Positions 1 to 64,000 of a stretch of DNA of 64,000 bases are shown here, in pieces. Origin of the DNA: Hyunsoonleella pacifica. Its GTDB lineage: Bacteria; Bacteroidota; Bacteroidia; Flavobacteriales; Flavobacteriaceae. The stretch covers positions 98,297 to 162,296 of the forward strand of contig NZ_SIRS01000006.1 of NCBI RefSeq assembly GCF_004310335.1, in the 5' to 3' direction. The stretch's first letter is position 1, and each line of letters opens with the position of its first letter. The notes beneath the pieces are model-generated. The model was not told the DNA's origin, did no database searches, and saw only the letters and a list, made by a program, of their open reading frames with translations. The position numbers were made by a program, and so were the translations under genes.

Positions 1-827
1 AATTTGGAGTACCACAATTAGGTATTGTAGGTGCAGCTTATGGCACATTGGCTTCTAGAATTATAATGGTTGGTTATTTATGGTTTTTATTAAAGAAAGA
101 TGAAAATTCTAGATATTACGTTTCTAGCATAAAGTTTTTTGTTTTAGAAAAGGTAATGCTTAAAAAAATATTCAATTTAGGTTTCCCAAGTGCAATGCAA
201 ATGTTTTTTGAAGTAGCAATATTTACTGCTGCTATTTGGTTAAGCGGTTTGTTAGGCAAGAACCCGCAAGCAGCTAATCAAATTGCTTTAAACCTAGCTT
301 CCATGACGTTTATGGTAGCTATGGGATTAAGTGTTACAGCTATGATTCGTGTGGGTAATCAAAAAGGGTTAAAACAATATAAGGAGTTACGACGTATAGC
401 ATTTTCAATTTTTTTATTTGGATTAATTATAGCGGTTAGTTTTGCTGTTTTATTTTTAATATTTCATAATCAATTACCAAAACTATATTTAGATTATAAT
501 GATGTTGAGAATGCTTTAGATAATATAGAAGTACTAAAAATTGCAGCAAAGTTATTGCTTGTTGCAGCAGTTTTTCAAATAAGTGATAGTATTCAAGTTA
601 TGGTTTTAGGGGCATTAAGAGGATTACAAGATGTAAAAGTTCCAATGCTATTATTATTTGTAGCATATTGGGTAATTGGTTTTCCGGTTTCATGGTTTTT
701 AGGAAAAGCTGATGTCTATGGTAGTATAGGTGTTTGGATTGGATTACTGGCAGGATTAACTGCAGCAGCAATTTTATTGTATATTCGATTTAATTTTTTG
801 ACGAAAAAGCTAATTTTGCTAGAATAA
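1..827 (+). CDS. MATE family efflux transporter, C-terminal part
   Basis: The reading frame is already open at base 3, so the gene begins before the window and only about the last 275 residues are present. The visible part has repeated hydrophobic segments with the MATE-type pattern G-[LI]-x-G-A-A-x-G-T-L near the left edge and a pseudo-repeat later (residues GSIGVWIGLLAGL). MATE proteins are inner-membrane, cation-coupled exporters of drugs and toxic organic cations; the substrate cannot be read here. It is followed 10 bases later by a small hypothetical gene in the same direction, so the two may be cotranscribed. The TTG at 48 is an internal codon, not the start. Confidence 0.88.
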   Translation, partial: FGVPQLGIVGAAYGTLASRIIMVGYLWFLLKKDENSRYYVSSIKFFVLEKVMLKKIFNLGFPSAMQMFFEVAIFTAAIWLSGLLGKNPQAANQIALNLASMTFMVAMGLSVTAMIRVGNQKGLKQYKELRRIAFSIFLFGLIIAVSFAVLFLIFHNQLPKLYLDYNDVENALDNIEVLKIAAKLLLVAAVFQISDSIQVMVLGALRGLQDVKVPMLLLFVAYWVIGFPVSWFLGKADVYGSIGVWIGLLAGLTAAAILLYIRFNFLTKKLILLE

Positions 828-837
828 ATTTAAATAA

Positions 838-1065
838 ATGACACTTCCAAAATTTATATTAGGAGATAATACAGAGTATCCAAATTCTATTTTTGTAATT
901 CACACTGAGTTTCCAAGATTTATTATTAATCTTGAAAATGATGAAGTGGAATGGTTTGAGGATTTTGATGCTGAAGACCAAAACGAATTAGCAACTGAGA
1001 CAGAAAATGCTATTAAACTAGCAACTGATTTTTATGATTCAGAAATAGCAAAATATGACGAATAG
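838..1065 (+). CDS. Small acidic hypothetical protein (75 aa)
   Basis: I do not recognise this protein. It is a 75-residue, strongly acidic, soluble polypeptide with no signal peptide or membrane segment; the C-terminal half looks helical and rich in Asp/Glu. It lies between the MATE transporter (10-base gap) and the PAP2 phosphatase (9-base gap), all in one direction, which supports it being a real translated gene in a three-gene unit. The codon use matches its neighbours. It may be one of the small conserved cytosolic proteins common in flavobacteria, but no function is claimed. Confidence 0.75.
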   Translation: MTLPKFILGDNTEYPNSIFVIHTEFPRFIINLENDEVEWFEDFDAEDQNELATETENAIKLATDFYDSEIAKYDE

Positions 1066-1074
1066 CTTTAATTT

Positions 1075-1644
1075 ATGATAGAGCAACTTTTAGAATACGA
1101 CACCGAACTTTTCTTATTTTTAAATAACCTTGGATCTGAACCTTGGGATACGCTTTGGTTGATAATAACTGATAAGCTTACATTTATCCCTTTGTATGCT
1201 ATACTTTTATTTTTACTTTATAAAAAGTTTGGAGCAAAATCATTATTAGTTTTTGTGGTTGTTGTAGCTTTAATGATAACGTTTACAGATCAAGTAACTA
1301 ATATGTTTAAAAGAGGTTTTGAAAGACCAAGACCCTGTGGTGTTTCAGACTTGGCAGATCAATTACGATTTATTGCTGTACGGTGTGGTAAATATGGTTT
1401 TTTCTCTGGGCATTCATCAAATTCTATGGCAGCAGCAGTTTTTGCAGGTTTAGCTTTACGGTCTTATTACAAGAATTTAATTTTTGTACTATTGTTTTGG
1501 AGTGCTATTGTAGCCTACAGTCGTATTTATGTTGGAGTACACTATCCCTTAGATATTGTTTGTGGCTTAACCTTTGGAGCCATTTCAGGTTTTCTGTTTT
1601 ATAAATTATCACAATACCTTTTAGAGCGATTTGTTAAGGTTTAA
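1075..1644 (+). CDS. PAP2 family phosphatase, membrane-bound
   Basis: This 189-residue protein has the three type 2 phosphatidic acid phosphatase motifs in order: K-x6-RP at residues 79-87, SGH at 111-113, and SR-x5-H-x3-D at 149-160, with His113 and His156 as the expected catalytic pair. Five or six hydrophobic segments place it in the inner membrane. Members remove phosphate from phosphatidic acid, undecaprenyl pyrophosphate or related lipids; which of these applies here is not visible. The 3' end overlaps the convergent meaB gene by 24 bases, so no terminator separates them. Confidence 0.92.
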   Translation: MIEQLLEYDTELFLFLNNLGSEPWDTLWLIITDKLTFIPLYAILLFLLYKKFGAKSLLVFVVVVALMITFTDQVTNMFKRGFERPRPCGVSDLADQLRFIAVRCGKYGFFSGHSSNSMAAAVFAGLALRSYYKNLIFVLLFWSAIVAYSRIYVGVHYPLDIVCGLTFGAISGFLFYKLSQYLLERFVKV

Positions 1645-2703
1645 AATAAGTTCAGCGGCAGCAAAAGGTGTAACTTCATTATTTTCAATAAGCCTTAATT
1701 GATTTTTAAGAGCGGTTTTTACATCTTCCTTACCAAAAAAGTCTGATTTCAATCGATTTTCAATAGTTTGAATGAGCCAATACTTATTTTGTTCATTTCT
1801 TTTTTTATCAAAATAGGTATTGCTTTTGGTAAGTTCTATGTAATCTGAAACTAGTTGCCATATACTAGTAATACCTTCATTATGTAATGCACTGCATAAA
1901 GCAACTTTTGGCGTCCATCCTGAAACTTTTTGTGGATATAAATGTAATGCTTTACTAAACTCAACTTTAGCTAAATTTGCAGCTTTTTTATTGTCGCCAT
2001 CGGTTTTGTTTATGGCAATAGCATCAGCCATTTCAATAATACCACGTTTAATACCTTGCAACTCATCTCCAGCACCAGCTAGCTTAAGTAATAAAAAGAA
2101 ATCTACCATACTGTGTACTACAGTTTCGCTTTGCCCAACTCCAACGGTTTCAATTAAAATAATATCAAAACCAGCAGCTTCACATAAAATAATAGTTTCT
2201 CTAGTTTTTCTGGCAACACCACCTAGAGAATCTCCTGAAGCGGAAGGACGTATATAGGCATTTTTATCCTTTACTAAGGATGACATTCTTGTTTTATCAC
2301 CTAAAATACTTCCTTTAGTTACAGAACTACTCGGGTCTATAGCTAAAACTGCAACATGTTTGCCTTGTTTGGTCAAATATTTTCCTAATGCCTCTATAAA
2401 AGTACTTTTGCCAACACCAGGTACTCCTGTTATACCTATTCTTATAGATTTGTTTGAATGTGGTAAACACTGCTTTAAAATCGTATTAGCTTGTTCCTGA
2501 TGCTTGGGGTTTGTACTTTCTATCAAGGTAATGGCTCTACTTAAATCTGTAGTGTTACGATTTAATATACTTTTAACCAACTTATCAGAATCCAACAATT
2601 TCGTACGTTTAGATTTAAACTTAGATGTAGAAGTTGTGTTAACTGTTTCAAAGTTAGAAACACCAACGGTTTGTTTTAAAGCTGTTTTTTTTCTGTTTGC
2701 CAC
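1621..2703 (-). CDS. meaB: MeaB-like GTPase, chaperone of methylmalonyl-CoA mutase (ArgK family)
   Basis: This G3E-family P-loop GTPase has a Walker A motif GVPGVGKST at about residues 93-101 and the family pattern DPSS.....G.ILGDK downstream. MeaB binds methylmalonyl-CoA mutase and gates loading and repair of its adenosylcobalamin cofactor, so the organism probably uses a B12-dependent propionate/succinyl-CoA route; the mutase genes are not in this window. At 360 residues it is slightly longer than usual, with a basic Ser/Thr-rich N-terminal extension of about 35 residues. An internal start would give a more typical length, but no obvious ribosome-binding site decides this. Convergent with, and overlapping, the PAP2 gene. 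Confidence 0.92.
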   Translation of the reverse strand: MANRKKTALKQTVGVSNFETVNTTSTSKFKSKRTKLLDSDKLVKSILNRNTTDLSRAITLIESTNPKHQEQANTILKQCLPHSNKSIRIGITGVPGVGKSTFIEALGKYLTKQGKHVAVLAIDPSSSVTKGSILGDKTRMSSLVKDKNAYIRPSASGDSLGGVARKTRETIILCEAAGFDIILIETVGVGQSETVVHSMVDFFLLLKLAGAGDELQGIKRGIIEMADAIAINKTDGDNKKAANLAKVEFSKALHLYPQKVSGWTPKVALCSALHNEGITSIWQLVSDYIELTKSNTYFDKKRNEQNKYWLIQTIENRLKSDFFGKEDVKTALKNQLRLIENNEVTPFAAAELILNLNKSL

Positions 2704-2803
2704 AAGTTAAGAGTATGTGTCTCTAAGATAGTATTTTATTTAGTTTTTTGTATTTACGAGAAGATAATTTAACAGGAAATACATTTTAATCTAGGAGTGT
2801 TTT

Positions 2804-3361
2804 TTATTGTCGTAATGGTACCTTGATACGTATATCGTCCCAAGCCATAGTCATGAACAGTTTATCGGTAGAATTATCAAAAGCTATAGTAAACTGTTCT
2901 ACGGTTGTATCTAGATTTTCTACAGGAGCTATATAATTAATAACATCAAATTGCGCCTCTCTAAGAGGTTTGTGTGTTACATGGTCTACACCCCAAGGGT
3001 ATTGTTTTGAGTTGAAAATTACCGTCCACGCAGTATCGTTTGGTATTGTCCAAAGTGTGTATTTTCCAGCTTGTATATAACCTTTACCTATTTTAAGAGG
3101 TTTGTTGGTTTCAAAAGTTGTAGCTTCATTTGCGCCTGTACGCCAAACGTCATTATAAGGTACTAAGGCTCCAAATATTTCTCTTCCCCGTTTTGATGGT
3201 CTGTTATAAAACACATTCAGCTTTAAGTCATCAACTTTAAAGGCTACATTCTTCTTTGGGCTTTTTCTTTTTTGGAGTCCGTCGTTAAAATATGAATATA
3301 TGCAAATACCAGCTGCAACTACTATTAATATGAAAATGATGCGCTTTAAAAAGGTATTCAT
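2804..3361 (-). CDS. DUF2911 domain protein, membrane-anchored
   Basis: The start at 3361 is preferred over an upstream in-frame ATG at 3463, because it places a hydrophobic segment (residues about 6-23) right after a basic N-terminus as a signal anchor; the 34 residues before it have no such character. The body carries the DUF2911 signature: N-R-P-S-K-R-G-R-E-I-F-G followed by VPY..VWRTGANEAT and a later WTVIFN. DUF2911 proteins are predicted envelope proteins of unknown function that are common in Bacteroidota. The protein is about 185 residues and is probably transcribed alone; the adjacent DUF2891 gene is divergent. Confidence 0.85.
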   Translation of the reverse strand: MNTFLKRIIFILIVVAAGICIYSYFNDGLQKRKSPKKNVAFKVDDLKLNVFYNRPSKRGREIFGALVPYNDVWRTGANEATTFETNKPLKIGKGYIQAGKYTLWTIPNDTAWTVIFNSKQYPWGVDHVTHKPLREAQFDVINYIAPVENLDTTVEQFTIAFDNSTDKLFMTMAWDDIRIKVPLRQ

Positions 3362-3611
3362 GAAATCTGAGGGTTTAATATGCGTAAAGATACTTGATGC
3401 TATAGTATTTGTGAAGTAGAACGTTGAATTATTTATGATTGTTGTGTCATTACATATATTCATTTTATGTAAATAAAAACAAACTAAAAAACAATGTCGA
3501 AAAGTAAGAAATTGATAAAATGCTTTCTGGTAACATTTTAAAAAACAAGTGCTTTTATTTTAAACTCAAATTGTTAATCCAATTAATTTCAATAATACCT
3601 ATCTTTAACTT

Positions 3612-4727
3612 ATGAAAGTATGCTACATATTATTAGTATTTGTATTGCTGAGTTGCAATACCAGAAAAAAGGAAGACAGTCCGATAGAAATACCTAGTAT
3701 TAATTCTGAAATAAGTACAAAAACACCAAAGCTAGATTTGGAACAAGCCAAAAAACTAGCAGAATTACCTTTACATTGTATCAATATAGAATATCCCAAT
3801 AAACTTTCGCAAACTTTGGGTAGTGACGAAGATTTAAAGTCTCCAATAATTTTACATCCAGCATTTTATGGTTGTTTTGATTGGCATTCAGCGGTACATG
3901 GGCACTGGAGTTTGGTAAGTTTGTTAAAATCTTTTCCTGATATTGAGCATGCAGAAGAGATAAAGAAACGATTACTTCATAATATTTCAAAAGAAAATAT
4001 AGAAGCTGAAGTATCCTATTTTAAAGGGAAACACAATACATCTTATGAGCGTACTTATGGTTGGGCGTGGTTGCTAAAACTAGCCGAAGAATTACATACT
4101 TGGGATGATAAAACTGCAAAACAGTTAGAAGCAAATTTACAGCCACTTACAAATTTGATCGTGGAAAAATATATAGACTATTTACCTAAGTTGAATTACT
4201 CATTACGAGTGGGCACACATACTAATACAGCTTTTGGGTTATCCTTTGCCTATGATTATGCCCAAACTGTTGGACATGATGGTTTAAAAAAAGCAATAAA
4301 AGATAGAGCATTATTTTTCTTTAAGAATGATAAAAATTGTCCTATATCATGGGAACCTAGTGGGAGTGATTTTTTATCACCTTGTTTAGAAGAAGCAGCA
4401 TTAATGAAGCGTTTGCTGCCCCTTGAAGATTATAAAGTTTGGTTAGATAATTTTTTACCACAATTGAAAAATAAAAATTTTAATATTGAAGTTGGATTAG
4501 TTTCTGATAGAACAGATGGGCATTTGGTGCATTTAGATGGTGTTAACTTTTCTAGAGCTTGGAATTTGTATAAAATAGCAGAAGATATACCTGAATATAG
4601 TCATTTAAAACATGTTGCAAACCAGCACATCAATTATTCGCTTCCAAGTATTTTTGGTGATGATTATATGGGCGGACATTGGTTAGGTAGTTTTGCTATT
4701 TACGCATTGAATGCTTCCAATTTGTAA
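3612..4727 (+). CDS. DUF2891 family lipoprotein
   Basis: The protein (371 residues) begins with a short hydrophobic stretch ending LLSC, a lipobox, so it is probably lipidated at Cys15 and held in the envelope. The DUF2891 signature HPAFYGCFDWHSAVHGHW lies at about residues 80-97, and further His/Trp/Asp-rich blocks follow, suggesting an all-helical, (alpha/alpha)6-like hydrolase fold. Family function is unknown. It is divergent from the DUF2911 gene and 88 bases upstream of the tricorn-like protease gene in the same direction, so it might share envelope peptide or glycan turnover, but that is inference from position only. Confidence 0.88.
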   Translation: MKVCYILLVFVLLSCNTRKKEDSPIEIPSINSEISTKTPKLDLEQAKKLAELPLHCINIEYPNKLSQTLGSDEDLKSPIILHPAFYGCFDWHSAVHGHWSLVSLLKSFPDIEHAEEIKKRLLHNISKENIEAEVSYFKGKHNTSYERTYGWAWLLKLAEELHTWDDKTAKQLEANLQPLTNLIVEKYIDYLPKLNYSLRVGTHTNTAFGLSFAYDYAQTVGHDGLKKAIKDRALFFFKNDKNCPISWEPSGSDFLSPCLEEAALMKRLLPLEDYKVWLDNFLPQLKNKNFNIEVGLVSDRTDGHLVHLDGVNFSRAWNLYKIAEDIPEYSHLKHVANQHINYSLPSIFGDDYMGGHWLGSFAIYALNASNL

Positions 4728-4815
4728 TTGTTTTTTGTTAAACATATTTTAATTTATACATATCTAAAGTACACAAGTTCTATTTTTACGGGAATAACTA
4801 AAATAACCCATAAAA

Positions 4816-7800
4816 ATGAAATGTACTTCAAGGCTGTTTACACTAGTTGCTCTAGTGTTTGTAAGCTTCGGGATGGCTCAAAACCCTTTAATTAATTTCC
4901 CAGCAATAAGCCCTGATGGGCAAACGATTGCATTTAACTATCAAGGTGATATTTGGACAGCAACTGTTAATGGTCAAAATCCAAAAAGATTAACAGTACA
5001 CGAAGCTTACGATACAAAACCTGTTTGGAGTGCAGATGGTAAGTCTATAGCTTTTATTAGTGAGCGATTTGGTAATAATGATGTTTATGTGATGCCAACC
5101 AATGGTGGGACTCCAAAACGAATAACATATCATTCTGCTAGAGATATTATTACCGATTACACACCTAATGGCGATATACTATTTTCTACAAGGAGAAATT
5201 TTGTGCAAGTAGAGCGTGAATATGAAACCCATATTGTAAGTGCTAGTGGAGGAACGCCAAAACGCTATCTAGATGCTACTGGTTTTGATGCAACACTCTC
5301 ACCAAATGGTAAATTCGTGGTTTTTGTAAAAGGAAGTTGTAGATTAGAAAGAGAAGCGTATAGAGGGCCTGCAAATAGAGATGTGTGGTTATATAATATT
5401 AAAAATGATAGCTATTCAAAACTTACCGATTATGATGGAAACGATTTTTATCCGCAGTGGGGAGACAACAACACAATTTATTTCCAATCCTCTAGAAGTG
5501 GTAAGTACAACATTTATAAGTTAACTATAAGTGATTCAGGTGTAAAGCAGGGAGACGTATATCAAATTACAAACTTCTCAGATATGGGGATTTTTTCATT
5601 TCAAATTAGTAGAAATGGAACTGATTTAGTAACTAATAAAGGAAACAGCGTTTATGTTATTAATGCAAATACCAAATCCCAAACAGAGGTTAAAATAAAT
5701 ATTGCTTCAGATTATAGATTCGACCCCGTTGTACATAAGACATACAGCAGTAATATTGATGATATTGCTGTTTCTCCAAATGGAAAACATGCAGCAATTA
5801 CTATACGAGGAGAGATTTTTATTAGGGAAACTTCAAAAGATAAAAAACGTACAGTAAATATAACAAAATCGTCTTTTAGGGATGGTAATGCAACATGGCT
5901 AAACGATAGTACAGTACTGTTTATTTCTGATAGAGATGGACAGAAAGATATGTATTTGGTAAAATCTGATAATGAAAACGAATCCGATTTGTTTAAAACC
6001 TTAAAACATAAGATAGAAAGATTAACTAAAACAAAAGATGATAAAAACAACTTAGTATTATCTCCAGATGGTAAATCTATTGCTTATACAGTAGGTAGAG
6101 GGCAATTGGTTGTTGCAAATATTGATAATAAGGGGAAAATGTCAAACACAAAAACGTTGCTAGATGGTTGGGCAACTGCGCGAGGTGTATCATGGTCTCC
6201 AGATTCTAAATGGTTAGCATATAGTTTAAGCGATTTAGATTTTAATTCTGAAATCTATATTCATCAAGCAGATAATAGCACTAAACCAGTAAATATTTCA
6301 ATGCATCCAAAACAGGATAGAGTGCCTGTGTGGAGTCAGGATGGAAAAAAATTAATGTTTTCTTCAAACAGAAATAATAGCGATTATGATGTGTGGTTTA
6401 CATGGTTAACCAAAGCAGATTGGGAAAAAACTAAAGAAGATTGGGAAGAAGATATTGATGATTCTAAAGAAAAAAATACGAAAGAAGATAAAAAAGCAGA
6501 CAAGGATAAAAAAGATAAAACTCCAAAAGTAAAACCTGTTGCTATAGATTTTGATGATATTCACGAACGTCAAGTCCAAGTCACGTCTTATGTTGGAGGT
6601 GAGTTCGGACAATTATTTTCTAAAGATTCAAAAACTATATATTATACAACAGGTAATGGTAGTAGAGGTAATGCAAATACAGATTCTGATTTGTTTAAAA
6701 TAAAATGGAACGGAGAAGATAGAAAAGCATTAACATCGAATAGTACACGACCATCAAATATTTCTATTAATAAAAAGCAATCAATGCTTTACTTCACTAA
6801 AAGAGGAGGAAGCCTTTCTAGTATTAATCTATCAAATGATAAAAGTGAATCATTATCATTTTCTGCAAAGATGGATATTGATTACAACAAGGAATCACAA
6901 CAAATATTTAATGAAGCTTGGAAGGCAATAAACGATGGGTTTTACGACCCTAATTTTCATGGGCAAGACTGGGAGAGTTTAAGAAAAAAATACGAGCCTT
7001 TAGCGTTAAACGCATCAACAAGGGATGATTTTCAAACTGTTTTTAATTGGATGTTAGGTCAAATAAATGCAAGCCACATGGGATTGTATCGTGTAGAAAC
7101 AAGAGAGGACCTTCAAAGTGAAAGAACAGGTTTGCTAGGAATAGAGTTTGAGCCAACTTCCAATGGGCATTTAAAAGTAGTATCGGTGGTATCTACAATG
7201 CCTGCAGATAGAAACGCGAGTCAAATAAATATTGGAGATATTATAACTTCGGTAAATGGAAACGATTTAGATAAATCCTCTAACGTTTACGAATTCTTGG
7301 AAGGTACAGCGAATGAAAAAATATACTTAGAAGTAGATAGAAAGGGAAATTCAAAAGAAATTATCATCAGGCCAAAGAGCAGTAATCGTGCAGAAAATTA
7401 CAATGCTTGGGTTAAAGCGCGAAAGCATTTAACTGATAAATATTCAAACGGACGTTTAGGTTACATTCACATCCAAGGTATGAACTGGACAAGTTTTGAG
7501 CGTTTTGAACGTGAATTAACAGCTGCGGGATTAGGTAAAGAAGGTGTTGTAATAGATGTAAGGTTTAATGGAGGTGGTTGGACTACCGATTATTTAATGG
7601 CCGTTTTGAATGTAAAACAGCATGCATATACTGTACCAAGGGGGGCAGCTAAAAATTTAGAAACAGAACATACTAAATTTATAAAAAATTACCCCTACAG
7701 TGAACGTTTGCCTCTAGCCTCATGGACAAAGCCATCTATTGCGCTTTGTAATCAAAATAGTTATTCTAATGCTGAAATCTTTTCACATGCTTATAAAAAT

Positions 7801-8052
7801 CTAGGAATTGGAACATTGGTAGGAATACCAACATTTGGAGCAGTAATTTCAACTGGAGGCACAGGTTTAATTGATGGATCCTATGTTAGAATGCCTTTTA
7901 GAGGTTGGTACGTAAAGGCAACTCAATCTAATATGGAGTTAGGTCCAGCAGTACCAGACATCATAGTACATAATAATCCTGATGATAAAGCTAAAAATAA
8001 AGATACGCAGCTTAAAAAGGCAGTAGATGAACTGCTAAGTCAATTAAAATAG
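4816..8052 (+). CDS. Secreted tricorn-like protease: beta-propeller, PDZ, S41 core
   Basis: This 1078-residue protein has a Sec signal peptide ending near FGMAQ (residue 22). Residues about 25-690 hold repeated D-G-K-x-[IL]-[AV]-[FY] blades typical of TolB/tricorn propellers. A PDZ-type segment follows at about 770-850 and a C-terminal S41 serine-protease core from about 870; NSYSNAEIF places the probable nucleophile at Ser984. A low-complexity linker of Lys, Asp and Glu at about 540-575 interrupts the propellers. Tricorn-type proteases degrade oligopeptides into short pieces; the signal peptide implies action in the periplasm. The domain order matches full-length family members. Confidence 0.93.
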   Translation: MKCTSRLFTLVALVFVSFGMAQNPLINFPAISPDGQTIAFNYQGDIWTATVNGQNPKRLTVHEAYDTKPVWSADGKSIAFISERFGNNDVYVMPTNGGTPKRITYHSARDIITDYTPNGDILFSTRRNFVQVEREYETHIVSASGGTPKRYLDATGFDATLSPNGKFVVFVKGSCRLEREAYRGPANRDVWLYNIKNDSYSKLTDYDGNDFYPQWGDNNTIYFQSSRSGKYNIYKLTISDSGVKQGDVYQITNFSDMGIFSFQISRNGTDLVTNKGNSVYVINANTKSQTEVKINIASDYRFDPVVHKTYSSNIDDIAVSPNGKHAAITIRGEIFIRETSKDKKRTVNITKSSFRDGNATWLNDSTVLFISDRDGQKDMYLVKSDNENESDLFKTLKHKIERLTKTKDDKNNLVLSPDGKSIAYTVGRGQLVVANIDNKGKMSNTKTLLDGWATARGVSWSPDSKWLAYSLSDLDFNSEIYIHQADNSTKPVNISMHPKQDRVPVWSQDGKKLMFSSNRNNSDYDVWFTWLTKADWEKTKEDWEEDIDDSKEKNTKEDKKADKDKKDKTPKVKPVAIDFDDIHERQVQVTSYVGGEFGQLFSKDSKTIYYTTGNGSRGNANTDSDLFKIKWNGEDRKALTSNSTRPSNISINKKQSMLYFTKRGGSLSSINLSNDKSESLSFSAKMDIDYNKESQQIFNEAWKAINDGFYDPNFHGQDWESLRKKYEPLALNASTRDDFQTVFNWMLGQINASHMGLYRVETREDLQSERTGLLGIEFEPTSNGHLKVVSVVSTMPADRNASQINIGDIITSVNGNDLDKSSNVYEFLEGTANEKIYLEVDRKGNSKEIIIRPKSSNRAENYNAWVKARKHLTDKYSNGRLGYIHIQGMNWTSFERFERELTAAGLGKEGVVIDVRFNGGGWTTDYLMAVLNVKQHAYTVPRGAAKNLETEHTKFIKNYPYSERLPLASWTKPSIALCNQNSYSNAEIFSHAYKNLGIGTLVGIPTFGAVISTGGTGLIDGSYVRMPFRGWYVKATQSNMELGPAVPDIIVHNNPDDKAKNKDTQLKKAVDELLSQLK

Positions 8053-8079
8053 TATCTTTAGTTTAAGAACTAACTTAAT

Positions 8080-9285
8080 TTGAATAAGCTTTTTAAATAT
8101 ATTGGTCCAGGACCTTTAATTGCAGCTGCTTTTATAGGTCCTGGTACAGTTACAGTATGTACACTTGCCGGGGTGCAATTTGGTTTTAATCTGCTTTGGG
8201 CTATGGTATTGTCAGTTGGTGCCACAATTATTCTTCAAGAAATGACAGCTCGTTTAGGGTTAGTATCACAACAAGGATTAGCTGAAGTCTTAACATCCGA
8301 GATAAAAGATTCCTTTTTTAAGTATATAGTTGTTTTTTTAGTGCTTTCAGCTATTGTAGTTGGTAATGCTGCTTATGAAGGCGGTAATATAAGCGGAGGT
8401 GTGCTTGGTTTAGAAACTCTTTTAGGAGGTAATAAAATTATTTTCAGTTTGTTAATTGGAGTAATTGCATTTGTTTTACTCTTTTTAGGTAACTATAAAG
8501 TTCTAGAGCGTGTATTAGTAATTCTTGTAATTCTTATGAGTTTGGCATTTTTAATCACAGCTATACTCACTAAGCCTGATGTTTCTGAAATATTCAAAGG
8601 TGCTTTTTTACCAAATTTTCCAGAAGATAGCACACTTCTTGTATTGGGATTAATAGGAACTACGGTTGTGCCTTACAACTTATTTTTACATGCTTCATTA
8701 GTTAAAGAAAAGTGGCATACTATTGATGATTTAAAATATGCAAGAAAAGATACATTTATAGCCATTACTTTAGGTGGAGTAGTTTCCATGAGCATCATTA
8801 TTTGTGGTGCTGCTATTCATAATTTAGAAGTGAAAAATGCGACTGATTTAGCGCTTGGGTTAGAACCTTTATTTGGGAGTTTTTCAAAGTATTTTTTAGC
8901 TATTGGATTATTTTCTGCAGGAATAACAAGTGCCATTACAGCACCACTAGCTGCTGCCTATGTAGCTTCAGGGTGTTTTGGGTGGGATACAAATCTAAAG
9001 TCCTTTAAGTTTAGAAGTATTTGGATGCTAATTTTAGTATTAGGTGTGGTTATAGCATCATCAGGATTTAAGCCCATACAAGTTATTAAATTTGCGCAAG
9101 TAGCCAATGGTTTGTTGCTTCCTATTATAGCTGTACTTTTATTATGGATAATGAATAGAAAGAAATTACTTGGAGTTCACAAGAATTCTGTTATGAATAA
9201 TATTTTGGGTGGATGTATTGTTTTGATTAGTTTGCTTTTAGCTGTAGCTGGTTTAAGTAAAGTATTTAATTTAAATGTGTTTTAG
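8080..9285 (+). CDS. Nramp-fold transporter lacking the metal-site residues, first gene of the pxp operon
   Basis: Eleven hydrophobic segments and the opening GPGPLIAAAF match the Nramp (SLC11) family, and TM6 keeps the P-x-N-L-x-L-H signature. The ligands that bind divalent metal in canonical Nramp are changed: DPGN of TM1 is G-P-G-T (residues 20-23) and MPH of TM6 is V-P-Y (197-199). The stop codon overlaps the GTG start of pxpA by one base. Bacillus subtilis keeps a related gene (ycsG) beside its ycsF-kipI-kipA cluster. I infer an inner-membrane carrier that may import 5-oxoproline or a related compound rather than metal. Translation starts at a TTG; a promoter-like TATCTTTA lies at 8053-8060. 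Confidence 0.85.
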   Translation: MNKLFKYIGPGPLIAAAFIGPGTVTVCTLAGVQFGFNLLWAMVLSVGATIILQEMTARLGLVSQQGLAEVLTSEIKDSFFKYIVVFLVLSAIVVGNAAYEGGNISGGVLGLETLLGGNKIIFSLLIGVIAFVLLFLGNYKVLERVLVILVILMSLAFLITAILTKPDVSEIFKGAFLPNFPEDSTLLVLGLIGTTVVPYNLFLHASLVKEKWHTIDDLKYARKDTFIAITLGGVVSMSIIICGAAIHNLEVKNATDLALGLEPLFGSFSKYFLAIGLFSAGITSAITAPLAAAYVASGCFGWDTNLKSFKFRSIWMLILVLGVVIASSGFKPIQVIKFAQVANGLLLPIIAVLLLWIMNRKKLLGVHKNSVMNNILGGCIVLISLLLAVAGLSKVFNLNVF

Positions 9286-10025
9286 TGAGAGAGTTTTCTA
9301 TTGATATAAACGCAGATTTAGGAGAAGGTATTGGTAATGAAGAACAGTTAATGCCTTTAATATCTTCTTGTAACATTGCTTGTGGAGGGCATGCGGGAGA
9401 TAAAAATACCATTAGAGAAGTTGTAAAGCTTGCTAAGGCATATAAGGTAAAAATTGGTGCTCACCCTTCATTTCCTGACCCAGAAAATTTTGGACGACTT
9501 CCAATGGAAATGCCTTACGCAGCATTATTTAAATCAATAAAAGATCAAATAAATACTTTAGTTGATATAGTAGATGAAGAAAATACAGTTTTACACCATG
9601 TTAAACCTCATGGAGCTTTATATAATAAAGCGGTAAAGGATGCAAAAATTGCAAATGTAATTATTGAGGTAATGAAGAGTATGCATTTACCTGTGTATTT
9701 ATATGTCCCCTACAAGTCAGTAATCGCAAGGTTAGCAATAGAGTATAAGATTCCTATAATTTATGAAGCCTTTGCAGACAGAAGGTATAATGATGATTTA
9801 ACCTTAGTTTCAAGATCAAAAAAAAATGCAGTACTTCATGATGAAGATGAGGTGTTTCAACATGTGTACACAATGATTTCTCAAAAAAAGGTAAAGTCTA
9901 TTTCGGGTAAAGAATTAGAAATAAAAGCCCATACATTTTGTATTCACGGTGATAATCCAAAAGCTATTGGATTGGTAAATAGATTAAAATACAGTTTGGA
10001 ATCTAAAGGTGTTAGTGTTCTTTAG
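9285..10025 (+). CDS. pxpA: 5-oxoprolinase subunit A (LamB/YcsF family)
   Basis: The 246-residue product starts with the family signature D-I-N-A-D-L-G-E-G followed by CNIACGGHAGD, and later has H-H-V-K-P-H-G-A-L-Y, all typical of LamB/YcsF proteins. PxpA works with PxpB and PxpC in the cytosol in ATP-dependent opening of 5-oxo-L-proline (pyroglutamate) to L-glutamate. Length equals the usual 240-255. The GTG start overlaps the stop codon of the transporter by one base, and pxpB begins two bases after the pxpA stop, so translational coupling of the operon is likely. Confidence 0.95.
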   Translation: MREFSIDINADLGEGIGNEEQLMPLISSCNIACGGHAGDKNTIREVVKLAKAYKVKIGAHPSFPDPENFGRLPMEMPYAALFKSIKDQINTLVDIVDEENTVLHHVKPHGALYNKAVKDAKIANVIIEVMKSMHLPVYLYVPYKSVIARLAIEYKIPIIYEAFADRRYNDDLTLVSRSKKNAVLHDEDEVFQHVYTMISQKKVKSISGKELEIKAHTFCIHGDNPKAIGLVNRLKYSLESKGVSVL

Positions 10026-10027
10026 TT

Positions 10028-10759
10028 ATGAAATACAAATTGAAATACAAACGATTTAGTGAAACTTCAATTCTCATAGAATGGCCACAAAAGATTGAAA
10101 AATCTATTTTAGATGATATTCTAGTGTTTAAAGAAAAAATAGAACAATCGGACTTATTTTCAAATGGATTTATAAATCATGCGTATGCTTCATTGCTTTT
10201 GAATTTTAATGATGCCGTTTTCGATTTTGCTTTAAAAATTGAAGAACTTAATGGGTTATACAAGCAGCCAAACATAAAGAATAATCTAAATAGCAGATTA
10301 TGGAGAATACCTGTGTGCTACGATAAGCGTTTTGGAATTGATTTGGATGACATATCGAAAGGAAAAAATATTGAAATAGAAGAGTTGGTTAAACGTCATA
10401 CCACACCAGTTTACACTATATTTTTTATAGGCTTTCTTCCTGGTTTCCTGTATTTAGGAGGTTTAGATACATCTCTTTTTGTACCTAGGAGAGCTGTGCC
10501 TAGATTAAAAATACCAAGTGGTTCTGTTGCCATTGGAGGGCAACAAACAGGAATTTATCCATCTGAAAGCCCTGGAGGATGGCATATTATTGGTAATTCT
10601 CCAATTAATTTTTTTGATGTTTCAAAAGAAGAACCTTGCTTTTCTAGATCAGGAGATCGTCTTCAATTTTATGCCATTTCACTAAAAGAGTATAATGATA
10701 TAAAAACTTTAGTTGCAGCTGGAGTATACCAATTAAAAAGCGAGATAATAAATGATTAA
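10028..10759 (+). CDS. pxpB: 5-oxoprolinase subunit B (KipI family)
   Basis: This 243-residue carboxyltransferase-type subunit shows the diagnostic central block FIGFLPGFLYLGGLD, then PRRAVPRLKIPSGSVAIGG and GGWHIIGNSP. In Bacillus the homologue KipI also binds and inhibits the sporulation kinase KinA, but the conserved role is as a 5-oxoprolinase subunit with PxpA and PxpC. It sits two bases after pxpA and its end overlaps the start of pxpC by eight bases, so the three subunits are made from one message. Nothing is missing compared with the family length. Confidence 0.95.
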   Translation: MKYKLKYKRFSETSILIEWPQKIEKSILDDILVFKEKIEQSDLFSNGFINHAYASLLLNFNDAVFDFALKIEELNGLYKQPNIKNNLNSRLWRIPVCYDKRFGIDLDDISKGKNIEIEELVKRHTTPVYTIFFIGFLPGFLYLGGLDTSLFVPRRAVPRLKIPSGSVAIGGQQTGIYPSESPGGWHIIGNSPINFFDVSKEEPCFSRSGDRLQFYAISLKEYNDIKTLVAAGVYQLKSEIIND

Positions 10760-11600
10760 GGTGTTACATCCAGGGTTTTACACCACAATACAAGATTTAG
10801 GAAGGACAAACTACCAACATTTTGGGGTGCCAAAATCTGGAGTTATGGACCAAAGGGCTGCAAAAATAGCTAATGCACTTGTAGGGAATAATGAAAATGA
10901 AGCTGTTTTAGAAATTACAATGAGTGGGCCAAAGCTAGAGTTTCAAACAGAGGCTATAATAGCTATTACGGGCGCTAATTTAAATCCAAAATTGAATAGT
11001 AAGGAAATTTTAAATAATCGTTTATTAAAAGTAAGTGAGAGCGATATTTTAAGTTTTGGGAATTTGGTTTCAGGATTTCGTTGTTATTTAGCTGTTTCAG
11101 GAGGTTTGCAAACCCGAATTGTTTTAGGAAGCAAAAGTATGTATAGCGGTATAACTCAATATGATATTATTAAAAAAAATGATTTTTTTAGTACTGTTAA
11201 AAGTGATATTTCAAATGAAAAACAGTTTTCGGGATTAAAGGTTAATGATTCGTATTTAAAATCCTCAACACTAGAAGTTTTAAAAGGGTTGGAATTTGAT
11301 AGTTTAACTACTATTCAAAAAGAAAAATTATTATCAAAAACATTTAAAGTATCAAAAGATAACAACAGAATGGCATATCAACTTGAAGAACATATTGAGA
11401 ATAATCTAAAACCAATAATTACGTCTCCAGTTATACCAGGCACTGTGCAATTAACCCCTTCGGGAAAAATAATTATTCTAATGCGAGATTGCCAAACTAC
11501 GGGAGGTTATCCAAGAATATTGCAACTAACAACATCTGCAATCAATGTATTAGCTCAAAAATTTACTGGAAACACTATTAGTTTTAAGCTTAAAGATTAA
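10752..11600 (+). CDS. pxpC: 5-oxoprolinase subunit C (KipA family)
   Basis: The N-terminus KVLHPGFYTTIQDLGR and the following HFGVPKSGVMD are the classic start of KipA/biotin-dependent-carboxyltransferase-type proteins; AITGANL and a C-terminal GGYPRILQL block complete the family pattern. At 282 residues it is near the shorter end for the subunit but has both family ends. It is the last gene of the transporter-pxpA-pxpB-pxpC operon and completes the enzyme that recycles 5-oxoproline to glutamate. Its last four codons overlap the convergent deoC gene by 11 bases. Confidence 0.94.
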   Translation: MIKVLHPGFYTTIQDLGRTNYQHFGVPKSGVMDQRAAKIANALVGNNENEAVLEITMSGPKLEFQTEAIIAITGANLNPKLNSKEILNNRLLKVSESDILSFGNLVSGFRCYLAVSGGLQTRIVLGSKSMYSGITQYDIIKKNDFFSTVKSDISNEKQFSGLKVNDSYLKSSTLEVLKGLEFDSLTTIQKEKLLSKTFKVSKDNNRMAYQLEEHIENNLKPIITSPVIPGTVQLTPSGKIIILMRDCQTTGGYPRILQLTTSAINVLAQKFTGNTISFKLKD

Positions 11601-12333
11601 CCCTTATATCTTTTAGTACATCTAGAGAAACTTCACTTTTTTGGGAAGTTTCCATGTAGCGTCTATATATTTTAGAATTTCTTTTTTGTAGTGTGTCTTT
11701 TTCTGGTTTTAAAACGGTTGATGTACCAATTCTATCTGCACCAGATTCTAGATATTTTACGGCTGTTTCAAAATCAGTAACACCGCCTGAAGCTTTTATT
11801 TTTGCACTGTCTTTTACAGTTTTTTTCATGATTTTAACTGCTGTAAATGTCGCCCCACCAGAAGCAAATCCAGTAGACGTTTTTACAAAATCAGCATTAG
11901 CATCAACTGCAATTTCACATGCTTTAACAATTTCATTCTTATTAAGCTCAGAAATTTCAATGATTACTTTTAATGTAGTATCCCCTACAGCACGTTTAAC
12001 ATCAGAAATATCCCTTAAAACAGAAACGTAATTTCTACTTTTTAAGTAGCCTAGATTTATTACCATATCTATTTCATCAGCTCCATCTTCAATAGCATTT
12101 TGTGCTTCAGAAATTTTACTTTGTGTGGACATTGCCCCTAACGGAAAACCAACTACAGTACATATTTTTACATCAGTATTCATAAGAAGTTCTTTTGCTA
12201 GTTTAACGTAAGAACCATTTACACATACTGAAAAATATTGATTAGCTTTTGCTATTTTGCATATATTGATGATGTCTCTTTCTGTAGCCGTTGGCTTTAA
12301 AAACGTATAGTCTATGTAGTTAGATAAATTCAT
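11590..12333 (-). CDS. deoC: Deoxyribose-phosphate aldolase
   Basis: A class I TIM-barrel aldolase of 247 residues that cleaves 2-deoxy-D-ribose 5-phosphate to acetaldehyde and glyceraldehyde 3-phosphate in deoxynucleoside catabolism. The Schiff-base lysine is Lys151 in VKTSTGF, the second active-site lysine is Lys180 in IKASGGV, and the acidic residue in DEIDMVIN is also present. The opening block, usually IDHTLLKP, reads IDYTFLKP here. No other deo gene is adjacent; it is transcribed toward pxpC and overlaps it, so the neighbourhood gives no functional link. Confidence 0.95.
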   Translation of the reverse strand: MNLSNYIDYTFLKPTATERDIINICKIAKANQYFSVCVNGSYVKLAKELLMNTDVKICTVVGFPLGAMSTQSKISEAQNAIEDGADEIDMVINLGYLKSRNYVSVLRDISDVKRAVGDTTLKVIIEISELNKNEIVKACEIAVDANADFVKTSTGFASGGATFTAVKIMKKTVKDSAKIKASGGVTDFETAVKYLESGADRIGTSTVLKPEKDTLQKRNSKIYRRYMETSQKSEVSLDVLKDIRVNL

Positions 12334-12570
12334 AAAATAAAAGTAGGTTTCCTTTAAACATTAATATATTTTTCTGTTCTTACTAGGGACTATAAGAGCA
12401 CTGTGAAAATAAAAATTTATGTTATAACGGGGAGAAACCGTTTTACATTTTTATCAACATATTAATAAACATTAAAAGTAAACAATATTATATTTTATGG
12501 ATGTTTTTTAAGACAATATTCGATGAATGGAAGTACAATTAAGATTTTAAGCTTTTAAGTCTATCACAAT

Positions 12571-13062
12571 TTAAGAATATACTCGTTTTGTTTTAAAGTG
12601 TTTAATACGCTCTTCAAAGGTAGTTTCAGGTACTGGATTGTTTACTTCCTCAAAAATTGTCATGAAACTATCTGAGTGTTGTTCTCTCTTTTGTTCTAAT
12701 AAATTAAAATGCACAAAACTACACCATATCATTGATTTTAGATAGGATTTATGTTCATCATACATTCGCATTTCCACACATAGTTCACTATCGTTATATC
12801 CAATAAGTTGCGACTCAACAGTTACAGTTTCCATTAGTAAAGCAGGTTTTAAGTATACAATTTGGTTACTTCCAGATACCCAGCTTTTGCCAGTTTGTTT
12901 TGCTATTTTATAAATATCTAAATCGTAATGCTCTATAAGCATGTCTTCTCTATGATTCATAAAATAATCTATATAGTTGCCATTGTTTAAATGATTGAAA
13001 GGATCGCAATGTTGAAATCTGATTTTAGCTTTACTTTGAAGTACTTTCGGTAATGCATTCAT
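12571..13062 (-). CDS. Acyl-CoA thioesterase of the hotdog (4HBT/YbgC-like) family
   Basis: The 163-residue protein opens with R-F-Q-H-C-D-P-F-N-H-L-N-N-G-N-Y, the active-site block of 4-hydroxybenzoyl-CoA/YbgC-type thioesterases, where Asp of CDP is the usual catalytic residue. Such enzymes hydrolyse acyl-CoA thioesters in the cytosol; the acyl chain is not predictable from sequence alone. It lies 50 bases downstream of the TetR gene in the same direction. A 16-bp perfect palindrome just upstream of its start has the same arms as a site before the TetR gene, so this thioesterase is probably a direct target of that repressor. Confidence 0.88.
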   Translation of the reverse strand: MNALPKVLQSKAKIRFQHCDPFNHLNNGNYIDYFMNHREDMLIEHYDLDIYKIAKQTGKSWVSGSNQIVYLKPALLMETVTVESQLIGYNDSELCVEMRMYDEHKSYLKSMIWCSFVHFNLLEQKREQHSDSFMTIFEEVNNPVPETTFEERIKHFKTKRVYS

Positions 13063-13079
13063 TTTTTTGATTGTTTTAA

Positions 13080-13095
13080 TATACCAATTGGTATA
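13080..13095. promoter_or_regulatory. Probable TetR operator, thioesterase copy
   Basis: The 16 bases TATACCAATTGGTATA form a perfect palindrome 17 bases upstream of the thioesterase start codon. The six-base arms TATACC and GGTATA are identical to those of the site at 13729-13744 in front of the TetR gene, and the distance to the start codon is almost the same. Size and symmetry fit a TetR dimer site. Confidence 0.75.
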
Positions 13096-13112
13096 ATTTA
13101 TAATAAAATTTT

Positions 13113-13712
13113 TTAAATTTTCAGTTGATTATGGATGATTCTATCTAGATAATTCATAGTGTCTTTCATATATAATTCATCATTCATAGTATAGGTCATA
13201 AATATAGCACCTTGAATAATTGTATCTATACGTTTTGCATAAACCATAGCGTTTATATCAGGAGATATTTCATTAGCTTCAATACCATTTTCAATAATAG
13301 TACATAAATTGTCCTGAATACGTTGAATAAGATCTCTTACTTTTTTTAGTAATTCTGAATTACTATTATTGGCATCTACTCCAATATTTATAACAGGACA
13401 GCCTCCTAATTTTTTACTAAAAGTATAGTAATTACGGTAAAAATCAGTGATGAGAAATAATTTTTGAATTGGAGAATCACTTAATTTTAAATGGTTAGAT
13501 AAAGGCTGCATTAAATATTTTACCATATACTTAAAACAAGAGAAAGATAAATCTTCCTTGTTTTTAAAATTACCATAAATAGCACCCTTAGTTAATCCGG
13601 TAGCATTAGTTATATCTGATAGCGATGTAGCTGCATAGCCATTTTTATTAAAAATAGGTGCAGAAACTTCAATAATATGTTGTTTTGTGAGCTCTGATTT
13701 AGTTATCATCAT
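13113..13712 (-). CDS. TetR/AcrR family transcriptional regulator
   Basis: The N-terminal 50 residues hold a TetR helix-turn-helix: ...APIFNKNGYAATSLSDI followed by TGLTKGAIYGNFKNKEDL. The C-terminal ligand-binding half is helical and specific to the subgroup. Start: the frame is open to 13766, but the longer version would read through both the clpB terminator and the palindrome at 13729-13744, so one of the two adjacent ATG codons at 13712/13709 is preferred (about 199 residues). It is expected to repress itself and the downstream thioesterase through TATACC-N4-GGTATA. The inducer is unknown, possibly an acyl-CoA or fatty acid given the target. Confidence 0.9.
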   Translation of the reverse strand: MMITKSELTKQHIIEVSAPIFNKNGYAATSLSDITNATGLTKGAIYGNFKNKEDLSFSCFKYMVKYLMQPLSNHLKLSDSPIQKLFLITDFYRNYYTFSKKLGGCPVINIGVDANNSNSELLKKVRDLIQRIQDNLCTIIENGIEANEISPDINAMVYAKRIDTIIQGAIFMTYTMNDELYMKDTMNYLDRIIHNQLKI

Positions 13713-13728
13713 TACAAATATAATAAAA

Positions 13729-13744
13729 TATACCAAACGGTATA
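13729..13744. promoter_or_regulatory. Probable TetR operator, autoregulatory copy
   Basis: TATACCAAACGGTATA has the same perfect six-base arms as the site at 13080-13095, with a different four-base centre. It lies 16 bases upstream of the preferred TetR start, where bound protein would block its own promoter. Confidence 0.75.
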
Positions 13745-13757
13745 TTTTATTATAAAG

Positions 13758-13797
13758 AAAAAGCAACGTTTGTCAAAAATTAACATCCGTTGCTTTT
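13758..13797 (-). terminator. Terminator of clpB
   Basis: A perfect ten-base stem AAAAGCAACG / CGTTGCTTTT with a 19-base loop lies 25 bases after the clpB stop and is followed on the minus strand by a T-rich tail. It separates clpB from the TetR promoter. Confidence 0.75.
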
Positions 13798-13821
13798 CAA
13801 ACTAACCAACCAAACTAAACA

Positions 13822-16425
13822 TTATATTTCTTCTACTAAGTCGCTTTGATTTCTAAAAACTAACATATTATCAAAAGCATCTAGTAAAATAATACTATCC
13901 GTAGTAACTTTTCCTGCTAAAATCTCTTTACTCAGAGCGTTTAACACTTCTTTTTGTATTACACGCTTTACTGGACGTGCTCCATATTCAGGGTTATAAC
14001 CCTTATCAGCTAAATAACTTATGGCTTCTTTAGTGGCATCAAATGTAATATTTTGTTGTCCTAACATTTTAGTTACGCTTTTCAGCTGTAGTCCAACAAT
14101 GTCTACTATGTTTTTCTTTGTTAAAGGTGTAAACATTACAGTATCATCTATTCTATTTAAAAACTCAGGACGTACACTTTGTTTTAACAAACCTAAAACA
14201 TCCACTTTTGCTGCTTCAATTGCAGATTCAATATCTTTTGTAGCTTCAAAACGTTCTTGTATAATTTGACTACCCATGTTTGATGTCATAATTATAATAG
14301 TGTTTTTAAAATCAGCAACACGTCCTTTATTATCAGTTAAATGACCTTCATCTAGCACTTGTAACAAAATGTTAAAGGTGTCTGGATGCGCTTTTTCAAT
14401 TTCATCTAACAACACTACAGAATATGGCTTTCTTCTAACAGCTTCAGTAAGTTGCCCGCCTTCATCATAACCTACATATCCAGGAGGTGCACCAACTAAT
14501 CTGCTTACTGCATGACGTTCTTGATATTCACTCATATCAATTCTAGTCATGGCATTTTCATCATCAAATAAATATTCTGCTAGGGCCTTTGCTAACTCAG
14601 TTTTACCAACTCCAGTTGTACCTAGAAATAAGAATGTGCCAATTGGTTTTTGCGGGTTTTGTAAACCAGCTCTACTGCGTCTTACAGCATCACTTACTGC
14701 TTCAATAGCCTCTTCTTGACCTACCACACGTTTGTGTAGTTCATCTTCTAGTTTTAGCAGTTTTTCACGCTCACTTTGTAGCATTTTAGTAACTGGAATA
14801 CCTGTCCATTTTGCTACAACTTCAGCAATGTCGTCATGTGTTACTTCTTCTTTTATTAAAGAGTTTTCAGATTGTTCTTGTAATTGCTTTTGGAAAATTT
14901 CCAATTGTTCTTGGGCTTCTTTAATTTTTCCGTAACGCAATTCTGCTACCTTTCCATAATCGCCTTCGCGTTCAGCTTTTTCAGCTTCTAACTTGTAGTT
15001 TTCAATATCTTGTTTTGTGTTTTGTATATGGTCTACTACTTCTTTTTCGCTTTTCCATTTCGCATTAATGTCATTGCGTTGCTCCTTTAAATTTGCTAAA
15101 TCAGAACGTAAAGATTTTAATTTAGTTTCGTCTTTTTCGCGTTTAATTGCTTCAATTTCAATTTCCAATTGCATGATTTTTCTATCCAAAACGTCCAATT
15201 CTTCAGGTTTTGAATTGATTTCCATGCGTAATTTAGAAGCAGCCTCATCCATAAGGTCTATAGCTTTATCAGGTAAAAACCTGTTGGTAATGTAGCGCTG
15301 CGATAATTCTACAGCCCCAATAATAGCTTCATCCTTGATTCTTACCTTGTGGTGAGTTTCATACTTTTCTTTAATACCTCTTAATATAGAAATAGCACTT
15401 TCAGTATCAGGTTCATCCACCAATACCTTTTGGAATCTCCGCTCTAAGGCTTTGTCCTTTTCAAAGTATTTTTGGTATTCATCTAAAGTTGTAGCACCTA
15501 TGGCTCTTAGTTCGCCTCTGGCTAAGGCTGGCTTTAAAATATTAGCTGCATCCATAGCGCCTTGCCCGCCTCCTGCACCAACGAGAGTATGTATTTCGTC
15601 AATAAACAGTACAATGTCGCCATCACTAGTAGTAACTTCTTTAACCACAGCTTTTAGGCGTTCTTCAAACTCACCTTTATATTTTGCACCTGCAATAAGT
15701 GCACCCATATCTAATGCAAAAATCTGCTTATCTTTTAGGTTTTCTGGAATGTCACCATCTATAATTCTGTGTGCTAAACCTTCTGCTATAGCTGTTTTAC
15801 CAGTTCCAGGTTCTCCAACCAAAATAGGGTTGTTTTTAGTACGACGTGATAAAATTTGAAGAATTCTTCGTATTTCCTCATCCCTACCAATTACAGGGTC
15901 TAACTTTCCGTCTTTTGCTAATTGATTTAAGTTTTTAGCATATTTTGCTAAGGCGTTATATGTCTCTTCTTGACTTTGTGAAGTTACATTTTCTCCTTTA
16001 CGTAGTTCATCAATAGCTGCTTTTAAGCTTTTTTCTGTTACCCCTTGATCTTTCAGCATCTGAGCAATTTTACTATTAGATTTAAATACAGCTAAAAGTA
16101 AATGCTCTACAGATACAAATTCGTCTTTCATTTTTTTAGCAATAACGGCAGCTTCGTTTAAACTTTTACCAGCTTCACGAGATAGCATTAAATCTGTTCC
16201 TGAAACTTTTGCAAAACTTTCCAATTGTTTGTCTAAAGCTTGTTTAAGTATAGAAAGGTTTACATTAAGTTTCTTTAATATGTAGGGTAATACATTTTCG
16301 TCAACTTCAAAAATTCCCTTAATTATGTGTTCATTTTCAATTTGTTGGTGTCCATAACCTTGCGCAATTTGTTGCGCTTGTTGTATGGCTTCTTGAGATT
16401 TTATGGTATAATTATTAAAATTCAT
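13822..16425 (-). CDS. clpB: ATP-dependent disaggregase ClpB
   Basis: This 867-residue Hsp100 chaperone has, in order, a Clp N-terminal domain (1-145), AAA1 with Walker [10 protein letters not shown] at about 205, a long coiled-coil middle domain (about 400-525, the ClpB hallmark that distinguishes it from ClpA/ClpC), AAA2 with Walker [10 protein letters not shown] at about 605, and the C-terminal D2 domain. It threads and dissolves protein aggregates with DnaK after heat stress, in the cytosol. Length is normal. It is transcribed alone from a region divergent with ytxJ and ends in a strong hairpin. Confidence 0.98.
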
Positions 16426-16643
16426 AGTTATATTATAATGTTTTCTTTTTCGTTAACTTTACGCTTTCATTAGGTCAATTATCTTACCAATTATAATAGC
16501 ACTAAAATTTAAGACAAAATGTCTGTAATATCCCGAAAATGAATGACTTTTAGTCAGGTGTAAGATGTATAAGGTAACATCGACTTATAAAGCAATGAAA
16601 ATCAAAGATTAACGTTTCAATTAAAAAGAATTAATAGCATAGC
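16426..16643. promoter_or_regulatory. Divergent promoter region of clpB and ytxJ with two short inverted repeats
   Basis: This 218-base region separates two divergent stress-related genes. It contains AGACA-AAA-TGTCT at 16512-16524 and TGACT-TTT-AGTCA at 16544-16556, each a perfect five-base inverted repeat around three bases. They could be operator half-sites, but repeats this short also arise by chance in A+T-rich DNA. No standard TAnnTTTG box stands out. Confidence 0.3.
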
Positions 16644-17036
16644 ATGGGATTACTAAATAAATTATTTGGAGGAGGAGAAAAAGTAGAACGAGAGGAAAAA
16701 GTCTTACCATGGATTCCTTTAAGCGATGTAAAACAGTTAGATTATATTGAGAAAAAATCTAGTATAAAAGCACAAGTTATTTTTAAGCATTCCACACGTT
16801 GTGGTATTAGTAACATGGTGCAACGCCAGTTTATTAGTGAGTATAATTTTAGCGAAAAAGACTTAGATTTATATTACTTAGATATTTTAAGTTATAGACA
16901 AGTTTCTGATGAAGTTGGATATAAATTCCAATTAATACATGAGTCTCCACAGCTTCTTGTTATTAAGAATGGTACTTTAGTAGCAAATGCTTCTCATGGG
17001 CAAATTAATCAAGTAGATTTAAGTAGATTCGTTTAG
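16644..17036 (+). CDS. ytxJ: Bacillithiol-system redox protein YtxJ
   Basis: The 130-residue product has the YtxJ pattern with a single reactive cysteine in KHSTRCGIS (Cys53), a thioredoxin-like fold, and the S-P-Q-[LV] block near residue 105 corresponding to the cis-proline loop. YtxJ/BrxC proteins act as monothiol reductases that remove bacillithiol from S-bacillithiolated proteins in the cytosol, so this strain probably makes bacillithiol instead of glutathione. The next gene starts 9 bases later in the same direction. Divergent to clpB, consistent with both responding to protein damage. Confidence 0.9.
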   Translation: MGLLNKLFGGGEKVEREEKVLPWIPLSDVKQLDYIEKKSSIKAQVIFKHSTRCGISNMVQRQFISEYNFSEKDLDLYYLDILSYRQVSDEVGYKFQLIHESPQLLVIKNGTLVANASHGQINQVDLSRFV

Positions 17037-17045
17037 TATTATACC

Positions 17046-17453
17046 TTGAAGTCTGATTACTTATTTGTTTATGGTACATTACAAGCAAAGGCAGATAATG
17101 AAATGTCTAGGTTTCTTTTATCTAACGCTAAAGTAGTCGACAAGGGGTATTTTAATGGTAAATTGTACAAGGTATCTTGGTTTCCTGGAGCTATTTTGAG
17201 TGCGGCTATTACAGATAAAGTTTATGGAACTGTTTTTAAATTGAGATCTATTCCTGATGCTTTTAAAATTCTAGATCAATACGAGGGATTTTATGAAAAC
17301 GATACAGTGTCTAGTTTATTTGTAAGACAACAAATTGAAGTTTTTTTAGAAAATGGTAGTAGAATAAATGCTTGGGTGTATCTTTACAACCAGAAGATTA
17401 CTAATGAACCGCAAATTATCTCAGGGGATTTTTTGAAAGATGCCAACACCTAA
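17046..17453 (+). CDS. Gamma-glutamylcyclotransferase-family (AIG2-like) protein
   Basis: The short protein (135 residues, TTG start) carries the family opening FVYGTLQ and the later ILDQYEGF, whose Glu is the probable catalytic acid. Related enzymes release 5-oxoproline from gamma-glutamyl amines or peptides; many bacterial members are uncharacterised. It begins 9 bases after ytxJ and its 3' end overlaps the RluA-type gene by 14 bases, so these three form one transcription unit. A link to the 5-oxoprolinase operon 6 kb upstream is chemically plausible because the product would be its substrate, but that is inference. Confidence 0.85.
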   Translation: MKSDYLFVYGTLQAKADNEMSRFLLSNAKVVDKGYFNGKLYKVSWFPGAILSAAITDKVYGTVFKLRSIPDAFKILDQYEGFYENDTVSSLFVRQQIEVFLENGSRINAWVYLYNQKITNEPQIISGDFLKDANT

Positions 17454-19128
17454 ATTTACTGATACTTTTTTTCATCCATTGAAGGGTAACGAGGCTATCA
17501 CTTTGCCTGAAAAATTTACATTTCCTTTTTATTACGAGCCACATAAACTGAGTATTCTGGCAGCTAATGATTTACAAAACTATTTAGAATGCCAAACGGA
17601 TTTTAAACATAATTTTGGATTGCAACTTTATGCAGAAGGGCTTATTATAGGTAAGATGTTTGGGGTTATGGTTGTAGAGAATACTAACGGAAAATTGGGT
17701 TATTTAGCAGCATTTTCAGGAAAACTTGCCGAAAGTAATTACCATAAAGGTTTTGTGCCCACAGTATACAATACCCTTGATGAACACGGGTTTTATAAAA
17801 AAGGTGAAGCAGAATTAAATAGTTTAAATGCTGAAATTAAAGCATTGGAACAAGCAACGGGGTTTTTAAAAGCAGAAGCAAGTTTAAAGCAATGCGAACA
17901 AAGCTATAAAACAGAACTAGAAGCGTATAAACAAAAAATAAAAACCCAAAAAAAAGAACGTAAACAACAGCGAGAATCAGCCTTACATAAGTTGTCTTCA
18001 AAAGACTATGAGCTGTTATTGGAAGATTTAAAAAGTCAAAGCATTTACTATCATTATAGGTTAAAAGATTTAAAACAAGAATGGGAAGCTAAAATTGATA
18101 ATGCAAAAATAGCCCTTAGTAATTTTCAAGTACCTATAACAAACCTTAAAGAAAAGCGAGCAAAACTTTCAGCATCACTACAGAAGCGTTTGCATGAGCA
18201 ATATCGTTTTTTAAATGCTAAAGGTAGTACCAAAGATTTGTTAGATATTTTTGATGATGCGCAAGTGCCACCACCTGCAGGGTCTGGTGAGTGTGCCGCT
18301 CCAAAACTATTTCAATATGCTTATGAAAACGAGCTAAAACCTATAGCTATGGCAGAGTTTTGGTGGGGCACATCGCCAAAGTCTATGGTACGAAAACACA
18401 AACAGTTTTATCCGTCTTGTAGAAGCAAGTGTGAACCCATTTTAGGACATATGATGCAGGGTTTAGATGTTGAAGAAAGTCCAATAGCTCAAATACCTAT
18501 ACATAACAAACCTTTAGATATTGTATACGAAGACGAGTATGTATTGCTTGTAAATAAACCTCATGAATTTCTATCGGTGCCAGGAAAACACATTCAGGAA
18601 TCAGTATTAACAAGAATGAAGCGTTACTTGCCAAAAGCCAAAGGACCATTGTTAGTGCATCGATTAGATATGTCTACATCTGGACTTATTTTAGTAGCTA
18701 AAAATGAAAAAACACACAAAAACCTTCAAAAGCAATTTATAGATCGTACCGTTAAAAAACGATATGTAGCAATTTTAGATGGAGAAATACCCACCAAATC
18801 AGGGACTGTAGATTTGCCATTGCGTGTAGATTTAGATAATCGTCCGCAACAATTGGTATGTTACGAATATGGTAAGCCAGCTAAAACAAAATACGAAGTT
18901 GTTGGTGCTAAAAATGGTAAAACCCGCATACATTTTTATCCTATTTCTGGTCGTACACATCAACTGCGTGTGCATGCAGCACATTCCAATGGTTTAAATA
19001 TACCCATTGTTGGCGATGATTTATACGGCACAAAAGCAGACCGTTTATATTTACATGCAGAATCGCTTAAGTTTAATCATCCCGTAACACAAGAAGTTTT
19101 AGAGGTGGTTTGTAAGACCCCATTTTAA
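17440..19128 (+). CDS. RluA family pseudouridine synthase with long N-terminal extension
   Basis: Residues about 360-562 are a complete RluA-type catalytic domain: the active-site aspartate is in HRLDMSTSG, followed by Q.QF..R.V.KRYVA and GRTHQLRVH. It would isomerise uridine to pseudouridine in rRNA or tRNA. The first 350 residues are unusual: an alpha/beta start, a Lys/Glu-rich predicted coiled coil (about 120-255), and a conserved-looking block PPPAGSGECAAPKL...EFWWG containing two cysteines. RluA alone is about 220-330 residues, so the extension is an added module. It overlaps the previous gene by 14 bases. Confidence 0.92.
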   Translation: MPTPKFTDTFFHPLKGNEAITLPEKFTFPFYYEPHKLSILAANDLQNYLECQTDFKHNFGLQLYAEGLIIGKMFGVMVVENTNGKLGYLAAFSGKLAESNYHKGFVPTVYNTLDEHGFYKKGEAELNSLNAEIKALEQATGFLKAEASLKQCEQSYKTELEAYKQKIKTQKKERKQQRESALHKLSSKDYELLLEDLKSQSIYYHYRLKDLKQEWEAKIDNAKIALSNFQVPITNLKEKRAKLSASLQKRLHEQYRFLNAKGSTKDLLDIFDDAQVPPPAGSGECAAPKLFQYAYENELKPIAMAEFWWGTSPKSMVRKHKQFYPSCRSKCEPILGHMMQGLDVEESPIAQIPIHNKPLDIVYEDEYVLLVNKPHEFLSVPGKHIQESVLTRMKRYLPKAKGPLLVHRLDMSTSGLILVAKNEKTHKNLQKQFIDRTVKKRYVAILDGEIPTKSGTVDLPLRVDLDNRPQQLVCYEYGKPAKTKYEVVGAKNGKTRIHFYPISGRTHQLRVHAAHSNGLNIPIVGDDLYGTKADRLYLHAESLKFNHPVTQEVLEVVCKTPF

Positions 19129-19204
19129 CTTTTTAGTATTCTGAATTTGATTTAAGATGTTTTCATAACTACTTTTTAAAACAAATAAGGATAATTTGTA
19201 AAAT

Positions 19205-19220
19205 TACGTACATATACGTA
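19205..19220. promoter_or_regulatory. Short inverted motif upstream of the amidase gene
   Basis: Two TACGTA copies separated by CATA lie 62 bases before the amidase start. Each copy is self-complementary, as expected for a dimer-binding site, but there is no second instance in the window to support it. Confidence 0.25.
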
Positions 19221-19282
19221 TTTATTTTTTTACAATAAAACCCGAACTTGCTTATCATTAGAAAAAAATAAATATAAAAACC

Positions 19283-20170
19283 ATGTGTACCTCATTTTTA
19301 GCATTCAAAAGCAATCAATTTGCAATTACAGGACGATCTCTTGACTATGATCAAGATAATAGCTATAAAACTGTATCAACTCCAAAAGGCACTGTGTTTC
19401 ATTCGGTACTTAATAATGGGGTTTCATGGACTTCGTCTTACGATATGGTAACTGTTGATTCAGTAGTAAGTGGTTCGTCGTACCCCATACCATTTGAAGG
19501 AATGAACTCAGTTGGAATTTCTATAAGTGGTAATTTGGCAAATGCACAATATCCTAGTGGTAAAAGTGGCTCAACAATTTCATCAGACGATTTTGTTAAT
19601 TATATGTTGGCTCAGGTTTCTAGTTTACAACTTGTACCGTCGTTACTCCAAAATTTAAACATAAAAAGTAATTGGCAATACCATTACATATTATTTGATA
19701 GTAGTGGCAATAGTATGGTTGTGGAGTTTGCAAACGGAGACGTTATTTGTACTGCAAACAAGACTTTTGTTTTAACCAATAATCCCAATTTAAATTTTCA
19801 ATTAGAAAATCAAAACAACTACGCTAATTGTAAAAATTGGTTTCCAGGTGCAACACTTCCAGATACTGGGGATCAATTTCATGGGCAAGGTATGTATGGT
19901 ATACCTGGAGATTGGATGTCTACTTCCAGATTTACTAGAGTAACTACGATGTTAAAATATTCAGCAAATCTACCCACTTCAGTTTCTGAGGCTGTTTATT
20001 TAAGTAAACGAATAATCGATTCAGCAAGCTTAATAAAAGGCATTGATTGTGGCTCTAGTGCCACAGGTAAGCCTATTTATACCCAAATACAAATAGTTAA
20101 GGATTTAGTTAATGGTGTGGTTTACACAAGAGAGTATGGACAAGATACTTGGACGGTAACTCAAGTATAG
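19283..20170 (+). CDS. Linear amide C-N hydrolase, choloylglycine/penicillin V acylase family
   Basis: The mature enzyme would begin with Cys2 (M-C-T-S-F), the N-terminal nucleophile of the Ntn-hydrolase family, unmasked by removal of the initiator Met. Other family positions are visible: R18 and D21 in GRSLDYD, and N in the central VLTNNP block. The 295-residue length fits. Relatives cleave bile-salt amides, penicillin V or N-acyl homoserine lactones; without a bile environment the last or an unknown linear amide is more plausible, but this is open. There is no signal peptide, so it appears cytosolic. It stands alone between intergenic gaps of about 150 and 200 bases. Confidence 0.88.
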   Translation: MCTSFLAFKSNQFAITGRSLDYDQDNSYKTVSTPKGTVFHSVLNNGVSWTSSYDMVTVDSVVSGSSYPIPFEGMNSVGISISGNLANAQYPSGKSGSTISSDDFVNYMLAQVSSLQLVPSLLQNLNIKSNWQYHYILFDSSGNSMVVEFANGDVICTANKTFVLTNNPNLNFQLENQNNYANCKNWFPGATLPDTGDQFHGQGMYGIPGDWMSTSRFTRVTTMLKYSANLPTSVSEAVYLSKRIIDSASLIKGIDCGSSATGKPIYTQIQIVKDLVNGVVYTREYGQDTWTVTQV

Positions 20171-20375
20171 GAATGCTTTTCTAGCACTATAAAAGGTTTA
20201 GAGTTGAGTTAGGATAGGAGTGTTTACGAGTATAAATTGTTTTTTAAATTGTGAAATTATACCTTAGTTTATCCAACAATATTATTTGCTAGATAAGTAA
20301 ATACGTCAAATTATTAATGTCGTTTTTTTACAATACTATAATATTCTTCTTTTTCATATTTGCCAAATAAAATAT

Positions 20376-20666
20376 ATGAATATGAAAAAAGTAATAGTAG
20401 TACAAGTACGTGTAAAAGAAAAAAAAGTAAAAAGTTTTTTAAAACTAGCTAAAAATATGGTTGACGAAAGTCTATCTGAAAATGGTTGTTTAATTTACAA
20501 GCTGTCTAGAGATTTAAAAAAGGACAATGAATTTGTTTTTTACGAGAAATATGAAAATGAAAAAGCTGTTGAAAACCACTATTTATCTGAGCATTTTAAA
20601 AATTTTATAGATTCTGCAATGCCATTATTGATAAATGAACCATTAATAGAAAATTTTGAGGTGTAA
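20376..20666 (+). CDS. Antibiotic biosynthesis monooxygenase (ABM) domain protein
   Basis: A 96-residue dimeric alpha/beta-barrel protein with the ABM pattern: V..V.VKEKKV..FLKLA, SL.ENGCL.Y.L, F.FYEKYENEKA...H..S.HF. Relatives include small quinol monooxygenases (YgiN) and heme- or polyketide-oxidising enzymes acting without cofactor; the substrate is not visible. Its last 11 bases overlap the AraC-type gene, so the two are translationally coupled and the regulator may control this enzyme or respond to its substrate. Confidence 0.85.
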   Translation: MNMKKVIVVQVRVKEKKVKSFLKLAKNMVDESLSENGCLIYKLSRDLKKDNEFVFYEKYENEKAVENHYLSEHFKNFIDSAMPLLINEPLIENFEV

Positions 20667-21468
20667 GAATACGTCATATAAACCAATTTCTTTTCTATCA
20701 AAATACATAGACAGGCTTTATGTTTTTGAAAAATCCAGTTTTGATTATTTTGAACTTCCAGCAGTTCTTCCAGGAACAGGGCTAGAACTTGTGTTTTATC
20801 TGGGTAAGCCTTTGTCTGTTAATAATAAAGAGTTGCCAATAGCTCATACTGTTTGTCCGCGAAACATGTTTAGTTTTGATAAAGAGAAAACGGTTTCATT
20901 TATATCAGTGCGTTTCAAAAGTGGGGCATTTAGGCATTTTACATCAATTCCGTTTTCAGAACTTAATGATAATTATTATTCGGTTACCTCTTTATGGAAA
21001 ACAAAAGGAGAGCAATTACTAAGTAAATTAAAAGACCTTACCAATATTGATGATAAAATAAAACACATAGAATTGTTCTTAGAGCATGTATTTCATGACT
21101 ATCATAATATAAAAAATGATAAGTGGGATTTCATTATTGACGATTTGTATTATAATTTTAGTGATAATACAATCGAAAAAATTTCTCAAAAAGCTAATTT
21201 AAGTCTGCGTCAGTTTGAAAGAGCGTTTAAAAAACAATTTGGAATAACAGCTAAAGAGTTTCAGAAAATCACAAGATTTCAAGAAGTCACAAAGCGTTTA
21301 CTTCTCAATAAAAGTTCTGATTATTTGGATCTTATTTTAAAGTATGGGTATTTTGACCAAAGTCATTTTATTAAAGAGTTTAAATCCTTGACTAGTAAGA
21401 CACCCTTAGAATATTTTACTGATGATAGCTTTAATAGTCATTTTTACCATAAGTCTATTAATACATAA
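20656..21468 (+). CDS. AraC family transcriptional regulator
   Basis: The C-terminal hundred residues hold two AraC helix-turn-helix motifs: E-K-I-S-Q-K-A-N-L-S-L-R-Q-F-E-R-A-F-K, then ILKYGYFDQSHFIKEFKSLTSKTPLEY. The N-terminal 150 residues resemble the beta-rich domain often found in Bacteroidota AraC regulators of small catabolic operons. A TTG start is needed because no ATG or GTG occurs near the expected N-terminus; it overlaps the monooxygenase gene by 11 bases. A terminator follows 56 bases after the stop. Confidence 0.9.
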   Translation: MRCKNTSYKPISFLSKYIDRLYVFEKSSFDYFELPAVLPGTGLELVFYLGKPLSVNNKELPIAHTVCPRNMFSFDKEKTVSFISVRFKSGAFRHFTSIPFSELNDNYYSVTSLWKTKGEQLLSKLKDLTNIDDKIKHIELFLEHVFHDYHNIKNDKWDFIIDDLYYNFSDNTIEKISQKANLSLRQFERAFKKQFGITAKEFQKITRFQEVTKRLLLNKSSDYLDLILKYGYFDQSHFIKEFKSLTSKTPLEYFTDDSFNSHFYHKSINT

Positions 21469-21524
21469 ATCATTGTTTGTTATTTATTACTGTAGTTGGT
21501 GGCTAAACGAACTAAAGTTTCAAC

Positions 21525-21554
21525 AAAAACTCCCAATACCATATGGGAGTTTTT
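21525..21554 (+). terminator. Rho-independent terminator after the ABM-AraC pair
   Basis: Perfect 11-base stem AAAAACTCCCA / TGGGAGTTTTT around ATACCATA. A near-identical hairpin occurs at 28999-29030. Confidence 0.85.
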
Positions 21555-21645
21555 ATATTTTTCCTGAACTTGAATTTGTAAAAGTTTTCATCTACCTTCG
21601 TTTACCAATCGCTGTAGTTATTTATGAACGGAACCATATCTAACC

Positions 21646-21655
21646 GTTGTGTGGC
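21646..21655. repeat. Left private inverted repeat of the sulfatase unit
   Basis: GTTGTGTGGC, preceded by ATATCTAACC, lies 33 bases before the sulfatase start. Its exact reverse complement is at 23137-23146, just after the sulfatase stop. A similar CTAACGGTTGG context precedes the Lrp/LysE unit at about 27668. Confidence 0.6.
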
Positions 21656-21688
21656 ATTAGCGAAGTGAATAACTAATAAATAAAATAT

Positions 21689-23125
21689 ATGAATATTAGA
21701 GTTGGAAAAACAATACCTTCTTTTTTTACGGTGTTATCTTTTTTTATCATCATGAGTTGTAAAAATGCACAAGAATCTGAAAGACTTAATGTTCTACTAA
21801 TTTGTATAGACGACCTTCGTCCAGAATTGAAAAGCTTTGGAACAAATTATATTAGCTCACCAAACATTGACTCATTAGCCACAAAGGGAATGACATTTCA
21901 GAAACATTTCGTCAATGCTCCTAGCTGTGGACCGTCTAGATATACCTTGTTAACAGGTAAGTTTGGTCCAGCAACAAACGACGCCCTTTTTCGTAGAGCA
22001 AGGAAAATAAACAAAGACACTCAAGAAATAGATAAAAGTATGCCTGAGTGGTTTAAAAAAAATGGTTATACAACAGTTTCAGTTGGTAAAGTTTCTCATC
22101 ACCCAGGGGGGAGAGGTGGCAAAAATTGGAATGATAGTACTAAAATCGAAATGCCAAATGCTTGGGATAAACATCTTATGCCAGTAGGGGAATGGGAACA
22201 TCCGCGGGGAATGATGCACGGACTAGCGAATGGAGAGATTCGAATAAAATCAAGTGATATGGATGTTTTTCAGTCTGCAGAAGGAGACGATAATATCTAT
22301 CCCGACGGTGCTATTACAGATGAAGCCGTGAAACAACTAAGAAAACTTGCTACCAAAAACGAAAAACCTTTTTTTCTTGCCTTCGGAATTATAAAACCAC
22401 ACCTACCTTTTGGTGCACCAAAATCTTACTATGATAAATACGATAGAATTGAGCTTCCAGAAATAAAACATCCTCAAAAACCAACAGGAAAAACCACATG
22501 GCACGGGTCTAATGAGTTTATGAAATATAATCGTTGGGGTAAAAATCCTAACAAAGATATTGATTTTGCTAATGAAGTACGTCGTCATTATGCTGCAAGT
22601 GTTAGTTATGCAGATGCTCAAGTAGGTAAAATCCTTGCAGAGTTGAAAAGAACAGGTGCAGATAAAAACACCATTGTTGTACTTTGGGGCGACCATGGTT
22701 GGCACTTGGGAGAACACGCAATCTGGGGAAAGCATAGTTTGTTCGAAGAATCCTTACATGCACCTTTAATAATTCACTTTCCTAAAATGAAGCATCAAGG
22801 ATTTAACACAAATGCCATAGTGGAAACACTAGATATCTTTCCTACCTTGTGCGATTTAACAGGCATTGAAATTCCTCAATATACCCATGGTGAATCGCTA
22901 AAAAAAATATTGGAAAATCCTAGTACCTCTGGTCATACTGCCATAGCATACACAAATAAAGCTACAACCATTAGAACATCAACACATCGAATGACACTTC
23001 ATCAGGATGGGTTTGTAGAGTTATATGACCATACAACTGTTGATAAGGAAACCAAAAACATAGCGGATAGCCATCCTAATTTAGTCAAAGAGTTAAAGTA
23101 TGCGTTAAAAGCTAAACTAAAGTAA
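21689..23125 (+). CDS. Sulfatase, iduronate-2-sulfatase-like lipoprotein
   Basis: The 478-residue protein has a lipobox (IIMSC, Cys24) and the sulfatase signature C80-G-P-S-R with TLLTGK following, where Cys80 would be converted to formylglycine. The metal ligands Asp41-Asp42 and the later W-G-D-H-G-W-H-L-G-E block are present. The overall pattern (ICIDDLRPELKSFG...NIDSLA) is that of iduronate-2-sulfatase-type enzymes, which remove sulfate esters from polysaccharides, in marine flavobacteria usually algal or animal glycans. No sulfatase-maturing enzyme or glycan locus is near, and the gene sits alone inside a pair of 10-base inverted repeats, which suggests acquisition as a unit. Confidence 0.92.
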   Translation: MNIRVGKTIPSFFTVLSFFIIMSCKNAQESERLNVLLICIDDLRPELKSFGTNYISSPNIDSLATKGMTFQKHFVNAPSCGPSRYTLLTGKFGPATNDALFRRARKINKDTQEIDKSMPEWFKKNGYTTVSVGKVSHHPGGRGGKNWNDSTKIEMPNAWDKHLMPVGEWEHPRGMMHGLANGEIRIKSSDMDVFQSAEGDDNIYPDGAITDEAVKQLRKLATKNEKPFFLAFGIIKPHLPFGAPKSYYDKYDRIELPEIKHPQKPTGKTTWHGSNEFMKYNRWGKNPNKDIDFANEVRRHYAASVSYADAQVGKILAELKRTGADKNTIVVLWGDHGWHLGEHAIWGKHSLFEESLHAPLIIHFPKMKHQGFNTNAIVETLDIFPTLCDLTGIEIPQYTHGESLKKILENPSTSGHTAIAYTNKATTIRTSTHRMTLHQDGFVELYDHTTVDKETKNIADSHPNLVKELKYALKAKLK

Positions 23126-23136
23126 TATATAACAAC

Positions 23137-23275
23137 GCCACACAACAACGTATAAATTTTATTGCTAGCTTTTTGATTACTTGCGAAAGTCTTCGCAGAC
23201 TTTCTAATCAGTAATATTTTACTTACTTTTAGCTTGTAAACAACGCAACAAACTTTATACAGAGCCGATAAACGA
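23137..23275. repeat. Long imperfect palindrome after the sulfatase gene
   Basis: It begins with the inverted copy of the left repeat (GCCACACAAC, 23137-23146). Outer arms GTATAAATTTTATTGC (23150-23165) and GCAACAAACTTTATAC (23245-23260) match at 14 of 16 positions, and a central hairpin GAAAGTCT-TCGC-AGACTTTC occupies 23185-23204. Size and architecture resemble integron attC/VCR sites, but the canonical GTTRRRY core is absent and no integrase is nearby. The rest of the gap up to 23398 shows no gene. Confidence 0.6.
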
Positions 23276-23398
23276 ACCTTCCTATAAACTTAATATTTTA
23301 AAGTTAAAAAAATTAACCATATTTGACATTAGAGTTCTTTAATCAAGGAAGAGCAATGTTAGAATATAAGAAAGATTAAATCGACCATAAAATTAATA

Positions 23399-23980
23399 AT
23401 GAACTACGAATTAATATTAAAAAACATTAGTCGGTTTATAGATTTAAATCAAGAAGAAGAGGAATTATATATTTCTCTATTAACAGAAAGAAAGCTTAAA
23501 AAAAAGGAATTTTTACTTAGACAAGGAGAAATAGCGCGATACGATTATTTTACTACCAAAGGGTGCTTAAAAATCTATAAAATAGACGATAGTGGCTCAG
23601 AACATATTTCTATGTTTGCCATTAAGGACTGGTGGTCTGGAGATATGGCAAGCTTCTTAACCCAAAAACCAGGGAATTATTTTATACAAGCACTTGAAGA
23701 TTCTGAAGTACTATTAATGTCAAAAGAAAATTTTGATTTACTATTTGAAAAAATACCAAAGTTTGAGCGTTTTTATAGAATCTTATACCAAAGGTCATTG
23801 GTTTCATACATCCAACAATCAGATCAAAATATTTCATTAAACGCCGAAGAGCGTTATCGTAATTTTATCAAAAAATATCCAACCTTAATTAATCGAATTT
23901 CTCAAAAAAACATTGCTGCATACTTAGGGGTTACTCCAGAATTTTTGAGTGTATTGCGAAAAAAAATGGCCTCAATGTAA
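23399..23980 (+). CDS. Crp/Fnr family transcriptional regulator
   Basis: A 193-residue regulator with a cyclic-nucleotide-binding-type beta-barrel (residues about 20-115, including LLRQGEIARYDYFTTKGCLKIY) and a C-terminal winged helix ending I-S-Q-K-N-I-A-A-Y-L-G-V-T-P-E-F-L-S-V-L-R. The oxygen-sensing cysteine cluster of Fnr is absent, and the cAMP-binding residues are not conserved, which is usual for the short Bacteroidota members whose ligand is unknown. It lies 53 bases before a run of four same-direction genes (OMP-like, DoxX, FMN reductase, DUF1330) and may control them. Confidence 0.9.
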   Translation: MNYELILKNISRFIDLNQEEEELYISLLTERKLKKKEFLLRQGEIARYDYFTTKGCLKIYKIDDSGSEHISMFAIKDWWSGDMASFLTQKPGNYFIQALEDSEVLLMSKENFDLLFEKIPKFERFYRILYQRSLVSYIQQSDQNISLNAEERYRNFIKKYPTLINRISQKNIAAYLGVTPEFLSVLRKKMASM

Positions 23981-24033
23981 TTTTCTTAATGTACATTATT
24001 TTTATCTACTACAAGTAGCATGTTCTTTGTAGT

Positions 24034-24687
24034 ATGAAAAAAACGAATGCTATTTTAATGCTCTTTCTTTTGATTTTTAGTCAAAAGATATGCGCCCAAA
24101 TCACACAATTAGAATTTGCTTCTGGTATCTCGAAAACTGATTTTACTTCTTTTTCAATTCGACCAATAGACGATAAGAAAACATTTTCTATTGCAACTTT
24201 AGCTTTTTTTCAAAAATATCATGAAAAAGAACATGAAGTTTTTGATGAGTTGGGTGTGCAAACAACTGCACTATGGAATTTTAGTAAATTCATAGCAGTA
24301 GGTCCTTCTCTATATTATAATAGTGTTGCAGGTTTTTCTGAAAGAATCTCTGTATTCTTTTCTACAAAAACAAAACGATTTTCCATAGCTGCTATTCCTT
24401 CTATTGCTCATATGGAGTTAACTAATTTTATTAACGGAGAGCTATTTCTCCAAATGCAATTTCTTCAACCTTTAAAAAACGATTGGAACGCATTATTGAG
24501 CGCTCTAATGCTTACCCATTGGGATAAATTTTCGATACACGCTAGAAGTTTTCAGCAAGTAAGAACAGGAATTTCCTATAAGTCAACACAATTCGGTTTA
24601 GCTGTCGATTTTGATCAATATGGCAAAACACCAATTACAAAAACCTCAGTAGGGCTTTTTGTTAGAAAAATATTCATTAACAAATAA
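24034..24687 (+). CDS. Secreted hypothetical protein, probable small outer-membrane barrel
   Basis: I do not recognise a family. The 217-residue protein has a Sec signal peptide ending ICAQ (about residue 21) and then alternating polar/hydrophobic stretches ending in aromatic residues, with a C-terminal phenylalanine region (SVGLFVRKIF), as in small outer-membrane barrels. It is 8 bases upstream of the DoxX gene and follows the Crp-family regulator, so it belongs to that cluster. Its role may be as a surface or periplasmic partner of the redox proteins; this is speculation from position. Confidence 0.75.
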   Translation: MKKTNAILMLFLLIFSQKICAQITQLEFASGISKTDFTSFSIRPIDDKKTFSIATLAFFQKYHEKEHEVFDELGVQTTALWNFSKFIAVGPSLYYNSVAGFSERISVFFSTKTKRFSIAAIPSIAHMELTNFINGELFLQMQFLQPLKNDWNALLSALMLTHWDKFSIHARSFQQVRTGISYKSTQFGLAVDFDQYGKTPITKTSVGLFVRKIFINK

Positions 24688-24695
24688 ACATAAAA

Positions 24696-25157
24696 ATGAT
24701 ACGTAAAATTTTAAAAACAAATGAAAATTGGGGGCAATTAATTGCTCGTTTAACACTAGGCTTAGTCTTATTTCCTCATGGCGCACAAAAAATGCTGGGT
24801 CTATTTGGCGGGTATGGATATACCGCAACTATGGATGCTTTAACCAATCAAATGCAACTCCCTTCAATCATAGCATTTTTGGTTATCATAATAGAGTTTT
24901 TTGGAGCAATTTTCTTAATCCTAGGTTTTGCTACTAGAGTTTGGTCATTAGCGATACTATTTCTATTCATGGGCATCATTTTTACAGCACAATTTGAGCA
25001 TGGATTTTTTATGAATTGGTTTGGTGCCCAAAAAGGAGAAGGTTATGAATACTCGCTACTAATTATTGGATTAGCAATTACTGGGGTAATAAATGGTGCA
25101 GGTAAACTTTCAGTAGATAATCAAATTTTAAAAATCCTTAAACAACAAATAAGATGA
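24696..25157 (+). CDS. DoxX family membrane protein
   Basis: A 153-residue inner-membrane protein with four hydrophobic segments and the DoxX hallmarks R-L-[TA]-L-G...F..HGAQK..G.FGG.G near the N-terminus, then E-F-F-G-A-I-F-L-I-L-G in the middle. DoxX proteins are linked to quinone-dependent or thiol redox reactions and often occur with oxidoreductases. Its last four bases overlap the start of the FMN reductase gene, so translation is coupled. The preceding barrel-like gene ends 8 bases upstream. Confidence 0.92.
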   Translation: MIRKILKTNENWGQLIARLTLGLVLFPHGAQKMLGLFGGYGYTATMDALTNQMQLPSIIAFLVIIIEFFGAIFLILGFATRVWSLAILFLFMGIIFTAQFEHGFFMNWFGAQKGEGYEYSLLIIGLAITGVINGAGKLSVDNQILKILKQQIR

Positions 25158-25693
25158 AAAAAATAATAGCTTTAGGAGGAAGTAATAGTAAAAACTCCAT
25201 AAATAAGACACTGGCCATTTATGCAGCTAACAAAATTGAAAATACAGAAGTAAGCATTATAGATTTAAATAATTTTGAATTACCTCTTTATGGAATTGAT
25301 TATGAAACGGCACATGGAATTCCTGAAAATGCAGTAAAACTAAGTCATCAAATAGAAGATGCGGATGGGTTAGTTATAGCATTAGCAGAACATAATGGCT
25401 CATACACGGTCGCTTTTAAAAACGCCCTAGACTGGATGTCTAGAATTGATATTAAAGTATGGAAAGATAAACCCATATTGCTTTTAGCAACTTCTCCAGG
25501 TGCTAGGGGTGGAACTATTGTTTTAGAATCTGCCAAAACTTATTTTCCTTTTTTAGGTGGTAATGTAATTGCAGGCTTTTCTTTACCTAACTTTTATGAT
25601 ACTTTTTTAGAAAATCAAATTACTAATGTAGAATTAAAACTAGAATTAATTGATAAAATCCATCTATTTGAACAAGTTTTGAATGATAAATAG
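25154..25693 (+). CDS. NAD(P)H-dependent FMN reductase family oxidoreductase
   Basis: The 179-residue flavodoxin-like protein opens KKIIALGGSNSKNSIN, the FMN phosphate-binding loop, and has AEHNGSYTVAFKNALDW and LLATSPGARGG, all typical of the NADPH-dependent FMN reductase/azoreductase family. It would be a cytosolic flavoprotein reducing FMN, quinones or related acceptors. The start codon overlaps the DoxX gene by four bases, suggesting that the membrane protein and the reductase act on a common acceptor. Confidence 0.92.
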   Translation: MKKIIALGGSNSKNSINKTLAIYAANKIENTEVSIIDLNNFELPLYGIDYETAHGIPENAVKLSHQIEDADGLVIALAEHNGSYTVAFKNALDWMSRIDIKVWKDKPILLLATSPGARGGTIVLESAKTYFPFLGGNVIAGFSLPNFYDTFLENQITNVELKLELIDKIHLFEQVLNDK

Positions 25694-25720
25694 GATAGCG
25701 ATAATCAAAAACTATATTTT

Positions 25721-26110
25721 ATGAATTTAAGAACTTTTTTTCATTTCCTATTCGTCCTATTAGTTACAAGTACTATGATAATGTCAGCTTCTTGCACCTC
25801 AAATACATCTACATCAAAACCTGTGTATTGTTTATTCGAAAATGTAAAAATTACAGATTCTGTAAAATTTGATACGTACAAGAAAAGCGTATCCTCTATT
25901 GTAGAGAAATTTGGTGGAAAATACATTGTTGCAGGAAAGCCAAGAACTCTTGAAGGGCAATGGAATCCTCAATCTTTGGTAATAATTAAATTCTCTAGTT
26001 TAGAACAGGCTAATAGGTGGTACGATTGTGAAGATTATAAAACATTGAAGGCATTAAGGCATACATCAGGAGAGTTTAATGCCGTTATAATGGAAGGTTT
26101 AGGGAAATAA
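25721..26110 (+). CDS. DUF1330 family protein with export signal
   Basis: The mature part (from about residue 30) shows DUF1330 features: a ferredoxin-like alpha/beta pattern with Y.K.V...V.KFGGKYIVAGKP...EG.W.P and an F.S.EQA..WYD.EDYK block. The hydrophobic N-terminus ends MSASC, a probable lipobox, which is unusual because most DUF1330 proteins are cytosolic. It starts 27 bases after the FMN reductase gene and ends the Crp-led cluster. Family function is not established; the fold is related to that of small monooxygenases. Confidence 0.82.
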   Translation: MNLRTFFHFLFVLLVTSTMIMSASCTSNTSTSKPVYCLFENVKITDSVKFDTYKKSVSSIVEKFGGKYIVAGKPRTLEGQWNPQSLVIIKFSSLEQANRWYDCEDYKTLKALRHTSGEFNAVIMEGLGK

Positions 26111-26243
26111 TAGATATCGATATTTGAAAACAGGAATACAGAACGCAACAATTAGTATCTTGCGTAGTACCCTTTCGGGATTCTAGCTAACCATAGAAGC
26201 CCCTGTTAAATGTAATTTTAAAAAAACTTAAAATAGGAGAATA

Positions 26244-26663
26244 ATGACTAAACACATCGATGCAACTTTTGAAGCAGGAAAAGAATTTTATCAAAAGTTC
26301 AACGACAAAGGAAAGATTGTGATGTTGAACTTATTGAAATTTAAAGCAACCGCTGACTATACTAATTTGGAAGAAATAAAACCTTCTAACGAAATCAGTG
26401 GAGAAAAAGCTTATCAATTGTATATGGACAGTACGTTACCAGAATTAGAGAAAGCAGGGTCTAGGATTATCTATTTTGGAATGAGCCAAAATTTTCTAAT
26501 TGGACCTGACAATGAAAAATGGGATGCTGTTGTATTGGTTGAACACGAATCGGTTTTGAAATTTATAGAATTTGCACAAAACCCAGATTATCTAAAAAAT
26601 GCAGGACACCGAACTGCTGCATTAGAAGATTGCAGATTATTACCGTCAAATGAAAAAAATTGA
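26244..26663 (+). CDS. DUF1330-like protein, cytosolic
   Basis: A 139-residue protein with no signal peptide. The order N-L-L-K-F-K-A...ISGEKAYQLYM....PELEKAGSRIIYFG....LIGP....WD.V.LVEHES...F..FAQNPDYLK fits the DUF1330/ABM-like ferredoxin fold. It is the second such protein within 200 bases but is not a close duplicate. A clear AGGAG precedes the start. Its last 14 bases overlap the alpha/beta hydrolase gene, so these two are cotranscribed, separate from the preceding cluster by a 133-base gap containing small hairpins. Confidence 0.8.
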   Translation: MTKHIDATFEAGKEFYQKFNDKGKIVMLNLLKFKATADYTNLEEIKPSNEISGEKAYQLYMDSTLPELEKAGSRIIYFGMSQNFLIGPDNEKWDAVVLVEHESVLKFIEFAQNPDYLKNAGHRTAALEDCRLLPSNEKN

Positions 26664-27501
26664 AATAAAATCTAATTCTGAAATTCTATCAGCAACTTTT
26701 TTTGAAGGCGTTCATAATGATACAATCCTGATTATTGCTTCGGCTACAGGTGTTAAGCAAGAATATTATCAAAAGTTTGCTCAATTTATAGCGAACAACG
26801 GGGTTTCGGTTCTCACATTTGATTATACTGGGATTGGTAGATCTTTAAAAAAACCAATAAAAAAATACATTAATAATGCAGCAGATTGGGGTAAAAATGA
26901 TTTGGAAAGTATCATACAATATACAATTACGAAATACCCAAAATTAAAGAAAATAGTTCTAGGGCACAGTATAGGTGGTCAACTGATTGGGCTTTCTAAG
27001 GCCTCAATGCAACTTGATAAAATAGTATTAGTTGCATCACAATCTGGCTATTGGAAATATTGGAATGGCATTGGGAGAATAAAAATGTGGTGTAGTTGGC
27101 ATCTACTTTTTCCTATTCTTCTAAACATATTTGGATATTTAAAGTCCAAAAAAATCAGCGGGATGGAAAACCTTCCAAGACATGTTGCCAAACAATGGAG
27201 TACTTGGGGTAAAAACAAAGATTATATTTTAAGTGACACGTCAATACATCAAAAGTATTATGATAGCATAAGTGCAGATGTAACAGCATTTAGTATTGAA
27301 GATGATAAGTTTGCCCCGGTAAGTGCGGTTAAGTGGATGACGAGTCAATATAAAAGTGCAAAAAAGAGATCAATACACCTAAAACCAATAGATTTTAAAG
27401 TTAATACAATTGGTCACTTCGGCATTTTTAAAGAAAAATTTAAAGACACTATATGGGTTCAAATATTGGATGAGATAAAGCCATCAAGTATTAAACCTTA
27501 A
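26650..27501 (+). CDS. Alpha/beta hydrolase family protein
   Basis: The 283-residue protein has a nucleophile elbow G-H-S-I-G-G-Q with Ser107, an oxyanion-region ASATGVKQEYY, FDYTGIGRS, and plausible acid and base in IEDDKF (about 218) and IGHFGIF (about 262). These make a complete triad. The sequence resembles a Bacteroidota/proteobacterial group of predicted serine hydrolases without a known substrate. It is cytosolic, coupled to the preceding DUF1330-like gene by a 14-base overlap. The gap that follows (to 27674) holds no gene but ends in the CTAACGG context of the next cassette-like unit. Confidence 0.87.
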   Translation: MKKIEIKSNSEILSATFFEGVHNDTILIIASATGVKQEYYQKFAQFIANNGVSVLTFDYTGIGRSLKKPIKKYINNAADWGKNDLESIIQYTITKYPKLKKIVLGHSIGGQLIGLSKASMQLDKIVLVASQSGYWKYWNGIGRIKMWCSWHLLFPILLNIFGYLKSKKISGMENLPRHVAKQWSTWGKNKDYILSDTSIHQKYYDSISADVTAFSIEDDKFAPVSAVKWMTSQYKSAKKRSIHLKPIDFKVNTIGHFGIFKEKFKDTIWVQILDEIKPSSIKP

Positions 27502-27674
27502 TCTTCACTCTTAAAAACTTCATCTACAAAGTAAACTCTGATATATGTAATTTTCTGTGTAAAAGAACTTTATGACTACTTATAAGTATATATTGTTTTA
27601 TGATAGGAAAATACGAACTTCGCTTATCGAACGGTATAGTTTATTAAATATTAAAGCGTAACCTTATCTAACGG

Positions 27675-27683
27675 TTGGCAATA
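27675..27683. repeat. Left private inverted repeat of the Lrp/LysE unit
   Basis: TTGGCAATA directly follows the stop codon of the minus-strand Lrp gene. Its exact reverse complement TATTGCCAA is at 28903-28911, just after the LysE stop. The pair brackets exactly two genes. Confidence 0.55.
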
Positions 27684-27684
27684 A

Positions 27685-28143
27685 TTAGGACTCACGAAAC
27701 TCTGGAAACTTTAACGAATTATTACTTATAACATCTGATAATACAACTGATGTGGATGGGCTTCCATAAATAGCTAAACGATTTACTAAATTTTCTAAAT
27801 GAGAATTATCCACTAGAACAACTTTCATAATTAAACAATCATTACCTGTTATTCTAGAACAATCAATTATTTCCGGAAAATTATCAATAAATTTTAAAAA
27901 TCGTTGATAGTATTGAAATTCTTTAAAAGCCAAAGTAATATATGCTTGTAATGAATAACCCGCCTTTTTGTAGTTTATTATACTAATGTATTTTGTAATT
28001 ACATTTTCATCTTCAAGACGCTGAACTCGTTCTCCTACTGCAGATGGAGATAGCCCGATTTCACGACTAATTTGAGCAAAAGAGAATCGTGAATTTTTCT
28101 GAAGTAAGTTTATTATTTTCCAATCAAAATCATCTTTAACCAT
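27685..28143 (-). CDS. Lrp/AsnC family transcriptional regulator
   Basis: A 152-residue feast/famine regulator: N-terminal helix-turn-helix (DFDWKIINLLQKNSR....ISREIGLSPSAVGERVQRLE) and a C-terminal RAM effector domain containing CSRITGNDCLIMKV. Such proteins bind an amino acid and control its transport or metabolism. It is divergent from a LysE-type exporter 125 bases away, the classic regulator-exporter pairing seen with lysG-lysE and related systems, so the exporter is its most likely target. Confidence 0.93.
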   Translation of the reverse strand: MVKDDFDWKIINLLQKNSRFSFAQISREIGLSPSAVGERVQRLEDENVITKYISIINYKKAGYSLQAYITLAFKEFQYYQRFLKFIDNFPEIIDCSRITGNDCLIMKVVLVDNSHLENLVNRLAIYGSPSTSVVLSDVISNNSLKFPEFRES

Positions 28144-28268
28144 AACCAGTTGTTTTAATTGTTATATACCATTGTTTTCGCTAAAATATAATACTTAGCC
28201 AACTGAATCCATTGCAGTATTAATATTTTTCAACATAATTTCACAATATAAATTAAAATTAAAAAACT

Positions 28269-28901
28269 ATGTTTGGAATAACCAATTTTGAAGCATTTAT
28301 TTTAGCTGGAATTATTTTAAATCTGACACCTGGAGCAGATACAATGTATATTCTCGGAAGAAGTATTTCCCAAGGAAAAAAAGCAGGGGTTTTATCTGCG
28401 TTAGGGATTGCAACAGGAGCACTTATTCATTGCATTTTTGCTTCATTAGGACTTTCTGTAATTCTAGCTAAATCTGCATTAGCTTTTGAAATTTTAAAAT
28501 ATGCGGGAGCTGTTTACTTAATTTATCTAGGAATAAAAATGTTAATTTCAAAAACGGACGAAAATTTTAAACTTAAAAGTAATGATGAAAAAATTAACTA
28601 TAGAAAAATATATCTTTCTGGAATTCTTACGAATGTTTTAAATCCTAAAGTAGCTCTATTTTTTCTTGCTTTTTTACCTCAATTTATCAACCCCGATTAT
28701 TCGCAAAGTTTTCTTCCTTTTTTATTTTTAGGGCTTACTTTTGTAACAACTGGAACAATTTGGTGTTTGACTTTAGCAGTATTCTCATCTAAATTATCTA
28801 ATACAATAAGAAAAAACTATATGATAAAAAAATGGTTAGATAAAACAACAGGAGGAATATTTATTGCACTAGGAATTAAATTGGCATTGACAAAAAAATA
28901 A
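28269..28901 (+). CDS. LysE family amino-acid exporter
   Basis: A 210-residue inner-membrane protein with six hydrophobic segments and the LysE/RhtB motif N-L-T-P-G-A-D-T-M-Y-I near the start, followed by G...G.A.G...H, then NPKVALFFLAFLPQF in the second half. It would export an amino acid or derivative by proton exchange. Control by the divergent Lrp-type regulator is expected, probably through the 125-base A+T-rich intergenic region, with induction by the exported compound. A strong terminator lies about 100 bases downstream. Confidence 0.93.
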   Translation: MFGITNFEAFILAGIILNLTPGADTMYILGRSISQGKKAGVLSALGIATGALIHCIFASLGLSVILAKSALAFEILKYAGAVYLIYLGIKMLISKTDENFKLKSNDEKINYRKIYLSGILTNVLNPKVALFFLAFLPQFINPDYSQSFLPFLFLGLTFVTTGTIWCLTLAVFSSKLSNTIRKNYMIKKWLDKTTGGIFIALGIKLALTKK

Positions 28902-28902
28902 C

Positions 28903-28985
28903 TATTGCCAATGAAAGTATAAACCTTATTATTAACTTTAAGCTAAACCAAATGCAACAAGCCTCATACAAAACCAATAAGCATA
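28903..28985. repeat. Right repeat and palindrome-related segment after lysE-type gene
   Basis: It starts with TATTGCCAA, inverted copy of 27675-27683. Then come GTATAAAC.TTATTATT and GCAACAAGCCTCATACAAAACC.ATAA, which resemble in order the left and right arms of the element at 23150-23270 but without its central hairpin. It therefore looks like a degenerate member of the same family. Confidence 0.45.
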
Positions 28986-28998
28986 TCCCAAAAAAATA

Positions 28999-29030
28999 AA
29001 AAAACTCCCAATATTATTTGGGAGTTTTTT
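28999..29030. terminator. Bidirectional terminator between lysE-type gene and the lipoprotein gene
   Basis: Twelve-base stem AAAAAACTCCCA / TGGGAGTTTTTT with an 8-base loop between converging genes. A-run and T-run on both sides let it act in either direction. It is nearly the same hairpin as 21525-21554. Confidence 0.88.
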
Positions 29031-29036
29031 GTTTTT

Positions 29037-30224
29037 CTAAATACCAGCAATATCAGAGGAATAAGAATTAATAATCTGTTTCAATTGCATTTTTAAATCC
29101 TCGCCTGTATCAAAAATCATCTGTTCTTCGGTAGGGAATGGTACTGCGCGAAGCTCTAAAAATGGAATTAGGCTCGTATCTAAAGCTCTTCTGTCTCCTC
29201 TGGAAGTAGCGTATATATGTTCGAAAATAAATTCACTGCTTATCGGGAAAGCATCTACCAACTGGTTGTTGCTTAAGTTATAATACTCCACATTTCCTGT
29301 AATTTGAGAAGCTTTGAACTGTGTGAATTCGTAATATTCGCAACGTACAGTTTTTAAACGGTCTACTTTAATAGCATTACCTAAACTATCTTTTACCACT
29401 TTTCCGTTTTCAATTAAATCTTCTTTACCATCAGCAATTTGTTTTTCCTTAATAATTTGGCGTTCTCTAATTTGCTCTGGAGAAATGTTAATGTCTCTTA
29501 GGTTAACTTTCATGTTAAAATCATAATTTACCTTTTCCTCTGGCGTGCTATGAAATTGTAGCCAAAAGTTGTTTAAACCATAGCTGCTAAAGTTTAATAA
29601 ATCGTTTTCTAAACGTGCTGGAATAATTTTTCCAGAATCGTTAATCATATCCACAAGTACAAAATCGGTACCTCTTTGGTGAGCTATGTTCATCAACTCA
29701 CGTGTATCTTTGTAATTTGGGTTAATGTCTTCTATTTCCCTAAGTTGATTGTAAGCAGCTCTAATATCAAACTTATTATTAGAATTTAATAACCCTTGCG
29801 CGTTATTGTATAATTGCAACGATGCACTGTTTCTGTAGGTAATAATCTCATTACTGTAATCGTTAAAATCAAATCGTACTTCGTTACCTTTAATGTATAA
29901 AGGCAATAAAGGTTTAATGGCTTCTTGTCTATTATCTAAACTTGTATAAGCATCAAAAATACGCAGGTAGCTTTCAGGATTGTTATCTTTCTTTAAAAAA
30001 CTGATGTTTTCTAAATCTCTAGCTGTAGCTTTAGCATAAGCTTCTTCTAAAAGCATAATAATATCAGCTTTTCCTCTTCGGTCTTTATTTATTTTTAGTT
30101 TACCAATGGCATCGTTAATAGCACGATCGTAATTACCATAGCTTATGGTTTTTTCCATTTGCCTGCGAGTACTACAGGATAGTAGAAAACCAAATACTAA
30201 TAATGTAAGTAATATTTTTTTCAT
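29037..30224 (-). CDS. Hypothetical lipoprotein with TPR-like helices
   Basis: The 395-residue protein starts with a lipoprotein signal ending LLSC (Cys17). The N-terminal half (about 20-190) is helical with regular A/Y/L spacing resembling tetratricopeptide repeats, including Y.NYDRAINDAI and AAYNQLREIEDINPNY.D. The C-terminal half is beta-rich with a conserved-looking block on residues 270-370. It resembles conserved Bacteroidota lipoproteins without assigned function. It is transcribed alone, convergent with the LysE unit and divergent from the ECF sigma operon over a 411-base gap. Confidence 0.78.
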   Translation of the reverse strand: MKKILLTLLVFGFLLSCSTRRQMEKTISYGNYDRAINDAIGKLKINKDRRGKADIIMLLEEAYAKATARDLENISFLKKDNNPESYLRIFDAYTSLDNRQEAIKPLLPLYIKGNEVRFDFNDYSNEIITYRNSASLQLYNNAQGLLNSNNKFDIRAAYNQLREIEDINPNYKDTRELMNIAHQRGTDFVLVDMINDSGKIIPARLENDLLNFSSYGLNNFWLQFHSTPEEKVNYDFNMKVNLRDINISPEQIRERQIIKEKQIADGKEDLIENGKVVKDSLGNAIKVDRLKTVRCEYYEFTQFKASQITGNVEYYNLSNNQLVDAFPISSEFIFEHIYATSRGDRRALDTSLIPFLELRAVPFPTEEQMIFDTGEDLKMQLKQIINSYSSDIAGI

Positions 30225-30635
30225 GGGGTTTAAATTTTAAGGTTTTGGTTACCTATTCAATTGTGGTGCCAAAATAGTAAACTAATCTATGAAATACCAA
30301 TAAATAAGGTTGAAACGCATAAATATATTCAAAAAAGAAAGTTTATTCTTTCGTTTTTACTTGTGTTGAAATGTTATTCTGTACATTTTTTTAATAAAAG
30401 CAACGTTTTTTGCCACACTCTATTTTTTTGATCGTCTTTATAAATGAACTAACTAGGATACCATATAAATTTTAAAATAATGGATTAAATTTGTTTCTAT
30501 TCACTTTATGCTTCAAGATAAAATGTAACTATAGTTAAAACTATGCTGAAGTTTTCTCTTTTGTTTAAAGAACAGATAACTTAAATTTTTTATCAATTAT
30601 TTTAAATCCATTTGGTATTAACCAAAAGTATAAGC
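30225..30635. other. Intergenic region between the lipoprotein gene and the ECF sigma operon
   Basis: No gene is visible in 411 A+T-rich bases. A Bacteroidota-type minus-7 box TAAATTTG lies at 30486-30493 facing the sigma gene, 142 bases before its ATG, but without a clear TTG 19 bases upstream. The length suggests regulatory DNA for two divergent units or a small RNA that cannot be recognised by eye. Confidence 0.4.
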
Positions 30636-31187
30636 ATGTTTCAAGTTGACATTATTGAACAATGTAAACAAAACAATCGCAAGGCGCAAATGCAGTTGTA
30701 CAACCAATACTGCAATGGGATGTATATTGTGGCGAAGCGATTTTTGAAGGATGCAAATGATGCCGAAGATGTAGTACAAGAAGCGTTTATTAAAGCGTTT
30801 TCTAAACTACATCAATACAAGGCAGAAGTAACTTTTGGTGCTTGGTTAAAACGTATTGTTGTGAACAAGAGTATTGACTTTCTAAAATCAAAACGACATC
30901 AGTTAGTGGAACTAGAAGAGGTGCACCTTAAAGTTGTTGATACTGGAGATAATGGCAAATGGTTAGTAGATGATACAATTACAGTAAACGATGTGAAAAA
31001 GGCAATTAATCAACTGCCGGAAAAGTATCAATATGTATTAATGTTGTATTTAATTGAAGGGTATGATCATCAGGAAATATCAGAAATTTTAAAAATTACT
31101 GAAGTAGCATCCCGTACACAATTATCCAGAGGTAGAGTGAAATTACAAGAATTATTAAAAGCTGAAAAAAATGGCACAGGATATTAG
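30636..31187 (+). CDS. ECF-type RNA polymerase sigma factor
   Basis: The start at ATG 30636 is preferred over an upstream in-frame TTG at 30612, because M-F-Q-V-D-I-I is a normal beginning and gives 183 residues. Sigma region 2 is seen as ...AKRFLKDANDAEDVVQEAFIKAF and region 4 as INQLPEKYQYVLMLYLIEGYDHQEIS. The gap contains no region 3, as in the ECF class. It overlaps the next gene by 17 bases; that gene encodes a one-helix membrane protein in the position of an anti-sigma factor. The regulon probably includes the repeat protein two genes downstream and possibly the operon itself. Confidence 0.93.
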   Translation: MFQVDIIEQCKQNNRKAQMQLYNQYCNGMYIVAKRFLKDANDAEDVVQEAFIKAFSKLHQYKAEVTFGAWLKRIVVNKSIDFLKSKRHQLVELEEVHLKVVDTGDNGKWLVDDTITVNDVKKAINQLPEKYQYVLMLYLIEGYDHQEISEILKITEVASRTQLSRGRVKLQELLKAEKNGTGY

Positions 31188-31746
31188 AGATTTATTTAAA
31201 GAAGAAAACTTGAAGCACGAAGAAATGCCAAAAAATCATGAAGCTCGTTTTTTGAATAAGCTAGAAAATGCTTTTCCTGAAGAAACGCAAAAACCATCAA
31301 GATTTAGTTGGTTAAATATTGCTGCTAGTGTGGTGTTATTAATTGGTTTGAGTTTTGGTGCTTACAAATTTATGGGTATTAATAAAGGTGGAGAGGAGCA
31401 AACTATACAGCTTGCTGAAACTGAAAATTCAGGGTTGGGTAAAGTGTCTCCAGAATTAAAGAAGGTGGAAGACTATTATTTAGCTAGTATTAATTTAGAG
31501 CTATCTAAAATAAAACCTACCACTGAAACTAAAGCTGTTTTTGATGGATACCTAGAACAATTAGAAGAATTAAATCAAGAATACAAACGGTTGTCTTTAG
31601 AGTTAAATGAAAACACTTCAGAGTTAACCATAAATGCATTAATAGATAATTTAAGATTTCGTTTAGATTTATTGTATCGCTTAAAAGAGCAATTACAAAC
31701 TTTAAATACTTCGGACGAATCAACCGAGGTAAAACAATCAACGTAA
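31171..31746 (+). CDS. Probable anti-sigma factor, single-pass membrane protein
   Basis: A 191-residue protein with a charged cytosolic N-terminus (1-45), one transmembrane helix (about 48-68) and a helical periplasmic C-terminus (from about 90) rich in E/L/K. Position directly behind an ECF sigma gene with a 17-base overlap is the classic anti-sigma arrangement. The usual zinc anti-sigma motif H-x3-C-x2-C is absent, so if it binds the sigma factor it does so through another N-terminal structure (the segment NHEARFLNKLENAF is a candidate). The predicted C-terminal coiled coil may sense envelope state. Confidence 0.75.
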   Translation: MAQDIRDLFKEENLKHEEMPKNHEARFLNKLENAFPEETQKPSRFSWLNIAASVVLLIGLSFGAYKFMGINKGGEEQTIQLAETENSGLGKVSPELKKVEDYYLASINLELSKIKPTTETKAVFDGYLEQLEELNQEYKRLSLELNENTSELTINALIDNLRFRLDLLYRLKEQLQTLNTSDESTEVKQST

Positions 31747-31758
31747 AAAAATCAAAAA

Positions 31759-33276
31759 ATGAACAGAACAATTATAAAGTTAAAATTACTAGTGCTAAGT
31801 TGTTTTACAATAGTAGCACTTGGAGCGCAAGAAAGAGTAGCCAAAGTATCGCAGAGTTTTAAAGTAGATAAAGATGCTACTATAAATTTAAGTACAAGCC
31901 ATTGTAATATAATATTTGATACTTGGAATAAAAATGAAGTAAGTGTTGAGGCTTATCTTGAGAGTGATGCCCTTACAAAAGAAGAATTAGAAGAAATTGC
32001 TAAGGCGTGGCATTTAGATGTAGATGGTTCTTTAGGGAGAGTATCTATAAAAACACTAGGTACGCATGCACCACTTTTATCTAGTGTTGGTGCAGCAAGT
32101 GATTATTCAGATGAAGTGCAACGTGCACTACAAAGTTTAAAATATGAACTAGCCGATTTACCAGAAATGAATTTTGATTTCGACTTTGATTTCGAAGATG
32201 TTCATGTTGTAGAATTTCCTGAAATGCCTGAGTTGCCTGAAATGCCAGAACTTCCAGAATTACCAGAAGGAGCTGGAGCAGTAGCTTTTGATTATGATGC
32301 TTACAAAAAGGATGGAAATAAATATTTGGAGAAATGGTCTGAAAAATTCGAGTCTAAATATGGAAAAGATTATGCTAAAAAGATGGAAGCTTGGGGAGAA
32401 AAATTTGGTAAGGCTTGGAGTGAGAAATACGGGAAGGAAATGGAAAAATGGGGAGAGAAGTTTGGTGAAGAATGGGGAGAAAAATATGCCGAAAAAATGG
32501 AGGCTTGGGGTGAGCGTTTTGCTGCTCAAATGGAACGACAAGCAGAGCAGGCAGAAAAACAAGCTGAACGTATTGTAGAGCAGCAAGAAAGGCAAGCAGA
32601 GTTAAGAGAAAAAGTGGCTGAAAAACAAGCAATGCAAGCAAAAGAGAGAGCTGAGATAATGCAGAAACTAAGAAGCAAAAGTAGGCATTTACAGTTAAAG
32701 AAGACTATTATTATTAAAATACCCAAAAAGGCAAAGGTTAAAGCAGATGTACGTCATGGAGAATTAGAGTTTGCATCGGTTTTAGACGATGTACAAGCAG
32801 ATTTATCTCATACTATATTTAAAGCAGAAGGCATTAATGGAAGCAATTCTTCCATTAATGCATCTTATGCACCAGTATATGTTAGTAATTGGAATTTGGG
32901 AGAGTTAAACCTAAATCACGTAAAAGAGGCTCAATTAAAAACAGTAAAGCATTTGGTACTTAACTGTACCTCGTCTAATGTTAAGATAAACAATGTAATA
33001 AGTAGCGCTATTATAGATAGTAATATTGGTGATGTGAAAATACTTAATGTGGCTGATACGTTTACTAATTTAAATTTTATCTTACAAAACAATAAGGCTT
33101 ATATTGTAATGCCAGATGTAGATTATAATATGAATTACAAGGGCACACATTCTTATTTAGCACACCCTAATAGTACTGATAATAAAAATGGGACGAGTTC
33201 TTTTTCTATGAGTAATACTGAGAGTAATAAAACAGTTACTGTAAACGCAAAATACAGTAAGGTAATTATGGAGTAG
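31759..33276 (+). CDS. Secreted adhesin-like protein with 19-residue aromatic-stripe repeats
   Basis: Signal peptide to about residue 23 (VALGAQ). Residues 25-100 and 310-505 look like a beta-solenoid DUF4097-type fold (VRHGELEFASVLDDVQADLS and following). Inserted are six E-x-P triplets (152-169), then three complete 19-residue repeats starting at 191, 210 and 229 with a degenerate fourth at 248: E-[KA]-W-[GS]-E-K-F-x3-[WY]-x3-Y-x3-M. A Gln/Glu/Ala-rich predicted coiled coil (255-305) follows. Third gene of the ECF operon, 12 bases after the likely anti-sigma gene; it may be the envelope output. I do not know a named family with this repeat. Confidence 0.8.
   Translation: MNRTIIKLKLLVLSCFTIVALGAQERVAKVSQSFKVDKDATINLSTSHCNIIFDTWNKNEVSVEAYLESDALTKEELEEIAKAWHLDVDGSLGRVSIKTLGTHAPLLSSVGAASDYSDEVQRALQSLKYELADLPEMNFDFDFDFEDVHVVEFPEMPELPEMPELPELPEGAGAVAFDYDAYKKDGNKYLEKWSEKFESKYGKDYAKKMEAWGEKFGKAWSEKYGKEMEKWGEKFGEEWGEKYAEKMEAWGERFAAQMERQAEQAEKQAERIVEQQERQAELREKVAEKQAMQAKERAEIMQKLRSKSRHLQLKKTIIIKIPKKAKVKADVRHGELEFASVLDDVQADLSHTIFKAEGINGSNSSINASYAPVYVSNWNLGELNLNHVKEAQLKTVKHLVLNCTSSNVKINNVISSAIIDSNIGDVKILNVADTFTNLNFILQNNKAYIVMPDVDYNMNYKGTHSYLAHPNSTDNKNGTSSFSMSNTESNKTVTVNAKYSKVIME
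32329..32499 (+). repeat. Three in-frame 57-base tandem repeats inside the ECF-operon protein
   Basis: The DNA encodes three consecutive 19-residue units plus a partial fourth ending near 32556. Hydrophobic residues fall at unit positions 3, 7, 11, 15 and 19 (Trp, Phe, Trp/Tyr, Tyr, Met). Confidence 0.9.
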
Positions 33277-33306
33277 ATGTTTTAACTTTGAGGAAATTTT
33301 AAATGA

Positions 33307-33990
33307 ATGACCTCAAGTGAATTTAATAACGTTCTTAAAAGCATCTCTTCTCAATCACTTCACGTTTTAGATGCTTCCTTACCAAAAGAAAAATACATTG
33401 CTATAGATTTAACAGAACGTAATGCTGAGTTAAAAACTATAGATACGTCTTCATCATTAGTATTTTCAAAATACATTAACGCGTATTTAAAAAAGCACGA
33501 AGCTGTTGTAGCTTATGGTGGATATAAAGAAGTTCGCAATATTTATGACAGAAGTAGTCATTTTAGTGTTGTTGGAGAAAAACGAAATATTCATTTGGGC
33601 TTAGATTTTTGGTGTGATGCAGCTACCCCAATTTTTACACCTTTAGATGGCATTGTACATAGTTTTAAAAACAATAAAAATCTTGGGGATTATGGGCCAA
33701 CAATTATCTTAGAACATAAAATTAGTAACACAAAATTCTATACACTTTATGGGCATTTAAGCTTAGCGTCTATAACATCTTTAAAAATAGGGCAGAAGTT
33801 TGTAAAGGGAGAACAAATAGCTACTTTGGGGAATATTTCTGTAAATGGCGATTATCCACCACATTTACATTTTCAGATTATTAGAGATATACAAGATAGT
33901 TTTGGAGATTATCCTGGGGTTTGTTCTAAGAAAGATTTGGAGTTTTATATCAGGAATTGTCCTGATCCTAATTTACTTCTAAAGTTTTAG
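33307..33990 (+). CDS. M23 peptidase domain protein without signal peptide
   Basis: The LytM/M23 zinc site is complete: His96 and Asp100 in H-L-G-L-D, then H186-L-H188 in PPHLHF, with His150 in YGHLS. The fold normally cleaves peptidoglycan peptides or glycine bridges outside the membrane, but this 227-residue protein has no signal peptide or membrane helix. A similar module occurs inside cytosolic aminoglycoside phosphotransferase-M23-class III aminotransferase fusions, including the C-terminal N-C-P-D-P-N ending, and this may be a stand-alone relative. It begins 30 bases after the ECF-operon repeat protein and could be its fourth member. Confidence 0.85.
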   Translation: MTSSEFNNVLKSISSQSLHVLDASLPKEKYIAIDLTERNAELKTIDTSSSLVFSKYINAYLKKHEAVVAYGGYKEVRNIYDRSSHFSVVGEKRNIHLGLDFWCDAATPIFTPLDGIVHSFKNNKNLGDYGPTIILEHKISNTKFYTLYGHLSLASITSLKIGQKFVKGEQIATLGNISVNGDYPPHLHFQIIRDIQDSFGDYPGVCSKKDLEFYIRNCPDPNLLLKF

Positions 33991-34002
33991 TTCTATTTTA
34001 AT

Positions 34003-34503
34003 TTAGCGTGTAAGTTTTGTTATGATTTGAGAATGTTGTGGGAACTTGGATAATAAAAAGGCTCTTTCAGGCATCTTAAAATCTCTAAAATCAAAACCAG
34101 GAGATACAGTACAACCTACAAGTGCAAAACTGTTATTTTTTAGTACTTCTGCAGCAAACCAATATTTAGCTGGTACTGTAAATTGAGGAACTTCGTTTTG
34201 CTCTAAATTGTTTCCTATTACTATTTTTGAATATGTGCCTTTAGGAGAAATTATATGTAGCGTTAATGGCTGTCCATTATAAAAATGCCACATTTCATCT
34301 TGATTAATTTTATGAAATGCAGAAAATGTATCTGAAGTTAAAAGAAAGTATATTCCAGTAGAATAATTTCGATTTCCAGTGAATTCTTTACTTAAATGTT
34401 CTTGGGTAATTATACCTTTACTCCTGTAAGTTTCCTTGAAATATCCACCTTCAGGATGCGGCTGAAGTTGTAATTGATTAATAATTTTTTGAACTGCACT
34501 CAT
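34003..34503 (-). CDS. Cupin domain protein, DUF985 family
   Basis: A 166-residue small beta-barrel with DUF985 features: L-x-P-H-P-E-G-G-Y-F-x-E-T-Y-R-S at the start, FHKINQDEMWHFYNG in the middle, VGCTVSPGFDFRDF near the end. Cupins of this group bind metal and sugar-like ligands, but function is unknown. It sits 10 bases downstream of a sterol-desaturase homologue in the same direction, so the pair may form an operon. Confidence 0.9.
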   Translation of the reverse strand: MSAVQKIINQLQLQPHPEGGYFKETYRSKGIITQEHLSKEFTGNRNYSTGIYFLLTSDTFSAFHKINQDEMWHFYNGQPLTLHIISPKGTYSKIVIGNNLEQNEVPQFTVPAKYWFAAEVLKNNSFALVGCTVSPGFDFRDFKMPERAFLLSKFPQHSQIITKLTR

Positions 34504-34513
34504 ATAAAATAAA

Positions 34514-35440
34514 TCAATCAGATTTTTGTTTCGCAGCCACTGCTCTCATTTGTTTTATAGTTAAGGTGCTTCCGTCATGACTCCATCCTGGAGGTCCAAA
34601 CGCATACATGAATTTATGATAAGGATTAGAACTCTTTTTCATGTCGTTCCAAATATCTTTGTACTCATGTGTTAAAATTACTAACGGGTTATAGGAGTTA
34701 GGTGGTTTAGTAACACCGTAAGCAATATCTATATCTTCATCTAACTCTTTCCAAGTACCAAATAGTTTATCAAAAATATTTAAAAACCCGCCATGGTTTT
34801 TATCCATATATTCTATGTTTTTAGCGTGATGTACTTGATGCATGGTGTGCGTATTGAATATTTTTTCAATAATTCCCATTTTGGGAATATAAGATGAGTG
34901 TAGCTGAAATTGCCATAGCGCTTCAATACCTAAACACACAATTACCATTTCTGGAGGAAAACCAATAGCAGGCAACCACATATAAAACAAAGGCTTATAT
35001 AAAATAGTAAACCAACCGTTTCTAACTGCGGTGCCAAGGTTATAATTTTCTGAAGAATGGTGTACAATATGTGCTGCCCATAAAAAACGAATCATATGGT
35101 TTTGACGATGAAACCAATAATACGTGAAGTCATCCAAAAATTGGCATGCTAACCAAACGGGCCATGTATAGCCGAAAGATTTCCATCCCATAATGTTGGT
35201 TCTAACACCATCAACCATAGGATTAAACAATTCATACAAATAATTAAAGATAATAATTGCTGAGATTGTCTTGATTAAAGGAGCTAGTACTACAGAGCCA
35301 ATTCCCATAGTAAGGCTAGATGCTAGATCTTTCCAGTTGTAAAGATTTTTATGGTCGTGAGTTTTGCTATATGTGAGTTCAACTAATATTAATCCCAAAA
35401 AACAAGGAATCCCATAGACTAATGGGTTTGTAAAATTCAT
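34514..35440 (-). CDS. Sterol desaturase / fatty-acid hydroxylase family membrane protein
   Basis: The 308-residue integral membrane protein carries the di-iron histidine boxes: H111-R-Q-N-H115, H124-x2-H127-H128, H201-x2-H204-H205, between hydrophobic segments. Relatives hydroxylate or desaturate sterols, fatty acids or carotenoids using oxygen and di-iron. The bacterial substrate is not known. It ends in KQKSD, 10 bases before the cupin gene, so the two are probably cotranscribed. Confidence 0.9.
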   Translation of the reverse strand: MNFTNPLVYGIPCFLGLILVELTYSKTHDHKNLYNWKDLASSLTMGIGSVVLAPLIKTISAIIIFNYLYELFNPMVDGVRTNIMGWKSFGYTWPVWLACQFLDDFTYYWFHRQNHMIRFLWAAHIVHHSSENYNLGTAVRNGWFTILYKPLFYMWLPAIGFPPEMVIVCLGIEALWQFQLHSSYIPKMGIIEKIFNTHTMHQVHHAKNIEYMDKNHGGFLNIFDKLFGTWKELDEDIDIAYGVTKPPNSYNPLVILTHEYKDIWNDMKKSSNPYHKFMYAFGPPGWSHDGSTLTIKQMRAVAAKQKSD

Positions 35441-35779
35441 ATACTATTTATTACGTATGAAAAGAGAATGTCTCGATTTTTGCTAATATATGTATTCTAC
35501 AACGGAATTCTCGTTATTTAAAGTATTTATAATACCAAAAGGAATACGATTAATTCTCCTAAGAGTAGTATCCTCATTTTTTGTACTACATCGTCTTAGC
35601 TTATAAGCACTACATTAATCTTTGATAAAATAGATTTTGGAAGTAATTGAAACAGGCTGGTCTCACTATCAATACCCATATACTCTGCCGTGATACTTTA
35701 AGGCTTACCAACTGCATAGGTAGTTGTATTAGATAAACTAAGAGATTTTCTTTTGAATCATAACGCACAGCATTAAATA
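35441..35779. other. Gene-free gap that may hold a decayed coding remnant
   Basis: No intact gene. On the minus strand, one frame reads F-N-A-V-R-Y-D-S-K-E-N-L-L and, after a one-base shift and an internal stop, another reads A-E-Y-M-G-I-D-S-E-T-S-L-F-Q-L-L-P-K before a TAA at 35598-35596. This has a protein-like composition and might be a C-terminal fragment of a degraded gene; no family was recognised. Confidence 0.25.
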
Positions 35780-36475
35780 CTATTTATCTTCATACGGGCA
35801 AGACCTAAAATAGGTCAATAAATCAAACTTTCTATCTTCAAAAGTATTATTTAGAATTTTAAAATTTTGAATTCTGTCTATTCTAAAAGCACGATAGTCA
35901 TTTCTCAAGTAGCACCATGCTATCAGTATCCATTTATGGTTTGTAGCGTATAGGGCATAAGGTTCAATTTTTCTAAATGATACTTCAGTAGCTTCTGCTT
36001 TTTTGTAATTTATTTCTACATAATTAAAGTTTGTGATTGCTAACTGAATTTCAGATAAAGCATTACTCGAAATATCCTCATAATGACTAGAATTAAAGAC
36101 ATAGATATTTCGCTCTAGAAGTTCACTTTTTTGTTGAACGGAAGTACGGAATACTGATTTTATTTTGGTAAGAGCTTCATCAAAGTCTTTGACAAATGAT
36201 GCATCTTGGGTTTGCTTAATCAGGTGCTGAGCAGTAATTAAAGCATTGGCCTGTTGCTCTGTAAATTGTACAGGAGCTACAGCATAGCCTTCCATTAGGG
36301 AATAACCACGCCCTTCAATCGTAGTAACAGGGATTCCAGCGTCTTCTAACTTTCTTATATCCCTGTAAATGGTTCTTATGCTAACTTCATATTTTTTTGC
36401 AAGCTCGCTAGCTGTTAAGAGACGTTTAGATCTTAAGAGTGTGAGTATTGATATGAGGCGGGATAGCTGTGACAT
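35780..36475 (-). CDS. YafY-type transcriptional regulator with WYL domain
   Basis: The start at 36475 (MSQLSRLISILTLL) is preferred over an ATG ten codons upstream, because this is the normal family beginning. The N-terminal winged helix is LTASELAKKYEVSIRTIYRDI and the C-terminal WYL domain contains IEPYALYATNHKWILIAWCYLRNDYRAFRIDRI. WYL regulators respond to small molecules or nucleic-acid fragments. It follows a VOC-family gene 66 bases upstream in the same direction, and the two may be coregulated. Confidence 0.93.
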   Translation of the reverse strand: MSQLSRLISILTLLRSKRLLTASELAKKYEVSIRTIYRDIRKLEDAGIPVTTIEGRGYSLMEGYAVAPVQFTEQQANALITAQHLIKQTQDASFVKDFDEALTKIKSVFRTSVQQKSELLERNIYVFNSSHYEDISSNALSEIQLAITNFNYVEINYKKAEATEVSFRKIEPYALYATNHKWILIAWCYLRNDYRAFRIDRIQNFKILNNTFEDRKFDLLTYFRSCPYEDK

Positions 36476-36541
36476 AAGAAACAAAGATAGTGAACTGACC
36501 AGCAATTCACTATCTGCTCGTTTTTTGATAATCTATACGTT

Positions 36542-36919
36542 TTACATCCAAGAATGCAAGGCAATGCGGTTGCCTTCGGTATCTATAAATTGTGCCATAA
36601 AGCCATTTTCGCCAATATCGGTTTTTGGCATAATTATTTTCCCTCCAGCAGTTTCTACCTTATTTAAAGGCACGCTTAAATCATCGCCACCGTTTAGGTA
36701 TACTGTAGGACCATCTGTTGTTGGGGTTTGTCCTTCGCCTTCCACAAGGCCACCACCAACACCATTATTATCATTGTCATAAGCAAACATTCCATATTTC
36801 ATGTTTTGCTCTGGCATATGATGGTCTGTGATTTCAGAACCCATAACAGTAGTGTAAAATTGCTTTGCCCTGTCGTAATTTTTTACTGGAATTTCAAACC
36901 AGTTAATTGCATTTTTCAT
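36542..36919 (-). CDS. VOC family (glyoxalase-like) protein
   Basis: A 125-residue protein with the start NAINWFEIPVKNYDRAKQFY of vicinal-oxygen-chelate proteins and C-terminal GFMAQFIDTEGNRIALHS. One beta-alpha-beta3 module is visible on each half. The metal pattern is incomplete by eye, so it may be a binding protein rather than an enzyme. It is upstream of the WYL regulator in the same direction; resistance, stress or metabolite-binding roles are possible. Confidence 0.9.
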   Translation of the reverse strand: MKNAINWFEIPVKNYDRAKQFYTTVMGSEITDHHMPEQNMKYGMFAYDNDNNGVGGGLVEGEGQTPTTDGPTVYLNGGDDLSVPLNKVETAGGKIIMPKTDIGENGFMAQFIDTEGNRIALHSWM

Positions 36920-37080
36920 TTTTAAATTGATTTGTTTATTAAACTTATATGCAAATTTATCTGGACTAGTGACAAGTTATGTCAGGGGTGTTTTTTAGTT
37001 TTAATTTTTTAACTCGTTTTATACTTTTCTTATTGATACTGGCCCTTTGAAATGAAGTGAGGCTTAAAAAGATGCCAAAC

Positions 37081-37473
37081 TTATTTATTAAAAAGTGCTT
37101 TTATATCTGGTTTGGTTAGTTCTATTAAAGTGAACACTCCTAGTAGAATTCCAAGTATACCTGTAAGGCAATTTACTATAGCTAGTCCAAAAATAAAATT
37201 GTAGTTTTTTAGGTCTTTTATATACTTAGAAGCTAATAAATTTAAGATGCCTAGAACAATACAGAATACAATACCAATACCGCCTATAATTGTAAATATC
37301 CATCCAAAATTAAAAGGTAGTTCGGTGTTCTGTTGCGAATGTTCAATAACTTGGTTAAAGAAAAACCCCATGCCGGCGTAAAGCATAAAAAATAAAGAAA
37401 AACACATGGTTAGAATACCTTTGATAAGGTATAAGATTCTAAATGTATTGAGGTTGTTAGGTTTGGTTTGCAT
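37081..37473 (-). CDS. Hypothetical membrane protein (130 aa, four helices)
   Basis: I do not recognise the family. The sequence has four clear hydrophobic segments at about 12-35, 54-77, 91-113 and 113-125 separated by short polar loops, so it is a small inner-membrane protein. No catalytic motif is visible. It is transcribed alone on the minus strand; a terminator of the downstream FKBP-type gene lies upstream of its start at 37543-37572. Confidence 0.75.
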   Translation of the reverse strand: MQTKPNNLNTFRILYLIKGILTMCFSLFFMLYAGMGFFFNQVIEHSQQNTELPFNFGWIFTIIGGIGIVFCIVLGILNLLASKYIKDLKNYNFIFGLAIVNCLTGILGILLGVFTLIELTKPDIKALFNK

Positions 37474-37542
37474 TTTAGTAAAAGTAAATGTTTGGTAAAA
37501 CGAAGTTAACTGAAAACCTTTAGAAAGTCAATATTACATAAA

Positions 37543-37572
37543 AAAACCACTTTGTTGCAACAAAGTGGTTTT
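37543..37572. terminator. Terminator of the double-FKBP gene
   Basis: Perfect 15-base arms AAAACCACTTTGTTG / CAACAAAGTGGTTTT meeting at their centre, 28 bases after the stop of the minus-strand gene; flanking A and T runs suit both directions. A related hairpin terminates htpG. Confidence 0.88.
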
Positions 37573-37599
37573 GTGTATAGTCTAAAAACGTAGTGTTGT

Positions 37600-38427
37600 T
37601 TAGTTGATTTTTATGAGTTCAACATCAAAAATTACTACTGCACCACCTGGTATCCCAGAAGTTCCATTATTACCATATGCTAAATGTGCTGGGATATAGA
37701 AAGTAGCACTACCTCCTTCATTTAGGTAGGTCATACCTTCTGAAAATCCTGCAATTAAACTATTTAAATTAAAGTTTACTTCTTCTGAGCTTTCATCAAA
37801 AATAGCCTCATTTAAAAAATATCCAGTGTAAGTTACAGTTACATTATCTGTTGTAGTGGGTTTATTACCAGTACCTTCAGTATGCATCACATAGTGTAAA
37901 CCAGTTTCTGTTTTTTGGGTGGTAATATTATTTTCTGTTATGTAGGCTTGAATTTGTTCTTCATTTTCAGTCTTATAATTCACATAAATTAGTTCTATGT
38001 CGAAAATAAGAACAGAGCCACCTGGGATGTCTCTATAGTCGCTGCTGCCATAAGCTAAGTGAGAAGGGATTAATAATTTTCCGCTACCCCCTTCTTTAAA
38101 ATATGAAATGCCTTCAACCCATCCAATAATCACATTTTGTAAATTAAAAGATAAGCCCTCTGCATCACTTTCATCAAAAACATCTCCGTTAGTATAATAG
38201 CCTTTATACACTACTTTAACTCTATCAGTTGGAATTGGGTTTTCTCCAGTACCAGGGTTGTCTATAACATAATATAGCCCAGTACTACTTTTTTGAGCGT
38301 TTAAATTATTACTCTCAATAAAAGCTTGAATTTCTTGATCGTTTTCTTCTCTAAAATCTTTGATGCTATCATCATTAGAGCATGATGAAAGTATTAAAAA
38401 GACAAATAAAATAGGTAAATACTTCAT
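37600..38427 (-). CDS. Lipoprotein with two FKBP-type prolyl isomerase domains
   Basis: The 275-residue protein has a lipoprotein signal ending LSSC (about Cys16) and two successive FKBP domains: residues about 45-150 and 170-275, each with YKGYYTNGDVFDES-like and PSHLAYG or PAHLAYGN..GIPGG blocks. The linker copies align with each other (IQAFIESNNLNAQKSSTGL and IQAYITENNITTQKTETGL), so the second domain arose by duplication. It is expected in the envelope, catalysing proline isomerisation in exported proteins. It is transcribed alone. Confidence 0.95.
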   Translation of the reverse strand: MKYLPILFVFLILSSCSNDDSIKDFREENDQEIQAFIESNNLNAQKSSTGLYYVIDNPGTGENPIPTDRVKVVYKGYYTNGDVFDESDAEGLSFNLQNVIIGWVEGISYFKEGGSGKLLIPSHLAYGSSDYRDIPGGSVLIFDIELIYVNYKTENEEQIQAYITENNITTQKTETGLHYVMHTEGTGNKPTTTDNVTVTYTGYFLNEAIFDESSEEVNFNLNSLIAGFSEGMTYLNEGGSATFYIPAHLAYGNNGTSGIPGGAVVIFDVELIKIN

Positions 38428-38514
38428 AGTTTAGTTTTAAGTTCAAAAATATAAAAGTCATAAAATTAATCACTAATTTTTCTGTCAAAATTATGCGGTT
38501 TTTATTTTAACGAA

Positions 38515-38546
38515 AAAAACCACCTTGAGTAAACAAAGTGGTTTTT
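38515..38546 (-). terminator. Terminator of htpG
   Basis: AAAAACCACCTTG / CAAAGTGGTTTTT with one mismatch and a 6-base loop lies 37 bases after the htpG stop on the minus strand. Confidence 0.8.
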
Positions 38547-38582
38547 AAATTTATAGTAGTTGCTGAATCTTCAGCGCATCAA

Positions 38583-40493
38583 CTATTTTATCATATCGTA
38601 GCTACGCTTAATAAAGTTAGTTAATTCTTCACCTTTTAATAAGCCTTGGGATAACCTTGCCAAATCTAAACTTTGGTTAATTAAGCGTTCTTGTTTCTTT
38701 TTGGTTTTGGTATTTAGAATTTCCCCAACCAAATCAGAGTTTGTGTTTACTATTAAATTGTACATTTCTGGCATATTACCCATACCAAACATACCGCCGC
38801 CGCCAGTTTGCTGCATCTCTTTCATACGACGCATAAATTCTGGTTGGGTAATAATGAAAGGGTTTGCATTACTATCCATAGCCTCTAATTGTACCATGAA
38901 TTTTTCAGAAGGAATGACTTCTTTTAATAACTCATCTAAAGCTTTCTTTTGATCTTCATCAAGTTTTGAGATTTTAGTATCGTCTTTCTTAATTAAGTTA
39001 TCAATGTGATCGCCATCTACACGTGCAAAAGAAATGTTTTCTTTGGATGTTTCTAATTTTTGGATTAGGTGAGATACAATAGGAGAGTCTAACAATAATA
39101 CCTCGTAATCTTTAGTTTTAGCAGCTTCAATATAACTATGCTGCGCATCTTTATCAGAAGCATAAAGAATTACCAGTTTATCATCTTTATCCGTTTGGTT
39201 CGCTTTTATTTTATCGTATAATTCTTGGTACGTATAATACTTACCATCAACCGTTGGGTATAATGCAAAGGCATCTGCTTTTTCAAAGAATTTTTCTTCA
39301 GAAAGCATACCGTATTCAATTACAATTTTAATATCATCCCATTTAGATTCAAAATCCTCACGGTTATTGTTGAATAACGATTTTAACTTGTCAGCTACTT
39401 TTCTAGTGATGTAAGAAGAAATCTTTTTAACAGCACCATCAGCCTGTAAATAACTACGTGATACGTTTAACGGAATATCTGGAGAATCTATCACACCACG
39501 AAGCATTGTTAAGAATTCAGGAACAATTCCCTCAACGTTGTCAGTTACAAATACTTGATTTTGATAGAGTTGAATTTTGTCTTTCTGAATTTGCATATCG
39601 TTCGACATCTTAGGGAAATATAAAATCCCAGTTAAGTTGAACGGATAATCCACATTTAAATGAATATTGAATAACGGCTCTTCAAATTGCATTGGGTATA
39701 ACTCTCTGTAGAAACCACTATAATCCTCATCTTTTAAATCAGTTGGTTGTTTCGTCCAAGCAGGGTTTGGATTATTAATGATATCATCTACAGTAATTTG
39801 ACGATGCGGTTCTGTAGTTTCTTTACCGTCTTTATCTTTTGTAGTTTTTGGCTCGTGCTCTGGGTCGTTTACTTCTTTAGTTCCAAACTTAATTGGAATA
39901 GGCATAAACTTATTGTATTTGTTTAGTAGCTCACGAATACGCGATTCTTCAAGGAATTCAGTCGAATCTTCAGCAATATGAAGAATGATTTCTGTACCTC
40001 TATCAGTTTTTTTAGCTGGTTCTAAAGTGAACTCAGGCGAACCATCACAAGTCCAATGTGCAGCAGGCTCATCCTTAAAAGATTTTGTGATAATTTCAAC
40101 TTTATCAGCTACCATAAATGCAGAATAGAAACCAAGACCAAAATGCCCAATAATCCCAGCATCTTTTGCAGAATCTTTGTATTTATCCAAGAACTCTTCA
40201 GCACCAGAAAATGCCACTTGGTTTATGTATTTTTCAACTTCTTCAGCTGTCATACCTAAGCCTTGATCTACAATATGAAGTTTTTTATTGTCTTTATCAA
40301 TTTTCACTTCTATTTGAGGGCTACCATACTCTACTTTCGCCTCGCCAACATTAGTTAAATGTTTTAATTTCAGTGTAGCATCTGTAGCATTACTAATTAA
40401 CTCTCGTAAAAATATTTCGTGGTCGCTGTATAAAAACTTTTTAATTAACGGAAAGATATTTTCTACCGATACATTAATGTTTCCTTTTGTCAT
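38583..40493 (-). CDS. htpG: Molecular chaperone HtpG (Hsp90)
   Basis: The start at 40493 (M-T-K-G-N-I-N-V) is preferred over an ATG seven codons upstream because it is the normal family beginning, giving 636 residues. The GHKL ATPase block is complete: E-I-F-L-R-E-L-I-S-N-A-T-D-A, DQGLGMT, GHFGLGFYSAF and GTEIILH. Middle and C-terminal dimerisation domains follow. HtpG is a cytosolic ATP-dependent chaperone. The leader contains a stable 7-bp hairpin 21 bases before the ATG, and a strong terminator follows. Confidence 0.97.
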   Translation of the reverse strand: MTKGNINVSVENIFPLIKKFLYSDHEIFLRELISNATDATLKLKHLTNVGEAKVEYGSPQIEVKIDKDNKKLHIVDQGLGMTAEEVEKYINQVAFSGAEEFLDKYKDSAKDAGIIGHFGLGFYSAFMVADKVEIITKSFKDEPAAHWTCDGSPEFTLEPAKKTDRGTEIILHIAEDSTEFLEESRIRELLNKYNKFMPIPIKFGTKEVNDPEHEPKTTKDKDGKETTEPHRQITVDDIINNPNPAWTKQPTDLKDEDYSGFYRELYPMQFEEPLFNIHLNVDYPFNLTGILYFPKMSNDMQIQKDKIQLYQNQVFVTDNVEGIVPEFLTMLRGVIDSPDIPLNVSRSYLQADGAVKKISSYITRKVADKLKSLFNNNREDFESKWDDIKIVIEYGMLSEEKFFEKADAFALYPTVDGKYYTYQELYDKIKANQTDKDDKLVILYASDKDAQHSYIEAAKTKDYEVLLLDSPIVSHLIQKLETSKENISFARVDGDHIDNLIKKDDTKISKLDEDQKKALDELLKEVIPSEKFMVQLEAMDSNANPFIITQPEFMRRMKEMQQTGGGGMFGMGNMPEMYNLIVNTNSDLVGEILNTKTKKKQERLINQSLDLARLSQGLLKGEELTNFIKRSYDMIK

Positions 40494-40863
40494 GATAAAT
40501 AATTTATTTGTCATTCCCTCGAAGGAGGGAAACTGATTAATTTTAATTCTAGTTTACTTTGGACTTTAGGACAAAAAAAGTACCAAGGCGGTAAATATGA
40601 CAAACTGGCATTATTTTATAATAAAGTAATTTATCCCACTAGGGACTGCCTGCCTGCCAGAAAGTAGGCTTTCCGTTAATAGCTTTGGTTTCTCGCTGTT
40701 GCCGAACCAAAAGCTGCTATTTCAATCCCTAAGACAATCAAATCCGTAATATACAGTGCTGTAAATAGAATCTCTTTAGTGTTTATATAATACAGATAGC
40801 TACCAGATATTTAAATTAGAAGCAATTAATTTTGTAATTTGGTTAAACTAAATAGAACTAATT
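40494..40863. other. Intergenic region with a leader hairpin and a degenerate repeat
   Basis: No gene. A perfect TTCCCTC-GAAG-GAGGGAA hairpin is at 40514-40531 in the htpG leader. From about 40660 to 40735 there is a segment containing, on the minus strand, TTAGGGATTGAA and GGAAAGCC, related to the repeats at 51014 and 54237, with its own internal stem GCTTTTGGTT / AACCAAAGCT. A minus-7 box TAATTTTG is at 40827-40834 before the KAS III gene. Confidence 0.6.
40827..40834 (+). promoter_or_regulatory. Minus-7 promoter box of the KAS III gene
   Basis: TAATTTTG matches the Bacteroidota consensus TAnnTTTG, 29 bases before the ATG. A minus-33 TTG is not clear. Confidence 0.45.
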
Positions 40864-41871
40864 ATGTACAATTCAAGAATAATAGGTTTAGGTAAATATG
40901 TGCCAGATAATGTGGTAACAAATGATGATTTATCTAAAATTATGGACACTAATGATGCATGGATTCAAGAACGTACAGGAATAAAAGAGCGTAGATGGAT
41001 AAAAGAGGGATCTGCAGATACATCAGCAGTTATGGGAGCCAAGGCTGCTAGAATAGCTATAGAACGTGCAGGATTAACCAAAGATGATATAGATTTTATA
41101 GTATTTGCTACATTAAGTCCAGATTATTATTTTCCAGGGTGTGGTGTGCAAATTCAAGATATGCTGGAGATGCCTACAGTTGGAGCTCTAGATATAAGAA
41201 ATCAATGTTCTGGTTTTATATATGCAGTATCTGTGGCAGACCAATTTATAAAAACAGGGATGTATAAAAACATTTTGGTAATTGGTGCAGAATATCATTC
41301 TGGAGGATTAGAAAAATCTACACGAGGTAGGGGAGTAACCGTTATTTTTGGAGATGGAGCAGGAGCTGCCGTTATGAGTAGAACTGAAGATAACTCTAAA
41401 GGTGTACTCTCATCTCATTTACATTCTGAAGGTAAATATGCTGAGGAACTTGTGGTTGAAGGCCCAAGTATTAAACATTGGGTTCCTGAAATCTTAGAAG
41501 CTAATGATCCTAATGATACGTCCTATTACCCTTATATGAATGGGCAATTTGTGTTTAAGCATGCAGTTGTACGTTTTAGTGAAGCTATTGTAGAAGGGTT
41601 AAAGGCTAATAGTCTGCAAAAGGAAGATATAGATATGTTAATTCCTCATCAGGCTAATTTAAGGATATCACAGTTTATACAGAAAAAGTTTGGTTTAAGA
41701 GATGATCAAGTCTTTAATAATATTCAAAAATATGGTAATACTACTGCAGCATCTGTTATAATTGCATTAACCGAGGCTTGGGAAGAAGGTAAAATTAATG
41801 AAGGAGATACAGTTGTGTTAGCAGCTTTTGGTAGCGGGTTTACTTGGGGAAGTGTAATTATGAAATGGTAA
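40864..41871 (+). CDS. 3-oxoacyl-ACP synthase III family enzyme
   Basis: A 335-residue thiolase-fold enzyme with the KAS III triad: Cys115 in QCSGFIYA, His262 in PHQAN and Asn292 in YGNTTAAS. It condenses acyl-CoA with malonyl-ACP, or a related pair, at the start of fatty-acid or other lipid synthesis. The gene stands alone rather than in a fab cluster and the sequence has the DLSKIMDTNDAWI opening typical of FabH-like proteins, so it may be an additional paralogue for special lipids. It is followed by a strong terminator. Confidence 0.93.
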   Translation: MYNSRIIGLGKYVPDNVVTNDDLSKIMDTNDAWIQERTGIKERRWIKEGSADTSAVMGAKAARIAIERAGLTKDDIDFIVFATLSPDYYFPGCGVQIQDMLEMPTVGALDIRNQCSGFIYAVSVADQFIKTGMYKNILVIGAEYHSGGLEKSTRGRGVTVIFGDGAGAAVMSRTEDNSKGVLSSHLHSEGKYAEELVVEGPSIKHWVPEILEANDPNDTSYYPYMNGQFVFKHAVVRFSEAIVEGLKANSLQKEDIDMLIPHQANLRISQFIQKKFGLRDDQVFNNIQKYGNTTAASVIIALTEAWEEGKINEGDTVVLAAFGSGFTWGSVIMKW

Positions 41872-41937
41872 TCTAATAGAAAATAAGAATCCAGTTTAAA
41901 TTTAGATATCGCACTTATTATAATAATTATATAAAAC

Positions 41938-41980
41938 AAAAACCCGAAACCGATATTTTACATACAGTTTCGGGTTTTTT
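41938..41980 (+). terminator. Terminator of the KAS III gene
   Basis: AAAAACCCGAAAC / GTTTCGGGTTTTT with a loop of about 16 bases, 66 bases after the stop codon, followed by T. Confidence 0.85.
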
Positions 41981-42109
41981 AAATGCTATTAATCAACTGG
42001 TTTCAATTAACACAAATTTTGAAAAGACAAGCTCTTATGGCTTAGTAAGATGATAATAGCTAAACAAATGTTTTAAGATCTATATATTCTTCTAGTTCTT
42101 ATGAAAACA

Positions 42110-42137
42110 AAACTCGAAATTTGTAGAATTCCGAGTT
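42110..42137. terminator. Isolated terminator-like hairpin
   Basis: AAACTCG / CGAGTTT continues through one mismatch into AATT-type pairing. No gene ends nearby on either strand. Confidence 0.5.
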
Positions 42138-42302
42138 TTAAATGTGTCTAGACACATTAACCGTTTTTAATGAATCTTTTAAAAAGCGACTAACTCAAAT
42201 AATTACTAAATACGGTTTTTGGTTACTTAATAACGTTTTGAATCAAATTATATTGCTGTAGTTTTTGATTTTAACATTTTTAACAAATTTAATTATAAAC
42301 CA

Positions 42303-42330
42303 AACCCTCAAAGTTTAAACTTTGGGGGTT
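42303..42330 (-). terminator. Terminator of the outer-membrane receptor gene
   Basis: AACCCTCAAAGTTT / AAACTTTGGGGGTT, 28 bases with one T-G pair, lies 61 bases past the stop on the minus strand. Confidence 0.75.
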
Positions 42331-42391
42331 CTATTTAATAATCTAAATATAACACTAACCATCAACTATTATTAGATTACTAAAATGTCTT

Positions 42392-44881
42392 TTATAAGAA
42401 ACCTCCACTACCTTGTTTGGTGTTGTTGTCTCTTTGTTTTCTACGTAATGCTCTGTATTTTCCACCTCCAAATCGGTAAGATAAGGCGATATTCCATGTA
42501 TTGCTTTCCCAGTTAAATTGTCCCATTGCAGGATAAGGTGTGGTACTATTAAACTCAAAATTCATAGTATTAAAGATATCACTATAATTAAAGCTGAGTG
42601 TAGCACGTTGCTGCTCCAAAAATGAATAGCGCATCCCTGTATTAAGCATAAACATAGGTTCTCTAGTAAATTGTATGCCTTTTTCTTTACCCCGATACAT
42701 TGTAAATAAAGAAAAACTTAACTTTTTAGAAGCTTTAAAGTTGTTAAAAAGCCTTAAGTTCCATACCAAATTATCAACTTTCGTGTTTTGTGTAACGATA
42801 TCTGCTTCTGTTGCGTTGGGTAAATCATCAGTATCTATTATTTCTGTTATACCTCTTTGTTCTTGAGAATATAAATCAAAACTACCGTTTAAGCTCCACC
42901 ATTTTGTTGGTCTATAATTACTTGATAATTCCACACCATACGCTGTAGTATTATCAAAATTATCAAAAGTTAAAATAGCGTTTCCTGCTGGGATATTATT
43001 TCTGTCAACACGTACAAAACGGTTAATATTATCTTCAATTAATCTAAAAAACATGCCACCAGTAACACTGCCCTTTTTTAATTTCCGAGTGTAATTTAGC
43101 TCAACCGAATTTGTGAATTGCGGGAACAATTGTGGGTTTCCAAAGGAGGATACTCTTGGTGTAGCCCATTCCCTTATTGGATTTACTTGTTGTAAGCCAG
43201 GTCTGTCTACGCGACGGCTAGCACTAAATTGATATGTGTTTTTATCCGAAGCTTTAAAACTTACAAAAATAGAAGGATACACTTGAAAGTAATCATTTTC
43301 AAAAGGAATAGATGTTGTTGTATTGTCCGTAAAAAATTGAAGCGCATCAGCTTCTTCTATTACCTGTTCAAACCGTGCTCCTATTTGGTAGTTCCATTTT
43401 TCATTAATGGTTTTTGCAAAAGTTACATAAGCTGAGAAAATATCTCTGTTGTACTCAAAATCTGTGCTTGGTGTTGCAATAACATTGCCTTGTCCGTCGA
43501 AGGTTTGTCCTGTAGAACTATAATTCACATCAGAATTAAAAAAACGTGCTTCTAATCCAGCTTCCAACTTAGATGTTTCATTCAGAGGTTTTACGTAATC
43601 CACATTAATAAATGTTTGGTCTCTTTTGGTGTCCACCATATCAACATAATTTGGAGGAAAGCTGAAGTTTCTAAAATTGAAATTTGCAATTTCATCATTT
43701 TCAAAACTATTATGGTCTATCTCTACATCTAAAGTTTCATCCTCCTCTTCGTTAAAAATATGTTTGTAAGCCAAATTGTATTGGCTTGATATGTTATCTG
43801 TTACATTGCTAAATAATTGAGTCTGATTTATAGATCCGGGGAATGCGATTAAGGTATTACCAAAACCATTTCCATCAAATGTATTTTGATTAGTAAACAC
43901 CGAAATGGTATTTTTATCATTCATATAGAAATCTACACCAAACTTGTAAAGGTGCGATTTGTTGTCATTTCCGAATTTGAAATCTTGACGAGAATCATCA
44001 TCAAGTCTGTTTATATTGCCAAAATTGTCATATTTACCAATATTATTACCATAATTAGCATAAAAATTAAATTTTCCGTTACGATAGTTCATGTCTATAG
44101 AACTATTGAATTTTGCAAAAATCTCTTTAGTAACACCAACATTTAAATTTCCGTTAAACCCAATTTGAGTGTTTTTATGAAGTTTAATGTTTATAATCCC
44201 ACTCATGCCCTCAGGGTTATATTTTGCTGAAGGATTTGTAATAAGTTCAATAGATTTAATAGATGTAGAAGGTATCTGGCGCAAAAGTTGTGCGACAGGA
44301 ACATTACTTAATTTGCCATCTACCATAACACGTACATTTTCGTTGCCTCTTAAACTAATATTACCTGTTTGTTGGTCAACATTTACAGAAGGTAGATTGT
44401 TCATAATATCACTAGCGGTAGGACCAGCAGTGGTAAGGTCTTTACCTACAGTAATTACTTTACGATCTACTTTTTGCTGTATGGTAGAAACTTCGGCAAC
44501 TACAGTAACAGCCTCTAAACTTTCGAGCGCTTCTTCAAGATAAATATCTCCAAGATAAACTTTGTAGTTGCCCTTTTTTAATGCAACAGTCTTGTTATAA
44601 GTCTTGTAGCCTATATATTGTATGCTAACAGTAATATTGCCTTCTTCTATTTTTTCGACTTTAAAAGAGCCGTCATCTAGAGTAATACCTCCAGTTAAAG
44701 TTTCTCCTTTAGTGTTTTTGATAATAACGTTTACATAAGGTAAGGGTTGTTTTAGTTTTGCGTCTAAAACTCTACCCGAGATAGTTCCTCTTTTAACGTC
44801 GTTAGGATCTGTGGAATTAGCATGAGCTGAAAATGAAAATAAAGCAAACAAGAGAATGCTTAATGAAAAAAAACGTTTCAT
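42392..44881 (-). CDS. TonB-dependent-receptor-like outer-membrane barrel protein
   Basis: The 829-residue protein has a signal peptide ending about AHAN, a carboxypeptidase-like regulatory domain (residues about 33-115: TISGRVLDAKLKQPLPYVNVII), a plug (about 120-215: ...NLPSVNVDQQTGNISLRGNENVRVMVDGK) and a long barrel. The pattern fits the outer-membrane beta-barrel family close to TonB receptors; a TonB box was not identified. The substrate is unknown and no SusD-like partner is adjacent. It is divergent from a CoA-binding protein gene, with a 16-bp palindrome between them. Confidence 0.9.
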   Translation of the reverse strand: MKRFFSLSILLFALFSFSAHANSTDPNDVKRGTISGRVLDAKLKQPLPYVNVIIKNTKGETLTGGITLDDGSFKVEKIEEGNITVSIQYIGYKTYNKTVALKKGNYKVYLGDIYLEEALESLEAVTVVAEVSTIQQKVDRKVITVGKDLTTAGPTASDIMNNLPSVNVDQQTGNISLRGNENVRVMVDGKLSNVPVAQLLRQIPSTSIKSIELITNPSAKYNPEGMSGIINIKLHKNTQIGFNGNLNVGVTKEIFAKFNSSIDMNYRNGKFNFYANYGNNIGKYDNFGNINRLDDDSRQDFKFGNDNKSHLYKFGVDFYMNDKNTISVFTNQNTFDGNGFGNTLIAFPGSINQTQLFSNVTDNISSQYNLAYKHIFNEEEDETLDVEIDHNSFENDEIANFNFRNFSFPPNYVDMVDTKRDQTFINVDYVKPLNETSKLEAGLEARFFNSDVNYSSTGQTFDGQGNVIATPSTDFEYNRDIFSAYVTFAKTINEKWNYQIGARFEQVIEEADALQFFTDNTTTSIPFENDYFQVYPSIFVSFKASDKNTYQFSASRRVDRPGLQQVNPIREWATPRVSSFGNPQLFPQFTNSVELNYTRKLKKGSVTGGMFFRLIEDNINRFVRVDRNNIPAGNAILTFDNFDNTTAYGVELSSNYRPTKWWSLNGSFDLYSQEQRGITEIIDTDDLPNATEADIVTQNTKVDNLVWNLRLFNNFKASKKLSFSLFTMYRGKEKGIQFTREPMFMLNTGMRYSFLEQQRATLSFNYSDIFNTMNFEFNSTTPYPAMGQFNWESNTWNIALSYRFGGGKYRALRRKQRDNNTKQGSGGFL

Positions 44882-44921
44882 TTGGATTGATTAGATTTGA
44901 TTGATGATGATTATAGATAAC

Positions 44922-44937
44922 AAAGAGACGTCTCTTT
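44922..44937. promoter_or_regulatory. Sixteen-base perfect palindrome in the receptor/CoA-binding divergent region
   Basis: AAAGAGACGTCTCTTT is perfectly self-complementary, 41 bases from the receptor start and 47 bases from the CoA-binding gene start. It could be an operator for either gene; the regulator is unknown. Confidence 0.45.
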
Positions 44938-44984
44938 TAGAATAATGTTACTTGTTTTAACAAAAAATTAAATTTTTTAACATA

Positions 44985-45347
44985 ATGAATAAAAAAACTT
45001 TGGTGTTAGGAGCCTCTTTAAAACCTAATAGGTATTCTAATTATGCCATACAACGGTTAGTGGCAAATAAAGTTGAAACTGTGGCCTTTGGATTAAGAGA
45101 AGGAGAAGTATCTGGTATAGTTATAGATACAGAATTATTGAATTATGAAAATATTCACACAGTAACTTTATATTTAAATCCAAAACGACAAAAAGAATAT
45201 TACAGTTACATAGTTTCTTTAAATCCAAAGCGTGTTATTTTTAATCCGGGTACTGAAAATCCAGAGTTTTATGAAATTTTAAAAGAAAATAATATTGCAT
45301 TTGAAGCAGCATGTACTTTAGTCTTGCTTTCTACGAATCAATATTAA
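44985..45347 (+). CDS. CoA-binding (CoA_binding_2) domain protein
   Basis: The 120-residue Rossmann-type protein begins [19 protein letters not shown] and has [13 protein letters not shown], both typical of the small CoA-binding/YccU family. The ligand and process are unknown; the fold resembles the CoA site of succinyl-CoA synthetase. Its 3' end overlaps the convergent symporter gene by 30 bases. It is divergent from the outer-membrane receptor. Confidence 0.92.
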
Positions 45348-46766
45348 CCCTAGGAAAGTAAATAAACCATTTATAATTAAAATTTCAAACCCTATTTGAT
45401 AGCCGTTAAATAAATCCACGGAGTATTTGTTTAAAATATAGGAAAGTATTGGTGCGATAATAGCAATAATCCAAACATAACGATCTTTTATATTCTGTTT
45501 GGTAAATATGCCAAAGGCAAAAAGACCTAAAAGAGGACCATAAGTATAGCCTGCAGCTTTAAATAATTCCCAAATAACGGAAACGTCTTTGAAGATTAAA
45601 TCAAATAGAATGATAACTATTATTAGAAGTATACTAATTAATACGTGAGTTCTTTTTCTAATCTTTTTTTGAATCTTTTTAGGTTTTTTATCCAATTCAA
45701 TAATATCTATGCAGAATGAGGTAGTTAAGGATGTTAGGGCAGAGTCAGCACTAGAATAGGCTGCTGCTATAAGTCCCAAAAGAAAGAATGCTGAGGTTAA
45801 AGTACCAATTTCTGGCAGCATGGCTATAGTTGGAAACAAATCATCTTTTTTAGCTGTTATACCATGTTGATTAGCATATTGTGTTAGCAATAAACCTAAA
45901 ACCAAAAACAAAATATTAACAAAGATTAAAACTATGCTAAACGAAACCATATTTTTTTGAGCTTCTTTTAAATTTTTGCAGGTTAAGTTTTTTTGCATCA
46001 TGTCTTGGTCTAACCCTGTCATCGTAATTGTAATAAACATTCCAGCTAAAAAACTTTTTATAAAATACTGGGAATCATTTATGTCTTCTAAAAAGAAAGT
46101 TTTACTCAATGCGCTTTTGGTAACATTAGTGTAAATTTCAGAAACGCTATTTAAATCAAGAGCAGATGCAAGAAACGTTATCGTTATAACTACTGATACT
46201 AGCATAAATAGTGTTTGGAGTGTATCTGTAAAAATAATAGTTTTAATACCACCCTTAAAAGTGTAAAGCCATATAAGAACAATAGTAATAATAACTGTAA
46301 TGAAAAATGGGATTCCAATCTTATCAAAAACTAAAAGTTGTAACACTTTTGCTACTAAAAACAATCTAAAGGCAGCACCTATTGTTCTAGAAATTAGGAA
46401 GGCTATAGATCCTGTTTTATAACTTAAAATTCCAAATCTATCTTTTAAATAAGAGTATATAGAGGTTAAATTAAGCTTATAATATAATGGTAAGAGCAGG
46501 TATGCTATAACTAAATACCCAAAAAAGTAACCAAAAACAACTTGTAGGTAACCAAACTGTTTTGTTTCTACAGCACCAGGTACTGAAATAAAAGTAACAC
46601 CAGAAAGTGAAGCACCAATCATTCCAAAAGCTACCAAATACCATGGTGCCGATTTGTTGGCTTTAAAAAAGGCATCGTTAGAATCCTCTTTTCCAGTGAA
46701 GTAAGAGATTAAAATTAGAACAATAAAGTAAGCTGCTATTAAAAGTAGGATTTGAGTAACACTCAT
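45318..46766 (-). CDS. Sodium:solute symporter family transporter
   Basis: The start at 46766 (M-S-V-T-Q-I) is preferred over an ATG ten codons upstream because the first transmembrane helix then starts in the usual place (482 residues). Twelve to thirteen hydrophobic segments and the SSS blocks [17 protein letters not shown] and [23 protein letters not shown] identify the family. Substrate is not visible; related transporters carry sialic acid, sugars or pantothenate with sodium. It overlaps the CoA-binding gene at its 3' end. Confidence 0.92.
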
Positions 46767-46890
46767 AAAATTAATTTTCAAGTTTTGAAAATACAACTAT
46801 TCAAATTCAAAATCAAAATGTGATAATAGGTATTTTGATTGCAGGTTCTAAAATTAGCGAAATTGATGTGTAAGTACTATTTTCGCATTT

Positions 46891-47508
46891 ATGGAATTCT
46901 CCTCAAAGTTGTTAGAAAATGCTGTGAATGAAATCTCTCAATTACCAGGTATTGGTAAGCGCACGGCATTGCGTTTGGTATTACATTTGTTGCGTCAGCC
47001 TAAAGAACAAACAAATGCATTATCTCAAGCATTACTTGATATGAGAATGAATATTAAGTTTTGTAAATCATGCAATAATATTAGTGATGTAGAGTTGTGT
47101 GAAATATGCGCTAACCCTAATCGTAATAGTCGTGTGATTTGCGTTGTTGAAGATATTAGAGATGTTATTGCTATAGAAAATACAAGTTCTTTTAAAGGCT
47201 TCTATCATGTATTAGGAGGTAAGATTTCTCCAATTGATGGTATTGGACCGCATGACTTAAACATTACGCCTCTGGTTGAAAAAGTAAAATCAGGAGATAT
47301 TGATGAAATTATTTTTGCTTTGAGTTCTACTATGGAAGGAGATACAACTAATTTTTACATTTTTAAACAGATTAAAGAATATAATATAACTACATCTACC
47401 ATTGCAAGAGGTGTTTCTGTAGGAGACGAATTGGAATATACCGATGAGGTTACCTTAGGTAGAAGCATCTTAAATCGTGTGCCATTTGAATCTTCTTTAA
47501 AACTATAA
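46891..47508 (+). CDS. recR: Recombination mediator RecR
   Basis: A 205-residue DNA-repair protein with the order helix-hairpin-helix ([12 protein letters not shown]), C4 zinc finger ([16 protein letters not shown]) and Toprim domain ([14 protein letters not shown] and [12 protein letters not shown]). RecR helps RecA load on gapped DNA with RecO and RecF. Length is standard. It is 10 bases upstream of the glycosyltransferase gene, which probably reflects a conserved operon rather than a shared role. Confidence 0.97.
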
Positions 47509-47518
47509 TTTTATTTTT

Positions 47519-48616
47519 TTGAAACTATCTGTAGTTATATTAAATTATAATGTATGTTACTTTTTAGAGCTCTGTTTAAAAAGTGTACAAGCTGCTATTG
47601 CTAATATTGATGCTGAAATTATTGTGGTGGATAATAATTCACAAGATGATAGCTGTGATATGGTAAAGCAGAGGTTCTCTGATGTAAAATTAATTGAAAA
47701 TAAAAACAATTATGGTTTTTCAAAAGGCAATAATATAGGTGTTTCACATGCGAAAGGAGAATACATTTGTATTTTAAACCCAGATACAGTAGTTGCTGAA
47801 GATACTTTTGAAAAGTTATTAGAGTTTAGTGAAGGAAAGCATAATTTAGGAGCAATAGGGTGTAAACTAGTAGATGGTAGAGGTTGCTTTTTACCAGAAA
47901 GTAAACGGAATATCCCTTATGTAAGAGCCGCTTTTAAAAAAATATTTGGAGATGCCTCCGATTATTACGCAAATCATCTCTCTAAAGATGATATTGGTAA
48001 AGTTAATATTTTAGTAGGAGCTTTTATGTTCTTAAGGAAAGAAGTTTATGTTAAGGTTGATGGTTTTGATGAAGACTATTTCATGTATGGAGAGGATATC
48101 GATCTGTCTTATAAATTAATAAAGGCTGGTTTTCAAAATTATTACTTAGGAAACATAAAGGCAGTACATTTCAAGGGAGAAAGTACATTAAGAGATAAGC
48201 ATTATGCACGTAGGTTTTATGGGGCAATGCAGATTTTTTATAAGAAGCACTTTAAGAAAAATATTTTATTTGATTTAGTAGTAAGATTAGGGATAAGAAT
48301 AGTGTATTTTTTTAGAGGCACTAAGATTGAGAAAGTAAAGTCTATTTATCAATATATATTAATTTCAGATAAAGTGAATGAAAGATTAAGTGCTGTTTTA
48401 TCTGAAAATTTTAATGTTAGAGATGTTATGAGTGATTTTCAAAAAGACACAGAAATCATACTGGATGCTAACTATTTAAGTTATGCTAATATTATAGAGA
48501 TTATGCATAAATATGCCGGTCAAAAAAAATGGACTTATAAAATATTACCTAATAACTCTAGTTTTATTGTGGGGAGTGACGATGCTATAAGTAGAGGGGA
48601 GGTTATAAATTTTTAA
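47519..48616 (+). CDS. Family 2 glycosyltransferase
   Basis: The GT-A domain is visible in VVILNYN...CLKSV, EIIVVDNNSQDDSC and CILNPDTVV with the DxD-type residues, followed by a C-terminal region with MYGEDIDLSYKL. These are typical of rhamnosyltransferase-like inverting enzymes. A TTG codon at 47519, 10 bases after recR, is the start. The final 100 residues include a basic segment and may bind the membrane. The sugar and acceptor cannot be predicted, but surface polysaccharide or glycolipid is likely. Confidence 0.92.
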   Translation: MKLSVVILNYNVCYFLELCLKSVQAAIANIDAEIIVVDNNSQDDSCDMVKQRFSDVKLIENKNNYGFSKGNNIGVSHAKGEYICILNPDTVVAEDTFEKLLEFSEGKHNLGAIGCKLVDGRGCFLPESKRNIPYVRAAFKKIFGDASDYYANHLSKDDIGKVNILVGAFMFLRKEVYVKVDGFDEDYFMYGEDIDLSYKLIKAGFQNYYLGNIKAVHFKGESTLRDKHYARRFYGAMQIFYKKHFKKNILFDLVVRLGIRIVYFFRGTKIEKVKSIYQYILISDKVNERLSAVLSENFNVRDVMSDFQKDTEIILDANYLSYANIIEIMHKYAGQKKWTYKILPNNSSFIVGSDDAISRGEVINF

Positions 48617-48660
48617 GGTTAAATATTGAATTTAATTCAAAAAAATTAATGTTTTTTAAT

Positions 48661-48668
48661 TAATTTTG
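48661..48668 (+). promoter_or_regulatory. Minus-7 promoter box of the E2 gene
   Basis: TAATTTTG matches TAnnTTTG 37 bases before the ATG. The minus-33 TTG is not at its normal distance. Confidence 0.4.
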
Positions 48669-48705
48669 CAATTGAAATAACAAATAAAGGCTTTAGTTTA
48701 AATAA

Positions 48706-50031
48706 ATGGCAAAGTTTGAATTGATATTACCGAAAATGGGAGAAAGTGTTGCTGAAGCAACAATCACATCTTGGTTAAAAGATGTTGGTGATACTATTGA
48801 ATTGGATGAAGCTGTATTAGAAATAGCTACTGATAAGGTAGATAGTGAAGTGCCTAGTGAAGTGGAAGGTGTTTTGATTGAAAAACGTTTTGAAGTTGAT
48901 GATATCGTGCAAGTGGGTCAGGTTTTAGCTATCATTGAAACAGAAGGAGATGATATGCCTATTACAGAAACTATCAAAACTTCTAAAACAGAAGAAACAA
49001 CAGCAGTGGTTAAAGAACTTACCGAAAAGATTGAAATAGCAAAGACTGCCGTTAGTTCTACTGTACCATTGGTATCAAATAACGAACGTTTTTATTCGCC
49101 ATTAGTTAAAAATATTGCCAAACAAGAAGGGATTTCTCAAGACGAATTAGATGGTATTCCTGGCACAGGAAAAGGCGGAAGAGTTACTAAGAATGATATT
49201 TTAAGTTACATTGAGAGTAGAGGAATAACTCCTACGCAAAATATAGAGTCTAAACAAAAAACATCCAGTCCACCAAAGCCTGTTGTATCAAAAGCTGAAT
49301 CTAAACCAATGGTAGTAAGTGGGGAGGATGAAATTATTGAAATGACACGTATGGGGAAATTAATTTCCCAACACATGACAGATTCTTTACAAACTTCTGC
49401 TCACGTACAAAGTTTTATTGAGGCAGATGTAACAAAAATATGGAACTGGCGTAATAAAGTAAAGGATGAGTTTGAAAAGCGAGAAGGTGAAAAATTGACA
49501 TTTACCCCAATTTTTATGGAAGCTGTTGCTAAAGCCTTACGTGATTACCCTTTATTGAATATCTCTGTTGATGGAGACAAAATCATTAAAAAGAAAAATA
49601 TTAATCTAGGTATGGCAACAGCTCTTGCTGATGGCAACCTTATTGTACCCGTAATAAAAAATGCAGACCAATTAAATTTGGTTGGAATAACTAAGCAAGT
49701 TAATGATTTAGCAAGTAGAGCAAGAAATAACCAATTAAACCCTGATGATATTAGTGATGGTACGTATACAGTTACCAACGTAGGCTCTTTTGGAAGCATT
49801 ATGGGTACACCTATAATCAATCAACCTCAAGTTGGTATTTTAGCATTGGGAGCAATTAGAAAAGTACCTGCGGTTATTGAAACCTCGGAAGGGGATTTTA
49901 TTGGTATTCGTTATCGTATGTTTTTATCACATTCTTACGACCACCGTGTTGTTAATGGAGCACTTGGCGGGATGTTTGTTAAAGCAGTGAAAGACTATTT
50001 GGAAGCTTGGGATAGTGATAGAGAAATTTAG
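48706..50031 (+). CDS. Dihydrolipoyllysine acyltransferase (E2) of a 2-oxoacid dehydrogenase complex
   Basis: The 441-residue protein has a lipoyl domain (Lys44 in EIATDKVDSEVP), an E3-binding segment (about 128-172: SPLVKNIAKQEGI....GTGKGGRVTKNDI) and the CAT catalytic domain. In the final motif the usual H-R-V-V-D-G reads H413-R-V-V-N417-G, so the conserved aspartate is asparagine. The enzyme transfers acyl groups from lipoate to CoA. No E1 or E3 gene is adjacent, so the complex (pyruvate, 2-oxoglutarate or branched-chain) is not assigned, although the sequence is closest to the branched-chain type. A strong terminator follows. Confidence 0.93.
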   Translation: MAKFELILPKMGESVAEATITSWLKDVGDTIELDEAVLEIATDKVDSEVPSEVEGVLIEKRFEVDDIVQVGQVLAIIETEGDDMPITETIKTSKTEETTAVVKELTEKIEIAKTAVSSTVPLVSNNERFYSPLVKNIAKQEGISQDELDGIPGTGKGGRVTKNDILSYIESRGITPTQNIESKQKTSSPPKPVVSKAESKPMVVSGEDEIIEMTRMGKLISQHMTDSLQTSAHVQSFIEADVTKIWNWRNKVKDEFEKREGEKLTFTPIFMEAVAKALRDYPLLNISVDGDKIIKKKNINLGMATALADGNLIVPVIKNADQLNLVGITKQVNDLASRARNNQLNPDDISDGTYTVTNVGSFGSIMGTPIINQPQVGILALGAIRKVPAVIETSEGDFIGIRYRMFLSHSYDHRVVNGALGGMFVKAVKDYLEAWDSDREI

Positions 50032-50051
50032 AAAGTTTAAAATATAATTGG

Positions 50052-50077
50052 AAACCCAACCATTAATGGTTGGGTTT
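50052..50077 (+). terminator. Terminator of the E2 gene
   Basis: AAACCCAACCATT / AATGGTTGGGTTT form a perfect hairpin 20 bases after the stop, then six or more T. Confidence 0.9.
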
Positions 50078-50123
50078 TTTATTTTTGTAACATCAATCAA
50101 GAAAATAGTAAAAACAAGATTTA

Positions 50124-50897
50124 ATGCAACTAAACCTTACTAAACCCATTTGTTTTTTCGATTTAGAAACTACGGGTATCAATATAACTTCAGATAGAAT
50201 TGTAGAGATTTCCATATTAAAAGTGTTTCCTAATGGAAATGAGGAACGCAAGACATGGCGAGTGAATCCTGAAATGCCTATTCCAAAAGAAGTTTCTGAA
50301 ATACATGGCATTTATGATGAAGATATAGCTGATAAACCCACGTTTAAGGAATTAGCTAAGGAAATTTATAATATGATAAAGGATTCAGATTTAGGAGGGT
50401 TTAATTCTAATAGATTTGATATTCCGCTTTTAGCAGAAGAGATGTTGCGTGCCGATATAGATTTTGATATGAAAAACCGCCAAGCTATTGATGTGCAAAC
50501 AATTTTTCATAAAATGGAACAGCGCACGTTAAGTGCTGCCTATAAATTTTATTGTAATAAAAGTTTAGATGATGCGCATAGTGCAGAAGCTGATACTAAT
50601 GCCACCTATGAAGTGTTAAAAGCACAGATAGAAAAATATGACGAATTAGAAAATGATGCTAAATTTTTAGCAGAGTTTAGTTCTAGAAAGAAGTTTGCTG
50701 ATTTTGCTGGTTTTATTGCATATAATAAAAAAGGAGAAGAATGTTTTTCCTTTGGAAAGCATAAAGGGAAATTGGTTATCGAAATATTGGAAAAGGAACC
50801 TGGTTATTTTGGATGGCTGTTAAATGCTGATTTTCCGTTATATACCAAAAAGGTACTTACAGCTATTAAGTTGCGAAGTTTTAATAATAAGTTTTAG
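50124..50897 (+). CDS. DnaQ-like 3'-5' exonuclease with DUF3820 C-terminus
   Basis: The DEDDh exonuclease block begins FFDLETTGI (Asp13 and Glu15) and continues with GFNSNRFDIPLL and later a DAHSAEADT segment bearing the His-Asp pair. The last 80 residues (about 205-257) carry the DUF3820 signature SFGKHKGK...GYFGWLL. The domain combination resembles other stand-alone exonucleases linked to DNA repair. It is expected to degrade single-stranded DNA or RNA ends in the cytosol. Length 257 residues; preceded by the E2 terminator, so it has its own promoter. Confidence 0.92.
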   Translation: MQLNLTKPICFFDLETTGINITSDRIVEISILKVFPNGNEERKTWRVNPEMPIPKEVSEIHGIYDEDIADKPTFKELAKEIYNMIKDSDLGGFNSNRFDIPLLAEEMLRADIDFDMKNRQAIDVQTIFHKMEQRTLSAAYKFYCNKSLDDAHSAEADTNATYEVLKAQIEKYDELENDAKFLAEFSSRKKFADFAGFIAYNKKGEECFSFGKHKGKLVIEILEKEPGYFGWLLNADFPLYTKKVLTAIKLRSFNNKF

Positions 50898-50965
50898 TAG
50901 GCAGTAGATAGAGTATGTAATATTGGGCTATGTAACTGAGAAAACATAACTTTTTATAAGTATGA

Positions 50966-51000
50966 GTTCCCCTCCTTAAATAGGCTAGGAGCGGGTTATT
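50966..51000. repeat. Degenerate member of the CCTCTCC palindrome family
   Basis: GTTCCCCTCCTTAAATAGG...GGAGCGGG resembles the clean member at 51161-51190 but with several mismatches in the right arm. Confidence 0.4.
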
Positions 51001-51013
51001 AGAGCAAGAGTGA

Positions 51014-51103
51014 CGCGTTAGGGATTGAACGGCATGTTTGAAATCCCTGACGCAGGAGGGGTTGAGTAGAGAAAGCCCGACCCCTTGTGGGTAACGCCCA
51101 AAT
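51014..51103. repeat. Intergenic repeat GCGTTAGGG...AACGCCC, copy 1
   Basis: Starts GCGTTAGGGATTGA and ends GAAAGCCCGACCCCTTGTGG followed by GTAACGCCC. The last 35 bases match the reverse complement at 54237-54267 with only two one-base gaps. Inverted ends GGGCGTTAC and GCGTTAGGG give it the look of a small mobile or palindromic element. No gene lies inside. Confidence 0.7.
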
Positions 51104-51160
51104 AAAATATAATGTACTCATGAGTACAGAATTGAAAGTTTATAATTTAACGTTAAGAGT

Positions 51161-51190
51161 TCCTCTCCTTTGGAGAGGTTAGGAGAGGCT
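51161..51190. repeat. CCTCTCC palindrome that includes the ribosome-binding site of the FAH gene
   Basis: CCTCTCC (51162-51168) can pair with either GGAGAGG at 51172-51178 or an identical GGAGAGG at 51182-51188. The second copy lies six bases before the ATG at 51195 and is a good Shine-Dalgarno-like sequence, so alternative pairing could hide or free it. Confidence 0.55.
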
Positions 51191-51194
51191 TGAT

Positions 51195-51806
51195 ATGAAA
51201 CTAATTTGCATAGGCAGAAATTATACCGAACATATTGAAGAGTTAGAAAACGAGAAACCCACAGATCCTGTGGTGTTTTTAAAGCCAGACACAGCTATTT
51301 TATTAAAAAAGCAACCATTTTTTATTCCTGATTTTTCTGAAGATGTGCATCATGAGGTAGAGGTTTTAGTAAAGATTAATAGAGTTGGTAAGCATATTGA
51401 CAAAAAATTTGCACATAAATATTATAGCGAAATTGGGCTTGGTATTGATTTTACAGCTCGTGATTTACAGAGCAAACTAAAAGCCAAAGGGTTGCCTTGG
51501 GAAAAAGCTAAAGCATTTGATGGTGCTGCTGTCGTTGGTAAATGGATGTCAAAAACAGAATTTGAAGACATTAATAAAATTAATTTTTCTCTAAAAAAGA
51601 ACGAAATTATTGTACAAAAAGGAAATACAAGCCATATGCTTTGGAAAATTGATGAATTAATAGAATATGTTTCTAAATATTTCACTTTAAAGATTGGAGA
51701 TATTATATTTACGGGCACACCTGCTGGAGTTGGTAGGGTTGTTGCTAATGACAAATTAAAAGGTTTTATAGGAGACACCGAATTATTTTCTATAACTGTT
51801 AAATAA
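51195..51806 (+). CDS. Fumarylacetoacetate hydrolase family protein
   Basis: A 203-residue FAH-fold enzyme with C-I-G-R-N-Y-T-E-H at the start, FLKPDTAI, and the metal site HHEVEV with E54 and E56 and a later Asp. Members cleave C-C bonds or decarboxylate small 2-oxo acids in central or aromatic metabolism. It is one base apart from the Hpt gene (stop then ATG), which then leads to cinA; this looks like an operon of convenience. The start codon is set by the GGAGAGG of the upstream palindrome. Confidence 0.93.
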   Translation: MKLICIGRNYTEHIEELENEKPTDPVVFLKPDTAILLKKQPFFIPDFSEDVHHEVEVLVKINRVGKHIDKKFAHKYYSEIGLGIDFTARDLQSKLKAKGLPWEKAKAFDGAAVVGKWMSKTEFEDINKINFSLKKNEIIVQKGNTSHMLWKIDELIEYVSKYFTLKIGDIIFTGTPAGVGRVVANDKLKGFIGDTELFSITVK

Positions 51807-51807
51807 C

Positions 51808-52149
51808 ATGGAACAACATTATAAATTATTTAGAGTAAAGGAATTAGCTGATAATGATGATGATTTTATTATGGCACTGGCCGCTACATTTTTAGAGGAA
51901 GTGCCTGAGGATGCAGAGCGTTTAAAAAAAGCAGTTGCTGAAAAAGACTATCATACAGCTTACCAAGCGGCTCATAAAATGAAACCAACAATAGATTTAT
52001 TTGAGTTGGGCGTTTTACAAGACTTAATTGAAGTACAGGATTGGGGTAAATTTACTAAAACTGATATGGATATTACAGACAAGTTAGATATCGTAATTAC
52101 TGCTGTAGATAATGCTACTGCAGAGATTAAGTCAGATTTTGGATTGTAA
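51808..52149 (+). CDS. Hpt domain phosphotransfer protein
   Basis: A 113-residue four-helix phosphotransfer protein. The phosphoacceptor would be His56 in AAHKMKPT, and the surrounding F-L-E-E-V-P-E-D-A-E-R-L and L-Q-D-L-I-E fit the Hpt fold. Such proteins relay phosphate between hybrid kinases and response regulators. No kinase or regulator is in the window, so partner and pathway are unknown. It is one base after the FAH gene and two bases before cinA. Confidence 0.85.
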   Translation: MEQHYKLFRVKELADNDDDFIMALAATFLEEVPEDAERLKKAVAEKDYHTAYQAAHKMKPTIDLFELGVLQDLIEVQDWGKFTKTDMDITDKLDIVITAVDNATAEIKSDFGL

Positions 52150-52151
52150 CT

Positions 52152-53402
52152 ATGTTAGCAGAAATTATAACCATTGGCGACGAACTTCTTATAGGTCAGG
52201 TTATAGACACCAATTCTGCTTTTATTGCTAAAACATTTAATAGTATTGGGGCATCTATCTATCAGATTACTTCTGTGCAAGATGATAGAGCACATATTCT
52301 TCAAGCGCTAAAAGATGCTGAGAGTCGTGTTGATATTATCATTTTAACTGGAGGTTTAGGGCCAACAAAAGATGATATTACCAAAAAAACTATCGCTGAA
52401 TATTTTAACGATACCTTAGTACGCAATGCTGATGTAACACAAAATATAGAAAACATCTGGAAGAAGTATGTTAGACAAACTTTGCTTCAGATAAATAAAG
52501 ACCAAGCATTGGTACCTTCGCAAGCCACAGTGTTGATGAATGAATTGGGTACGGCTCCGGGTATGTGGTTAGATAAAGGTAACAAAACATTTGTGTCTTT
52601 GCCAGGTGTACCTTTTGAAATGAAAAAGCTTATAGTGGATAAGGTAATTCCTATGTTAAAGGAAAAATATCAATTTCCATTTATTTTACATAAAACCTTG
52701 CTTACTTATGGTTTAGGTGAAAGTACAATAGCTAAACGCATTGAAGCTTGGGAAGAAGCACTTCCAGAAACAGTTAAGTTAGCCTATTTGCCAAAACTAG
52801 GTAGTGTAAGATTGCGCTTATCCTCTAAAGGGTTTAATGAGAAAGAGGTACGGCAAAATATTGATAAGGAAGTAGAAAAAGTATTGCCTTTAATAGAAGA
52901 TGCATTTGTTGGGTTTGAAGATGAAGCTGAATCTCTTGAAATTATTATTGCTAATAGATTAACACAATCTGGGAAAACTCTAGCAATTGCCGAAAGTTGT
53001 ACAGGCGGTAACGTAGCAGAACAATTCACTCAAAATGCAGGAGCATCAGCGTATTTTAATGGTGGCGTTGTTACTTACGCTACAGTATCTAAAATTAAGG
53101 TATTAGGAGTTTCAGAAGATGTTATTAAAAAGCATTCGGTTGTTAGTAAAGAAGTTGTTGAGGCTATGGCAAAAAATGTTCGTGAGTTATTCAATTCAGA
53201 TTATGGTTTAGCTACAACGGGAAATGCAGGTCCTTCAAAAGGAGATTCAGATGCTGAAGTAGGCACTGTTTTTATTGCTATTGCCACGAAAGATAAAGTG
53301 ATTTCGGAATCGTTTATGCTAGGCTCTGCAAGGAAACGTGTTATTAAAAAAGCTGTTAATAAAGCCTTAGAAATGCTAGAAAAAGAAATTTTGAAAAATT
53401 GA
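52152..53402 (+). CDS. cinA: CinA-like protein (nicotinamide-nucleotide amidase, competence/damage inducible)
   Basis: The 416-residue protein has an N-terminal MoaB/MogA-like domain (IGDELLIGQVIDTNS, TGGLGPTKDD, PGVPFEMK) and a C-terminal CinA amidase domain (about 260-410: AESCTGGNVAEQ, TTGNAGPS). Full-length CinA proteins act on nicotinamide-nucleotide and ADP-ribose derivatives in NAD repair and have been linked to DNA uptake. Length is normal. It ends 81 bases before rpmB, where a clear promoter begins a new unit. Confidence 0.95.
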   Translation: MLAEIITIGDELLIGQVIDTNSAFIAKTFNSIGASIYQITSVQDDRAHILQALKDAESRVDIIILTGGLGPTKDDITKKTIAEYFNDTLVRNADVTQNIENIWKKYVRQTLLQINKDQALVPSQATVLMNELGTAPGMWLDKGNKTFVSLPGVPFEMKKLIVDKVIPMLKEKYQFPFILHKTLLTYGLGESTIAKRIEAWEEALPETVKLAYLPKLGSVRLRLSSKGFNEKEVRQNIDKEVEKVLPLIEDAFVGFEDEAESLEIIIANRLTQSGKTLAIAESCTGGNVAEQFTQNAGASAYFNGGVVTYATVSKIKVLGVSEDVIKKHSVVSKEVVEAMAKNVRELFNSDYGLATTGNAGPSKGDSDAEVGTVFIAIATKDKVISESFMLGSARKRVIKKAVNKALEMLEKEILKN

Positions 53403-53413
53403 TAAAATTTTAA

Positions 53414-53443
53414 TTGCCATAATTCAAAATTTAAGTATATTTG
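53414..53443 (+). promoter_or_regulatory. Promoter of rpmB-rpmG-DUF4295
   Basis: TTG at 53414-53416, a 19-base spacer and TATATTTG at 53436-53443, which match the Bacteroidota consensus TTG-N19-TAnnTTTG. The start of rpmB is 40 bases downstream. Confidence 0.8.
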
Positions 53444-53483
53444 CACCTCGTTTTTAAGCAACAACATTTAAAAGTTAAAAGTA

Positions 53484-53720
53484 ATGTCAAGAGTTTGTGA
53501 ACTTACAGGGAAAAAGGCAATGGTTGGTAACAACGTGTCTCATGCAATGAATAAAACTAAGCGTAGATTTGATGCTAACTTAGTAAAGAAACGTTTTTAC
53601 ATTCCAGAAGAAGACAAGTGGATAACTTTAAAAGTGTCAACTTCTGCTTTAAAGACTATCAATAAAATAGGAATTTCTGCTGCTATTAAAGAAGCAAAAT
53701 CTAAAGGTTTTTTAAAATAA
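53484..53720 (+). CDS. rpmB: 50S ribosomal protein L28
   Basis: A 78-residue ribosomal protein opening S-R-V-C-E-L-T-G-K-K and containing N-N-V-S-H-A-M-N-K-T-K-R-R-F, as in L28. Only one cysteine is present, so it is the zinc-independent form. It is first in the rpmB-rpmG-DUF4295 unit, with rpmG 23 bases downstream. Confidence 0.98.
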   Translation: MSRVCELTGKKAMVGNNVSHAMNKTKRRFDANLVKKRFYIPEEDKWITLKVSTSALKTINKIGISAAIKEAKSKGFLK

Positions 53721-53743
53721 TACGCAGCTTAAAGTAGTATAAA

Positions 53744-53926
53744 ATGGCAAAGAAAGGCAATAGAATACAGGTAATATTAGAATGTACAGAGCATAAAGAG
53801 TCTGGACAACCAGGAACTTCAAGGTACATTACTACTAAAAACAAAAAGAATACGCCAGACAGAATGGAGTTAAAGAAATTTAACCCAATCCTTAAGCGTA
53901 TGACAGTTCATAAAGAAATTAAGTAA
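53744..53926 (+). CDS. rpmG: 50S ribosomal protein L33
   Basis: A 60-residue protein with ILECTEH and [21 protein letters not shown], the L33 pattern. Only one of the four zinc cysteines is present, so this is the zinc-free type, in agreement with its L28 partner. Thirty-four bases separate it from the DUF4295 gene. Confidence 0.98.
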
Positions 53927-53960
53927 TAAGCTTCAAACCGTAAGCTAAAAAAAATAAGCC

Positions 53961-54113
53961 ATGGCAAAAAAAGCAGTAGCATCGTTACAAACAGGATCTA
54001 AAAGATTAACCAAAGCTATAAAAATGGTTAAATCTCCAAAAACTGGAGCATACATGTTTGTAGAATCAGTAATGAGTCCAGACCTAGTAAACGATTTCTT
54101 AAATAAGAAATAA
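53961..54113 (+). CDS. DUF4295 small protein (50 aa)
   Basis: A 50-residue basic protein reading MAKKAVASLQTGSKRLTK..., with SPKTGAYMFVE and a C-terminal NDFLNKK. It is recognised as a member of the small DUF4295 family of Bacteroidota, which occurs directly after rpmB and rpmG and before ftsY. The position and basic composition suggest a ribosome-associated role, perhaps an extra ribosomal or assembly protein; no function is proven. It is followed by a perfect terminator. Confidence 0.9.
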   Translation: MAKKAVASLQTGSKRLTKAIKMVKSPKTGAYMFVESVMSPDLVNDFLNKK

Positions 54114-54134
54114 ACGTTTATTATTACAATATAT

Positions 54135-54164
54135 AAAGCTGCTGTCTGTAAAGACAGCAGCTTT
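54135..54164 (+). terminator. Terminator of the rpmB-rpmG-DUF4295 operon
   Basis: AAAGCTGCTGTCT / AGACAGCAGCTTT around GTAA, 13 perfect base pairs and a run of T. Confidence 0.92.
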
Positions 54165-54236
54165 TTTTATATTTATACTCAAGAAAAATGACAATATTTC
54201 CGATTCCAATTAAAGGCAGGAAAGTTGTTATAAATT

Positions 54237-54318
54237 ATTTGGGCGTTACCACAAGGGTCGGGCTTTCGGCAGTCGCTCTCTGCGAGGAGCTTCAACAAAT
54301 ACCTCAATCCCTAACGCG
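54237..54318. repeat. Intergenic repeat GCGTTAGGG...AACGCCC, copy 2 (inverted)
   Basis: Reverse orientation to copy 1 at 51014. ATTTGGGCGTTACC begins it, TCGGGCTTTC follows, and TCAATCCCTAACGC ends it. Together the copies frame a 3-kb segment with FAH, Hpt, cinA and rpmB-DUF4295. Confidence 0.7.
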
Positions 54319-54360
54319 ATAACGGCTTTTTTAGTAAACCATAACGAGTAAACAACAAAC

Positions 54361-55314
54361 ATGAGTTTTTTCAAAAAAATATTCTCTTCAGAAAAAAAGG
54401 AAACTTTAGATAAAGGTTTAGAAAAATCAAAATCAAGCTTTTTTGGGAAGTTAAGTAAGGCCGTAGCAGGAAAATCTAAAGTAGACGATGAAGTTTTAGA
54501 TAATTTAGAAGAGGTTTTGGTAACCAGTGATGTAGGTGTAAATACTACGTTAAAAGTTATTGAGCGCATAGAAGAGCGTGTAGCAAAAGATAAATATTTA
54601 GGCACAGATGAACTTAATCAAATTCTTCGTGAAGAAATAGCAAATCTGCTTTCAGAGACTAACTCAGGAGAAGAATCTGACTTTACCATCCCAGAAGGTA
54701 AAAAACCTTATGTGATGATGGTGGTTGGTGTAAATGGTGTTGGTAAAACCACAACCATTGGTAAGTTAGCAAGTCAGTTTAAAAAGCAAGGCTTAAAAGT
54801 GGTTCTAGGCGCAGCTGATACCTTTAGAGCAGCAGCCATAGATCAGCTACAAGTTTGGGCAGACAGAGTGGATGTGCCTATTGTAAAACAATCCATGGGT
54901 AGTGATCCTGCATCCGTAGCTTTTGATACGTTGAAAAGTGCAGTAACCCAAGATGCCGATGTGGTAATTATTGATACAGCTGGTCGTTTACACAATAAAG
55001 TTAATTTAATGAACGAGCTTACTAAGGTAAAGCGCGTAATGCAAAAAGTGGTGGGTAATGCGCCGCATGATGTACTTTTAGTTTTAGATGGCTCCACAGG
55101 ACAAAATGCTTTTGAGCAAGCCAAACAATTCACAGCAGCCACAGAGGTAACATCACTCGCAGTTACCAAACTAGATGGAACAGCAAAAGGAGGGGTTGTA
55201 ATAGGTATTTCAGATCAATTTCAAATCCCTGTGAAATATATAGGCGTTGGAGAAGGTATTGACGATTTACAAGTGTTTAATAAATATGAGTTTGTAGATT
55301 CGTTTTTCAAGTAA
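54361..55314 (+). CDS. ftsY: Signal recognition particle receptor FtsY
   Basis: A 317-residue SRP GTPase with the NG domain complete: Walker A GVNGVGKTTT (about 122-131), the insertion box AADTFRAAAIDQL, DTAGRLHNK and TKLDGTAKGG. The acidic A domain of E. coli is replaced by a short Lys/Ser-rich segment, as usual in Bacteroidota. It docks ribosome-SRP complexes at the membrane. The gene follows the DUF4295 unit, with a terminator and repeat copy 2 between. Confidence 0.97.
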   Translation: MSFFKKIFSSEKKETLDKGLEKSKSSFFGKLSKAVAGKSKVDDEVLDNLEEVLVTSDVGVNTTLKVIERIEERVAKDKYLGTDELNQILREEIANLLSETNSGEESDFTIPEGKKPYVMMVVGVNGVGKTTTIGKLASQFKKQGLKVVLGAADTFRAAAIDQLQVWADRVDVPIVKQSMGSDPASVAFDTLKSAVTQDADVVIIDTAGRLHNKVNLMNELTKVKRVMQKVVGNAPHDVLLVLDGSTGQNAFEQAKQFTAATEVTSLAVTKLDGTAKGGVVIGISDQFQIPVKYIGVGEGIDDLQVFNKYEFVDSFFK

Positions 55315-55321
55315 TCCAATC

Positions 55322-55335
55322 CCTGTGAAAACAGG
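55322..55335. repeat. CCTGT-GAAA-ACAGG hairpin repeat, copy 1
   Basis: A five-base stem with GAAA loop directly after the ftsY stop. A related hairpin is at 57695-57714; both resemble the intergenic ATTCCTGxGAAAxCAGGAAT family seen in many bacteria. Confidence 0.45.
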
Positions 55336-55505
55336 AGTCTGCTTTTATGAATAAGTCGAGATTTAACGAATAGAAAAAATAATATTGCAAAGTTTTAAGA
55401 ATAAAACAATTCAATTATAATAACGTGGTAAACTTTTTTAAAATTTTTATTTGTCGAGCATTACTTGCAGAAGTCTTATTGCCTATTTATAGAAAAAGTT
55501 AATAT

Positions 55506-56177
55506 TTACGAATCAAAATTTTTATAAACAAATACATCCCAATAGCCAAATTTCTTTTTAAAACGACCTGATTTTAAAATTTCATTTTCGTATAAAGGTA
55601 CGTAATAGATAATAGTAATTTCCCTTGGAAGCTCTGTATAGCTATCTTCTATGTTTTTAATTACCTCTGCCATAACGTTTTTTGGGAATGGATTAAAAAA
55701 GTAGAAGTAGTTATAGCGACTTAAGTCTTTAAAATCTCTGGCGTCATAATTATATATTGTAGACTTATCTATACTTAATTTTGTTAAGTTTTTTTTGGCT
55801 GTTTTTGATAGTGTTTCAGATATTTCTACACCATCAACTTTTCTAAAAGGATATTTAGATATTACATAAAGCATTTTGCCCTTACCACAACCAAAATCTA
55901 AAATAGCATCAGTTTCTGAAATATTTAAGTTGTTTAAAACATGCTTTACCCTGCCACTGCTACCGGCCATATAATGATGAGAATTATTTTTAGATAAGCC
56001 TAGTTTTTCTAAACTTTCTTGTTTGGTAAAATCTAACCCTTTTAACCTTTCTTTTAGTATAGAAATATTTGATTTTAAACCTAAATAGTTTGTGTAAATA
56101 AATTTTGTTGGTTTTAATAAGAATTGGAAGTTATTATCCCTGTCTATTTTTACAATTTCATTAACTAACTTACTCAT
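55506..56177 (-). CDS. Class I SAM-dependent methyltransferase
   Basis: The SAM-binding motif I is D-F-G-C-G-K-G-K-M-L at about residues 93-102, preceded by a helical N-terminal 75 residues and followed by VDGVEIS and FYFFNPFP. At 223 residues it resembles a rRNA or lipid methyltransferase, but the target is not recognisable. It lies alone on the opposite strand between ftsY and the serine hydrolase, interrupting an otherwise common flavobacterial gene order. Confidence 0.88.
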   Translation of the reverse strand: MSKLVNEIVKIDRDNNFQFLLKPTKFIYTNYLGLKSNISILKERLKGLDFTKQESLEKLGLSKNNSHHYMAGSSGRVKHVLNNLNISETDAILDFGCGKGKMLYVISKYPFRKVDGVEISETLSKTAKKNLTKLSIDKSTIYNYDARDFKDLSRYNYFYFFNPFPKNVMAEVIKNIEDSYTELPREITIIYYVPLYENEILKSGRFKKKFGYWDVFVYKNFDS

Positions 56178-56519
56178 ATATCTAAAAATTTTTAATTTAT
56201 AGATTTAGGGAAATTATATAAAAAGCGGATGCTCAAAATACAATTTTTTTAGTAAATTTTAGTTACTAAAAGACTTATTTTTTGTTATAGGTTGTTGAAA
56301 ATCAAACATTAGTGTTGATTTTTTTTCTATAATATTTAATTTTATGGAAAGACGTAATAGAATATGATATTTTGATACGCTATTAAAGGTATTTGATTTT
56401 AATGTTAACTCAGTAAGTATTTCAACTGATTATAACAGTAAAAGAGTATTTAATTTTGCGATTTCAGTAATCTTAATTATTAATAAAAAATTAAAAGTGT
56501 AACTATCCAAAAATTATAA
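56178..56519. other. A+T-rich gap with a single hairpin
   Basis: No gene. A hairpin AAAATCAA / TTGATTTT with a run of T at 56298-56326 looks like a plus-strand terminator, although no plus-strand gene ends near it. A minus-7 box TAATTTTG at 56451-56458 faces right, away from both neighbouring genes. Confidence 0.35.
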
Positions 56520-57596
56520 CTAATTTATAAGTGCATTAATTTTCCTCCATAACTCATTATCAAAACTAGAAAGTGCAAGGGTACCACTATTAGCCTTATT
56601 TCCCATTCTAATAATAACCAATTTTTTACTTGGTACTACATAAATTTTTTGATCGTTTTTGCCTAAAGCTGCATAAGTATCCATTGGAGCATTAGGAATT
56701 AAACTACCATTAAACTTTAATTGACTTGCTGGTAAATGGTAACTGTTTTTTCCGTTGAGCCACCATAGATATCCATAAGATAAATTTATATCTTGTGAGG
56801 TGTTTGTCGCGTCTTCTAAAAATGTTTTAGGAACAATTTGAGTATTATTCCATTTACCTTTAGCATAAATCATAAGCCCAAAACGCGCCATACTTCGTGT
56901 ATTACTCCAATATACATTAAAGCCTGAACTTTGAATCCAAGCACCATTAATTCCAATTCTACTTTTTAGCTTACTTTCAAAATAAGAATTCCATGAAGTA
57001 TTGCTGGCAGCAGAAACTACATCTTGCATTTTTTTATATACATTATGATATGCCCAACGCGTTCCTGCATCTGCTTTGTATTGCAAATTTTCTTTAGAAA
57101 CATTATCCCCTAAGCTATCGTCCAATCCAGAATTCATGGATAATAAATGCTTACATGTAATTAAGTTTTCTTTTTCTAAAGCTGTACTCGTCCATCCTTT
57201 ACCTAAGTAATCAGATACCTTATTACCGATGTTTATGATACCTTCTTCTTGTGCAATTCCTGAAACTGCTGTAGTTAACGTTTTACCAGCACTTGCCCAG
57301 TACCATGGTTTTGTAATGTCGTGTCCATTCATATATGCCTCAACTACAATTTTACCCTCATGCAGTATCATGAAACTTTTGGTGTCTTTTTCTTCAAGGA
57401 AGTTTAGCAGTGGTTGCAATTCACTTTGATTCCAACCCAGGGTTTCAATGGCTTTGTTTTCCCAAACATCAGAGCTTAATGGTGGGAAATATATGCTATC
57501 GTTAATAATTTCTGGTGTATCACTATTTGTATCTTCTGAAGAGCAACTACATAGAGAAAAGATCGTTATAAGAAGGTAGAAAATGTTGATTTTCAT
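56520..57596 (-). CDS. Serine hydrolase (class C beta-lactamase-like), lipoprotein
   Basis: The 358-residue protein has a lipobox (LCSCS, about Cys16-18) and the S-x-x-K motif S102-A-G-K105 in WASAGKTL, with Y-H-N as the second motif in AYHNVYKKMQ. This is the fold of class C beta-lactamases, penicillin-binding proteins and esterases; the third motif is diverged, so antibiotic hydrolysis is not implied. It is an envelope protein expressed from its own promoter on the minus strand, divergent from rimO. Confidence 0.92.
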   Translation of the reverse strand: MKINIFYLLITIFSLCSCSSEDTNSDTPEIINDSIYFPPLSSDVWENKAIETLGWNQSELQPLLNFLEEKDTKSFMILHEGKIVVEAYMNGHDITKPWYWASAGKTLTTAVSGIAQEEGIINIGNKVSDYLGKGWTSTALEKENLITCKHLLSMNSGLDDSLGDNVSKENLQYKADAGTRWAYHNVYKKMQDVVSAASNTSWNSYFESKLKSRIGINGAWIQSSGFNVYWSNTRSMARFGLMIYAKGKWNNTQIVPKTFLEDATNTSQDINLSYGYLWWLNGKNSYHLPASQLKFNGSLIPNAPMDTYAALGKNDQKIYVVPSKKLVIIRMGNKANSGTLALSSFDNELWRKINALIN

Positions 57597-57694
57597 AACT
57601 GTAGGTTTTCAATTTAGGACATACAAATATATAAAAGGTTTAATTGAAAAGAAATTCCTCGATATTTATTATAGAAGCTTCAGTTGATATTGTC

Positions 57695-57714
57695 ATTCCT
57701 GTGGAAATGGGAAT
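57695..57714. repeat. ATTCCTGT-GGAA-ATGGGAAT hairpin repeat, copy 2
   Basis: Eight base pairs, two of them T-G, around a four-base loop, preceded by GTC. It resembles the hairpin after ftsY and lies in the rimO leader. Confidence 0.45.
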
Positions 57715-57786
57715 CTTATATTTAAAAACTAAAAACCTAACCATAAGAGAGGAAAAGGATTTTTCTATAATTCGTAAATCATTACC

Positions 57787-57794
57787 TATCTTTG
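57787..57794 (+). promoter_or_regulatory. Minus-7 promoter box of rimO
   Basis: TATCTTTG matches TAnnTTTG, 18 bases before the ATG. The minus-33 element is weak. Confidence 0.55.
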
Positions 57795-57812
57795 CACCTC
57801 CTTTAAACAGTT

Positions 57813-59117
57813 ATGCGCACAAAATCACTTAAAAAGAATAGAATAAACGTAGTTACTTTAGGTTGTAGTAAGAATGTTTACGATAGTGAAGTACTTATGG
57901 GACAGCTTAAAGCTAGTGGAAAAGATGTGGTTCATGAAGAGGAAGGTAATATTGTTGTGATAAATACTTGTGGGTTTATTAATAATGCTAAAGAAGAAAG
58001 TGTGAATACTATTTTAGAATTCATGCAAAAAAAAGAAGCTGGAGATGTAGATAAAGTGTTTGTTACGGGATGTTTAAGTGAACGATATAAACCGGATTTA
58101 CAAAAGGAAATTCCTAATGTAGATCAATATTTTGGTACAACCGAATTGCCTGGACTTTTAAAAGCACTTGGAGCAGATTATAAACACGAGTTGATAGGTG
58201 AGCGTTTAACTACCACACCTAAAAACTACGCGTATCTTAAAATTGCTGAGGGTTGTGATAGACCATGTTCATTTTGCGCTATTCCTTTAATGAGAGGGAA
58301 ACATAAATCTAAACCAATTGAAGAATTGGTAGTTGAAGCAGAAAAACTAGCTGCTAATGGCGTTAAAGAGTTGATTTTAATTGCTCAAGATTTAACGTAT
58401 TATGGCTTAGATTTATATAAAAAACGAAATTTAGCAGAGTTACTGGAATCTTTAGTTAAAGTTGAAGGTATTGAATGGATTCGTTTGCATTATGCATTTC
58501 CAACAGGTTTTCCTGTGGATGTTTTGGATGTTATGAAACGTGAGCCAAAAATCTGTAATTATTTAGATATTCCATTACAGCACATTTCAGATACTATTTT
58601 AAAGAGCATGCGTCGTGGTACAACCAAAGAGAAAACTACACAATTGCTTAAAGAATTTAGAGCAAAAGTACCTGAAATAACCATTAGAACAACATTAATT
58701 GTTGGATATCCTGGAGAAACTGAAGATGATTTTGAAACTTTGAAAGATTGGGTAAAAGATATGCGTTTTGAACGTTTAGGTTGTTTTGCTTATTCTCATG
58801 AAGAGAACACACATGCATATAATTTAGAAGATGATGTACCTGAGGAAGTTAAGATAGATAGAGCTAATCAAATTATGGAGCTTCAATCTCAAATTTCTTG
58901 GGAACTCAATCAAGAGAAAATAGGTAGAGTGTTTAATGTTGTGATAGATAGAAAAGAAGGTAATCACTTTATAGGACGTACAGAGTTTGATTCTCCAGAT
59001 GTTGACAACGAGGTGTTAATTAATGCTACAACAACTTATCTTAAAACAGGTGAATTTGCAAAAGTTAAAATTATCGAAGCTGAGGATTTTGATTTGTATG
59101 CTGAGGTAGTAGTATGA
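57813..59117 (+). CDS. rimO: Ribosomal protein S12 methylthiotransferase RimO
   Basis: The 434-residue radical-SAM enzyme has an N-terminal UPF0004 domain with its own cluster cysteines (LGCSKN, NTCGF, TGCL), the radical-SAM cluster C148-D-R-P-C152-S-F-C155 and a C-terminal TRAM domain. It adds a methylthio group to an aspartate of ribosomal protein S12. Length and motifs are complete. The minus-7 box at 57787 gives it a separate promoter, and a symmetric terminator follows. Confidence 0.97.
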   Translation: MRTKSLKKNRINVVTLGCSKNVYDSEVLMGQLKASGKDVVHEEEGNIVVINTCGFINNAKEESVNTILEFMQKKEAGDVDKVFVTGCLSERYKPDLQKEIPNVDQYFGTTELPGLLKALGADYKHELIGERLTTTPKNYAYLKIAEGCDRPCSFCAIPLMRGKHKSKPIEELVVEAEKLAANGVKELILIAQDLTYYGLDLYKKRNLAELLESLVKVEGIEWIRLHYAFPTGFPVDVLDVMKREPKICNYLDIPLQHISDTILKSMRRGTTKEKTTQLLKEFRAKVPEITIRTTLIVGYPGETEDDFETLKDWVKDMRFERLGCFAYSHEENTHAYNLEDDVPEEVKIDRANQIMELQSQISWELNQEKIGRVFNVVIDRKEGNHFIGRTEFDSPDVDNEVLINATTTYLKTGEFAKVKIIEAEDFDLYAEVVV

Positions 59118-59130
59118 TAAATTGGAAATA

Positions 59131-59171
59131 AAAAAAGCCGATAACTAATTGTGTTAGTTATCGGCTTTTTT
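59131..59171. terminator. Bidirectional terminator between rimO and the CarboxypepD_reg-like gene
   Basis: AAAAAAGCCGATAACTAA and TTAGTTATCGGCTTTTTT pair perfectly over 18 bases with a five-base loop. The genes converge on it. Confidence 0.95.
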
Positions 59172-59194
59172 GTTTTTAAAGCAAATGATAAGTT

Positions 59195-60475
59195 TTAAGA
59201 TTCTTTCCTTTCTTCTTTTTTGTCAAGTTGCTTCTTTATTTTTCTTATTGCGTTTTCTATAGATTTTTCTGGTTCTATAATATTGTATGTACCCCAAAAT
59301 TCTGGGTCTGAAAAACCAGATGTTTGTTCTGTAAGTATAGTAGTAGGTCTTAGCATTCTGTCTTTTGTTTTGGTAATCTTTGTATTTGGAATTTCCCAAT
59401 CTGTGATAGCCATTTCACTATTAAGTGTATAAATGCTATTAAAAAGTTTTCCTTCCCAGTTAACCTTAAATGTTAAACCAATATTGCTATATGCATAGTG
59501 CCATCTACCGTTTTGCGTTCTATACTTAACTTTATAAGAAGCTTCTGTAGGATATACATCAACCTTTCTTGGTTTTTTTCTAACAAATATAGAGCTAGAC
59601 AATTCCTTATTTTTAACATTTAAGTTGTATTCAGCATTAGTTAAAGCAAGCGTATTTGCATCTATGTATAATCTACCGTAATACAAAGGAGATTTTACAT
59701 GGGGCTTTTGTTTAAAATTAACTACATACACCAAATTTTTATTAATATTAGTAGAATTTTCATAATTAAAATCGTAGAAGTCAATATCGTCTTTATTAAA
59801 AATGTATTCAGGATATTTTACTAAATCTGTATATAGATTACTAAACGGACCTCCTTGTAATTTTAATGCAAGTGTATCTAGTCTGGAATAATCAATATTT
59901 TTTCTAGACTTAATTAATTCAATATGATCGTTACGAAGACTACTATATGGCTGTTTATGGATTTTAACAACAGCTTCTGATAATGATGCATTTTTACGTC
60001 TCTTCTTTATGGTTTCTCTGTAAAACGCTGTCATTAAAGCATTTTTATCATTGTAGGCAGTGCTTTTATTTGCCAAAGTTTTTTCTACTAACGTTCGGGC
60101 ATCATATCTAGGAGATGCTACTAGACTTACTGGGTTTAGTTTTGTTACACTGGGCGTAAGCACAATTTTTTCGTAATCTCCCAAATCTACAATGTTTATC
60201 AATTTTCTTTCATACCCCAAATGGGTAATAACTAATTTTGCATCTAAATATTTATAAGGAATTTTTAATAAAAATTCGCCATCAGAATTTGTAACGGTAC
60301 TAATGTTAGTGCCATCCACAACTATATCAGTAAAAACAAGTTCATCTTTGGTGTCCTTATCAATAATTTTACCATTTACTTCTTTAAAAGCTTGTGTGTT
60401 TTGCGCATGGGTAATAAAAAAACAAAACAATAACATACAAGCTAAACTTAGCCTTAAGTAAATTACTCTTTTCAT
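59195..60475 (-). CDS. Secreted protein with carboxypeptidase-like regulatory domain
   Basis: The 426-residue protein has a signal peptide ending about THAQ and a CarboxypepD_reg-like beta-sandwich (about 32-115: VNGKIIDKDTKDELVFTDIVV, TVTNSDGEFLLKIP). The rest is beta-rich and ends in a basic Lys/Glu helix. It resembles Bacteroidota DUF5686-like cell-surface proteins, but it lacks a full outer-membrane barrel, so I leave the family open. It may act in the periplasm or on the inner face of the outer membrane. Downstream is a strong terminator shared with rimO. Confidence 0.78.
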   Translation of the reverse strand: MKRVIYLRLSLACMLLFCFFITHAQNTQAFKEVNGKIIDKDTKDELVFTDIVVDGTNISTVTNSDGEFLLKIPYKYLDAKLVITHLGYERKLINIVDLGDYEKIVLTPSVTKLNPVSLVASPRYDARTLVEKTLANKSTAYNDKNALMTAFYRETIKKRRKNASLSEAVVKIHKQPYSSLRNDHIELIKSRKNIDYSRLDTLALKLQGGPFSNLYTDLVKYPEYIFNKDDIDFYDFNYENSTNINKNLVYVVNFKQKPHVKSPLYYGRLYIDANTLALTNAEYNLNVKNKELSSSIFVRKKPRKVDVYPTEASYKVKYRTQNGRWHYAYSNIGLTFKVNWEGKLFNSIYTLNSEMAITDWEIPNTKITKTKDRMLRPTTILTEQTSGFSDPEFWGTYNIIEPEKSIENAIRKIKKQLDKKEERKES

Positions 60476-60570
60476 AATTTTTGGTGTTATGGTTCTAATC
60501 TAAAAGTACAAAAAAATGATGTAAGGTTTTAATTGTCAGTGTTTTTTAACAATAAAATTAACTTTTTTTA

Positions 60571-62421
60571 CTAGTTATATTCACTATCGGTTAATGATTT
60601 CATGAAAGCAATAATAGAATTTATTTCATTGTCATTCAGTTCTAACGGATCTGGAGGTAAAGTTTGGTAAGGTACATCTAGTCCCATACCTTGTCCCCCT
60701 CCCAAGTTATAGAACTCTAAAACTTGTTCTAAAGTTTTAAAAGCACCATTATGCATGTAAGGAGCTGTTAATTCTACATTTCTAACAGATGATGTTTTAA
60801 AGAAACCTCGCCTTTCCTCAACTTCGTATGGATAGTACATGCCTGGGTCGTCATCTAAAACTGGGTGTTTGAAATTAGCATTTTTAGTTAGACCTAAATT
60901 CTCAAATTCAGTTTCAGCATATTTTGGAGGTACCGTACCATTAAATGTAGGAGGGAAGTGACAAGTAGCACAAGCCGCCTTACCCATAAATAGGTTAAAA
61001 CCTAAAACTTCCTTTTCAGTGATTGTATTTTCCAAACCCTGCATATTTCTATCAAATTTTGAATTGAACGGAGCTAAACTTCTAATATAGGTTGCAATAG
61101 CATGTCTCACATTTTTGTTAGTAATCTTACCTTCATATAAGGAGTGAAAGGCTTTTAAGTATTTTGGATTTTCTTTTACTCGTTTTTCAACTGTAATTAA
61201 ATCTGTATGAAATTCATTTTTATTATTTGTAACCCCTACAATTTGTCCTTCAAGTCCATCTCCTCTACCATCATAAAAAAATGTACGTTGATAAACAGCA
61301 TAAGATAGAGTTGGGGAATTACGTTGAAGTTTAATTCCATTTCTTCCAATAGCTACTTTATGCCCATCTGTAAACGCTTTTTCTTTAATATGGCACGTAG
61401 CACAACTCATATCGTTTCCATTAGATAAAGAAGCATCATTGAATAAGCTTTTACCGAGTGCAATTCGTTCCTTCGAAATTGATGGCGAACCTTGAGGAGC
61501 AAAATGAGATAGGTTGAAAAAATCGTTTTGAAATAAGTTTTCACCATAAGGGTTGAGTTCATAGTTCTCTGCCATATCGATATCCCATTCTTTAAAAGCC
61601 TTAGCAAGTAATACTAATTGTTTATTTGTATGGTTTTTGATAAAAGCATAACGATCGAAAGTTTCAAAGTTTGAAGAAATCAATGATTGTTCTGCAGCTT
61701 TAAACGCATTTTGCAATTGCTTATATACTTCAGTTTTTCCAAAAGAGTCTTTCATGTAGTTGAGGATATTCCATAAAGACTGGTAAACATAAGCCGATTC
61801 TTCAGTAGAATTCAGTTGCATTGGAGAATCAAAACCTGTAATACCTTTTGTAGCAACTGTTATGATTTCATCTCTAATCATTTTAAGATAGTGTCTATCT
61901 TTTTGCTTATATATAATATGGTTATGCGCCATAAAAGGCACTCTAGACCTTAAAAATGTTAACTGTAATTCTAGTTCATCTATGTCTAGACCTTCATCAG
62001 CATATAATAGTTCTTCTACAACCTGTAAACTTTTAGGTTTAATTTTTTTTACATCAGTATAATCTTCGGCATGTACTATGAGTAGATTAGGTCCGTTAAT
62101 GGTAAGATAACTGTTGTTGTCAAAAGCTATCATAAAAGGCTCAGCATATTTATACCATTTTCTTATCTGTTTAAAAATAACCTTGTTTTCTTCTAAACTT
62201 TTTGTGGGGTTTAGTTTATTTAAGTAAGTAGATAAGCTGTCTAAATTTTGCAAATAGTAGTCTCTTAAATCTTTTGTAAAAGCAGAATTTGTTTTTACCA
62301 TTGTATGGCCAACAATGTTGCTTTCTTTTTTACAAGAAAATATGCTCATTGTTACAATAAGAAAGAGGAACCCTTTAAGGATTCCTCTTCTATTTCTCTT
62401 ATAGAAATATATGTTAATCAT
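60571..62421 (-). CDS. Di-heme cytochrome c peroxidase family lipoprotein
   Basis: The 616-residue protein has a lipobox (IFSC, about Cys30) and two c-type heme motifs C-A-T-C-H, encoded near 61400 and 60968, inside a MauG/CcpA-type domain (ISKERIALGKSLFNDASLSNGNDMSCATCH...NSPTL...GRG). The N-terminal 290 residues are a helical extension typical of a Bacteroidota subgroup. The enzyme reduces hydrogen peroxide or oxidises protein residues in the periplasm. An ATG at 62421 is preferred to the TTG at 62427; the preceding gene ends at 62428, so coupling is likely. Confidence 0.92.
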   Translation of the reverse strand: MINIYFYKRNRRGILKGFLFLIVTMSIFSCKKESNIVGHTMVKTNSAFTKDLRDYYLQNLDSLSTYLNKLNPTKSLEENKVIFKQIRKWYKYAEPFMIAFDNNSYLTINGPNLLIVHAEDYTDVKKIKPKSLQVVEELLYADEGLDIDELELQLTFLRSRVPFMAHNHIIYKQKDRHYLKMIRDEIITVATKGITGFDSPMQLNSTEESAYVYQSLWNILNYMKDSFGKTEVYKQLQNAFKAAEQSLISSNFETFDRYAFIKNHTNKQLVLLAKAFKEWDIDMAENYELNPYGENLFQNDFFNLSHFAPQGSPSISKERIALGKSLFNDASLSNGNDMSCATCHIKEKAFTDGHKVAIGRNGIKLQRNSPTLSYAVYQRTFFYDGRGDGLEGQIVGVTNNKNEFHTDLITVEKRVKENPKYLKAFHSLYEGKITNKNVRHAIATYIRSLAPFNSKFDRNMQGLENTITEKEVLGFNLFMGKAACATCHFPPTFNGTVPPKYAETEFENLGLTKNANFKHPVLDDDPGMYYPYEVEERRGFFKTSSVRNVELTAPYMHNGAFKTLEQVLEFYNLGGGQGMGLDVPYQTLPPDPLELNDNEINSIIAFMKSLTDSEYN

Positions 62422-62427
62422 ATACAA

Positions 62428-64000
62428 CTATCTTGGTAAACCAGTGATTTTGAATAAAAAAGAGCCTTCAAAATCTGAAAGACCTTCAGCGATAGCCGTA
62501 GGATCAAAGAATGCTTGACCATCTGCTCTTATTGCAGTATCAATTTTATCAACTTCCCATCCATGAACTTGAACACCACACAAATATGTTGGTTCAGAAG
62601 CGTTAATAATATCTGTAACATCAATCATACCAGTAATCTCCCATTTACCGCCTCCGCCGTACTCCGGGTTGTTATCTTCATCACACTCTAAAACTGTAGA
62701 AAGGGCTCCAGTAGCTATTTCATACTTATATAATTTTGCCCAACCTTGAATTGCTGTATTTTGGTTAAAATAACCGTTAGGGTCTTCTTGGATATATACG
62801 TAATTTTCTGTAACAAGAATGTTGTCAGGACTATGGAAACCATCAGCTATACCACCAACTTTATCTCCATCAAGAATACAAGTTATTTTACAATCTCCAG
62901 TAGGGTCATCATCATTTAATTCAACCATATAAATGCGACCAAAAGTTGTACCTCTTTTAGCTAAATCTGGATTATCACTTCTGTAACGTCCGGTAACACA
63001 GAAAAATAATGCTCTTTCGTTATCAGCAGAACCTTTTCTCCAATCTATATCCTCAATTCTTTGAAAACCTATTACAGAAGCGTCTATAGCTTCTTGATTT
63101 AATTCATCTTTCGTTCTTTCTGTCATTTCTACCCACTCAGCATCATAAGTTACTCCTTCAGCCATCCCCATTTCAAATAAAAGACCTCCTTGACCAGGCT
63201 CAGATTCAACAGGGTTTTTTCCTTTTAAAACAAATAAGTCTCCGGCAAATAAATCTCCTCTTGCCCCAACATACATACCCAAGTGACCTTCTGGGTACGA
63301 ATTGTTACTATCATCATCTCCAATGATAGCTACGGTTTTTCCTGGATATGCATTTTTGCCTATAACAACGGCATTTTCAGTAGCCCACTCTCCCATAGCA
63401 GCAGATCTTGTAGCGAAAGACGCTAAACCTGGATCCTTGTAAGGATCAACAACATATACACCTTGAGCACCAGCTCCTTGACCTACCCATTCTCCTCCTG
63501 AAAGATACATCGGACCAAAACCATGCTCTTCTTTAGAAATACCAGAACCAGAGCACATGGCAGTAAATGCAGTTGCTGTAGAGTTTACAATATAGTCTCC
63601 TTCCATAGGTTGTAATTCCTTGTTCACTTTAATTCTGGCTATAGAGAAATCTCTTTCTAAATTTACAATGAAAGAGTAGGTGTCATCTCCATTGTCAAAT
63701 AATGCGCAACCATCAGTATAAGAGCCATAAACAAAACTAGGGTCTGAAGGCAAAATGTCTTGTGATGTTAATAGCATTTCAACATTCACAGAAGCGTCTT
63801 TAACGTCAAATACTTTGTTAGCATCTACAACTGAAGTGGTTAATGGGTCTAGATTTGGTGGCATAAAATCTTCTCCATCTTGTCCGTCCTCTCCGTCTTG
63901 CCCATCAATACCGTCAATACCGTCTTTCCCATCTTTGCCGTCTTCAATATCGCAACTTATTATTGATAAAGGAATAATTGCTAAAGCAATTACTAGCGAT
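62428..64000 (-). CDS. PhoX-like (DUF839-type) lipoprotein with collagen-like tether, 5' end outside the window
   Basis: The frame continues through the apparent start at 63864 to the right edge, adding a signal peptide ending LSIISC (lipidation Cys) and eight G-x-D triplets. The mature region looks like the six-bladed propeller of DUF839/PhoX enzymes: QRIEDIDWRKG is in the place of the R-P-E-D-x-x-W-type block, and FHSPDNILVTENYVYIQEDPNG follows. PhoX is a secreted calcium/iron alkaline phosphatase, but I cannot verify its metal ligands, so phosphatase activity is uncertain. It ends six bases before the ATG of the cytochrome c peroxidase gene, a likely operon. Confidence 0.68.
   Translation of the reverse strand, partial: SLVIALAIIPLSIISCDIEDGKDGKDGIDGIDGQDGEDGQDGEDFMPPNLDPLTTSVVDANKVFDVKDASVNVEMLLTSQDILPSDPSFVYGSYTDGCALFDNGDDTYSFIVNLERDFSIARIKVNKELQPMEGDYIVNSTATAFTAMCSGSGISKEEHGFGPMYLSGGEWVGQGAGAQGVYVVDPYKDPGLASFATRSAAMGEWATENAVVIGKNAYPGKTVAIIGDDDSNNSYPEGHLGMYVGARGDLFAGDLFVLKGKNPVESEPGQGGLLFEMGMAEGVTYDAEWVEMTERTKDELNQEAIDASVIGFQRIEDIDWRKGSADNERALFFCVTGRYRSDNPDLAKRGTTFGRIYMVELNDDDPTGDCKITCILDGDKVGGIADGFHSPDNILVTENYVYIQEDPNGYFNQNTAIQGWAKLYKYEIATGALSTVLECDEDNNPEYGGGGKWEITGMIDVTDIINASEPTYLCGVQVHGWEVDKIDTAIRADGQAFFDPTAIAEGLSDFEGSFLFKITGLPR
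63868..63939 (-). repeat. Collagen-like G-x-D repeat tract
   Basis: Eight consecutive Gly-x-Asp codon triplets (x = Lys, Lys, Ile, Ile, Gln, Glu, Gln, Glu) directly after the lipidated cysteine and four residues, giving a nine-base period. Confidence 0.92.

Follow-up and report, generated by a model that had tools for sequence, protein, structure and literature searches.

The window analysed here, a stretch of 64,000 nucleotides from Hyunsoonleella pacifica, encodes a carrier that, together with its relatives (hereafter class A), is probably a secondary importer of the LeuT/Nramp fold that takes up 5-oxoproline (pyroglutamate). Two observations carry this proposal. Class A does not have the canonical metal-binding set, with G, T, V and Y at the positions of the Asp, Asn, Met and His, and the class-A gene, coupled to pxpABC in the window, is repeatedly paired either with PxpABC or with unrelated enzymes of the HyuA/HyuB oxoprolinase type. 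Given that two unrelated enzymes of the 5-oxoprolinase type accompany a carrier devoid of the usual metal-binding residues, its cargo is most likely 5-oxoproline and not metal. The relevant features of the window are as follows.

3612..4727, + strand: DUF2891 protein of 371 aa that probably belongs to the carrier locus (PF11199, 452 bits)
4816..8052, + strand: S41 peptidase of the tricorn type, encoded between the DUF2891 and carrier genes; an uncertain member of the system
8080..9285, + strand: Nramp-fold carrier, class A, 401 aa, TTG start (PF01566, 312 bits); proposed 5-oxoproline importer
8137..8148, + strand: TM1 motif GPGT, canonical DPGN (alignment; model helix break 19-20)
8377..8388, + strand: TM3 E100-x-x-N103, canonical D-x-x-E (alignment)
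8656..8676, + strand: TM6 motif GTTVVPY, canonical GATVMPH (alignment; model helix break 197)
9285..10025, + strand: PxpA (LamB/YcsF family), 5-oxoprolinase subunit (PF03746, 285 bits; NCBIfam NF003814, 261.8, cut-off 226)
10028..10759, + strand: PxpB, 5-oxoprolinase subunit (PF02682, 210 bits; TIGR00370, 155.1, cut-off 145.6)
10752..11600, + strand: PxpC, 5-oxoprolinase subunit (PF02626, 238 bits; NCBIfam PxpC models under cut-off)

The three subunits of the PxpABC 5-oxoprolinase lie side by side and are confirmed by Pfam; among NCBIfam models, those for PxpB and for two PxpA subfamilies score above their cut-offs and those for PxpC below. The TAG stop codon of the carrier (9283-9285) and the GTG start of pxpA overlap by one base (9285), pxpA and pxpB are separated by a 2-base gap (10025 to 10028), and pxpB and pxpC overlap by 8 bases (start at 10752, end at 10759). 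These coordinates bear out the junctions given in a first-pass annotation of this DNA, whose wording that the carrier is fused into the operon was mistaken: the genes overlap and the proteins are separate.

This arrangement recurs. At least 586 relatives were confirmed with an alignment query, a single-protein query against genome contigs having found none, and the best 80 were kept. Among these best 80 of at least 586, pxpA lies immediately 3' of the carrier gene in 76 of the 80 named relatives, and in 52 of those 76 the junction measures between -5 and +5 bases. The set is mostly flavobacterial, with three entries labelled Bacteroidetes or Bacteroidia (L064, L090 and L118) and one Algicola sp. 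(L130). Another, L127, is filed under Alcanivoracaceae and is probably contamination, since its gene clusters with those of Flavobacteriaceae; its genome (G060) was excluded from the second-phylum counts. Class A occurs in Bacteroidota, Pseudomonadota and haloarchaea, the label Pseudomonadota for the second phylum being taken solely from the filing of L127.

The carrier belongs to the Nramp superfamily fold, scoring 312 bits with PF01566 against a gathering score of 29.8 (Pfam), and falls under the cut-off of the curated MntH model (168.6 bits, cut-off 430; NCBIfam). Class A aligns with solved Nramps over nearly the full length; its profile spans positions 5-400 of 407 on 7qia, the best match among solved structures, which we take to be EleNRMT. 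TM1 of the window protein reads AAFIGPGT and TM6 reads GTTVVPYNLFLH, starting at 8656, so that the replacement of DPGN by GPGT and of MPH by VPY, read in the first pass, is confirmed in both the open reading frame and the alignments. An AlphaFold model (mean pLDDT 85.5, pTM 0.86, from 48 aligned sequences) breaks its helices at residues 19-20 and 197, the sites of the two motifs.

The same replacements run through the class. Among distinct sequences that cover TM1, 169/169 have G at the Asp position; V and Y replace the Met and His in 173/173, and the Asn position is T or S in every sequence with the position in view; nowhere in these 169 TM1 and 173 TM6 segments were the D, N and M residues shifted but conserved. 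Canonical Nramp/MntH (SLC11) proteins share with class A the fold and the TM10 Gln (conserved in 173/173 class-A sequences), but they have the D/N/M/H site, with D and N of TM1 in 32/32, and the D-x-x-E of TM3. At position 100 they have D (32/32), whereas class A has E (163) or Q (10), and at position 103 E in 16/16 representatives is set against N in 35/35 class-A representatives. Because class A was sorted by motif (219 rows, plus seven with a missing or GPGS TM1), this universality is partly circular. The expectation that loss of DPGN and MPH would be universal in the class therefore stands with that qualification, and its counterpart, that the loss would be absent elsewhere, fails, as other Nramp-related groups with no linkage to 5-oxoprolinase-type enzymes also lack both motifs. 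For two of these 'other' Nramps (L041 and L042) the absence of Met is doubtful, because an MP pair sits two places before the Met column.

The non-circular check on the tie between motif and linkage is that the enzyme-linked Nramps are all of class A or the MumT type and none is canonical. Among 151 enzyme-linked distinct Nramps, 146 are class A and five MumT type, and linkage was found for 0/32 canonical, 0/6 NRMT-like and 0/20 other distinct Nramps, in a sample that leans to class A because class-A queries were used to look for many of the loci. Pxp genes lie within 1.5 kb on the same strand in 125 of the 173 distinct class-A sequences, and Hyu genes in 21; the other 27 have neither within 1.5 kb. 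Among 60 related genomes, 21 of 23 class-A genes adjoin pxpA; class A is absent from 7 of 30 related genomes with pxpA, and the enzyme therefore does not need a class-A carrier. Across 247 Bacteroidota genomes, PxpA or HyuB is present in 54/54 with class A (39 pxpA, 15 HyuB) compared with 32/193 without it. This association is seen in 11/11 families, and in the window's own family the enzyme occurs in 10/10 genomes with class A and 2/17 without. In the second phylum the enzyme is present in 14/14 class-A genomes, four of them having it elsewhere in the genome. In haloarchaea, HyuA lies directly beside a 43-50% match in 22 of 23 plasmid records, as judged by eye from the coordinates.

Partners come as PxpABC, as a fused HyuA-HyuB or as separate HyuA and HyuB, and at least three switches between partners are placed on the tree (six if enzymes encoded elsewhere in the genome are included). 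Since class A switches between two unrelated enzyme types with one likely substrate, the evidence for an organic substrate extends beyond one operon. The name '5-oxoprolinase' is unproven for the HyuA/HyuB partners, because they score below every NCBIfam cut-off; only caprolactamase and acetophenone carboxylase models matched. Their best solved match is 7hk5, named N-methylhydantoinase (454 bits), followed by 6yra, named 5-oxoprolinase (200 bits). The literature searched yielded no paper that treats Nramp and hydantoinase together, and no transport data for class A.

Class A forms a single clade (support 100/99), and the AU test rejects a tree in which it is nested within the canonical Nramps (p 1e-8). 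That a metal site was 'erased' or 'exchanged', as the first-pass annotation had it, is therefore not supported, the other groups without DPGN and MPH speaking to the same point; its companion suggestion of an organic substrate, most simply 5-oxoproline, stands, backed by two unrelated 5-oxoprolinase-type partners in two domains of life and by the 54/54 Bacteroidota genomes. Class A and canonical Nramps as one clade are not rejected (AU p 0.413), nor is a common clade of class A with the YcsG/PxpT/MumT lineage (AU p 0.356), which leaves two separate origins of pxp linkage unsupported.

An Nramp homologue with this role is already in print: PxpT of C. glutamicum is required for growth on 5-oxoproline, as judged by in-frame deletion and complementation (2026), and B. 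subtilis ycsG had been implicated in 5-oxoproline use earlier, according to the available part of the same report (PMC13274462). A new substrate class for the SLC11 fold, as once proposed for the window protein, can accordingly not be claimed. The idea of a 5-oxoproline importer is well supported and, given PxpT, not new in outline; what is new is a separate class-A clade with changing partners.

The placement of YcsG and PxpT in the MumT lineage draws on the motif and the order of genes in Bacillus badius and on the 50% identity between PxpT and YcsG (PMC13274462, available in part); from these data the YcsG/MumT lineage probably includes PxpT. Like class A, its members have the Nramp fold, Gly in place of the TM1 Asp, a TM6 without Met and a pxp operon. 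Their motifs, however, are GPGF(L/I)TQT-like in TM1 and GGTVGGY-like in TM6, as opposed to GPGT and GTTVVPY in the window protein, to which they are 23.5-26.7% identical (BLAST, four members) or 18-22% over the full alignment. They form their own clade (100/100) with class A outside, and several of their operons also encode biotin carboxylase and a member of the D-glutamate cyclase family (PF07286 in L183). Class A is another clade, apparently an unstudied one. The first-pass annotation had mentioned a related Bacillus gene next to the homologous kip cluster; this relative shares about 27% identity with the window protein and, judged by the Bacillus badius locus, is a member of the different lineage.

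The cargo of Nramp homologues in 5-oxoprolinase operons is in conflict in print, Mn2+ being given for YcsG and MumT and 5-oxoproline for PxpT. B. subtilis YcsG/MntG, assigned to the group 'G-motif 3' (PMC12873925), is reported as a Mn importer in the accessible text of PMC10448178, which also gives a need for YcsG in 5-oxoproline use, with doubts about polarity. A. baumannii MumT is likewise reported as a Mn importer, from ICP-MS of a complemented deletion (PMC5050338). It is thus conceivable, but in our view unlikely, that class A imports Mn2+ or another divalent metal through an unusual site and is co-regulated with metal-needing enzymes. Both reports concern pxp-type operons, and the window genome yielded no canonical Nramp with DPGN that passes the family cut-off, so that metal import by a paralogue cannot be claimed. 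The NRMT magnesium transporters, which share with class A a Thr at the TM6 Ala position and supply its best profile match among solved structures (7qia), carry divalent metal through an altered site with the motif DxxG-TxxA/T (PMC8806188, available in part). NRMTs nonetheless keep the TM1 Asp (6/6) where class A has G, and they form a separate clade (100/98). The Mn reports, for their part, come from another lineage, which probably includes the C. glutamicum homologue that is needed for growth on 5-oxoproline (PMC13274462, accessible portion). All class-A proteins in view have G, T/S, V and Y for the Asp, Asn, Met and His, and none of the 32 distinct canonical Nramps lies beside Pxp or Hyu enzymes.

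An organic cargo other than 5-oxo-L-proline, be it another cyclic amide (hydantoin-like or 5-oxo-D-proline) or a small carboxylate, is improbable too. Hydantoinases and caprolactamases are likewise members of the Hyu superfamily, an Asp/Glu/hydantoin-racemase-like gene is present in 4 of 8 haloarchaeal loci (by the profile of one), and a side branch of class A (L256, L258 and L263) adjoins 2-oxoacid:ferredoxin oxidoreductase-like genes instead. Set against these, the commonest partner, PxpABC (125 of the 146 linked distinct sequences), is described as a 5-oxoprolinase (PMC13274462, in the text available), and the glutamate dehydrogenase-family gene two genes upstream in a Haloarcula locus fits glutamate as the product. 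Export of 5-oxoproline or its product, or a sensor without transport, within an operon for detoxification is very improbable: 5-oxoprolinase does also reconvert 5-oxoproline arising inside the cell (PMC13274462, part seen) and sequence gives no direction of transport, but PxpT is required on external 5-oxoproline (same source), growth that needs import, and a locus required for 5-oxoproline use also contains DUF2891 (PMC12795558, available in part).

In the preferred reading, the carrier would bring 5-oxoproline into the cell, where its ATP-dependent opening by PxpABC would yield glutamate as a source of carbon and nitrogen. Elsewhere in the superfamily, amino-acid carriers bind carboxylate at the unwound TM1. 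The carboxylate of 5-oxoproline might likewise be held by Thr23 and main-chain amides of the GPGT turn, where TM1 is unwound, and Thr194 and Tyr199 of TM6, Asn103, Gln340 and Asn343 may face the lactam ring; these residue roles, proposed from the alignment and from where the helices break, are the least certain part of the scheme.

If 5-oxoproline is the cargo, many 'divalent metal transporter' annotations are misnamed genes, and the step from an amino-acid-like to a metal substrate within the LeuT fold becomes testable. A bolder history, possible but doubtful, would make 5-oxoproline transport ancient within the Nramp superfamily: a pyroglutamate carrier would be the ancestor of both class A and the YcsG/PxpT/MumT lineage, the canonical metal site would have come later, and class A would be a 5-oxoproline carrier family of two domains of life that changed its enzyme several times. 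The Mn import reported for YcsG and MumT would then reflect indirect effects.

DUF2891 is likely a helper of the carrier system. Again among the best 80 of at least 586 relatives, 51 of the 76 named relatives with upstream sequence have its gene 5' of the carrier in the same orientation, 44 of the 51 directly adjacent, and the order DUF2891, S41 peptidase, carrier is repeated in L051, L058 and L063. In Campylobacter jejuni, DUF2891 is found within cj0552-4 together with DUF969/DUF979, and a mutant of this locus lost growth on 5-oxoproline, according to the accessible part of PMC12795558. DUF969/DUF979, the proposed Campylobacter 5-oxoproline transporter, resembles class A in apparent role and in lying beside DUF2891 and oxoprolinase-type genes, but belongs to another Pfam family; DUF979 was found in none of 60 relatives and none of the 247 Bacteroidota genomes searched.

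The window carrier is followed directly by the genes for 5-oxoprolinase (PxpABC):

3612–4727: DUF2891 gene, upstream of the carrier with a tricorn-type peptidase gene in between
8080–9285, + strand: Nramp-family protein of 401 residues (PF01566, 312 bits)
9285–10025: pxpA, directly after the Nramp-family reading frame
10028–10759: pxpB, after pxpA
10752–11600: pxpC, after pxpB

The sequence details in the first-pass annotation hold: the carrier has GPGT for the DPGN of canonical Nramps in TM1 and VPY for MPH in TM6, and the carrier/pxpA, pxpA/pxpB and pxpB/pxpC junctions are −1, +2 and −8 bases. Its word ‘fused' overstated what are only two overlapping genes. From the stop at 8071 to the carrier's TTG at 8080 there is no further in-frame ATG, GTG or TTG start. 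In an AlphaFold model (mean pLDDT 85.5, pTM 0.86) helices are interrupted at residues 19–20 and 197, the TM1 and TM6 motifs, as would be expected of the Nramp fold. Most likely this is an operon for 5-oxoproline utilisation with a carrier from an apparently unstudied Nramp-related clade, here class A; for this carrier, 5-oxoproline import is the best explanation and a likely one. A DeoC-family aldolase gene on the opposite strand (11590–12333) overlaps the pxpC end by 11 bases.

Linkage to pxp genes is conserved. Class-A carriers occur in 23 of 60 related genomes and adjoin pxpA in 21; in the two exceptions (G004, G029) the carrier stands apart from pxpA, with pxpABC at another place in the genome. 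Among the best 80 named loci of at least 586 relatives, nearly all flavobacterial, pxpA lies directly downstream in 76, comprising 72 complete pxp sets, two loci that end at a contig edge and two from Kordia (L116:6255–7706 and L117:6234–7685) in which PxpA and PxpB form a single 483-residue reading frame, both Pfam domains being confirmed in L116. Four are unlinked (L077, L106, L118 and L119), and the genome of L118 has pxpABC elsewhere. Three same-genus relatives (L043, L044 and L045, from G003, G006 and G011) keep pxpABC and lack a class-A carrier; there, either another importer exists or the enzyme serves internal repair. In these a gene similar to the DeoC-family aldolase (sequence start only) adjoins pxpC, and in G003 DUF2891 still adjoins pxpA although the carrier is missing.

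The fetched loci yielded 237 distinct Nramp-family sequences: 173 are class A, 32 are canonical, 6 are NRMT-like, 6 belong to a second type that is mostly linked to pxp genes, and 20 are of other types. A maximum-likelihood tree was built from 71 representatives; in it, class A forms one side of a branch with support 100/99; support was 100/100 for the canonical group, 100/100 for the second (MumT) group and 100/98 for the NRMT-like group. The metal site had been described as erased in class A. However, nesting class A within the canonical group was rejected (lnL 114 worse, AU p 1e-8), with L276, the earliest split among canonical rows, left outside the canonical constraint; class A and the canonical group as a single clade are not rejected (p 0.413). 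Read most simply, the canonical line acquired the metal site and nothing was erased in class A, although a tree built with no outgroup does not by itself separate gain from loss. One locus (L039:4911–7484, genome G022) carries two distinct Nramp-related genes in tandem, of GPGS and GTGS type.

Where the position is in view, class A has Gly at the TM1 Asp position (169/169) and Thr (168) or Ser (1) at the Asn position. The Met, His and Ala positions of TM6 are Val, Tyr and Thr, each in 173/173, whereas all 32 canonical sequences have D, N, M and H. In TM3, class A has E-x-x-N for the canonical D-x-x-E, with E (163) or Q (10) at position 100 and N at position 103 in 35/35 representatives; in TM10, Asn343 replaces the canonical Leu in 35/35 and Gln340 is kept. 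We take the DraNramp numbers of the compared positions to include M230, A227, D131 and Q378; D56, N59, H232 and position 134 are numbered as in excerpts of PMC12873925. The DPGN and MPH losses are thus universal within sampled class A but also present outside it, because in the 6 MumT-type and 20 ‘other' sequences G occupies the Asp position and the Met column is free of Met (alignment of L041 and L042 is doubtful there). The 20 others are unlinked to Pxp or Hyu enzymes. At the residue level, we infer rather than observe the mechanism of the class-A carrier.

The MumT lineage comprises Acinetobacter, Klebsiella, Proteus, Levilactobacillus, Deinococcus and Ilyobacter sequences, the last with no pxp linkage, and Bacillus badius, assigned by motif and gene order. 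It differs from class A in its motifs (GPGF(L/I)TQT-like and GGTVGGY-like, versus GPGT and VPY), and four members share 23.5–26.7% identity with the window protein (BLAST). Its operons carry pxpA, and several add a biotin carboxylase and a ‘putative hydro-lyase'. That of L183 (2354–3142; similar genes in L175 and L186) matches Pfam D-glutamate cyclase (PF07286), an enzyme that would make 5-oxo-D-proline; such a match fits a 5-oxoproline theme in the YcsG/MumT operons, which have been described as systems for Mn and urea. Since the B. badius order, pxpA-NRAMP-hydro-lyase, is presumably that of B. subtilis ycsF-ycsG-ycsI, YcsG most likely belongs to the MumT lineage and not with the window protein. 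The same would apply to PxpT, because it is 50% identical to YcsG according to excerpts of PMC13274462. The Bacillus relative beside the kip cluster noted in the first-pass annotation most likely lies outside class A.

The general idea of a 5-oxoproline carrier, proposed as a new substrate class for the SLC11 fold, is already in print for this other lineage. In the accessible portion of PMC13274462, Corynebacterium glutamicum PxpT is needed for growth on 5-oxoproline (in-frame deletion and complementation), and its authors leave metal transport possible. As excerpted, PMC10448178 describes higher cell Mn on YcsG overexpression and doubts an earlier 5-oxoproline result, polar effects being possible, and PMC5050338 describes less cell Mn and impaired growth on urea after mumT deletion in Acinetobacter baumannii. 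Nramp-related groups except NRMT-like and MntG (YcsG) are called entirely uncharacterized in extracts of PMC12873925. What is new is the class-A clade itself, its presence in two domains of life, its switching between enzyme partners and its association with DUF2891; we found no paper on class-A enzyme pairing among open-licence PMC papers.

The change of partner is the strongest new evidence for the 5-oxoproline reading. Queried with the window protein, plasmid records yielded haloarchaeal matches of 43–50% identity. HyuA and HyuB, of the hydantoinase/oxoprolinase family and unrelated to PxpABC, are annotated directly downstream of the carrier in six of eight fetched loci; a seventh (L143), ending at the record edge, has HyuA after the carrier, and L141 has neither. 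HyuA adjoins the carrier in 22 of 23 haloarchaeal records in this identity range (coordinates compared by eye; several near-identical strains). Bacteria show this pairing too. In the second phylum, five loci (L228–L232) have a single HyuA-HyuB frame of about 1200–1290 residues beside class A, and L233–L236 and L240 have Pxp genes there. Two Bacteroidota loci, L257 and L266, have a HyuA-HyuB frame of 1277–1279 residues (one gene intervenes in L266); L261, L267 and L268 have separate HyuA and HyuB. Profiles confirm both halves of the single frame in L228, L230, L231, L257 and L266. On the tree (38 rows), the partner changed at least three times, or six with partners elsewhere in the genome included. 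In a GTSSLVVAAFVGPGTVLTC-like class-A subgroup (L256, L258, L263) the genes immediately preceding the carrier encode subunits resembling those of 2-oxoacid:ferredoxin oxidoreductase (PF01855/PF01558 and PF02775 in L256; a similar gene is further upstream in L259), and the genomes of this subgroup keep HyuB elsewhere.

Class A, PxpA and Hydantoinase_B were counted across a single draw of 247 Bacteroidota-phylum genomes, excluding one below-cut-off PxpA match. Profile matches in 64 genomes, less 10 set aside (5 canonical, 4 NRMT-like, 1 other), left 54 with class A, all checked by sequence (the L277 reading frame is without TM1). All 54 have an enzyme (PxpA 39, HyuB 15), compared with 32 of the 193 without class A (Fisher p 3e-32). 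Because the genomes are related to one another, more weight falls on the association by family, seen in 11 of 11; in the window's own family an enzyme occurs in 10/10 genomes with class A versus 2/17 without. Fifteen of 53 rows scored for linkage lie more than 1.5 kb from the enzyme, yet the genome has one. In the second phylum (draws of 200 and 147, leaving out G060, a probable contamination), 14 of 14 class-A genomes have an enzyme, 10 linked and 4 elsewhere. PxpA (51 genomes) and HyuB (35) never co-occur among the 247, as if each excluded the other within this draw; G076, of the second phylum, has both.

DUF2891 may be a new component in the use of 5-oxoproline. Upstream sequence is available for 76 named loci: 44 have DUF2891 next to the carrier on that side, 7 have it further upstream, and 25 lack it. 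Excerpts of PMC12795558 give C. jejuni cj0552-4 as DUF969, DUF979 and DUF2891, note that DUF969/979 were earlier proposed as a 5-oxoproline transporter, and describe loss of 5-oxoproline use in a cj0552-4 mutant in a preliminary experiment; DUF2891 therefore also accompanies an unrelated carrier proposed for 5-oxoproline. HyuB, DUF969, DUF979 and DUF2891 are listed with close cluster numbers in the accessible part of PMC10040529. A DUF2891 structure is on record (8ieu). Besides the window locus, those with DUF2891 upstream of the class-A carrier include L013, L067, L077, L085, L116, L118, L240, L278, L279, L281, L282, L283 and L285, among which L013, L118 and L278 have pxpABC elsewhere in the genome. 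In L257 the DUF2891 gene comes before the fused Hyu gene.
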